Origin: a virus
IMG/VR virus record: IMGVR_UViG_3300046170_000138
Span: 1 to 28,203 of that record
Length of the DNA stretch: 28,203 nt
Strand: one strand, 5' to 3'
The translations under genes were made by a program, and so were the position numbers. Below the pieces are notes generated by a model that worked only from the letters and a program-made list of their open reading frames with translations, made no database searches and was not told where the DNA came from. Positions 1 through 28,203 of the stretch are shown here, piece by piece; the stretch's first letter is position 1; each line of letters opens with the position of its first letter.

Positions 1-561
1 ATCGTAATACTCTTTATCAAGTTCACAAGCTGTTAAATCATATCCTAAATTATGACAAGCTATTGCTATTGAGCCACTACCCAAATGTGTGTCAAGTATT
101 TTATCGCCTTCTTTAGCATAATTGATTAAAAGCCATTCATATAGCTTTACAGGTTTTTGTGTTGGGTGTATTTTACCTCCAATTTTGGGTACAGACATTC
201 TAAAAATTTTAGCCAATTTGTCAAATGAAGTCCAAGCTAATTCTGCCATAGCTAAACTAAAATCCTCACTAACCTTTTTATCCCAAACAATAAAGCACCT
301 ACTGCTTTGTAAATTGTCAAAAAAGTAATTACCGCCCCAAATAATTTGGTTTTTACTAACTCTTTTTAGTTCTTCAAAATATTCTTTTTTAGGAGGTAAA
401 ACATCCCATCCTTTATCTACCACTTCGTTAAAATTCATTTTACCACTTTTCCCACCTTTAAATTTATCCCCAATCCCATAAGGTGGGTCAACAATAGCAA
501 GGTCGAAGTAATTATCCTCATACCGTGCCATTAGTTCCATATTATCCTCACAAGTAATCAT
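1..561 (-). CDS. DNA methyltransferase, N6-adenine type, beta class (3' end cut by window edge)
   Basis: The open frame starts at ATG 561 and runs without a stop to base 1, giving 187 codons with the C-terminus outside the window. The DPPYGIG motif (motif IV, catalytic) lies near residues 25-31, and LDTHLGSGS (motif I, SAM binding) lies near residues 160-168, just after HPTQKP. This order, catalytic before SAM-binding, is that of beta-class methyltransferases, and DPPY favours N6-adenine as the target. The segment IIWGGNYF is frequent in phage enzymes of this kind. The start overlaps the stop of the upstream helicase gene as ATGA, so the two are probably translationally coupled; the next in-frame ATG is at 540. 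No restriction enzyme gene is visible beside it. It probably acts as an orphan phage methylase protecting DNA from host restriction or marking it; the recognition site cannot be read from sequence. Confidence 0.93.
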   Translation of the reverse strand, partial: MITCEDNMELMARYEDNYFDLAIVDPPYGIGDKFKGGKSGKMNFNEVVDKGWDVLPPKKEYFEELKRVSKNQIIWGGNYFFDNLQSSRCFIVWDKKVSEDFSLAMAELAWTSFDKLAKIFRMSVPKIGGKIHPTQKPVKLYEWLLINYAKEGDKILDTHLGSGSIAIACHNLGYDLTACELDKEYYD

Positions 562-1469
562 AACAATTCTATTTGCTCACGTTTAGGATATTCTATTGGG
601 TTTTTACCTTCTATGTTAAAGCCTACGTTATTTAATACGCTTTCTAGCCTTATAGGGTCTTCCATTGGTGTTGGTCTACCACCTGTATCTACATCCTTAA
701 TCTTCTTAATGTGTAAGTGTGAGTACATCCAATCAGCAGGATGGTATATGTACCTGTGTATCACTAAAAAGTTATCACACCTATTTACAAACTTACCTCC
801 ACCTTCAACTGATGCTGCACTAGGTGGTATAGGATGCCCTTCGTAAAAGTGTCCTTTATGGTGTCTTTCTCTTAAACTTTGTGTAGCAGCGTGTGTACAA
901 ACCCAAGTACTAATGTTATTCTCTTTGCAGAATATGCGTATCTCGCTTGTTGCTTGGTAGTCGTACTCGTGTCCTGATATACCCTTTAGTACATCTTTGT
1001 CTTTGTTTAGTGAGTTGTATGGGTCTAATAAAAAACCCTGATAATCCCAAGCCTTTTTTACGTGCTGTGCTAAATCAAGTAGTGATTTGTACGTATATAG
1101 CTTTGAACCGTCAATAAATTTAAAGTGTTCGTTAATCCACTTTACTTGCTCCTTGTAGTGTGTTTCCTCTATTTTGTTTATTGGTTTGCCTTCTTTAAAT
1201 TCTACTATTTTTCTTATAATAGAATAAGGCTCATTCTCACTACTAAACACAAGCCATTTAATGCCGTGCTTCATAGCGTATAGTGTCATTAGGTACAGGA
1301 CTAGGGATGTTTTCCCTACGTTTGCGTGTCCTAGTATGATATTGAAATCTCCATACTTAAACCTAAAGTGTTCATCAAGTCTAGGAATACCCAAGCGGAG
1401 ACCTGTTTTCAAAGTCCCTGCTCGGTATTCGTCTAACTTCTTTATGTGATTGTCTAGCTGTATAAGCAT
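558..1469 (-). CDS. DnaB-like RecA-fold ATPase, probable replicative helicase
   Basis: The 303-residue protein carries a Walker A motif GHANVGKT at residues 47-54, a segment FSSENEP at about 75-81 at the position of the DnaB SxE motif, a Walker B-like LLDPYN at 147-152, and a TH sensor pair near 192-193. This fits the C-terminal RecA-fold domain of DnaB or gp4-type hexameric helicases. There is no DnaB N-terminal domain and no TOPRIM primase domain, so it is a core helicase only. Its start overlaps the stop of the 88-aa gene upstream by one base (TAATG) and its stop overlaps the methyltransferase start. Neighbouring SSB-like proteins support a role at the phage replication fork. A recombination ATPase of the same fold (Sak4 or RecA-like) is the main alternative. 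Confidence 0.8.
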   Translation of the reverse strand: MLIQLDNHIKKLDEYRAGTLKTGLRLGIPRLDEHFRFKYGDFNIILGHANVGKTSLVLYLMTLYAMKHGIKWLVFSSENEPYSIIRKIVEFKEGKPINKIEETHYKEQVKWINEHFKFIDGSKLYTYKSLLDLAQHVKKAWDYQGFLLDPYNSLNKDKDVLKGISGHEYDYQATSEIRIFCKENNISTWVCTHAATQSLRERHHKGHFYEGHPIPPSAASVEGGGKFVNRCDNFLVIHRYIYHPADWMYSHLHIKKIKDVDTGGRPTPMEDPIRLESVLNNVGFNIEGKNPIEYPKREQIELL

Positions 1470-1735
1470 TAGAAAGGCAAGTCTGCTTCTCGGTCAGGAG
1501 AATGTTGTGCTGTTGTTACTTCCTTTGACTTCTGTACTTCATAAGTGTTTAGCATTGAGTACAATCCTTTCTCACTTTTAGCTATCGTAATTGGAATAGA
1601 ACCACGCTCATTAACGTTTGCTCTATTTTGGTTAATCCAATTTATCATCTCGTCTGCATTTATCTTAATGTCGCAAACTATCCATTCCTGTTTGTTATCG
1701 AATATTCTCAATCCGTCTACCCAAGTTTTAGTCAT
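1469..1735 (-). CDS. Small replication protein with an SSB-like acidic C-terminal tip
   Basis: This 88-residue protein has no domain I can name. It begins with a compact mixed region (residues 1-65) and ends in a polar, probably disordered stretch closing with DREADLPF. The last residues D-L-P-F resemble the acidic tip of bacterial SSB (DDDIPF in E. coli), which recruits helicases, nucleases and polymerase subunits. The gene lies 11 bases downstream of an OB-like 129-aa protein and overlaps the helicase start by one base, so it sits inside the replication module. A role as a short ssDNA-binding or helicase-loading partner is inferred from the tail and the context; no OB-fold is proven. Confidence 0.7.
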   Translation of the reverse strand: MTKTWVDGLRIFDNKQEWIVCDIKINADEMINWINQNRANVNERGSIPITIAKSEKGLYSMLNTYEVQKSKEVTTAQHSPDREADLPF

Positions 1736-1746
1736 AATATTTATTT

Positions 1747-2136
1747 TTATCCGTTAAACACGTAGTTCTCAAATGTACGTGCTAAATTAATTATTTCAGT
1801 TGTATTTATTTCTTTTCCTGCATACAAGTCAGTTGCTCTATTTAAACTGCTTTGTCTTATAATGTATTTTTGTACATCATCTTTAGGATTAGAATAGTTT
1901 CCTTTAGGAGCAGGTGCTACGCTGCTTTTCTTGCCGAGTATTTTAGCCTTGTTTTTATTTTGGTCTAAATCATACTCAACTTCATCCCCTTCATTAAACG
2001 TCAATTCTTTAGGAGAATAAACATTAGGGTTGTGTCCATTAGCGAATGTTACTGTGTATTTGTTCATAGTAACTCCGTCAGGCAGTCTAAAACTTTCGCC
2101 TTTTACTACTGTGTTTACTTTACTCGTATATTTCAT
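1747..2136 (-). CDS. SSB-like small beta protein of the replication module
   Basis: This 129-residue protein has a beta-rich N-terminal half (roughly residues 1-65, alternating hydrophobic strands ending near EGDEVEYDL), compatible with an OB-fold. A lysine- and proline-rich linker (65-85) follows, then a helical C-terminal part containing IIRQSSLNRATDLY and LARTFENYV. Phage ssDNA-binding or annealing-type proteins of Bacteroidota often combine such a small beta domain with a C-terminal RQSSLNRA-like helix. It precedes the 88-aa SSB-tip protein and the helicase, which supports a role in binding single-stranded DNA. The start overlaps the upstream 43-aa coiled-coil gene by 17 bases. The function is inferred, not established. 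Confidence 0.7.
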   Translation of the reverse strand: MKYTSKVNTVVKGESFRLPDGVTMNKYTVTFANGHNPNVYSPKELTFNEGDEVEYDLDQNKNKAKILGKKSSVAPAPKGNYSNPKDDVQKYIIRQSSLNRATDLYAGKEINTTEIINLARTFENYVFNG

Positions 2137-2251
2137 TTGTCATTATTTGTTGTGTAAGTATCTCTATTTTTGCTTCAAGTTCTTCTACTTTTTTTCGAAG
2201 TGCTTCGGCTTCTGCTTCTCGTAGCCGTAATAAATCCTCGTTATATGTCAT
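2120..2251 (-). CDS. 43-residue coiled-coil microprotein
   Basis: ATG at 2251 opens a 43-codon frame. Residues 5-36 form a charged helix with leucine, alanine and isoleucine in heptad spacing (EDLLRLREAEAEALRKK, then VEELEAKIEIL), a strong coiled-coil pattern. The frame ends at TAA 2120, 17 bases inside the next gene, so the two are likely translated in tandem. It is the first minus-strand gene leaving the divergent promoter region and would head the replication operon. The function is unknown; a small dimerising protein is the most that can be said. Confidence 0.65.
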   Translation of the reverse strand: MTYNEDLLRLREAEAEALRKKVEELEAKIEILTQQIMTNEIYE

Positions 2252-2263
2252 AAGGCAAAGCTA

Positions 2264-2272
2264 CAAAAAATA
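2264..2272 (-). promoter_or_regulatory. Possible -7 element of the leftward replication operon
   Basis: On the minus strand TATTTTTTG lies 13 bases before the ATG at 2251. It differs from the Bacteroidota -7 consensus TAnnTTTG by one extra T, and no clear TTTG is found at the expected -33 distance. It is proposed mainly because a promoter is needed here, between divergent genes. Confidence 0.3.
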
Positions 2273-2297
2273 TTTTAATAAAAAACATAAATAAATT

Positions 2298-2363
2298 CTA
2301 TAAACATTTGGTTAATAAAATAAAAGCTGTATATTTGTACTATAATTAAAAACAAACATTATG
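2298..2363 (+). promoter_or_regulatory. Bacteroidota-type promoter and leader of the plus-strand cassette (copy A of a duplicated control region)
   Basis: The -33 element TTTG (2306-2309) is followed by exactly 19 bases and the -7 element TATATTTG (2329-2336), a perfect fit to the Bacteroidota primary-sigma consensus (TTTG-N19-TAnnTTTG). Transcription would start near 2342, leaving a short A-rich leader with no Shine-Dalgarno sequence. Two blocks, 2298-2315 and 2341-2363, are identical to a region on the minus strand at 22013-21948 in front of the seven-gene cassette. Confidence 0.85.
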
Positions 2364-2528
2364 AAAGCATTACAAAAAAGTACAAGGTGGTTTAGAAACG
2401 AAGCAATAGGAACAGATTATACATTTGATTTTGACATTGAAGTATATGTGTCTTTAAATGGAGATATCGAGGACTATAGTGGGTGTTCTTTTAAAGAAGC
2501 AACTAAATTAATTTCATTAAACAAATAA
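2361..2528 (+). CDS. 55-residue hypothetical protein, first gene of the plus-strand cassette
   Basis: ATG at 2361 opens 55 codons ending at TAA 2528. It lies about 20 bases from the predicted transcription start of an exact Bacteroidota promoter and behind an AAAAACAAACATT leader. The product begins with a basic helix (KALQKSTRWFRNE) and continues with acidic strands (DFDIEVYVSLNGDIEDYSG). No membrane segment, signal peptide or known motif is visible. The second gene follows after 11 bases behind the similar leader AAAAACAAACAAT. Being one of only two plus-strand genes in a minus-strand genome, with its own promoter and terminator, it resembles a phage moron or an early host-interaction gene. 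The function is unknown. Confidence 0.8.
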   Translation: MKALQKSTRWFRNEAIGTDYTFDFDIEVYVSLNGDIEDYSGCSFKEATKLISLNK

Positions 2529-2539
2529 AAACAAACAAT

Positions 2540-2809
2540 ATGAAAACAATTACAGATTATCAAAACCTTAAAGAACAGTTAGAAACTATAAAATCTAACC
2601 ACAAAGAAGAATATCTTGACGCTTCATTTATTTCAGTACGTGCAAGTGGTATGAATTGGAGAGAGGCAAAGAAGATAGGAATGGTAAAAGAGTATGGTGG
2701 TTGGTATTTTTATAGCACATCTACAAACTCAAATGGTAATGACTTGTATGAAAAAATAAAACAAGCGTGTAAAGGTTTTAGTCTTTACGTTTCTGAAAGA
2801 CAATTATAA
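2540..2809 (+). CDS. 89-residue hypothetical protein, second gene of the plus-strand cassette
   Basis: The frame starts at ATG 2540 behind an A-rich leader and stops at 2809, 23 bases before a rho-independent terminator. The N-terminus is a charged helix (residues 3-25), followed by a region rich in aromatic residues (MNWREAKKIG, EYGGWYFYSTS) and a last helix (DLYEKIKQACKG). It looks like a small globular cytoplasmic protein; I recognise no family. It shares a transcript with the 55-aa gene and nothing else, so its role is probably separate from replication and morphogenesis. An anti-defence or host-takeover role would fit the promoter-genes-terminator layout, but that is inference. Confidence 0.85.
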   Translation: MKTITDYQNLKEQLETIKSNHKEEYLDASFISVRASGMNWREAKKIGMVKEYGGWYFYSTSTNSNGNDLYEKIKQACKGFSLYVSERQL

Positions 2810-2832
2810 TACAAACATTTTACAATCAAAAA

Positions 2833-2861
2833 AGCCACCTCAAAAGGGTGGCTCTTTTTTT
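2833..2861. terminator. Bidirectional rho-independent terminator
   Basis: A 7-bp perfect stem AGCCACC / GGTGGCT (2833-2839 with 2847-2853) and a 7-base loop are followed by CTTTTTTT on the plus strand. On the minus strand the same stem is followed by TTTTTTGATT. It closes the plus-strand cassette and, in the other direction, leftward transcription through the NinG-like gene at 2897. Confidence 0.88.
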
Positions 2862-2896
2862 ACAAACATATAGAGAAACTAACCTACAAGTGCAGG

Positions 2897-3259
2897 TTAT
2901 ACTTTAAACTTTTCAATCAACTCATTTAGGTCATCATTTGACAATTTTACTAAACCCCTAGCTTTTTGTTGTAACTTTTCTGCTGTACCTTCTCCATACT
3001 CTTTGTCTAGGTTTAAGCCAAAAATATATTGATTGCCTTGCTCAAACAAATTGCATTTAGGACATTGTACCTGTACGTTTGTTTCATCCCATCTAGTTGC
3101 ATAGTGTTTACGGCTCATAAAGTGTCCTGCGTGTAATCTACTTACATCATCTACTTTACCACAAGTGAAACATTCAGCTTTGCCATTGTTTGCAAATCTA
3201 TTGCGGATGTATAGGCTGAACACACTATCTAGCTTTTTAACTATTTTGCTTCGTGTCAT
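2897..3259 (-). CDS. NinG/Rap-like HNH endonuclease (recombination)
   Basis: The protein has CFTCGK and later QCPKCN as paired zinc-binding cysteines, with HAGHFMSRKHYATRWDETN between them. This CxxC, AGHF-S/R, RWDExN, QCxxCN layout is that of the lambda NinG (Rap) family, an HNH-type nuclease that processes Holliday-like recombination intermediates. A helical tail of about 45 residues follows. I chose ATG 3259 because it overlaps the stop of the upstream 28-aa gene as ATGA, the coupling used throughout this genome; ATG 3268 would add three residues. It is the last leftward gene before the bidirectional terminator. The function is strongly suggested by the motif set; the substrate here is inferred from the family. 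Confidence 0.85.
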   Translation of the reverse strand: MTRSKIVKKLDSVFSLYIRNRFANNGKAECFTCGKVDDVSRLHAGHFMSRKHYATRWDETNVQVQCPKCNLFEQGNQYIFGLNLDKEYGEGTAEKLQQKARGLVKLSNDDLNELIEKFKV

Positions 3260-3342
3260 ACTATCCAATCATATAAAACAACAAGTAATAATGTTACAAG
3301 AACACAGCAATATGTAATTAATAAATTATTCAATATTTTCAT
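3256..3342 (-). CDS. 28-residue membrane peptide
   Basis: ATG 3342 overlaps the stop of the 70-aa gene (ATGA) and its own stop overlaps the ATG of the NinG-like gene (again ATGA). The product is almost entirely one hydrophobic helix: KILNNLL, then ITYCCVLVTLLLVVLY, then DWIV. Exact stop-start coupling on both sides is the main reason to believe in so short a frame. It may be an inner-membrane peptide. The role is unknown. Confidence 0.5.
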   Translation of the reverse strand: MKILNNLLITYCCVLVTLLLVVLYDWIV

Positions 3343-3551
3343 TTGTCCATAGCTTGTAATAAAGACTTACCAACAGGCTCATTGATGGTCTGTATTGCTT
3401 TATATATTTTTTTTGACATACGCTTTACTTCTTGCTTCTCGGTCTTTGTACTGTCTGTACCTAAATTTGTGTACATATTGCAATCTAATTCTAATAGCTT
3501 GTCTATCTTCTGATTGTCTGTTATTTGTTCTGCTAAAATGTTCTCTATCAT
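3339..3551 (-). CDS. 70-residue hypothetical protein
   Basis: This charged, mostly helical protein has no membrane segment. It is rich in Lys, Glu and Asp and has no motif I recognise. It is the first gene after the AT-rich intergenic region and heads the short operon 70-aa, 28-aa membrane peptide, NinG-like nuclease, each coupled by ATGA overlaps. A minus-strand TATCTTTG, matching the Bacteroidota -7 consensus, lies directly upstream and would give a leaderless or nearly leaderless mRNA. The function is unknown. Confidence 0.7.
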   Translation of the reverse strand: MIENILAEQITDNQKIDKLLELDCNMYTNLGTDSTKTEKQEVKRMSKKIYKAIQTINEPVGKSLLQAMDK

Positions 3552-3555
3552 ATGC

Positions 3556-3563
3556 CAAAGATA
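3556..3563 (-). promoter_or_regulatory. Candidate Bacteroidota -7 promoter element
   Basis: TATCTTTG on the minus strand matches TAnnTTTG exactly and lies 4 bases before the ATG at 3551. Nineteen bases further upstream the sequence is only TTTT, not TTTG, so the -33 half is weak. Transcription would begin at or within a few bases of the start codon. Confidence 0.45.
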
Positions 3564-3599
3564 AGCCTACTTCTAAACATCTAAAAATATAGTTTTTAA

Positions 3600-3745
3600 C
3601 ACATATATAGTAACTATTATATAGTAGTTTTTATTTATAGTTATATGCTATTTATAGTAGATGTTATATAGTAGTTATATGTTATATACTTGTTAATACT
3701 ATATATCAATATTATATATAACTATATATATATATATATATAACT
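3600..3745. repeat. AT-rich intergenic repeat region between late and replication modules
   Basis: About 150 bases made almost only of A and T, with three exact copies of TATAGTAG (3620-3627, 3653-3660, 3667-3674), a near copy at 3605-3612, and an alternating TA tract flanked by TATAACTATA motifs (about 3717-3750). No gene fits. It separates the holin gene from the 70-aa gene. It could be a replication origin or DNA-unwinding region, a regulatory region, or simply low-complexity spacer. Confidence 0.7.
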
Positions 3746-3750
3746 ATATA

Positions 3751-4194
3751 TTACTTACGAATTTTATTGTACTTTTCAAAGCCTCTGCTGCCAAAATATG
3801 CAACATAAACAGTAACTAGAAGTGTTTTAAGAAGTTCCACCCATTCACTACCTACTTTAAAAGGGCTATCGCTACTATCTAAAATAACAAACAAAGTAGT
3901 CATAAATGTTAAGTAAAGTAATGTAAGCGGTCTAGTGTTTTTGGATAGCCAACTGTCTGATGTCATATCGCTGCTCCATCTTTCAGTAACTTGCTCCATT
4001 TCTAGTATATCCATTTTAAGCAGTTCTAACGCACGTTCTTTTTCAAATGGGGATAAACTATTGTCTTTAGTAATTAAGTTCTTTACAAGCCCTAAAAAGC
4101 CCTTATCAGGCACTATATCGCTTAAATGCTTTAGTATACCCTTGTCTCCTATAAGAAACTTTCCTACTTTAGTATCTTTAAATGGTTTGCTCAT
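3751..4194 (-). CDS. Phage holin
   Basis: In this 147-residue protein the N-terminal half is soluble and helical. Two hydrophobic helices follow: residues about 87-106 (after WLSKNTRP, reading TLLYLTFMTTLFVIL) and about 120-138 (LLKTLLVTVYVAYFG). The C-terminus is short and basic. The NTRPLTLLYLTF segment entering the first helix is typical of the phage holins with a long cytoplasmic N-terminal region (GTA_holin/3TM type). It lies downstream of the M15 endopeptidase and a 49-aa hydrophobic peptide, in the usual lysis order. It would permeabilise the inner membrane and release the endolysin. It is the last leftward gene before the AT-rich region. Confidence 0.82.
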   Translation of the reverse strand: MSKPFKDTKVGKFLIGDKGILKHLSDIVPDKGFLGLVKNLITKDNSLSPFEKERALELLKMDILEMEQVTERWSSDMTSDSWLSKNTRPLTLLYLTFMTTLFVILDSSDSPFKVGSEWVELLKTLLVTVYVAYFGSRGFEKYNKIRK

Positions 4195-4327
4195 AGTTTC
4201 TAAATTGTAGTTGCATAAAGAACAGATATAAATTCAGTTCATTGAATGGGTAGTCTTTGTTTTTAGGGTAGTAAGATATACCGAAAATAAAACTTGTAGG
4301 GAATAAAGATATTATTGCTATGCTCAT
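4178..4327 (-). CDS. 49-residue membrane-associated lysis-module peptide
   Basis: ATG 4327 lies immediately after the stop of the endopeptidase gene (stop codon at 4331-4329), and the frame ends at 4178, overlapping the holin start by 17 bases. The N-terminus is hydrophobic (AIISLFPTSFIFGISYY), followed by a polar stretch and an aromatic segment (LNLYLFFMQLQFRNYE). Its place between endolysin and holin genes suggests a helper in lysis, such as a spanin-like or holin-modulating peptide. There is no lipobox cysteine, so an outer-membrane lipoprotein spanin is not supported. Confidence 0.65.
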   Translation of the reverse strand: MSIAIISLFPTSFIFGISYYPKNKDYPFNELNLYLFFMQLQFRNYEQTI

Positions 4328-4328
4328 A

Positions 4329-4685
4329 TTAGTATGTCCAAATTACGCCCTGTGCTTTGTCAGGGTCTATGTCAGCGTGTATAAATGTATTTGCTATGCC
4401 TATTCTGTTAAATCCTACATCTAGTAAACAATTAACAAGGTCAAATTTATCTTTGCTTGTTTTACAAGATATGTCTACTGCTAATCCTTTTAGATGGCTG
4501 CTACTTTCTACACCACCAATGGCTTCATTGTGTGCAGGTGTTCTAAACCCGCTATTGATGTGTATAGGTTTATCAAACTTATCTCTTACTTCGTCTAGCA
4601 TCTCTAGCAAAGTCTTATCCATAAGCTGACCGCTGCCCTGTACGTCAGGACTATCAAACTCTGAATAGTTAAAGTATTTTAACAT
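4329..4685 (-). CDS. Peptidase M15-family endolysin
   Basis: This 118-residue protein contains SSHLKGLAVDI (residues 62-72) and FIHADID (101-107). These match the M15/VanY zinc-site pattern SxHxxGxAxD and HxD, giving His64, Asp71 and His103 as probable zinc ligands. The N-terminal YFNYSEFDSPD and the central INSGFRTPAHNEAIGG are typical of the short phage Peptidase_M15_3 type. The enzyme would cleave peptide cross-links in peptidoglycan at the end of infection. There is no signal peptide, so export depends on the holin encoded just downstream. The length is normal for the catalytic domain alone; there is no cell-wall-binding domain, as usual for phages of Gram-negative hosts. Confidence 0.92.
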   Translation of the reverse strand: MLKYFNYSEFDSPDVQGSGQLMDKTLLEMLDEVRDKFDKPIHINSGFRTPAHNEAIGGVESSSHLKGLAVDISCKTSKDKFDLVNCLLDVGFNRIGIANTFIHADIDPDKAQGVIWTY

Positions 4686-4712
4686 AAACCGCAGCTAAAG
4701 CAAATAACACAA

Positions 4713-4877
4713 TTATTCATCTTTCTTATTCTTTTTTAACTCGTACCACTTTTGTATTGTATAACCAATAGTAACTACCAGTAAAAGTATTTTTAGGCTA
4801 TCTTCTAATATATCCATTGTACTAACTGTAATAGCTGACAAATTTAATACGTAAAGTTTAAACGAGTTTAAGTCCAT
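4713..4877 (-). CDS. 54-residue single-pass membrane protein upstream of the endolysin
   Basis: ATG 4877 is two bases after the stop of the 106-aa gene. The product has one membrane helix (residues about 26-41, ending in LLLVVTIGYTI) and a short basic C-terminal tail (QKWYELKKNKKDE). A 27-base gap separates it from the endopeptidase start. Small proteins with one helix and a basic tail are common next to phage endolysins, so a holin, antiholin or lysis-timing role is likely but unproven. Confidence 0.7.
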   Translation of the reverse strand: MDLNSFKLYVLNLSAITVSTMDILEDSLKILLLVVTIGYTIQKWYELKKNKKDE

Positions 4878-4879
4878 AA

Positions 4880-5200
4880 TTAAAAGCTTCTACCTGCAAA
4901 GGTGTGTACACCGTTACCTTCTACGGTAATTTCGTAAGAAGCCCAACCATATGGACTGCTTTCTAAATCTTGCCAAAGTACATCTACACTATATTTATCA
5001 GATGCAACACCTTCGGTTTCTATTTCGCCTTGTTCATCAAATGTAGGCTCTGTAATCCACAAATAACCTAAATGTACAATAGTATGCCCACCATCTAAAT
5101 AGCTTTGTTCTGTTAAGTCATCAGTAGTATGTGGTAAAGCAGCTATTTTAGTGTCTGCTTGTTCCTTTGAGTTAAACTCGTATTTCTTAAATAATTCCAT
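4880..5200 (-). CDS. 106-residue hypothetical protein after the fibre gene
   Basis: This acidic soluble protein has a helical N-terminus (KKYEFNSKEQADTKIAAL) and a beta-rich centre (SYLDGGHTIVHLGYLWI, YSVDVLWQDLE) ending in GNGVHTFAGRSF. No transmembrane or signal segment is present. Its start overlaps the stop of the LamG-like fibre gene by one base (TAATG), so it is co-translated with it. The position between fibre and lysis genes suggests a virion accessory protein or fibre chaperone. I do not recognise a named family. Confidence 0.75.
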   Translation of the reverse strand: MELFKKYEFNSKEQADTKIAALPHTTDDLTEQSYLDGGHTIVHLGYLWITEPTFDEQGEIETEGVASDKYSVDVLWQDLESSPYGWASYEITVEGNGVHTFAGRSF

Positions 5201-6363
5201 TAGCTTGTAAGTGTTTGTAGTTCGCTGTCTGTTAGTGCTTCGTTAAATACCATAAACTGATTTATCACAATGTTGTTTGAAGAACCACCTATTACATTAC
5301 CCCTACCAATTTCATCATATTGTCTTGAAGTACCCGTATAAGTACCTGTTTGAAGAGAGCCATTTAGTGAATACTTGTAATTACCACTTCCATCAAATGT
5401 TAATACAAGTTTATTTCTTTGATTAAATGATATTGTGTCTTTAACATCAGGCAATCCTGCACCGCCATCTATTCCAAAAAAACCTATTGTGTTTGTGCTG
5501 TATATCCCAAGATAAATACCATCACTTGTTACGCTGTCGTGTACCGCAAACAATCTAGCGAAGTTGTTGTCTAATCCCTTTGTCTCAAAATCCAAAAATA
5601 CAGTTCCTGCTGTACTTGTAAGCCCTGTGAAGTTATTTTGAAAATCATCTACTGTCCTTGTAACTGCGCTTCCTGCTGTTTTAACTATACTTGTGCTATA
5701 CGTGCCTTCTTCAAGCTGCATACCCCATACTGCAATTTTATCTCCTGCGCTACAATCAAAGTTTAGGTCTAAAAACAAGTTTGTTCCAAAATCAGTAGGT
5801 GTAACATTGTTTACCTCGTATCTTACCCATTCATCAGTAGGTGTAAATTCAGTTTCGGTATCTGTAATTCCAAAAAATACACTACCATTACCGCTTATCT
5901 TTTTAGCATAAAAACTACTTGAATGCTTATTGCTTGTATATGCCTTGTTTGTAAATTGTCTTAACAAAGAAGTTCCTGTTCCTGTAAAAGTAATTGTAGA
6001 GGCGGTAAGAGAGCCATCGGGCGCAACAGCATCGTTATTGGTAATTGTTTGCAATGAACCACCATTTAATTCAGTCCAACTACTTAATGTCTTGCTATAT
6101 AAACATTCGTTAGTCCTTGTAGGCTCTAAAAGTAAGGTGGGGTCTTGTGGGTTTGTAGGGTCATAGTTAAGTCTTGGTACGTTAGCTGATACCGTTTCTA
6201 TAAGACCGTCTTTGTTTACTCTTGTAGCACCTGCCGCTACACTAACTGTAAAATCCCCTGCGGTAGTATTAGGCACAACTGAATACAATTCAGCATCAGC
6301 AGCCTTGTAACCGCTTGGTATCTGTACTAATGTAGCTTTTTGATATATGTCAGCTAGAGCCAT
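5200..6363 (-). CDS. Tail fibre or spike with carbohydrate-binding and LamG-like domains
   Basis: This 387-residue protein has three visible parts. Residues 1-75 are an attachment region. Residues about 75-235 form a beta-sandwich ending in KIAVWGMQLEEGTYSTS and SAVTRTVDDF, the pattern of phage head-spike or fibre carbohydrate-binding modules. Residues about 240-387 read as a concanavalin A/laminin G fold (GTVFLDFETKG, NKLVLTFDGSGNYKYSLNG, VINQFMVFNEALTDSELQTLTS). The last motif, ALTDSEL, is typical of LamG domains. Such proteins bind surface polysaccharide and fix host range. The start overlaps the 43-aa gene by one base. Its place beside the S74 fibre makes a receptor-binding role very likely. 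Confidence 0.8.
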   Translation of the reverse strand: MALADIYQKATLVQIPSGYKAADAELYSVVPNTTAGDFTVSVAAGATRVNKDGLIETVSANVPRLNYDPTNPQDPTLLLEPTRTNECLYSKTLSSWTELNGGSLQTITNNDAVAPDGSLTASTITFTGTGTSLLRQFTNKAYTSNKHSSSFYAKKISGNGSVFFGITDTETEFTPTDEWVRYEVNNVTPTDFGTNLFLDLNFDCSAGDKIAVWGMQLEEGTYSTSIVKTAGSAVTRTVDDFQNNFTGLTSTAGTVFLDFETKGLDNNFARLFAVHDSVTSDGIYLGIYSTNTIGFFGIDGGAGLPDVKDTISFNQRNKLVLTFDGSGNYKYSLNGSLQTGTYTGTSRQYDEIGRGNVIGGSSNNIVINQFMVFNEALTDSELQTLTS

Positions 6364-6494
6364 TATTCATCTGTTTCCTCCTCTTTACTCTCGTTGAATA
6401 TCTTTACGATTTCCTGTACCTGTGCTATGTAAGCAATAGGCAATGAGTTAAGAATTGCGTTTATACGTTGTATTTGTTCGTCTGTAATTTGCAT
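6363..6494 (-). CDS. 43-residue helical microprotein between the two fibre genes
   Basis: ATG 6494 overlaps the stop of the S74 fibre gene by one base, and its TAA overlaps the next fibre ATG by one base (TAATG on both sides). The product is one amphipathic helix (TDEQIQRINAILNSLPIAYIAQVQEIVKIF) with a very acidic end (ESKEEETDE). Tight coupling to both fibre genes points to a fibre chaperone or a small structural subunit. The function is inferred only from position. Confidence 0.65.
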   Translation of the reverse strand: MQITDEQIQRINAILNSLPIAYIAQVQEIVKIFNESKEEETDE

Positions 6495-7456
6495 TAGCCT
6501 TTTAATAATTCAACTTCTGCCTTTAAATCTTTTATAGCTTGTACAAGTACAGGGACAAGTTTTCCGTAACTCATTTCTAACTTTTCAGGGTTTTCGTCAT
6601 AGACAAGTCTTAATGTATCATCGTCTACTGACTGCACCTCTTGTGCTATAAATCCAAAATCTTTTTTGCCTTTGTTGGCTGAATAAAATTCTTCTCCGTC
6701 TTTATCCGTTTCTGCTCTATTATCCCAAACAAACTCTCTTGGTTGTAGGCTGTCGATAAAGTCTAAACCATAAGAGATGTTTTTTATATCTGTTTTATCT
6801 CTTTGGTCAGATAATGAAGTTATAGAGGTAACCGCACAACGTAAAGAAGCAACGGATGAGTTACCTAATGTTATTTCGTTACTAACAGAACCGCTGCTAG
6901 AAACTGCAGAATACCCTATATTAGTTATATTGTCTCCAGTTGCTCCGCCACCAGTTGAAGCACCTATACAAGTCCTTCCAAATCCACTTACATTAGCGTC
7001 GTCTGCGGCATATCCTACCGCAGTGTTCATAGGGCTAAAAGTTTGATTTTGTAGAAGCAATGCATTAACTCCAATTGCTACTGTTCTACCATCGCTTGTT
7101 GCAGCACCTAAAGCATTTGCACCAATAACAACATTGTCATTGCCATCAGTATTTACATCCATTGCTGATGAGCCAATTACTGTGTTTCCATTTCCAGTTG
7201 TTATAGCATTTCCAGCACCTTCACCAAATACTACGTTATTTGCTGGATTGCCACTTAAACCACTTGGCACGTTAGAAACATATACCGATGTTCCGTCTAC
7301 CGCACAATCACTTAATCCATTCAAGTCTGATGCACCTCCGCCACCTAAATTATCAGGTGCTATCCTTACGTTATCAGTACCATCGTAACCTACTACGAAG
7401 TCTACGTTTGCACTATCTGTTTTGAGCGTAAACTCACTAAATTTTTTATTTGCCAT
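6494..7456 (-). CDS. Tail fibre with C-terminal S74 intramolecular chaperone domain
   Basis: In this 320-residue protein, residues 1-60 form the virion-attachment end. Residues 75-205 contain repeats with GNGNTVIG, GNDNVVIGANAL, TVAIGVNALL and NTAVGYAA, the repeated beta-strand pattern of trimeric YadA-head-like or fibre stalks. The C-terminal domain (about 213-320) is Peptidase_S74: SDQRDKTDI (Ser216 and Lys221 as the expected catalytic pair), SLQPREFVW, FGFIAQEVQ and SYGKLVPVLVQAIKDL. In the family this domain assembles the trimer and then cuts itself off before the serine. The host-recognition tip would be just before the cut. A 43-aa gene follows with one-base overlap. Confidence 0.9.
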   Translation of the reverse strand: MANKKFSEFTLKTDSANVDFVVGYDGTDNVRIAPDNLGGGGASDLNGLSDCAVDGTSVYVSNVPSGLSGNPANNVVFGEGAGNAITTGNGNTVIGSSAMDVNTDGNDNVVIGANALGAATSDGRTVAIGVNALLLQNQTFSPMNTAVGYAADDANVSGFGRTCIGASTGGGATGDNITNIGYSAVSSSGSVSNEITLGNSSVASLRCAVTSITSLSDQRDKTDIKNISYGLDFIDSLQPREFVWDNRAETDKDGEEFYSANKGKKDFGFIAQEVQSVDDDTLRLVYDENPEKLEMSYGKLVPVLVQAIKDLKAEVELLKG

Positions 7457-7460
7457 TTTT

Positions 7461-7622
7461 TTATTCTTCTATAATTATATTGTCTCCATTTTCAGCTATT
7501 AGGAAATCTCCGTTTTCTGCTGTAACTCTGTTAAGGGTTTCTGCAATACTTTGGTAAATACTTCCCCAAGTGCTACTTACAAATCCCCAATACGTTGTTT
7601 CGTATATCTTTCCGAAAGCCAT
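7461..7622 (-). CDS. 53-residue hypothetical virion-associated protein
   Basis: ATG 7622 starts a 53-codon frame ending four bases before the S74 fibre start. The N-terminus is aromatic and glycine-rich (MAFGKIYETTYWGFVSSTWG), followed by a helix (SIYQSIAETLNRV) and an acidic end (ENGDNIIIEE). The good context with the fibre gene and the lack of any better frame support translation. It may be a small tail or adaptor component. No family recognised. Confidence 0.6.
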   Translation of the reverse strand: MAFGKIYETTYWGFVSSTWGSIYQSIAETLNRVTAENGDFLIAENGDNIIIEE

Positions 7623-7680
7623 TTATGTATTTTTTTAGTTTTACTATGTTTTTGTTTTTTGGTTTGTACGTCTTTGTCAT
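7573..7680 (-). CDS. Possible 35-residue basic peptide overlapping two genes
   Basis: ATG 7680 overlaps the stop of the 166-aa connector gene as ATGA, the coupling seen elsewhere, and the frame runs 35 codons to TAG 7573. It is very basic (MTKTYKPKNKNIVKLKKYIN, then GFRKDIRNN). It overlaps the 53-aa gene by 50 bases in another frame. Either both are translated or this one is only a bridge for ribosomes. Confidence 0.3.
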   Translation of the reverse strand: MTKTYKPKNKNIVKLKKYINGFRKDIRNNVLGICK

Positions 7681-8177
7681 AGAACCCATCCGTTAAATAA
7701 ACTATCTTTATCAGGATAAACATCGTCATCCGTATTAGTGTTGTATTCAGGGAATAAATTTGTGTTAAAATTCATATGGTCTATAAACCTTGTTGTATAG
7801 TATTCCGCTAAATTTCTTTCTTTTTGTACTAAAAAGTCTACCTCATCTTTACTAGGTGTTTCTCCGTTCTCACTAGAATGTTTAAATAGTCCGCCATTCT
7901 TTAACTGATAAGCTGAATAAGGTAAATACTCTACCATAGCAAAGTGTATAAGCATAGGTGCTAGATACTCGTCTACTAAAGTTTGATAGTTGCCTGTTAG
8001 ATTGTCTGCAATAATATCAGCTTGTAATTTGTCGTATAGCTTACTACCTGTGTAGTTTCTTACGTGGATTTCTTGGGCTATCTTGATAAACTGTATAAAC
8101 TTATTGGTATCTACATTACCATCAAGTATGCTGTTCTTTACAAGGTCTGTTCTATTTATAAATAATGCTGTTGCCAT
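7677..8177 (-). CDS. Head-tail connector-like protein (DUF6712 type)
   Basis: This 166-residue, helix-rich protein begins MATALFINRTDLVKNSILDG and continues with KFIQFIKIAQEIHVRNYTGSKLYDKL and a central helix, YLAPMLIHFAMVEYLPY. The sequence resembles the Bacteroidota-phage family DUF6712, which is found next to portal genes and is thought to act at the head-tail junction like gp6-type connectors. It starts two bases after the portal stop, which fits. It would join the portal ring to the tail after packaging. The assignment rests on recognition of the pattern plus context. Confidence 0.65.
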   Translation of the reverse strand: MATALFINRTDLVKNSILDGNVDTNKFIQFIKIAQEIHVRNYTGSKLYDKLQADIIADNLTGNYQTLVDEYLAPMLIHFAMVEYLPYSAYQLKNGGLFKHSSENGETPSKDEVDFLVQKERNLAEYYTTRFIDHMNFNTNLFPEYNTNTDDDVYPDKDSLFNGWVL

Positions 8178-8179
8178 AT

Positions 8180-9970
8180 CTAGTTTTTAAATCCCATTTT
8201 GTTCCAATAAGCAGCAGTATAACCTTTATACTTCATATCTTTAGGCGCAACAGGTACTTTCTGTGCGTTAGTTTCAGGCTTAAATCCTTGACTTTTAGCT
8301 TCTGTTGTACTAATTACATTCCCTAGACTTTTAGAGCCTTCCTTGCGTGCGTAAATACGTCTAAACCATTTGTGTTGGCATCTTGCACCACCCTTGTAAA
8401 GCCAAACAGAGTAAGTATCTGTACCACCTTTACCAAATCCTGAATTAACTACTTTGTCAGTCATAGCAGTAATATCCTCTTTGCGATACACCTTTTTGGC
8501 TGCTATCATCTTTTTGCAAAACTCCCTACTGTTAGGGCTTATCCTATTAGGCGCATACATATACCTTACTAAATATGTTTTTTCTTCTTGACCTTTTTGT
8601 TTAGACGTACCATCTTGGTCGCTATCTCTATATGGCTTTGCACTACCTGTATTAGCTAAATTTACTTGCTCGTTTAGTTCTTTAATCTTTTGGTCTTGCT
8701 CATCCTCTAACTCATAGTCTACTTCTGCTTCGTCTATAAGTTCAAAGTCCTTTAGTAGTTCTTCTTCTGTTTCGCCTAAATCTATAAGTGTGTCAGCTAC
8801 TTCTGTGTCTACAAACTTATCAACATCACTTGCTAACTTCACACCCGTTTCTTCTTCTTGTGTATCGTCATCAATAAGGTCTTTGTCAATATCTATAAAC
8901 TCTAAAGGTTGTAGTGTTTTAAAGTATAGGTTAAGAGATATATCGTTGTATGCTAGTATCTTGTCAAACGCTTCTATAAGTAAGTTCTGAAAAGGCTTAA
9001 TAACCAAGTTCATCATTAGCTTTGTAGCTGTTTCTAACTCCTCTGCGTTGTTTCCAAGCCCTGTATTGTCTTTAATACCTAAAAGCATAGGACTAACTAC
9101 CCTGTGTGCTACAAGTATCTTACGGCTGCTCTCATCGCTTAAAAACTGATACTGATTGTGTGCATCACTTAATTGTACAGGGTCTATTGTAGCTGCTGTT
9201 TCAGGGCTGTCGTTAAATGATAGTATAAACTTTCCTGCATTACTACTTCCTGAAAACTTATCATAGATACGTCTTTCTATCATCTCCCTTTCTTCTGCAC
9301 TAGGAGTACCTGAATTAAAGTTAATAAGCATACTAGGACTTAATCCTGATTGTATGTTGTTGATGTGAAAGTTAGATATTTCTTCTTCTAGGTCTGCATA
9401 CTGCAAACCACCTTGATAGTCAGGGGTGGCATAGTACTTGTACCCTGCTCTGTAAGGCTTAACGTAAACAATTTCGATAGCTTCATTACTCATACCAAAA
9501 GCAGGTATACGCTTGACTTGGTTAATACGATTGTATTTAGCCCAATCACTAGAGTAGTAATATGCTTCTATTTCTCCTTTGTCGTTGCACTTTTCAGCAG
9601 CTAGTTGTTCAACAGGTATATGCTCAACCCTTGCTATCTTTTTTTTGTCTTTACTATAAATCACTTGCATACTACATTGACCAAACAGTTTAAGGTCTGC
9701 ACATAGTTTACGTAAACAATCTTTGTGTAGTAGTGTAATAGCTTGTGCGTATGCATCAGGCTTTTTGTTGCTGTCAGTAGCATCTAAACCTTTGCCGTAT
9801 ATCATCTCGCTAATACCGTTTATTACAGCATTGTTTGTAGGGCTACCATTATAGCGGTCTATTAGGTACTGAAAGTAAGAGTTTTTATCTCCGTATGTTA
9901 CAAAAGCCTTATTCTTCTTTTCTTCAATAGTAGGGCTAACATAATTCGACAATGTTAATGCGTGTATCAT
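8180..9970 (-). CDS. Portal protein with a MuF-like C-terminal extension
   Basis: In this 596-residue protein, residues 1-375 read as a phage portal: an N-terminal arm, the wing/stem region (NFHINNIQSGLSPSMLINF, LIERRIY-like helices), and FLSDESSRKILVAHRVVSPMLLGI followed by a long helix. Residues about 376-440 are very acidic. From about residue 464 a second domain begins with SREFCKKMIAAKKVYRKEDI and GARCQHKWFRRIYARK, resembling MuF/SPP1 gp7-like minor head domains, where conserved Cys and His residues sit in similar places. The portal ring at the capsid vertex is the DNA entry and exit channel. The gene starts by ATGA overlap with the 121-aa gene. Portal genes usually follow the large terminase; here it lies 12 kb further on. 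Confidence 0.85.
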   Translation of the reverse strand: MIHALTLSNYVSPTIEEKKNKAFVTYGDKNSYFQYLIDRYNGSPTNNAVINGISEMIYGKGLDATDSNKKPDAYAQAITLLHKDCLRKLCADLKLFGQCSMQVIYSKDKKKIARVEHIPVEQLAAEKCNDKGEIEAYYYSSDWAKYNRINQVKRIPAFGMSNEAIEIVYVKPYRAGYKYYATPDYQGGLQYADLEEEISNFHINNIQSGLSPSMLINFNSGTPSAEEREMIERRIYDKFSGSSNAGKFILSFNDSPETAATIDPVQLSDAHNQYQFLSDESSRKILVAHRVVSPMLLGIKDNTGLGNNAEELETATKLMMNLVIKPFQNLLIEAFDKILAYNDISLNLYFKTLQPLEFIDIDKDLIDDDTQEEETGVKLASDVDKFVDTEVADTLIDLGETEEELLKDFELIDEAEVDYELEDEQDQKIKELNEQVNLANTGSAKPYRDSDQDGTSKQKGQEEKTYLVRYMYAPNRISPNSREFCKKMIAAKKVYRKEDITAMTDKVVNSGFGKGGTDTYSVWLYKGGARCQHKWFRRIYARKEGSKSLGNVISTTEAKSQGFKPETNAQKVPVAPKDMKYKGYTAAYWNKMGFKN

Positions 9971-10332
9971 AGTACTATATAATCGTTATCGTGTGTATCG
10001 TTTGTATCGTAAACATTCTTATTTACATTGTACCTGCTTTGTGTTACAGGTGTCTGTGCTGTACAGAACAATTTATCTCTATATACTATTGTAGTGCCAT
10101 TTAAAACTTCTAGCGTGTAATAGTGTCCTTCTCTAAATGGTGCATTGCTGCTGCCAAATGTCATAGAAGCTGTTAGAAAGTTCTCGTTGCTATCAACAAC
10201 AGTAGATGCTGTAATTGTTTCTGACTTGTTAGTTTGTTCATCAGTAACAGTATATGTAAGCGTTTGAGTAACATACTCCGCTCTTGGTATATACTTAAAT
10301 GTTTGTGTTTGCGATACTGATACAATCTTCAT
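9967..10332 (-). CDS. 121-residue virion-associated hypothetical protein
   Basis: This beta-rich soluble protein (KIVSVSQTQTFKYIPRAEYV, REGHYYTLEVLNGTTIVYRD, KLFCTAQ) ends in NDYIVL. Proteins with this YTLEVLNG and NDYIVL pattern are familiar in Bacteroidota phages next to portal genes, but I know no function. It is the first gene after a rho-independent terminator and carries the 15-base motif at its start, so it opens the unit containing portal, connector and fibres. Its stop overlaps the portal ATG as ATGA. A small tail-tube, head-decoration or connector role is possible. Confidence 0.75.
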   Translation of the reverse strand: MKIVSVSQTQTFKYIPRAEYVTQTLTYTVTDEQTNKSETITASTVVDSNENFLTASMTFGSSNAPFREGHYYTLEVLNGTTIVYRDKLFCTAQTPVTQSRYNVNKNVYDTNDTHDNDYIVL

Positions 10333-10344
10333 ATAAGTATAACG
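10330..10344 (-). promoter_or_regulatory. Recurrent start-codon motif CGTTATAnTTATATG, copy at the 121-aa gene
   Basis: Minus-strand CGTTATACTTATATG ends on the start codon of the gene at 10332. It is one of five copies in the window, all at identical distance from an ATG. Here the motif follows a terminator, so a new transcript must begin nearby, which favours a promoter over a purely translational signal. Confidence 0.6.
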
Positions 10345-10366
10345 CTAAAAAGTGAGAATTTGTAAT

Positions 10367-10393
10367 AAAAAAAGAGGGATGCTAATGCACCCC
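10367..10393 (-). terminator. Rho-independent terminator after the tail-tube gene
   Basis: On the minus strand GGGGTGC, loop ATTA, GCATCCC (one G-U pair) is followed by TCTTTTTTT. The 7-bp stem and U-tract are oriented leftward and would end transcription of the capsid/tail-tube unit before the 121-aa gene. Confidence 0.8.
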
Positions 10394-10449
10394 CCTATAA
10401 TCATAATCAAAAAAAAACTTATACTCTATGCAAATATATAAAAAATATA

Positions 10450-10989
10450 TTAAGCAGGAGTGATAGGTGTAGTAGCATCTACATCAGGCACAGTTGAGAA
10501 GAATGGTGGATTAACCTCACTAGCTACTGCTGTAAGTGTAAAGCCTTGTAAATCTCCTGCTGCTGCTCCTGTTACAATAGTACCGCCTGTAACCTCTGCA
10601 CCGTTGTCTTTTCCTATTAGTAAGTACTTTGTAGTACCTGTACCATCAGGATATAGTTCAACGACATAGTGCGCTCTACCTCTGTTTAGAAGTTTTATTT
10701 CTTCTTGTGTTGCAACATCTAGATTTTGAAAAGTAATATTTAGTGTACTTTCATAGAATGTCGTACCATTTTCTCTGCTTGACGTTACGCTTGTCTCTAA
10801 AGATGTTTGACCACCTTTTACTTCGAACTTGAAAAATTCAGCACTTGCATCAGTTGGTAGTGTTACCGTTCCTGATGATGGGCTTAACGCTGCTACTACT
10901 GCGCTATAATCAAGTATGTATACATTTTTGATACCTGCATAAGCTGCCTTACAGCCTATACCTCTACCTTTTGTTATTGCACAACTCAT
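10450..10989 (-). CDS. Probable major tail tube protein
   Basis: This 179-residue protein begins MSCAITKGRGIGCKAAYAGI and continues with strand-rich sequence (KNVYILDY, AEFFKFEVKGGQTSLETSVTS). It has a central TFYESTLNITFQNLD and a C-terminal beta region with a proline- and threonine-rich tail. The size, beta-rich composition and EFFKFEVKGG-QTSLETSV pattern fit Bacteroidota siphophage tail tube proteins. It is flanked on both sides by terminators, giving a single-gene unit, as expected for a protein needed in many copies. A head-decoration protein is the main alternative because the gene follows the capsid gene directly. Confidence 0.65.
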   Translation of the reverse strand: MSCAITKGRGIGCKAAYAGIKNVYILDYSAVVAALSPSSGTVTLPTDASAEFFKFEVKGGQTSLETSVTSSRENGTTFYESTLNITFQNLDVATQEEIKLLNRGRAHYVVELYPDGTGTTKYLLIGKDNGAEVTGGTIVTGAAAGDLQGFTLTAVASEVNPPFFSTVPDVDATTPITPA

Positions 10990-11004
10990 ATTTATTTATT
11001 TATT

Positions 11005-11043
11005 AAAAAAGGGCAGGTAGGATATTCCTAGCCCACCCCTTTT
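11005..11043 (-). terminator. Rho-independent terminator after the major capsid gene
   Basis: On the minus strand AGGGG-TGGGC-TAGGA, loop ATA, TCCTA-CCTG-CCCT forms an interrupted stem (5 bp at the top, 4 bp at the base) followed by TTTTTTA. It lies between the capsid stop and the tail-tube start and probably limits or reduces read-through. Confidence 0.7.
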
Positions 11044-11056
11044 ATGTTGGTTAATA

Positions 11057-11974
11057 TTATGAGTAAAGAACGATATCGCCTCTTACTCCGTATTGTACAC
11101 CTGCTGTGTAACGCATCACAACTCTTACGTTTTGTGAACCATCAAGGTCAGCCATATCAATAACTTTAACTTCGTTACGGTCATCTAATAGACCTGTACC
11201 AAAGAATAGGTTGCTTTTTTGAGCAGCTACTGCTGTGTTATCAGCAAGTCCTTTAGCAACAACTAGGTTGATGCCTTCAAAAGTAAGCTGACCACCGTTG
11301 TACCATTGCGAACCTTTGTTATCTGTACCTGCACCTCCAATAGTAGCAACAAATCCGCCTAAAGAACGTACATACGCTCTAGCAATGTTTGAAGATACAT
11401 ATAGGTTAAGGTCTTCTTTTCCGTATACAGTTGTAGGAATAGCATCTACAATAGCACCTAATTGAGCTACTACGTTTGTGCTATCAATAGCAACAGCAGT
11501 TACATCAGCACCACCGTCAGCAGTTAAAAGTGTATCAAAGCCGTCAAAAGAACCTTCTCCTGTGCTACCTGACCAAATAGAAGTTTCAGTTGCGTTTGCA
11601 ACTTCAGCAGCTACTTGTGCGATAACGAAGTCAGAGAATAAAGGTGGCAATTCATCAAAAGCACTAAAGCCCATTTGAGCAGCTTCCCAATCTGCGTGCA
11701 ATTCTTTCTTACAGATTTGTAAGTTTACTTGCAATTCAGCAGGAGTAAGTACTTTTTCAGTTAGTGTCATTGTTGAAGTAGAACTATCGAAATCACAGTC
11801 AGCAGAGCGGACAAGACTTCCAAAAGAACCTACTTTCATAGCAGCTTTATACTTTACGTTTGGTAAAATAGTAACAGTTCCGCTATCTAGTGTATCAGCA
11901 GACAAAAGAGCAGCAGCAAGATATTTTCCTGCAAACTCTCCTGCGTAACTTGATGTAATAGTTGGGTTTGGCAT
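11057..11974 (-). CDS. Major capsid protein (HK97-fold)
   Basis: This 305-residue protein has an N-terminal region (MPNPTITSSYAGEFAGKYLA), a beta/helix body with ADCDFDSSTSTMTLTEKVLTP and LQVNLQICKKELHADWEAA, a long spine-like helix (FVIAQVAAEVANATETSIW), the segment LNLYVSSNIARAYVRSLG, and the C-terminal VRVVMRYTAGVQYGVRGDIVLYS. The IARAYVRSLG and MRYTAGVQYGV motifs are those I associate with HK97-fold capsid proteins of Bacteroidota phages. It follows the acidic scaffold-like gene after 11 bases and precedes a terminator. No N-terminal scaffold (delta) domain is fused, in line with a separate scaffold gene. Confidence 0.88.
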   Translation of the reverse strand: MPNPTITSSYAGEFAGKYLAAALLSADTLDSGTVTILPNVKYKAAMKVGSFGSLVRSADCDFDSSTSTMTLTEKVLTPAELQVNLQICKKELHADWEAAQMGFSAFDELPPLFSDFVIAQVAAEVANATETSIWSGSTGEGSFDGFDTLLTADGGADVTAVAIDSTNVVAQLGAIVDAIPTTVYGKEDLNLYVSSNIARAYVRSLGGFVATIGGAGTDNKGSQWYNGGQLTFEGINLVVAKGLADNTAVAAQKSNLFFGTGLLDDRNEVKVIDMADLDGSQNVRVVMRYTAGVQYGVRGDIVLYS

Positions 11975-11985
11975 TTTATTTAATT

Positions 11986-12579
11986 TTAATTGTTAATTTT
12001 AGACATTACTTTATCGAGTGTTGTTTGCTTTCTGTTTTGTGCAAACTTTACACCAATATTGTTATTTTTTTGTTCAGGGTTATGAGCAATAGGCTCGGCA
12101 GCAGGTTCAGACAATTCCTCTTTTACTTCTTTCGGTAATTCCTCTGATAACTCTGCTTCTTCAACTACTTCTTCACTCATTTCTTCTTTCTTCATATCTT
12201 CAATCATAGCTTTGATTTCTGATACTGCTTCTGCTAGTTCTTCTTTAGTAACATAGCCTAATTCTTCTTCCGCTTCTACTTCTTCTTCAGCTTCTTCTTC
12301 TAGGTCTTTAATTTCAGCAATAATGCCTTCTTCTGCTACTACTAGCATCTTACCATCTTCTAAAGTGTAATCGCCAACAGGCAATGCTACTTTGTCATCT
12401 TCGGTAATTATAAATATTTCGTTTCCTGCTTCAAACGCTTCTGCTTCTAGTACAGTACCGTTGTCTAGCTTTGCAGTTGCTAGTTCTACCTTCTCTTGGG
12501 CTTCAACATCATTAACAATGTCAGTAGTATCTTCGCCTAGATAGGTTTTAATCTTGTTTAACATTTCGGTTGCTTTCAT
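11986..12579 (-). CDS. Acidic scaffold-like head assembly protein
   Basis: In this 197-residue protein the N-terminus is helical (KATEMLNKIKTYLGEDTTDI) and is followed by a small beta domain (residues about 35-85, with DNGTVLEAEAFEAGNEIFI and LPVGDYTLEDGKMLVV). Next come a glutamate-rich coiled coil (about 90-150), a proline-glutamate stretch, and a basic C-terminal end (QNRKQTTLDKVMSKINN). Acidic helical proteins with a basic C-terminal capsid-binding end, placed just before the capsid gene, are typical phage scaffolds. The beta domain, often present in Bacteroidota phage scaffolds, is less usual elsewhere. The gene begins with the recurrent 15-base motif. Confidence 0.75.
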   Translation of the reverse strand: MKATEMLNKIKTYLGEDTTDIVNDVEAQEKVELATAKLDNGTVLEAEAFEAGNEIFIITEDDKVALPVGDYTLEDGKMLVVAEEGIIAEIKDLEEEAEEEVEAEEELGYVTKEELAEAVSEIKAMIEDMKKEEMSEEVVEEAELSEELPKEVKEELSEPAAEPIAHNPEQKNNNIGVKFAQNRKQTTLDKVMSKINN

Positions 12580-12591
12580 ATAACTATAACT
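12577..12591 (-). promoter_or_regulatory. Recurrent start-codon motif, copy at the scaffold gene
   Basis: Minus-strand AGTTATAGTTATATG ends on the start codon at 12579. The first base is A instead of C; all other fixed positions match the other four copies. It lies in a 36-base AT-rich gap after the 45-aa Cys-rich gene. Confidence 0.55.
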
Positions 12592-12615
12592 ATTTATTTA
12601 ACTTATTTTACATTT

Positions 12616-12753
12616 TTAAATTTTACCAATGCCTTGATTGATTAGTTTACCTTTACAGCATTTTGTACTGTAAGTGTTTTTGTCAGCACATAAACATCCG
12701 CGTTTACTGCTTTTTGGACTTGTGTGTGATGGTGTCAAAAATCTTTTTAACAT
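12616..12753 (-). CDS. 45-residue Cys-rich microprotein of the head module
   Basis: ATG 12753 overlaps the end of the 45-aa basic gene by 7 bases, and the frame runs to TAA 12616. The N-terminus is basic (MLKRFLTPSHTSPKSSKR), followed by GCLCADKNTYSTKCCKGKLI and QGIGKI. The four cysteines (CxC...CC), the tyrosine and the QGIG end are recognisable as a microprotein pattern common in Bacteroidota phages. The spacing suggests a small zinc-binding or disulphide-stabilised fold. The position between protease and scaffold suggests a head or DNA-packaging role. The function is unknown. Confidence 0.72.
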   Translation of the reverse strand: MLKRFLTPSHTSPKSSKRGCLCADKNTYSTKCCKGKLINQGIGKI

Positions 12754-12884
12754 TTGCCTTGTCCTTTATATTTTTTCTTATAGTTCTTACTGCCCTTTAT
12801 ACTAGACATTTTAGTTTTAGCGTGTACACCCTTTCTTTTTACTTTAGGTTTTACTATGTGCGCTACTTCAATTCTTTTAGCCAT
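12747..12884 (-). CDS. 45-residue very basic microprotein of the head module
   Basis: ATG 12884 overlaps the protease stop by one base (TAATG). The product has about 17 Lys or Arg residues and ends HAKTKMSSIKGSKNYKKKYK then GQGKC. A VHAKTK...SKNYKKxYxGQGK pattern is familiar in small basic proteins next to phage head genes. A role in binding DNA or contacting the acidic scaffold during capsid assembly is plausible. It is co-translated with the protease and the Cys-rich microprotein. Confidence 0.72.
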   Translation of the reverse strand: MAKRIEVAHIVKPKVKRKGVHAKTKMSSIKGSKNYKKKYKGQGKC

Positions 12885-14062
12885 TACTTAATAGGTATGC
12901 AATTAGGTACTAACTTACCATCCTTCTCCTTCATACCGTACTGTCTATATCCTGCTGTACAAGGTTTTTCTAATTTGTGTTGCTCACAAGGCATAAACCA
13001 AGTCTTTCCCTCAAACTCGTGTTCGTGGTAACTCTCACATCCTATATCCTGTGCTGCTTTTATTGCTAGTTCTTTAGTTGCGTAAGCTAGTCTATCGTCT
13101 ATAATAGCCATAGTGTCGCTAACTACTTCACTTGCTAACTCTAACAATCCTAATTCTTTTAGTTTGCTTTCTGACCATCTCTTGGCAGCTTTACCACCCC
13201 ACAACAAGTAAGATATAGTACCACAGGCTTTAGTATCTCCTTCATCATAATATTCTTCTGCTCTTGATAAGTAGGAGTACATACGTTTAATAGTGTTTTC
13301 GCTAATAGGTTTGCCCTGTGCTAATTGTTGCGCTCTTATCTTACCTACGTCAGTTGCACACTTGTTGTTTATTTCTTTATTTAGGTCTATACCTCTTTGT
13401 GCGTTATTCTTTACAGCATCAGGATAATCTGAATAGCTTTCTAGTTCTTCTTTTTTGCCATCCTTATAGCGTTTGTCATCTCTTACAATTCTACGGATAT
13501 AAGATAGCATATCTTGTGCTTCTTCTTCTTCAAAGTCGTTTATAGGTTCTTTAGGTCTTTCCATCTTGTCAATAAAATACCCCTCAATAGAGAAACCTTT
13601 TACTTTGCCTGTCTTTACATAGTCATTCCAAACTTCGTCATTGTTTACTTTAACAACTCCCATCCAAGTACCCACAGGCACGTTTAAGCCATACTTCCTA
13701 GACTTGTCGTGTGTTTCATCTTCTACTAGCCAACTCTCTACTAGCGTAAGCCCATTTAGGCTGTGTTGGTGTTCTAGTGTGCTGTTGTTCTGATTACCTT
13801 TCATAAGGTACATTTCAGCAGCCTTACGGATAGTGTCTTTAGAGAAGTAAATATAATATTCATCCTCTCCTTTACGTCTGTATATAGGTTTATTGGGAAT
13901 AAGCAGCGCACCTACTAATAATTGTTTGTCTATTTGTGCAAGTTGTACTTCTTCGTTTTTTAGTGCTACAAAGTCTTCTTCAATGGCAGGGTTTTCTACA
14001 ATAGAGATAGCTTCTATACCCTCTACACTATTTTCATCTAAAATAAGTTCAACTATCCTCAT
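12884..14062 (-). CDS. XkdF-like prohead protease fused to a C-terminal domain
   Basis: In this 392-residue protein, residues 1-165 (RIVELILDENSVEGIEAISI, then VENPAIEEDF; IYFSKDTIRKAAEMYL; NSTLEHQHSLNGLTLVESW; GKVKGFSIEGYF) match XkdF-type phage prohead proteases. The His after E in the LEHQHS segment and the GFSIEG serine are likely catalytic residues. Residues about 205-300 form a second helical domain (YPDAVKNNAQRGIDLNKE, KCATDVGKIRAQQLAQGKPI, LLWGGKAAKRWSE) seen fused or adjacent to this protease in many phages. The last 70 residues hold four Cys and several His, possibly a metal site. The protease would trim scaffold and capsid during maturation. The start carries the recurrent 15-base motif. 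Confidence 0.82.
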   Translation of the reverse strand: MRIVELILDENSVEGIEAISIVENPAIEEDFVALKNEEVQLAQIDKQLLVGALLIPNKPIYRRKGEDEYYIYFSKDTIRKAAEMYLMKGNQNNSTLEHQHSLNGLTLVESWLVEDETHDKSRKYGLNVPVGTWMGVVKVNNDEVWNDYVKTGKVKGFSIEGYFIDKMERPKEPINDFEEEEAQDMLSYIRRIVRDDKRYKDGKKEELESYSDYPDAVKNNAQRGIDLNKEINNKCATDVGKIRAQQLAQGKPISENTIKRMYSYLSRAEEYYDEGDTKACGTISYLLWGGKAAKRWSESKLKELGLLELASEVVSDTMAIIDDRLAYATKELAIKAAQDIGCESYHEHEFEGKTWFMPCEQHKLEKPCTAGYRQYGMKEKDGKLVPNCIPIK

Positions 14063-14074
14063 ATAACTATAACG
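14060..14074 (-). promoter_or_regulatory. Recurrent start-codon motif, copy at the protease gene
   Basis: Minus-strand CGTTATAGTTATATG ends on the protease ATG at 14062. It lies in the 30-base gap after the tape measure gene and would separate tail and head transcription. Confidence 0.6.
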
Positions 14075-14092
14075 TTTAATTTTTATATTTTA

Positions 14093-15628
14093 CTATATTG
14101 ATGCGCCCTCTACTATATTACGCTCTAAACTTTGTGCAGTTGTTACGTCTTGTGATGTTACAAACGCTTTTACAGGTCTTTCGTTTTGTCCTGCTATTGT
14201 TTCTGCTAATTGGTTTGTACCACTTGCTCCTACTATGTTAAATGCAGGTGGCTGTGATGTAGGTGCGCTTGGTCTTGATACACTTGCGCTAGGAGAACCC
14301 CCACCTAATCCTGCTGTGTTTGGAGTTTTAGTAGATGTGATAGCTTTAACATTTGCTAATCCTGCCCCTACTGCTGCAGCTGCTGCTGCAAAACCTAAAG
14401 CAGGACCAATTATAGGAATACCTGCCAATGATTTATAACTATCTTGCGCACCTTGATATGTAGATATTAAAGCACTAGATATAGCTGCTGCTTTACCTGC
14501 TGCTGTTTCTTTACCTAGATTAGCAGCTAATCCTGCTAAACCTTGTTGTACAGTTTGTAGTTTTTGTTCTTGGGTCATTTCTGCCCATTTAATTTCTGCT
14601 TCTGCTCCTAATTGTGCAAACTGTGATATTAAATTATACTTTTGTTCTTCTGTTTGTTTAGTTAATAAAATGTCATTTGCTGCAATTTCTGCTTTAACAG
14701 ATAACCCTTGTTGTAAATCTATTTTCTCTGTAACAGAAGTTACTTTACGTGCATCTAATAATGCCTTTTGTTCAGCTTGCTCTTGTCTGATTAATGCATT
14801 ACGTCTTGTAAATATAGACCTACTAAATTGTAAAGACCTTTCTTCTAATTCAGATACTTGTGCTTGTAGCTGTGCGTTTGCTCTAATTTCATCTCTTTCG
14901 CTTTCCCCTAAATCAACTTGTTCCTGACTTATTCTTGCTCTTTCTTTTGCTATATCTAATTGCTCTTGTAGTATTTCGCCCTCTATCCTAATGGCTTCAT
15001 CTAATGCTGCAATACGTTCTTTATAGGTTTTATTCTCATCTTCTGTTACTAATCGTAATCTTGATATTTCCTTACGTCTTTTAGCTGTACTTTCTATAAG
15101 ACCTATTTCCTTATCTTCTACTGCTTGTAATGCACCTGCTAATTCGTATGCAGCTTTAGTTTCTTTTATTATTTCTTCTGTTACACCACTAACACTTTCT
15201 TTTAATTTATCAAATGCTTCACTTGGTTTGCCACTAAAAAATAATGCTATTGCTTCTCCTATACCACTTATTCTATCTGTAATAACAGCCATAGCAGCAC
15301 CCAAGCCATCCATAACCTTTTTTAACTTATCAGCACCTCTTTGTGTTTTAGTAAAAAATGAAATAAGTGAACCGAATGCAATAACCAACAAGCCTATACC
15401 TGTTGCTGCAATAGCTACCTTTAATGATTTAAAACCCTTAACAGCATTAAGCAATCCACCTTTTATATTTCTTAACCCTGTGATAGCACCACCTGACATT
15501 TTATCTAGTGAATTAGTTAGCCCACCAACAGCACTATTAGTGCTTTGTACACTTTCATCTATCTTGTCAATACCTTTTACAGCCTGTGTAGTGTCTGCTT
15601 CTAACTGTATTACTACTTTTTCTGCCAT
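14093..15628 (-). CDS. Tape measure protein
   Basis: In this 511-residue protein the N-terminus (VIQLEADTTQAVKGIDKIDE, SVQSTNSAVGGL) is the usual tape-measure opening. A first hydrophobic helix lies at about 69-92 (KVAIAATGIGLLVIAFGSLI). A long alpha-helical central region follows (about 150-380, rich in Glu, Lys, Gln, Ala), then a glycine/alanine hydrophobic segment (PIIGPALGFAAAAAAVGAGL) and a flexible Ser/Pro/Gly tail. Such proteins set tail length and enter the host envelope during DNA injection. By the usual rule of about 0.15 nm per residue, the length predicts a tail of roughly 75 nm, at the short end for siphoviruses. The gene overlaps a 48-aa gene by 16 bases. Confidence 0.85.
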   Translation of the reverse strand: MAEKVVIQLEADTTQAVKGIDKIDESVQSTNSAVGGLTNSLDKMSGGAITGLRNIKGGLLNAVKGFKSLKVAIAATGIGLLVIAFGSLISFFTKTQRGADKLKKVMDGLGAAMAVITDRISGIGEAIALFFSGKPSEAFDKLKESVSGVTEEIIKETKAAYELAGALQAVEDKEIGLIESTAKRRKEISRLRLVTEDENKTYKERIAALDEAIRIEGEILQEQLDIAKERARISQEQVDLGESERDEIRANAQLQAQVSELEERSLQFSRSIFTRRNALIRQEQAEQKALLDARKVTSVTEKIDLQQGLSVKAEIAANDILLTKQTEEQKYNLISQFAQLGAEAEIKWAEMTQEQKLQTVQQGLAGLAANLGKETAAGKAAAISSALISTYQGAQDSYKSLAGIPIIGPALGFAAAAAAVGAGLANVKAITSTKTPNTAGLGGGSPSASVSRPSAPTSQPPAFNIVGASGTNQLAETIAGQNERPVKAFVTSQDVTTAQSLERNIVEGASI

Positions 15629-15759
15629 TTTGTTTCTCTTTTAATTTTTTTACCTGCACCCATTAAACCACTAGGCAAATGATACTTACCTTGTGCTATA
15701 CGGATGTTCTCTGTTTCTCCTTTTGCTAATTCTAATAAGTCTAGTATATTCTTTATCAT
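15613..15759 (-). CDS. 48-residue microprotein before the tape measure gene
   Basis: ATG 15759 overlaps the stop of the 723-aa tail gene as ATGA, and the frame ends 16 bases inside the tape measure gene. The product has a helix (IKNILDLLELAKGETENIRI) and a basic end (GLMGAGKKIKRETKWQKK). Coupling at both ends supports translation. It may be a small tail-assembly factor; the frameshifted chaperone is encoded elsewhere, so it is not the gpT equivalent. Confidence 0.65.
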   Translation of the reverse strand: MIKNILDLLELAKGETENIRIAQGKYHLPSGLMGAGKKIKRETKWQKK

Positions 15760-17927
15760 AGCTTGTTTAATAGTTCTAAATTACTTTCTCCTGTTAGCAT
15801 ATTTGTGTTTACGCTGTTTATAATATACTCCCTGCCATTTATAACAAAAACGTCATTAAGCTGATAGTTTAATAATATCCTTAATGGTAAATAAGCCTTG
15901 ACCTTAACTAATCTTCTTTTAGCATTAAAAGTATCTACAATATAATTCTTGTAGTAATTTTCAAACAAGCTATCATCTTCTGCAAGTCCTGTGTATTCAT
16001 CTACTTCTTCTGCGAAGTTTATAGATTGACTTGTTCCGAATGTGTTGGAAGGTCTGTTGTATGTTGATAGGGCTGCTGCTGTTCCCGTACTTGTACCGTT
16101 GTAAAAACTTAATTGGTTTCCGCTTGTCAAAGTGTCATTGCTTATGCTTAAAATAAGGGGGTCTATGTTAATAGGTTTTTGGTCTTTGTCTGTACAGTAA
16201 CCGTATTGCATTAAACTTTGTGTGCCATCGTCTAAATCATTTAGCCTTTCATAAATCATTTTACCGTATGGTAATTGTACTACATACTTACCACCTCTGT
16301 TTGTAGTTTGAACATCAGGACTAGATGTTGTAGTGCTTTCTAAATCAGCAAAAACTTTGTTGTTAATCTCTTTAAAGTTTATGCCTAAAAATGTATTTGG
16401 TTTTTTAAATCTAAAAGCTATCTCTTGGTAAGGTATGGCAAAATTAACATTACTTTGGTTTACATCTACAAACTCACTAATATCATAAGATGTGCCATCA
16501 GCATAGAAATCATCTAACGTCATTACCTTAATCTTACCATCTTCTTGTACGAAAGCCGTAAGGTTAAACATCTTAAATAGTCCTGTTAGAAAATCTATTA
16601 CTTTTAAATCAGGCATTTGGTCTGATACTACTATATTACTTACAGCACCGTTTGGTGCTATTGCAGTTCCTGTTATTTGTGTGTCAAATGTTGAAGAACT
16701 ACCACTTGCAAGAGTTATATACTTGAAGTTGATTGTCGGTGTAAATGTTATAGCAGGGTCTTCGCTTGTTACTCTGTACCTTATCTTTCTAATTTGACCG
16801 TATATGTTGCTAGTTCCCACAAACACGCTGCCTGTTGAAAGCGTACCTGTTCCTGTTATTGATGCTACTGTAAATGGTGTACTTGTAACATCTTCAATAA
16901 TCATTGTGTACTGTGATGTGCTTGTTAGTGTAAAAGTTGTATAATATTGGTGTGATGTGCTACCAATAAAACTTGCTTGGGGTCTTATAGTCCAAATAGC
17001 CTCTGTTTGATTTCCTGTTATAGGTGTCATTGCAGAATAGGGCGATGCAGCAGGATTGCCACCTTGAAGTGCAGGTGTCCATTCAAAAGGGCTTGGGCTA
17101 GAGAAATCAAAACTTGTAACAGGCATATCTACAACTGCTGTTCCTGTTAAGTTTAAACCTAAACCGCCTTTTACTCTACTCAACCACAAATACAAGTTTG
17201 CCCACAAAGGATTATTAGTTTCATCAAAGAAGTCATCACTTGCACCACTTGTAAAGGTTAAGCCTGTAAATGTTTCTATCTCATCTACAATAGCACTTAA
17301 TTTTATAGCAGGTTTTAAGTCGCTGTATCTTATACCGTGATTGTGTGAACCACCGCCACCACCGCCTGTATCATAGTGTAAATTACGGTCATTAGCAGTA
17401 TGTGTACCACTATCAAAAAACAATCTTTCGGTATGTGATATTAAAGGATAGCGTATTGCTCCACTTGCTAAACTACTTTCTAATCCTGTTTTTACAGTTG
17501 ATACTCCGTAAGTGTGGTCATAAGTAGTAACCCCTTGAAACACAGTACTCAATTTTGTTTCCTTTAGTTTTGTTTTAAGGTCTACTGTTTCCCCAAAGAA
17601 TGTAATCTTGTATGAATGTGCTTTGTTATTTTTTAATGTAACACCATCAAGCCCTATAAAACCTTTCCTAAAAGTTAGGTTATTCAATTCTATAATTCCT
17701 GACACTAAATCATTTGCATTAAAAGAAAACGCAACATCAATATCGTAATTGTAATAATGCTTAAATATCTTATTGTTAGTCTTACTTGCAGGTACATTAA
17801 AAGATTGACTAAACGCTGTAAATATAGAACCTATATCTTTTACGTTTTGGATGCTGTCAGTTATTGTAACACTTTCGTCTTTGAATAACTCAACCCTTTG
17901 CCCTTCTATGTATAATTGTATAACCAC
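15756..17927 (-). CDS. Large tail protein, probable tail hub or baseplate component
   Basis: This 723-residue beta-rich protein has no membrane segment. The N-terminus (VELFKDESVTITDSIQNVKD, IGSIFTAFSQSFNVPASKTN, KIFKHYYNYD) follows a pattern repeated in Bacteroidota phage tail proteins, a domain beginning with a strand and a FxVPAS-NN-IF segment. The middle is rich in Ser, Thr and Gly with beta strands. The C-terminal part (PDLKVIDFLTGLFKMFNLTA, VQEDGKIKVMTLDDFY) resembles the hub-forming domains of gp27/Tal-like proteins. It begins one base inside the upstream tail gene. I infer a distal-tail or hub protein made in few copies; a receptor role is not shown. Confidence 0.65.
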   Translation of the reverse strand: MVIQLYIEGQRVELFKDESVTITDSIQNVKDIGSIFTAFSQSFNVPASKTNNKIFKHYYNYDIDVAFSFNANDLVSGIIELNNLTFRKGFIGLDGVTLKNNKAHSYKITFFGETVDLKTKLKETKLSTVFQGVTTYDHTYGVSTVKTGLESSLASGAIRYPLISHTERLFFDSGTHTANDRNLHYDTGGGGGGSHNHGIRYSDLKPAIKLSAIVDEIETFTGLTFTSGASDDFFDETNNPLWANLYLWLSRVKGGLGLNLTGTAVVDMPVTSFDFSSPSPFEWTPALQGGNPAASPYSAMTPITGNQTEAIWTIRPQASFIGSTSHQYYTTFTLTSTSQYTMIIEDVTSTPFTVASITGTGTLSTGSVFVGTSNIYGQIRKIRYRVTSEDPAITFTPTINFKYITLASGSSSTFDTQITGTAIAPNGAVSNIVVSDQMPDLKVIDFLTGLFKMFNLTAFVQEDGKIKVMTLDDFYADGTSYDISEFVDVNQSNVNFAIPYQEIAFRFKKPNTFLGINFKEINNKVFADLESTTTSSPDVQTTNRGGKYVVQLPYGKMIYERLNDLDDGTQSLMQYGYCTDKDQKPINIDPLILSISNDTLTSGNQLSFYNGTSTGTAAALSTYNRPSNTFGTSQSINFAEEVDEYTGLAEDDSLFENYYKNYIVDTFNAKRRLVKVKAYLPLRILLNYQLNDVFVINGREYIINSVNTNMLTGESNLELLNKL

Positions 17928-19105
17928 TATCTTACTGTGTTTATCTTGTCAAACGCATAATCAAAGTCTACTGTATATTGTACAAGTCTATCATTAAGGC
18001 TTGTTTTGTATGTTACGCTTTGTGTCTTGGGTATTACAGCTAATACTGTTTCTAGGTTGTTGCTATCAGGTGCAGGATTGTCTAATCTAGTAAGAAATAC
18101 TTGTTCTGACATCATAAGCTGTTTTATTACTTCGTTGTACTGCTCACTTACATAGTTAGTGTTTAGCGTGATGCTTTCTTTTCCCACTTTGTTGTACTGT
18201 GCTACTTGTGGTTTGTAGGTGTCGTATGTTAGCGTACCAAAGTCTACTACATTTGCTTTGTAGGTTTCTCCTTTTGTGTTTAGGCTCTCTGTGCTTTTTA
18301 AGCTAAAGTACATATCCTGTAACGCACCAAACTTGTTTATAAACGTAACTTTGTAAGGCTCATACTTTGAGCAAGGCTCTGTGCTTATTTTAACGACTTC
18401 TGTGCCACTTGCAGAGTTTATGTATAGTTCATCTACCAAGCCTACATCCGCACCCTCTAAAAACGCATCTAAAAGGCTATTGTCCTCTAACGTACCACCA
18501 TCAGCTAATACTCTTTCTTTGTAGCTGTCCGTATTGTCAGCACCCGATACTGTGATGTAGTCTATTTGTGCGTTTGTATTTGTACTGCTGCTTATTGCTT
18601 GTACTCGCTTTACTTCTCCTTTGTATAAAAAAGATACACTACTTGTGTCCTCTGTAAATACAGGTACTCGTACATTTTGGTCATCAGGTCTAAATATCTC
18701 TTTGTTGCTTTGTAAGTATGTTCTGCTTAATTCGGTATTAATACCATCTTCGAAATACCCATAGCCATCAAGGGCTAAAAACCCATTTGCATTGTCAGGT
18801 GTTACGGTTGCAGATGCAGAGCCACTTGATACTGTTGTGCTTATTACTGCGTTTACCCATACAGCTTGACTATCGTATTCCCCATCAAACTCTATATCTA
18901 AATAATCTCTTACAAGTTCAGATATTTCAAATACTATATATCCTGCTGTAACTACACTTTTTGATATTGTATATTTTGGGTTTGCTACCGAGCCATTAGC
19001 TACAAATGTACCTGTGTACACATACAGGCTTAATGTTGCGGTTGCTATGTTTGTCTGTGATACCTTTATATAAAAAGGGCTTCTTACGTTTATTTTAGTT
19101 GCCAC
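17927..19105 (-). CDS. Tail protein of unknown exact role
   Basis: This 392-residue, strand-rich soluble protein starts INVRSPFYIKVSQTNIATAT and contains VTAGYIVFEISELVRDYLDI, GYFEDGINTELSRTYLQSNK and EPCSKYEPYKVTFINKFGAL. The opening RSPFYI and the later YKVTFINKFGALQDMYF pattern are familiar from Bacteroidota phage tail genes lying before the large hub protein. It could be a distal tail (Dit-like) or tube-capping component. It overlaps its upstream neighbour by 11 bases and the downstream tail gene by one. Confidence 0.65.
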   Translation of the reverse strand: MATKINVRSPFYIKVSQTNIATATLSLYVYTGTFVANGSVANPKYTISKSVVTAGYIVFEISELVRDYLDIEFDGEYDSQAVWVNAVISTTVSSGSASATVTPDNANGFLALDGYGYFEDGINTELSRTYLQSNKEIFRPDDQNVRVPVFTEDTSSVSFLYKGEVKRVQAISSSTNTNAQIDYITVSGADNTDSYKERVLADGGTLEDNSLLDAFLEGADVGLVDELYINSASGTEVVKISTEPCSKYEPYKVTFINKFGALQDMYFSLKSTESLNTKGETYKANVVDFGTLTYDTYKPQVAQYNKVGKESITLNTNYVSEQYNEVIKQLMMSEQVFLTRLDNPAPDSNNLETVLAVIPKTQSVTYKTSLNDRLVQYTVDFDYAFDKINTVR

Positions 19106-19601
19106 TTGTTGCTGATGTTAAAAATTCTTCTAAATCTAATTTGTATGCGTCTATTAGTTCTTTTGGTAGTTTGTCAAATGCTTGTTCAAAACTCTTTGTA
19201 AAGAAATTGCTAGGCTTGATACCCTTTCTAAATATACTACGTGCCATTAGGTACTGTAAACTCTTTCTCTTTATGAATTGCCCTTGTGCGTTTCTTACTC
19301 CCTTGATACCTTTTCTTACTAACCACTTGTCTAATGCTTGTGGTGGAGGCATCTTATCTTTATAACTAAATGGTGTGTTGTATTTCTTTTTAGTACCACT
19401 TACACCCTTGTCCTGATAGACACCATAATCCTCCATAAAGAAGTTTAGTATAAAAGCATTAGCAGACGTTTTAAGGTCGTATTTAAGGCTGTTGTATAAT
19501 TCCTTGCTACTATTCTTTTTACCTTTGGTTAGTCGTGTCTTCGATTGCTGTATAACTCTCTTGGCAAAGCCATTCAATATATCCTCTGTATTGTCTAGCA
19601 T
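19095..19601 (-). CDS. HK97 gp10-like tail completion protein
   Basis: This 168-residue protein has an N-terminal helix (DILNGFAKRVIQQSKTRLTK) and then a basic beta/helix core with DYGVYQDKGVSGTKKKYN, FSYKDKMPPPQALDKWLVRK and MARSIFRKGIKPSNFFTKSF. The DYGVYQDKGV...KGIKPSNF pattern is characteristic of phage gp10-like neck or minor tail proteins (roughly G-x-Y/V-...-G-PxxF). The position directly after the chaperone and a tail-terminator-like gene fits. It probably joins head and tail. The assignment to gp10 rather than another neck family is moderate. Confidence 0.65.
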   Translation of the reverse strand: MLDNTEDILNGFAKRVIQQSKTRLTKGKKNSSKELYNSLKYDLKTSANAFILNFFMEDYGVYQDKGVSGTKKKYNTPFSYKDKMPPPQALDKWLVRKGIKGVRNAQGQFIKRKSLQYLMARSIFRKGIKPSNFFTKSFEQAFDKLPKELIDAYKLDLEEFLTSATSGN

Positions 19602-20062
19602 AGGTATATGTCATTATGAATGATTATGTCAAAGGTTGTACTCCACCCTGCTAGTTCGTTCTCAAACCTATCATAGAAAGGCTCACAGCTAGGGTCGCTA
19701 TCTAAAGAGTACACATCGCTAACGTCAGCTTGTCTTAATAAACCAAACAATCTATTTAAAACTGCTAATTGTGTGTTAAGTACATCTTGCTCGTTATTGT
19801 TACCTACAAATATGTCTGTTGTTTCTTCTTTGCTAAAGTCCACTATATCCATAGCTAGGACTGTAATGTTAAACCTAATTACTTGTTCTTGTATGGTTGC
19901 GCTGTTTATAATAACGTGCGATAATGGGAATACAGTTTGCTTGGATAAATCTATCTCTGTTAAATCCCCTGTTGTAACCGTATTGACATTTTCATCCAAT
20001 AGTAATTGGTCTTTTATAGTTTGCGTGATTAGGTAAAAACCTCTTACTGCTGTATTAGCCAT
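19595..20062 (-). CDS. Tail terminator-like protein
   Basis: This 155-residue mixed alpha/beta protein has MANTAVRGFYLITQTIKDQL at the start, LSHVIINSATIQEQVIRFNI in the middle, and EPFYDRFENELAGWSTTFDI at the end, finishing in NDIYLC. The arrangement of a long N-terminal helix, paired strands, and an ELAGWSxTFDI strand near the end fits phage tail-terminator/neck proteins of Bacteroidota phages. It overlaps the end of the frameshifted chaperone frame by 8 bases and the gp10-like gene by 7. It would cap the tail tube and allow head joining. Confidence 0.65.
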   Translation of the reverse strand: MANTAVRGFYLITQTIKDQLLLDENVNTVTTGDLTEIDLSKQTVFPLSHVIINSATIQEQVIRFNITVLAMDIVDFSKEETTDIFVGNNNEQDVLNTQLAVLNRLFGLLRQADVSDVYSLDSDPSCEPFYDRFENELAGWSTTFDIIIHNDIYLC

Positions 20063-20303
20063 TTCGTTTAATTCTTTTTGCTTCTAACTCGTTTTTCTCT
20101 TTCATAAACTCTAACGCATATAAACACTCGTGCATATTTAGTTTAGTGATATTTTCAAATCTCGTAACGTCTCCTTGAGCCAATCCGTATATTGATTGAT
20201 ACCAACCCCACTTTGCTCCAAAGTTTGCTTCTGTTGATAAGTCATTCCCTCCTTGAGTGAATAGTCCATCATAACCTGACACAATTCGCTCCCTAAATTG
20301 TAA
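20055..20303 (-). CDS. -1 frame extension of the tail assembly chaperone (gpGT-like)
   Basis: Reading in the -1 frame from TTA at 20303 gives 82 residues: LQFRERIVSGYDGLFTQ, then AKWGWYQSIYGLAQGDVTRF, and a charged helix ending RIKRNG. A run of nine T on the minus strand (20310-20302) holds V TTT TTT in the first frame and allows slippage one base back, as in the lambda G-T arrangement. The fusion with residues 1-160 of the chaperone would be about 242 residues. The WGWYQSIYGLAxGD segment looks like a true folded domain. An alternative is independent initiation at GTG 20282, which also lies in this frame. Confidence 0.6.
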   Translation of the reverse strand, partial: LQFRERIVSGYDGLFTQGGNDLSTEANFGAKWGWYQSIYGLAQGDVTRFENITKLNMHECLYALEFMKEKNELEAKRIKRNG

Positions 20304-20782
20304 AAAAAAACAATAGAACCTAATACAACTCCTAAAGGCATATGCTTATACTCTAAAGCATCTTTAGCTTCGTATGGCTCTATGTTATATAATTTATCGT
20401 ATTTACCCTGTACGGGTCTGTAAAGGACTGCCATAGCTTTTTCTATGTTATCCCAATCCCCCAAGTATGTATCTATGTCTATGTATTCCCCAAAAGACAT
20501 ATTGTCTAGGTTAGGAATAAAGCCATAGCGTTTGCCATCTAGTTTAAACTCTCTTGTTAGTGCAGGAGTTTCATCAAACATCTTTGTGAGCGTTGCTACT
20601 ATTGTTTGTATGTCAGCAGCTTTAATGTTTCTTACAACTGTGTCAGGCACGTTGCAAAATATAGTAACCATCTTTAAGGCTACTTGATTGTCAGTTAGGC
20701 TTTCAGGTAGCTTTAGATACTGTTGGTATTGTCCTAGTGTTATCTCGTTAAGACTTGTAGGTACGTTTAATTCATACTTCAT
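20138..20782 (-). CDS. Tail assembly chaperone, non-shifted form (gpG-like)
   Basis: ATG 20782 lies behind the recurrent 15-base motif and a terminator; a longer frame upstream to 20878 crosses that terminator and is rejected. The product has 214 residues: MKYELNVPTSLNEITLGQYQ, QYLKLPESLTDNQVALKMVT, and a central helical part (LGDWDNIEKAMAVLYRPVQG, ...). A hydrophobic segment (HMPLGVVLGSIVFFYNLGSE) contains the slippery run. The STLNEITLGQYQ-like opening and MPLGVVLGSIVFFY segment are those I associate with Bacteroidota phage tail chaperones. The gene's place before the tape measure, and the overlapping frame, support the gpG role: binding the tape measure during tail assembly. Confidence 0.72.
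   Translation of the reverse strand: MKYELNVPTSLNEITLGQYQQYLKLPESLTDNQVALKMVTIFCNVPDTVVRNIKAADIQTIVATLTKMFDETPALTREFKLDGKRYGFIPNLDNMSFGEYIDIDTYLGDWDNIEKAMAVLYRPVQGKYDKLYNIEPYEAKDALEYKHMPLGVVLGSIVFFYNLGSELCQVMMDYSLKEGMTYQQKQTLEQSGVGINQYTDWLKETLRDLKISLN
20302..20310 (-). other. Slippery T9 run, candidate programmed -1 frameshift site
   Basis: On the minus strand the sequence G-TTTTTTTTT-A puts T TTT TTT in the zero frame of the chaperone gene (after codon 158, Val). Slippage by one base back keeps perfect pairing and continues as TTA CAA TTT into the open -1 frame. The run is unusual in length and lies exactly where the two frames overlap. Confidence 0.65.
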
Positions 20783-20794
20783 ATAAATATAACG
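20780..20794 (-). promoter_or_regulatory. Recurrent start-codon motif, copy at the tail chaperone gene
   Basis: Minus-strand CGTTATATTTATATG ends on the ATG at 20782. The copy lies directly after a terminator, so transcription has to restart here, as at the 10332 copy. Confidence 0.6.
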
Positions 20795-20814
20795 TATATA
20801 AAGCAGGTTTTTAG

Positions 20815-20843
20815 GAAATAAAAAAAGGGCTATAAAAGCCCTC
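20815..20843 (-). terminator. Rho-independent terminator closing the seven-gene cassette
   Basis: Minus-strand AGGGCT, loop TTTAT, AGCCCT is followed by TTTTTTTATTT. The 6-bp stem overlaps the last codons and stop codon of the 50-aa gene (20830-20982), so coding sequence and terminator share bases. Confidence 0.85.
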
Positions 20844-20982
20844 TGTAAAATTCTTGTGTTCTGTGTAGTAATTCCCACACTATGTAATCCTTGTCTTTAG
20901 GATGCCTAGCTTTTACGCTTATGCCTATGTCTGTGTGTATGTGAGTTATTATAACCCCTGTGTGTAGTTTATGTAGTTTCAT
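20830..20982 (-). CDS. 50-residue cassette protein (gene 7 of 7)
   Basis: ATG 20982 overlaps the stop of the 42-aa gene as ATGA. The product MKLHKLHTGVIITHIHTDIG continues to EFYRGLL and stops at TAG 20830, inside the terminator stem. It has five histidines in the first 16 residues (LHKLHTGVIITHIH) and resembles a small beta hairpin followed by a helix. His clustering could bind metal, which is a guess. The function is unknown. Confidence 0.6.
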   Translation of the reverse strand: MKLHKLHTGVIITHIHTDIGISVKARHPKDKDYIVWELLHRTQEFYRGLL

Positions 20983-21107
20983 CTCTTACCGTTTTCATCT
21001 ACTTGTCTGCTGTGCTTGTTTGTTCTGTGGTATTGATACGTTTCTTGCCATTCAGCTAAAGGTATAAACCTAACATTCTTGTCTATTTGTTTCTTGGTCT
21101 TTTTCAT
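20979..21107 (-). CDS. 42-residue basic cassette protein (gene 6 of 7)
   Basis: Start and stop both overlap neighbours as ATGA (21107 and 20979). The product is basic: MKKTKKQIDKNVRFIPLAEW, then QETYQYHRTNKHSRQ and VDENGKR. A short helix and a polar end are all that can be seen; nucleic-acid binding is possible because of charge. No family recognised. Confidence 0.6.
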   Translation of the reverse strand: MKKTKKQIDKNVRFIPLAEWQETYQYHRTNKHSRQVDENGKR

Positions 21108-21226
21108 ATCTCCATTTGTTGTTCCCACAGTACAGGTGTCCACTCCTCAAAGGTTTCATTCCAATATACCTCTTGCATAGTTTCCCCTGTATCTCTAAAG
21201 TGTTTGTTTCCTATTTCTACTATCAT
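21104..21226 (-). CDS. 40-residue acidic cassette protein (gene 5 of 7)
   Basis: ATG 21226 lies 32 bases inside the upstream gene, and the stop overlaps the 42-aa start as ATGA. The acidic product MIVEIGNKHFRDTGETMQEV continues YWNETFEEWTPVLWEQQMEI. Three tryptophans in 20 residues suggest a packed small fold or a protein-binding peptide. The function is unknown. Confidence 0.55.
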   Translation of the reverse strand: MIVEIGNKHFRDTGETMQEVYWNETFEEWTPVLWEQQMEI

Positions 21227-21410
21227 AGTCCTTTTCTAATTTTGTAATTTCATCTTCTATTTTCATAATCGTATCAAATATCCCATACATTCTTTTCTCA
21301 TAAGTCTTAACGTGTTGGTATGGAATATATATCTCCACCAATTCAAGTATGCTAGGTAGGTGCATTTCCATTATATGCTCTAGTTCTTTTAATTCTTCTT
21401 TATGGCTCAT
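21195..21410 (-). CDS. 71-residue helical cassette protein (gene 4 of 7)
   Basis: I chose ATG 21410 because it overlaps the stop of the 38-aa membrane peptide as ATGA; ATG 21422 would add four residues. The product is largely helical and charged (SHKEELKELEHIMEMHLPSI, LELVEIYIPYQHVKTYEKRM, KIEDEITKLEKDYDSRN), with coiled-coil features near both ends. No domain recognised. It is the largest gene at the centre of the coupled series, which suggests one polycistronic message. Confidence 0.65.
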   Translation of the reverse strand: MSHKEELKELEHIMEMHLPSILELVEIYIPYQHVKTYEKRMYGIFDTIMKIEDEITKLEKDYDSRNRKQTL

Positions 21411-21523
21411 AACCCCATCCATTTATCAGCGTGAGCGCATAGTTGGCAAAACGTGCATACTAATCCAAAAGCAGCTACGTATATTATTGTGTCAAATATA
21501 AAGTTTTCTATCTTACGTTTCAT
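21407..21523 (-). CDS. 38-residue membrane peptide of the cassette (gene 3 of 7)
   Basis: ATG 21523 overlaps the end of the 71-aa gene by 11 bases. The product has a basic N-terminus (MKRKIENFIFD), one hydrophobic helix (TIIYVAAFGLVCTFCQLCA) and a short polar end. Three cysteines lie at the end of the helix. A single-pass inner-membrane peptide is likely; superinfection exclusion or membrane targeting are possible roles, unproven. Confidence 0.6.
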   Translation of the reverse strand: MKRKIENFIFDTIIYVAAFGLVCTFCQLCAHADKWMGL

Positions 21524-21728
21524 AAAAGTCAAGTATAAAGTCCCCTAAAGAAACCCTTTCCTCATAGGTCATCCCTTTTAAGTCTTGTATTTCTGTTTCT
21601 ATGCATTCTTGCTTATATAAAAGTTTATTATAATCAAGCGTCATTTCTTTGCCATCTCTTTCAAGGTCTATAAGTTTCCAAAAAATTCTTTTTTCCTCTT
21701 TTTGTAAATCTTCTAGTTCTGTTATCAT
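21513..21728 (-). CDS. 71-residue coiled-coil cassette protein (gene 2 of 7)
   Basis: ATG 21728 lies behind an AAAACAAACATT leader that directly follows a GC-rich hairpin. The product is acidic and helical: MITELEDLQKEEKRIFWKLI, DLERDGKEMTLDYNKLLYKQ, ECIETEIQDLKGM, ending in a short segment VSLGDFILDFYET. A coiled-coil dimer is likely. The function is unknown. Confidence 0.65.
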   Translation of the reverse strand: MITELEDLQKEEKRIFWKLIDLERDGKEMTLDYNKLLYKQECIETEIQDLKGMTYEERVSLGDFILDFYET

Positions 21729-21742
21729 AATGTTTGTTTTAA

Positions 21743-21760
21743 AGGGGGATTGCTCCCCCT
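21743..21760 (-). promoter_or_regulatory. GC-rich hairpin with GCAA loop between two identical leaders
   Basis: Minus-strand AGGGGGA, loop GCAA, TCCCCCT is a perfect 7-bp stem with a GNRA-type loop in otherwise AT-rich DNA. AAAACAAACA precedes it and AAAACAAACATT follows it. The following U-run is only UUU, so it is a weak terminator at best. It could be an attenuator, an mRNA-stability element, or a site of RNA processing between genes 1 and 2. Confidence 0.6.
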
Positions 21761-21767
21761 GTTTGTT

Positions 21768-21950
21768 TTATATTTTTGTTATTTCAGGTAAACCATAAGT
21801 GTTAGTAGTTATTTTTATTCCTTCAGGTAATTGGTTTTCTTCCCATCTTTCTCTAAATAAAGCAGTTTCGTCAAGTATTTGTCTTCCTGTTAATCCTTTA
21901 TCTTGTAAGCTTTGTATAAATTTTAATGTGTCTTTGCCTTGCTGTGTCAT
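21768..21950 (-). CDS. 60-residue cassette protein (gene 1 of 7)
   Basis: This gene is first behind the duplicated control region, with the same leader and ATG context as the plus-strand cassette. The product MTQQGKDTLKFIQSLQDKGL, TGRQILDETALFRERWEENQ, LPEGIKITT... is helical with a short C-terminal strand. LTGRQILDETALFRERW resembles a small helix-turn-helix-like helical pair, so DNA binding is possible but only a suggestion. The stop is 8 bases before the hairpin element. Confidence 0.65.
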   Translation of the reverse strand: MTQQGKDTLKFIQSLQDKGLTGRQILDETALFRERWEENQLPEGIKITTNTYGLPEITKI

Positions 21951-22036
21951 AATGTTTGTTTTTAATTATAGTGCTAATATATAAACTATATTTTAATTAA
22001 CCAAATGTTTATAAAACTTTTTTAATAAAATAAGCT
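21948..22036 (-). promoter_or_regulatory. Promoter and leader of the seven-gene cassette (copy B of the duplicated control region)
   Basis: This is the minus-strand counterpart of the region at 2271-2363. TATAAACATTTGGTTAAT (22013-21996, with -33 TTTG) and the 23 bases ending in the start codon (21970-21948) are identical, and the 31-base distance between -33 TTTG and the leader core is the same. The -7 site is degraded (TATATTAG, or ATATATTA at the exact spacing), so this copy should be weaker or differently regulated. Confidence 0.75.
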
Positions 22037-22045
22037 AAACGCTTC

Positions 22046-23197
22046 TTAATGTATGTAGTACTTACCAAAGTTTGGTCTACTTAATATAGAGTAGCAGGAG
22101 TATCGACAAGCATCAAGTGTGTGGTTATGTAAATCTTCAGGCACGTTAGTTATTCTACCTGCTCTATCTTCTTTCCACTTATAGCTTCTAAACTCTTTTA
22201 TCATATTCTCGCTGTCCTTTGTTACGTGGAGTTTATACCGCTTTAGTAAGTCTATTCCTGCTAGTACAGAGTTAGCACCCTTATACGACTTCATTACCTT
22301 GTGTCCGTATCTACGCAACTGTTCTATTATTTCAGGTCTTGCACTATCTGCATAAGTCATACCTAATACCTCTACTCCTTTTAAGTATTGGTGTATGTCC
22401 TCTGTGGTCATCTTTGACCTATATAGCATTTCTTTAAAGTATAGGTTGTGGTCTTTCTTGTATGTCGCAACAAGTGTAGTAGGGTCGTTAAATCCAAAGT
22501 CCATCCCATAAGCCACAAGCTGTGCATCGTCAGGTATGCTATCAATCTCTGTGTACTTGAATATAGTTGCTTTGCTAATTGCTCTTTGCCCAAGTCCATA
22601 TATACGCCAATAAGTCTCATCGGTTTCTTTTAGTAGTTCTATCTCGCTCCTTATGCTTTCATCTAGGAAAGGATTGTCTAGGTAGGTAGTGTTGTATATC
22701 TCAACGTCTGCTCTTTGCTCTAGCTTCTCCCATATCCAATGGTATTCATCAGAAGGGTTTAAGTCTCCTACTATCTTATCTGTTGTTCTAAATACTAATT
22801 GCTGCCAATCTTCAAACGTCAGTTCGTTCATCTCATTAGCAAATAGCAAATCTCTTTTACGCCCTCTAACCTTTTGTGGTTGGTCTAAACTAATAAACTC
22901 TATAAGGTTGCTGTCTAGCTTATACTCGTGGTTTGACTTGTTATGGTGCTGCTCATCGTATAAGTCCATACGTTTGAGTATCTCAAGGAAGTCTCGCATC
23001 ACAGTAGCACGTACAGCAGGAAACGTCTTACGGCATATAGTAATGGTTTTGTTATCGTTGTGTTGGCAATAGTGTAGAATAATCCACAGCAGTACATTGT
23101 ATGTCTTACCGCTTCTTGTTCCACCTACTTCTAATGTTATCTTCTTATTAGAGTTGGTTAGATGGTTGTATACTTTATTTACCTGTATTGTGGTCAA
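22046..23197 (-). CDS. terL: Terminase large subunit
   Basis: In this 383-residue protein, Walker A is GGTRSGKT at 25-32 and Walker B-like RDLLFANEMNEL lies at about 115-126. The C-terminal nuclease has AYGMDFGFNDPTT (Asp233), TYADSARPE (Asp284) and HNHTLDACRYS (Asp362), the three acidic residues of the RNase H-like metal site. This is a complete ATPase plus nuclease of the PBSX/Terminase_3 type. It drives DNA into the prohead and cuts the concatemer. It overlaps the small subunit by 23 bases. The portal lies far downstream rather than next to it. Confidence 0.95.
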   Translation of the reverse strand: MTTIQVNKVYNHLTNSNKKITLEVGGTRSGKTYNVLLWIILHYCQHNDNKTITICRKTFPAVRATVMRDFLEILKRMDLYDEQHHNKSNHEYKLDSNLIEFISLDQPQKVRGRKRDLLFANEMNELTFEDWQQLVFRTTDKIVGDLNPSDEYHWIWEKLEQRADVEIYNTTYLDNPFLDESIRSEIELLKETDETYWRIYGLGQRAISKATIFKYTEIDSIPDDAQLVAYGMDFGFNDPTTLVATYKKDHNLYFKEMLYRSKMTTEDIHQYLKGVEVLGMTYADSARPEIIEQLRRYGHKVMKSYKGANSVLAGIDLLKRYKLHVTKDSENMIKEFRSYKWKEDRAGRITNVPEDLHNHTLDACRYSCYSILSRPNFGKYYIH

Positions 23198-23534
23198 TCA
23201 CTTCTACCTTAAAACTCTTTTGTTTTGTGTCGTGCTTTATCTCACGCTTTGTACCATTCAACCTGTGCGCTTCATCATCATCACTAATAAGCTTCATCAG
23301 TCCTATCTGTAATGTAGCGTTATCACTTTCGTACCACTTCTTACGCATATTCACTTTCATATCAGAACGGTTTTTTTGCAGTAGGCTTTTTATATCGTCT
23401 ACTTCGTCTAATTTATGTGTGTAGAAAGTTTGCTTGGAGTAGGGTACATATGCCATTATATCCCCTATGAATAAAAGGTTATTTTCTTTGATGGCATCAA
23501 TAGCCTGTTGTTTTATTTCTTCTGTATTATACAT
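23175..23534 (-). CDS. terS: Terminase small subunit
   Basis: This 119-residue helical protein has an N-terminal helix-turn-helix-like region (residues about 20-48, NLLFIGDIMAYVPYSKQTFY, THKLDEVDDIK), then a coiled helical part (LLQKNRSDMKVNMRKKWYES, ATLQIGLMKLISDDDE) and a basic C-terminal tail that may contact TerL. The position directly before terL with a 23-base overlap is the usual one. It recognises the pac or cos site and loads TerL. The start carries the recurrent 15-base motif, making it the head of the packaging unit. Confidence 0.82.
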   Translation of the reverse strand: MYNTEEIKQQAIDAIKENNLLFIGDIMAYVPYSKQTFYTHKLDEVDDIKSLLQKNRSDMKVNMRKKWYESDNATLQIGLMKLISDDDEAHRLNGTKREIKHDTKQKSFKVEVIDHNTGK

Positions 23535-23546
23535 ATAAGTATAACG
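23532..23546 (-). promoter_or_regulatory. Recurrent start-codon motif, copy at the small terminase gene
   Basis: Minus-strand CGTTATACTTATATG ends on the ATG at 23534 and is identical to the copy at 10330-10344. It lies in a 28-base gap after the PP-loop gene and opens the late region. Confidence 0.6.
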
Positions 23547-23562
23547 TAATTAGTTTAGTTTT

Positions 23563-24411
23563 TTATAAACCACAATATCCGCTATCACATTCATTAAAGT
23601 CATCATCAAATAATTCTGCTTGTGCGTTCCACTTCATAATGTCTTTATATGATAAGTTCTTGTCTTTATACCATACGTCTTTGTTATGTTTAATTCTTTC
23701 TTGCTCTGCAAACCACTGTATTTTATTCGGGTGCTTATCCCACATCTTGCGTATCAATAGTGGATTTTTATGAAAACATCCTACACAGTTATTCATCCAA
23801 GCAAATCGAACGGGTTTATCTTTCCAATACTTCTCTATATGGTCTTTATATATATTATCTTCTATTAAAGGGAATACAGGTTTTTGCCATTCAATTATAC
23901 CCCACTTGTTTCTTGTCTTTCTTTTACCAACAATAGCTTTCATTTCTAAAAAACCATTATCATTTGTTTTCTCTGTTGTTCTCTTTGCTCTACGTTTTTC
24001 GTTTGCTCGAAAACCTAACCTAAATTCACAGGGTATATTTAACTCACTCCTCCACCATTCAAACATAGGTTGCATTTTCATTTGTGTAGTGCAGTATCTT
24101 CTTAATGGGTCAGGTAGTGTACCTGCTGTGCTTATAACATCATCAAAGGTCTTTCCTGTTACCCAACTAATCTTTCTACCTATATACTGCTCAAGGTCAA
24201 GCATAGTATGTATGATAGTGTCATCTTCTAACGTGCCTATGAATGGTGCTTGTATTCTATCTTCTACTTCCTGTCTTAATTTCTTGTCAGGAAACATACA
24301 GTTCTTGTCATCAGTTCTTACCAAAGCAAACACATCATAGTCAGCAGGATAGTTAGCTGCTATGTAACTTGATGTTTTACCACCTGATAAACTATTAACT
24401 GTTTTTAGCAT
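23563..24411 (-). CDS. PP-loop ATPase of the PAPS reductase/DndC-like superfamily
   Basis: In this 282-residue protein, LSGGKTSSY at 8-16 is the PP-loop that binds ATP in adenine nucleotide alpha hydrolase enzymes. RRYCTTQMK (104-112) matches the RxCT segment of PAPS reductase-like proteins. Further cysteines occur at NNCVGC (Cys209, Cys212) and near the end (Cys275, Cys280). With Cys107, these could hold an iron-sulphur cluster, as in DndC or APS reductase, or act as thiol carriers. Cellular sulphate reduction, DNA or RNA thiolation and nucleotide modification are all known uses of this fold; the sequence does not decide among them. The start overlaps the DnaA-like gene by 7 bases. Such genes are common in phages but not well understood. 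Confidence 0.8.
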   Translation of the reverse strand: MLKTVNSLSGGKTSSYIAANYPADYDVFALVRTDDKNCMFPDKKLRQEVEDRIQAPFIGTLEDDTIIHTMLDLEQYIGRKISWVTGKTFDDVISTAGTLPDPLRRYCTTQMKMQPMFEWWRSELNIPCEFRLGFRANEKRRAKRTTEKTNDNGFLEMKAIVGKRKTRNKWGIIEWQKPVFPLIEDNIYKDHIEKYWKDKPVRFAWMNNCVGCFHKNPLLIRKMWDKHPNKIQWFAEQERIKHNKDVWYKDKNLSYKDIMKWNAQAELFDDDFNECDSGYCGL

Positions 24412-24908
24412 ACGTCTATTGTTTCGGAAGCGTTGTATATAGTTGCTTGTTGGTTTCTAGGTCTTATATTGTTTCTGCGTGTTTCTTTCAATTCGTTTCC
24501 TAGTTCTTCTATCTGCCCTTTTAGTTCAAGTATCTTTTCTTCTAGTAATCTGTTTTCATACACCATAGTCTCAACAGTAGCAACAGTACCCTTTTTGGTA
24601 TATAGGTTATATACTTTGTCGTATGCTTCTTTAAATGCAGGATTGTGGTTGTAATCCCAATCAAAGTTATTTAGTGAATGTATTACAGTTGCGTGTGTCT
24701 GTCCTAGTGTATCTCCAATAGACTTATAACTCATCTTGGTAGTAAGAGTAAGTATCTTGTAGTATATCTTTCTTGCAAATACTATTTCTCTGTGTCTAGT
24801 GTTTATTGTTATGTCTTTTCCTGTTTGCTTCTCAATCAAAGTTTTTAGGTGTTGTATGTTCTCCCTGTTTCTTTGTGTGGTATTTAGTAAGAAGTTTTTG
24901 TATTTCAT
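24405..24908 (-). CDS. DnaA domain IV-like DNA-binding protein
   Basis: In this 167-residue protein, residues about 36-80 (NTRHREIVFARKIYYKILTL, TTKMSYKSIGDTLGQTHATV, IHSLNNF) follow the DnaA domain IV pattern: a basic helix with ARxxxYY, then SYxxIGxxLG and the H-x-TVIHS signature that contacts DnaA boxes. There is no AAA+ domain. A coiled coil follows (about 112-145) and then a basic, Asn-rich tail. It may bind host or phage DnaA-like boxes to control replication or compete with host DnaA. The coiled coil suggests a dimer. The overlap with an upstream 58-aa frame is 77 bases. Confidence 0.8.
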   Translation of the reverse strand: MKYKNFLLNTTQRNRENIQHLKTLIEKQTGKDITINTRHREIVFARKIYYKILTLTTKMSYKSIGDTLGQTHATVIHSLNNFDWDYNHNPAFKEAYDKVYNLYTKKGTVATVETMVYENRLLEEKILELKGQIEELGNELKETRRNNIRPRNQQATIYNASETIDVC

Positions 24909-25008
24909 CTGTATAATAGTTTATTAGTTTCTCGTTTGTGTTTTCGTATGCTCTTTGTAGTTCGCCTTTAAAGTAAGCATAACTTTTTATTAGTGTAGTC
25001 TTACGCAT
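24832..25008 (-). CDS. 58-residue helical microprotein overlapping the DnaA-like gene
   Basis: ATG 25008 overlaps the HNH gene's end by 8 bases. The 58-residue product (MRKTTLIKSYAYFKGELQRA, YENTNEKLINYYTDEIQKLL, TKYHTKKQGE...) is basic and helical. The first 35 codons fill the only gap between two genes, and the frame then overlaps the DnaA-like gene by 77 bases. Translation is plausible; the function is unknown. Confidence 0.5.
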   Translation of the reverse strand: MRKTTLIKSYAYFKGELQRAYENTNEKLINYYTDEIQKLLTKYHTKKQGEHTTPKNFD

Positions 25009-25495
25009 CTTTAAATACTTTGCGTTTGTTTATTAATTGCCATATCACTGTTGGATACATATGATATTTTCTACCTAATTCATTATAATTTTTTATTACT
25101 TTGTATTCTTCTCTTAATTTTAACACAAACTCTTTCGGATATTTTATAGACGCTTTATTACCTTTTGATGTATCTCTTTTACGTTTTTCTTTAGGTATGT
25201 CCATTATATTATCTCTCTGTGTGCCTATGGCTATGTTATTCCAAGAATTGTCTAAACCGTTTCCGTTTAAGTGTCTGACTACAATACCATCTTGAAATAA
25301 TTTATCTCCATATTTTTGATATGCTTGTAATCTATGCGTTTGAATATAAAGTTTTTTATTATTATTATTTAAAATTGTTGTTCTTTCATACCCTTGATTA
25401 TTTATCGAACCAATCCTTGTGCGTCTTAAACCAATTAAACATCCGTTTTTAGTAACTCTGTATCCTTTCTCGTATGCTATTTGTTCTCTATTCAT
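25001..25495 (-). CDS. HNH homing-type endonuclease
   Basis: In this 164-residue protein, residues 54-96 contain THRLQAYQKYGD, VVRHLNGNGLDNSWNNIAIG and TQRDNI, the HNH_3 fold with His75 and Asn residues 83 and 87 in the metal region. The C-terminus (NELGRKYHMYPTVIWQLINK, RKV) is a helix-turn-helix for site recognition. This architecture is that of free-standing phage HNH homing endonucleases. It sits between two small coupled genes and is AT-rich and asparagine-rich, so it may have inserted into an existing operon. Confidence 0.88.
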   Translation of the reverse strand: MNREQIAYEKGYRVTKNGCLIGLRRTRIGSINNQGYERTTILNNNNKKLYIQTHRLQAYQKYGDKLFQDGIVVRHLNGNGLDNSWNNIAIGTQRDNIMDIPKEKRKRDTSKGNKASIKYPKEFVLKLREEYKVIKNYNELGRKYHMYPTVIWQLINKRKVFKDA

Positions 25496-25619
25496 AATTC
25501 AATGCGTCTAATATAATCATTTCTTCTTTAACCTCTTGTAGCATTTCTAAAGCATCTTCATAGTCTCCTAGCTTGATGGCTAGTTGTATGGTTTCCATAT
25601 CGCTTATAAATCGTTTCAT
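25488..25619 (-). CDS. 43-residue helical microprotein
   Basis: ATG 25619 overlaps the stop of the RecE-like gene as ATGA, and its stop lies 8 bases inside the HNH gene. The product MKRFISDMETIQLAIKLGDY, EDALEMLQEVKEEMIILDAL is a pair of amphipathic helices with an acidic end. It may be a small dimeric helical protein. The function is unknown. Confidence 0.62.
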   Translation of the reverse strand: MKRFISDMETIQLAIKLGDYEDALEMLQEVKEEMIILDALNYE

Positions 25620-26386
25620 AGTGTACCCCTTAATGTGTAGCTGTCTAGGTCTGCATCTTCTATAAAAAACATCTTGTATCTGTCTATTGCCTCAAGGGTC
25701 TTACGTTCCCCTTCTAAATAGAAGTCCTCTGATACGTCGTATATCGCTATGTCTAGTGTGCCTTTGTCTAAAGCTATAAATGTAAACTCTGTATAAGGTA
25801 TGTTAAATAGTTGGCAGTATATGTACACCTGTATATCATAACCATATTTTTTAGCTGAATAAGGGAAGGCTCGTATGTCGGTTGTTGTTTTTAAATCTAC
25901 TATTCCTGTCTTTCCTAATACATCTGCCTTGCCTCTAAATGGCATCATATCAATAGTGCCAATAGCAGGTACTTCTGTTTGGCAATCAGTAATAAGTTGT
26001 AAGGCTTGTTCGTTCTTAAAGAAAGCATCTATTAGTCTTTCGTTTTCGCTTCTCTCTTTTGCTGTAAAACATTCGCCATACTCCTCTACTGCTTCCTTAA
26101 ACTTTTTAGCGTTTCTGCTTTGTACGTCTATAAATTTTATCTCGCTGTATTTTTCAGGCTCTAGTATAGCTGTGTGGAATAAATGCCCTGCACGTAAAGC
26201 AGGAGATGTTTCATTCTTGCTGTACTTTGTAATGTAATGATATTTCTTTGGGCTTGTCTGTAACAATTTAATACTGCTACTACTTAATGCGTGTTTACCT
26301 AAATGACCATAGTAAAAGCTATCATCATCCATTTTAGATAGCAACTCTTGTCTATCCCACTTCTCTCCGTTTAGTAATGTAATCAT
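25616..26386 (-). CDS. PD-(D/E)XK exonuclease, RecE-like/DUF3799 type
   Basis: In this 256-residue protein, LSSSSIKLLQTSPKKYHY near 34-51 and RAGHLFHTAILEPEKY near 65-80 (His71) open the family pattern. The catalytic region has TEVPAIGTID (Glu138), FRGKADVL (Asp155), GIVDLKTTT (Asp164, Lys166) and YDIQVYIYC (Gln186, Tyr190). This is the PDDEXK_1-like order of RecE exonuclease VIII and DUF3799 phage proteins. It would degrade one DNA strand from ends to prepare single strands for annealing or repair. No RecT-like annealase is seen in this window; the SSB-like proteins lie far away. Confidence 0.85.
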   Translation of the reverse strand: MITLLNGEKWDRQELLSKMDDDSFYYGHLGKHALSSSSIKLLQTSPKKYHYITKYSKNETSPALRAGHLFHTAILEPEKYSEIKFIDVQSRNAKKFKEAVEEYGECFTAKERSENERLIDAFFKNEQALQLITDCQTEVPAIGTIDMMPFRGKADVLGKTGIVDLKTTTDIRAFPYSAKKYGYDIQVYIYCQLFNIPYTEFTFIALDKGTLDIAIYDVSEDFYLEGERKTLEAIDRYKMFFIEDADLDSYTLRGTL

Positions 26387-26400
26387 AATCTATATGTTTG

Positions 26401-26676
26401 TTATAGTGTTTTCTCTTGTAGTTTCTCGTATAGTTCTTTGTAATCTTCTGCTAATTCTTTTGCTTTGTCTCTCTTTTCTCTTAATCTGTTTATAATTGCG
26501 TTAGCTTCTTTTATTTGCATCTCACAAGCTGTTGCATAAATATAGGAGTTTGTCAAATACTCTGTAACATATTTCAGTTCTTTATTGTCAGGGCTTTTAT
26601 CTAACCACTTCTGTATGATGTGAGAGGCTGCTGTAAAGTCTCCCTGAAATTTAAGTTTTAGTAGTTCCCTGTTCAT
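26401..26676 (-). CDS. 91-residue helical protein with coiled coil
   Basis: The N-terminal half resembles a TPR-like helical pair (LLKLKFQGDFTAASHIIQKW, LDKSPDNKELKYVTEYLTNS); the C-terminal half (residues about 55-91) is a charged coiled coil (EANAIINRLREKRDKAKELA, EDYKELYEKLQEKTL). No enzyme motif is visible. The gene lies 14 bases before the RecE-like nuclease and overlaps the 44-aa gene upstream. It may be an accessory factor for the nuclease. The function is unknown. Confidence 0.72.
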   Translation of the reverse strand: MNRELLKLKFQGDFTAASHIIQKWLDKSPDNKELKYVTEYLTNSYIYATACEMQIKEANAIINRLREKRDKAKELAEDYKELYEKLQEKTL

Positions 26677-26785
26677 CCTTGTTTTTTAGCTGTTGTACTA
26701 CTTGCTCTAGTATCATATACAGCTTTACTACGTGCTGCTCTAGTTCCTGTATTCTTGCTGATTGACTTGCTCGTTTCTTATTCAT
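26651..26785 (-). CDS. 44-residue coiled-coil microprotein
   Basis: ATG 26785 overlaps the end of the 50-aa gene by 8 bases, and the stop is 26 bases inside the 91-aa gene. The product MNKKRASQSARIQELEQHVV, KLYMILEQVVQQLKNKDEQG has a basic end and a heptad coiled coil. A small dimer is likely. The function is unknown. Confidence 0.6.
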   Translation of the reverse strand: MNKKRASQSARIQELEQHVVKLYMILEQVVQQLKNKDEQGTTKT

Positions 26786-26930
26786 TCTTTTCGTCTAGGT
26801 AATCATTTGCTGCTATACATAGCGGATGGTTGTCATCCATAGCAATGTTGTATGTAGTTCTTACACCTACACCTCTAAAATAGTCTATGCGCTGTTCCCA
26901 ACTCATAGCAATAAAATCTTCATTATTCAT
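26778..26930 (-). CDS. 50-residue acidic microprotein
   Basis: ATG 26930 lies behind ATAACAAACATAT, overlapping the end of the PD-(D/E)XK-like gene by 8 bases. The product MNNEDFIAMSWEQRIDYFRG, VGVRTTYNIAMDDNHPLCIA, ANDYLDEKNE is acidic with a single Cys. The leader with ACAAACA also occurs in front of other starts in this window. The function is unknown. Confidence 0.65.
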   Translation of the reverse strand: MNNEDFIAMSWEQRIDYFRGVGVRTTYNIAMDDNHPLCIAANDYLDEKNE

Positions 26931-27336
26931 ATATGTTTGTTATTATAGCTTGTTTCTCTTGTAGCAAATATACACTTTTATTTTGTTTGTTGGTGTTCCA
27001 CATTGTAGTTTTAGGGCAATACAGTTCTTCCTTCTTTAAATCTTTTAAATCATTAAGCCAAAACATATAGTTTCCTTTAGGGTCATTTACAAAGTAAAAC
27101 TTCTGTATATCGCTGTCCATCTTCATAAGATTGTTGTACTTACCAACTTCAAGTATTTTGGTTTCATAGTACTTATCTCTAAACTTCATTTCGATAACAC
27201 ACTTCAACCCTTTAGGGGTAATACCTTGTGCATCGTATGGGAGCATAGTTTCCCCTGTGTGTACTAATCTCCAACCATCTAGGTTGAGAGCAGTAACTAG
27301 GGCTTTCTCAAACTTATGTATTAAGTCCAGTTTCAT
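26923..27336 (-). CDS. PD-(D/E)XK nuclease-like protein
   Basis: In this 137-residue protein, residues 30-60 (TMLPYDAQGITPKGLKCVIE, MKFRDKYYETK) carry Asp35 followed after 13 residues by Glu49-x-Lys51 in a strand, the D...ExK pattern of restriction-endonuclease-like folds. The YFVNDPKGNYMFWL strands complete a small beta-sheet. The size is near the minimum for the fold. It could be a structure-specific or recombination nuclease acting with the RecE-like enzyme. Only the motif and the small size support this, so the call is moderate. Confidence 0.65.
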   Translation of the reverse strand: MKLDLIHKFEKALVTALNLDGWRLVHTGETMLPYDAQGITPKGLKCVIEMKFRDKYYETKILEVGKYNNLMKMDSDIQKFYFVNDPKGNYMFWLNDLKDLKKEELYCPKTTMWNTNKQNKSVYLLQEKQAIITNIYE

Positions 27337-27535
27337 ATATCCTTGTTATTTGTGTCATCCATTCCTTTATGCGTTTTGGGCTGCACGTACAAGGCTCGTG
27401 ATATGGGTGTGCAAATAAATCAGCGTGCAATTCACATACAAATTTATATTGCTCTTTTGTTAGTTTATCTTTTAACATAGCAAGAAACACCTGCCATTGC
27501 GCCATTTGATGTTGGCTCATTTTTCCTTTTGGCAT
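27314..27535 (-). CDS. 73-residue hypothetical protein
   Basis: This helical protein (KMSQHQMAQWQVFLAMLKDK, LTKEQYKFVCELHADLFAHP) has a short CTCSPKRIKEW segment near residues 49-59, suggesting a metal- or DNA-contacting turn followed by a final helix. It overlaps the PD-(D/E)XK-like gene by 23 bases and follows the 41-aa gene by one base. I recognise no named family. It may be an early regulatory or replication accessory protein. Confidence 0.72.
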   Translation of the reverse strand: MPKGKMSQHQMAQWQVFLAMLKDKLTKEQYKFVCELHADLFAHPYHEPCTCSPKRIKEWMTQITRIYETGLNT

Positions 27536-27536
27536 A

Positions 27537-27662
27537 TTATAGTTCTATGTCATTCCACTTATTTCTACGGTCATCGCACCCACAGTCAGGATATATCTTT
27601 TTGTAAACATATCTAATGCCTGTGTACTTGGTTATGTAATATACTAAATCTCCTAATCTCAT
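27537..27662 (-). CDS. 41-residue microprotein with CGCDDRRNKWN motif
   Basis: ATG 27662 overlaps the sigma-factor stop as ATGA. The product MRLGDLVYYITKYTGIRYVY, KKIYPDCGCDDRRNKWNDIE, L has a helix followed by C-G-C-D-x-R-x-x-x-N, a motif recurring in small proteins of Bacteroidota phages (GxGD...TGI...CGCxxRxxxLN). The two cysteines and the Asp may bind metal. The function is unknown. Confidence 0.7.
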   Translation of the reverse strand: MRLGDLVYYITKYTGIRYVYKKIYPDCGCDDRRNKWNDIEL

Positions 27663-28156
27663 AGCTTATCTTTTATCTTGCGTTTAACTTTCTGATAGGT
27701 ATTGTAAAGGCTTCTATACTCTATGTTGGTTTCCCTAGATAGTGCAGATATATTGTTAGTGTCCTGTACAAGTTCAAATACCTTTTTGTCGTACCAATGC
27801 ATCTCGTTTAGTGCTTCATTGACCTTATCAAAGGCTTCTTCAAATATCTTTTCATCTTCTAACTCTACCTTTGTCTTTTCTTCTATTAGGTATTTTATGT
27901 AATCGTCTGTTAGGTCTACAACTTGTGTACGCTGCTCCTTACGACATAAATCTAAAAACATACTACGAAGCACCTTATAAATGTAAAAGTCGTTTATATC
28001 GTCTTTATATGATATATCTATTCCGTTCTGTATAAGCACTAATAGTTTTAAATACATCTCTTGTACCAAGTCCTCGCTAGTGTCAGGGTTGCACCCCCAA
28101 CTACGGCAGTAGCTTATCCATTTATTGTGTTTGCTTGTTAGTATGTCGGTTATCAA
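27659..28156 (-). CDS. Phage-encoded sigma-70-like factor
   Basis: In this 165-residue protein, residues 5-75 resemble sigma region 2 (CNPDTSEDLVQEMYLKLLVL, FYIYKVLRSMFLDLCRKEQR), with the DLVQEMYLKLL core of region 2.1-2.2. Residues about 118-162 form a region 4 helix-turn-helix (YDKKVFELVQDTNNISALSR, ETNIEYRSLYNTYQKVKRKI). An acidic linker separates them, as in ECF-type factors. The frame opens with TTG at 28156, because a stop lies in frame 30 bases upstream and there is no ATG in between. It could direct host RNA polymerase to phage promoters such as the 15-base motif. The rare start codon may keep its level low. Confidence 0.75.
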   Translation of the reverse strand: MITDILTSKHNKWISYCRSWGCNPDTSEDLVQEMYLKLLVLIQNGIDISYKDDINDFYIYKVLRSMFLDLCRKEQRTQVVDLTDDYIKYLIEEKTKVELEDEKIFEEAFDKVNEALNEMHWYDKKVFELVQDTNNISALSRETNIEYRSLYNTYQKVKRKIKDKL

Positions 28157-28203
28157 AATAGTCGTGTTTGGTTTTTGTGTTGTTCAATTCGTTTTATTGC
28201 TGC

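Follow-up and report, generated by a model that had tools for sequence, protein, structure and literature searches.

Why would a phage keep two small genes on the strand opposite to everything else, and what are they for? The window (the whole stretch of viral DNA that was analysed, all 28,203 bases of IMG/VR record IMGVR_UViG_3300046170_000138) has 51 of its 53 called genes on the minus strand according to a simple gene caller, and the only two on the plus strand, P1 and P2, form a unit that runs convergently with a NinG-like gene. The phage is tailed and apparently virulent, and its host is inferred to be a member of the Bacteroidetes from the type of promoter and leader and from the nearest terminases, the listed matches of which come from 19 Phocaeicola phages and one OM05-12 phage (at 35 to 36% identity, too distant to name a host).

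A sequence-only reading of this DNA had described the pair as a self-contained, moron-like unit of two ORFan genes, set against the direction of all else between an exact host-type promoter and a strong bidirectional terminator. Both ORFs are confirmed at 2361 to 2809, as are their orientation and, from the evidence given below, the promoter, the terminator and the moron-like character of the whole (its own signals, lower G+C, presence and absence among close relatives, and changes of slot); the ORFan label is wrong. Relatives of P2 occur in 25 IMG/VR phage records, in a single copy in each (the same 25 came back when the viral scan was repeated with a broader alignment), and relatives of P1 in four. 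Identity to the window copy is 47 to 96% for P2, over the 20 relatives aligned, and 84 to 89% for P1. Silent codon changes outnumber replacements in nine of ten P2 pairs and equal or outnumber them in four of six P1 pairs, which is good evidence for a real gene in the case of P2 and modest evidence in that of P1; because both are conserved in relatives and show this silent-change bias, we take both to be real genes. Beyond these records, searches with P2 of Pfam, PHROGs, PADLOC, PDB sequences, and annotated phages gave no match of weight (none at E 0.1 by tblastn against the annotated phages), and P1 has no convincing match in Pfam or PHROGs, the two collections searched for it (best PHROG E 0.068).

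Table 1. Features of the window and positions of P2 among related phage records
Feature	Positions	Strand	Remarks
43-aa ORF	2120-2251	-	overlaps g4 start
Slot A promoter/leader module	2288-2364	+	77 bases, 86% identical to second copy
Sigma-A type promoter, TTTG-N19-TATATTTG	2307-2337	+	exact match; TTTG 2307-2310, TATATTTG 2330-2337
Leader repeat AAACAAACATTATG	2350-2363	+	extends through P1 start codon
P1	2361-2528	+	55 aa
Second leader repeat AAACAAACAATATG	2529-2542	+	extends through P2 start codon
P2	2540-2809	+	89 aa; roaming accessory gene; fold predicted as ferredoxin-like (pLDDT 88.5)
Candidate bidirectional terminator hairpin	2833-2853		between convergent P2 and NinG; U-runs on both strands
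NinG-like gene	2897-3268		convergent with P1-P2
AT-rich stretch	3600-3750		between g7 and holin
Slot D	10333-10449	-	between g10450 and g9967; no gene in window; terminator 10396-10373, promoter-like TATATTTG 10438-10431
CGTTATA-N3-ATATG	10330-10344, 14060-14074, 20780-20794, 23532-23546	-	also 12577-12591, one mismatch
g21513	21513-21728	-	71 aa; second gene of slot E in window, first in G001
Leader repeat AAACAAACATTATG before g21513	21726-21739	-
Hairpin behind g21768	21743-21760	-	GGGGGAGCAATCCCCC; same hairpin behind P2 in G007
g21768	21768-21950	-	60 aa; first gene of slot E in window
Slot E promoter/leader module, second copy	21947-22024	-	inverted, behind terminase gene
PAPS-reductase-like gene	23563-24411	-	phrog_424
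HNH protein gene	25001-25495
RecE/exonuclease VIII-like gene	25616-26386	-	phrog_412, E 7.8e-33; possible recombination source
Sigma-factor-like gene	27659-28156	-
P2 position g4/NinG (slot A)			antisense; window, G001, G002, G003
P2 position NinG>DnaB			sense; G020, G021
P2 position holin>NinG			G025, G026
P2 position g26923>Exo (exonuclease)			G005, G006, G017
P2 position g10450>g9967 (slot D)			G004, G008, G010, G012, G023, G029
P2 position TerL>g20055 (behind terminase, slot E)			G007, G018, G019, G022, G028
P2 position g20055>g19595			G009; downstream gene judged by eye

The promoter before P1 is of the type described for the primary sigma factor of the Bacteroidetes, whose −33/−7 elements are given as TTTG and TANNTTTG (PMC6847099, PMC9723704). 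In its loose form (TTTG-N17-23-TANNTTTG) this signal is no rarer than chance in the window, with three occurrences versus 2.14 expected; the exact N19/TATATTTG form occurs once versus 0.04 expected (8 of 200 shuffles contain it), and an identical promoter is kept upstream of P2 in G001, G002, and G003, the three relatives with the same slot. A scan for E. coli-type promoters over the first 14 kb gave 47 sites versus 49.4 expected and no plus-strand site at the unit. At the other end, the hairpin between P2 and NinG has folding z scores of −4.3 (plus strand) and −5.0 (minus strand), and because these are accompanied by U-runs on both sides, it can be expected to end the P2 and NinG transcripts alike.

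A different signal, CGTTATA-N3-ATATG, is found at four minus-strand genes located within or next to the structural and packaging block, where it overlaps the start codon of each: g9967 (next to the portal gene), g12884 (head-protease-like), g20055, and g23175 (next to the terminase gene). At up to two mismatches it occurs 12 times in the window versus 4.3 expected; with a looser spacer, it gives 22 matches in a set of 27 records (free of the near-duplicates G020, G025, and G029, and used for all counts of families, core genes, leaders, and start motifs), 20 of them at those four genes and the other two at a 159-aa ORF. The triplet AAA lies 17 to 15 bases upstream of the motif in 17 of 18 distinct but related sequences from the window and its relatives. 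The motif looks like a bipartite, near-leaderless promoter, and we infer that it is a late one, read perhaps by a sigma factor of the phage's own. Sigma-like proteins are reported in phages 7-11 and phiEco32 (PMC8948821). P1 and P2 are without the CGTTATA motif. Given this absence and their host-type promoter, early transcription by the host polymerase is plausible, and we regard it as likely that the host RNA polymerase would read P1 and P2 from the sigma-A promoter on phage entry.

P2 does not keep to one position. Judged by flanking core genes, and counting the window, P2 occupies seven positions (Table 1), to which 23 of 26 records could be assigned (G011, G024, and G027 are not placeable, and G012, G028, and G029 are cut on one side by a contig end). 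G004, whose capsid-type protein shares 94% identity with that of the window, has P2 in slot D; the window and G003 have no gene there. P1 is absent from slot A in G001, G002, and G003, and in G013 and G016 it is found behind the terminase gene; no relative with a wholly empty slot A was seen. In G008, G010, and G011, P2 comes after another small gene. When placements with no neighbour in common are counted for the 61 ORF families that have members in at least 3 of the 27 records, P2 comes first with five, followed by four small unnamed families with three, fourteen families (including P1) with two, and forty-two with one. P2 is, as such, the most mobile family of the 61 and not the sole mobile one: 19 of the 61 have two or more unlinked placements. 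Three unlinked placements are found in 4 of the 28 noncore families and two in a further 8, versus two in 6 of the 33 core families; some of the place changes outside P2 perhaps stem from the differing layouts of divergent records. On the P2 tree (built without G028, and with no slot label on G011, G024, and G027), the slot label changes nine times over 22 labelled rows; only 4 of the 17 inner branches are starred, and one of these, with 99/96 support, joins slot D copies (G010 and G029) with slot E copies (G018 and G019). From these comparisons, the unit is very probably a cassette, with P2 roaming between positions.

In several pairs, P2 has been exchanged recently between lineages, because at fourfold-degenerate sites its copies agree far more often than the core genes do: agreement between the window and G007 is 18 of 21 sites in P2 versus 245 of 610 in 15 common core genes, between the window and G006 it is 17 of 24 versus 344 of 798, and between G010 and G018 it is 19 of 25 versus 154 of 370 (core pairs with fewer than 60 aligned residues were skipped). 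There is no such excess in the distant pairs formed by the window with G021 (3 of 15 versus 37 of 97) and with G026 (3 of 8 versus 163 of 384), so that those separations are old and P2 is also under strong purifying selection, which accounts for part of its high protein identity. The similarity between G003 and G007 begins about 35 bases before the P2 start, spans the −7 box, and extends as far as the stop codon, and that between G010 and G018 continues for about 30 bases beyond the P2 stop, toward a like hairpin.

The layout described by the sequence-only reading stands, but that account overlooked, together with the roaming of P2, the duplication of the promoter (Table 1). At slot E, a near-constant promoter is followed by four different first genes: g21768 in the window, g21513 in G001, a 79-aa ORF in G003, and P1 in G013 (the terminase of which is 92% identical to that of the window). 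All four join the promoter block at AAACAAAnATTATG. P1 in the window is bracketed by copies of the leader, and in G001 to G003, which lack P1, the promoter and leader are followed directly by P2. The repeat motif AAACAAACAWTATG has four copies in the window and none in 200 shuffles; with one mismatch allowed, the leader precedes 17 ORFs in the 27 records, comprising 4 of 22 P2 copies, 2 of 5 P1 copies, 10 other ORFs, and just 1 of 332 core genes. Since translation in Flavobacterium benefits from adenines that precede the start (PMC6847099), the leader repeat may be kept for translation; its sequence would also offer homology for swapping. We give roughly even chances to the proposal that recombination between the repeated promoter/leader blocks moves the cassettes, perhaps with the help of the phage's own RecE-like exonuclease. 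A broader idea, that the slots form an enzyme-free gene-cassette platform with a shared promoter and a shared leader of 14 bases that extends through the start codon, at which small ORFs are swapped between slots and phages by recombination, we consider doubtful; were it true, any incoming ORF would land in frame behind a host-read promoter.

Morons are described as a promoter, one or more small genes, and a terminator, inserted between genes that are adjacent in relatives and differing from them in base composition (PMC4378225). The P1-P2 unit has, by sequence, its own promoter and terminator, and its genes occupy places that are otherwise without them in relatives (slot D with and without P2, slot A with and without P1). 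Its G+C content, 28.6% for P1 and 30.7% for P2, lies modestly below that of NinG (34.9%), DnaB (37.3%), and the window (35.1%). By the usual criteria, then, the unit is a moron. Two of its traits are less usual, namely, the occurrence of a single gene at seven positions and a fixed promoter with a changing gene at a start-codon repeat. Neither trait was found described in the open-licence literature searched, which is weak evidence.

Lambdoid morons, as presented in the same source, share the promoter, small gene(s), terminator, and composition difference, but here the phage looks virulent, one gene occupies seven positions, and the slot E promoter is constant while its genes change. The plasticity regions of Pseudomonas Mu-like phages are alike in holding small accessory ORFs, some of them anti-CRISPR-related, at limited slots in otherwise collinear phages (PMC4378225); those phages are temperate and Mu-like, whereas here one family occurs in many slots, one of which is on the opposite strand. 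The SAS/ESAS elements of cluster K mycobacteriophages likewise place a short repeat a few bases from the starts of many nonstructural genes (PMC3203893). SAS, as characterized there, has a Shine-Dalgarno core (AGGAG) in an GGGNNNNNNNCCC frame; the repeat here is AAACAAACAWTATG, an A-rich sequence without that core or frame, which runs through the start codon and marks the junction where genes differ.

Part of this evidence could be accommodated if P2 were an ordinary conserved phage gene, of replication or of the virion, whose place differs merely by genome rearrangement. Its conservation is strong (47 of 89 residues are invariant over the 11 rows of alignment A1), it is found across divergent relatives, and the six core families noted above also switch neighbours; however, P2 moves the most of all 61 families while most structural genes around it hold their order, in several pairs its silent sites are younger than the core's, and it is missing from 4 of 29 records (G013 to G016, which were picked by P1 and may be fragments). 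We judge this explanation improbable. We hold it very unlikely that P2 is, or is linked to, a self-mobile element inserting at intergenic sites, such as the partner of a homing nuclease or the cargo of a transposon. Such an element would account for one gene at many sites and for recent spread among divergent phages, an HNH protein is encoded in the window, and NinG, of a junction-endonuclease family, flanks P2 at three of the seven positions, but not at the other four. P2 itself has no nuclease, transposase, or recombinase match of weight (a weak likeness to PADLOC REase_II, with a best E of 0.0016 and 4 of 21 members, is taken as chance), its predicted fold has no clear resemblance to any nuclease or recombinase, and P1 matches none of these enzyme classes in Pfam or PHROGs. 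Nor do the surroundings of P2 point to such an element: the flanks of 14 copies, inspected by eye, are without common ends or terminal repeats, and among 10 cassette-neighbour proteins (nine from relatives plus g21513 of the window), none scores above the curated Pfam cut-off and none matches a nuclease.

The sequence-only reading had also entertained lysogenic conversion. On this explanation, a prophage would express the moron, and the host would benefit from it. The layout is that of a classic moron, and morons are sometimes conversion genes (PMC4378225), but this part of the reading fares poorly. No integrase, excisionase, or repressor appears among the 40 of 42 named window genes that were scanned (g21768, g26778, and small unnamed ORFs fall outside the PHROGs scan, and with a window that may be incomplete a lysogeny gene could have escaped notice). 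Two pattern-based scans of genome_contigs, which covers 84,980 prokaryote species with one genome each, checked 93 and 289 stretches without finding P2. Lysogenic conversion is, on these grounds, quite unlikely.

The account that we prefer, and consider moderately probable as a whole, is that of a moron-type accessory cassette that roams, is read early by the host, and serves in takeover or counter-defence. In it, P2 would act inside the cell on a host target. Counter-defence or host takeover is the role we would favour, and we propose it tentatively, as a guess from the behaviour of the gene: such a role fits P2 because it is a small protein that phages exchange and that has no fixed place in their gene order. 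Searches of Pfam, PHROGs, and PADLOC, none of them a dedicated anti-CRISPR library, gave no match of P2 to a known counter-defence family or an anti-CRISPR. Some phages keep counter-defence proteins in accessory slots under host-read promoters, and the leader/promoter junction could serve as a model for the reshuffling of accessory genes in phages without a seen integrase.

P2 also merits attention as a small, well-predicted, widely exchanged, and uncharacterised protein. Its AlphaFold2 model (pLDDT 88.5, pTM 0.80) has the order alpha-beta-alpha-beta-beta-alpha-beta, with the elements after the first helix at E29-35, H40-45, E49-51, E54-62, H66-76, and E82-88, and P2 is, as such, predicted to be ferredoxin-like by element order (beta-alpha-beta-beta-alpha-beta) with an extra N-terminal helix. 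Against the PDB, the model has no Foldseek match at an E of ≤0.001, and the best VIA Z, 4.3 over 60 residues, would reflect a common arrangement only, with no clear solved relative. It does match one unnamed viral model in BFVD, A0A1B1IQJ4 (E 1.5e-9, 38% identity, TM 0.87). W40, K44, and a TNSNG stretch are invariant in all 21 rows of alignment A2 (which omits G005, G012, G021, G028, and G029 as near-duplicates or cut copies), and our guess is that they form a binding surface. P1 folds poorly, and its model is unreliable (pLDDT 54).

Several other features of the window were recorded. The 43-aa ORF that overlaps the start of g4 is divergent from the P1-P2 promoter and is conserved in G001 to G003. 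The AT-rich stretch between g7 and the holin gene carries ATATATA/ACTATATA repeats and is a possible origin or regulatory region. The close relatives G001 and G003 have no PAPS-reductase-like gene between g23175 and g24405, and G005, G006, and G009 do carry the gene. The sigma-factor-like protein matches Pfam Sigma70_r2 at an E of 9e-5 (just below the cut-off) and phrog_1740 at 3e-6, and G003 has two such genes. At the window's ends, a methyltransferase gene (1-561, minus strand) runs off to the left, and the sigma-factor-like gene starts 47 bases from the right end (28157-28203 lie beyond it). In G001, the latter gene adjoins DnaB; the record may represent a nearly complete, circularly permuted genome.
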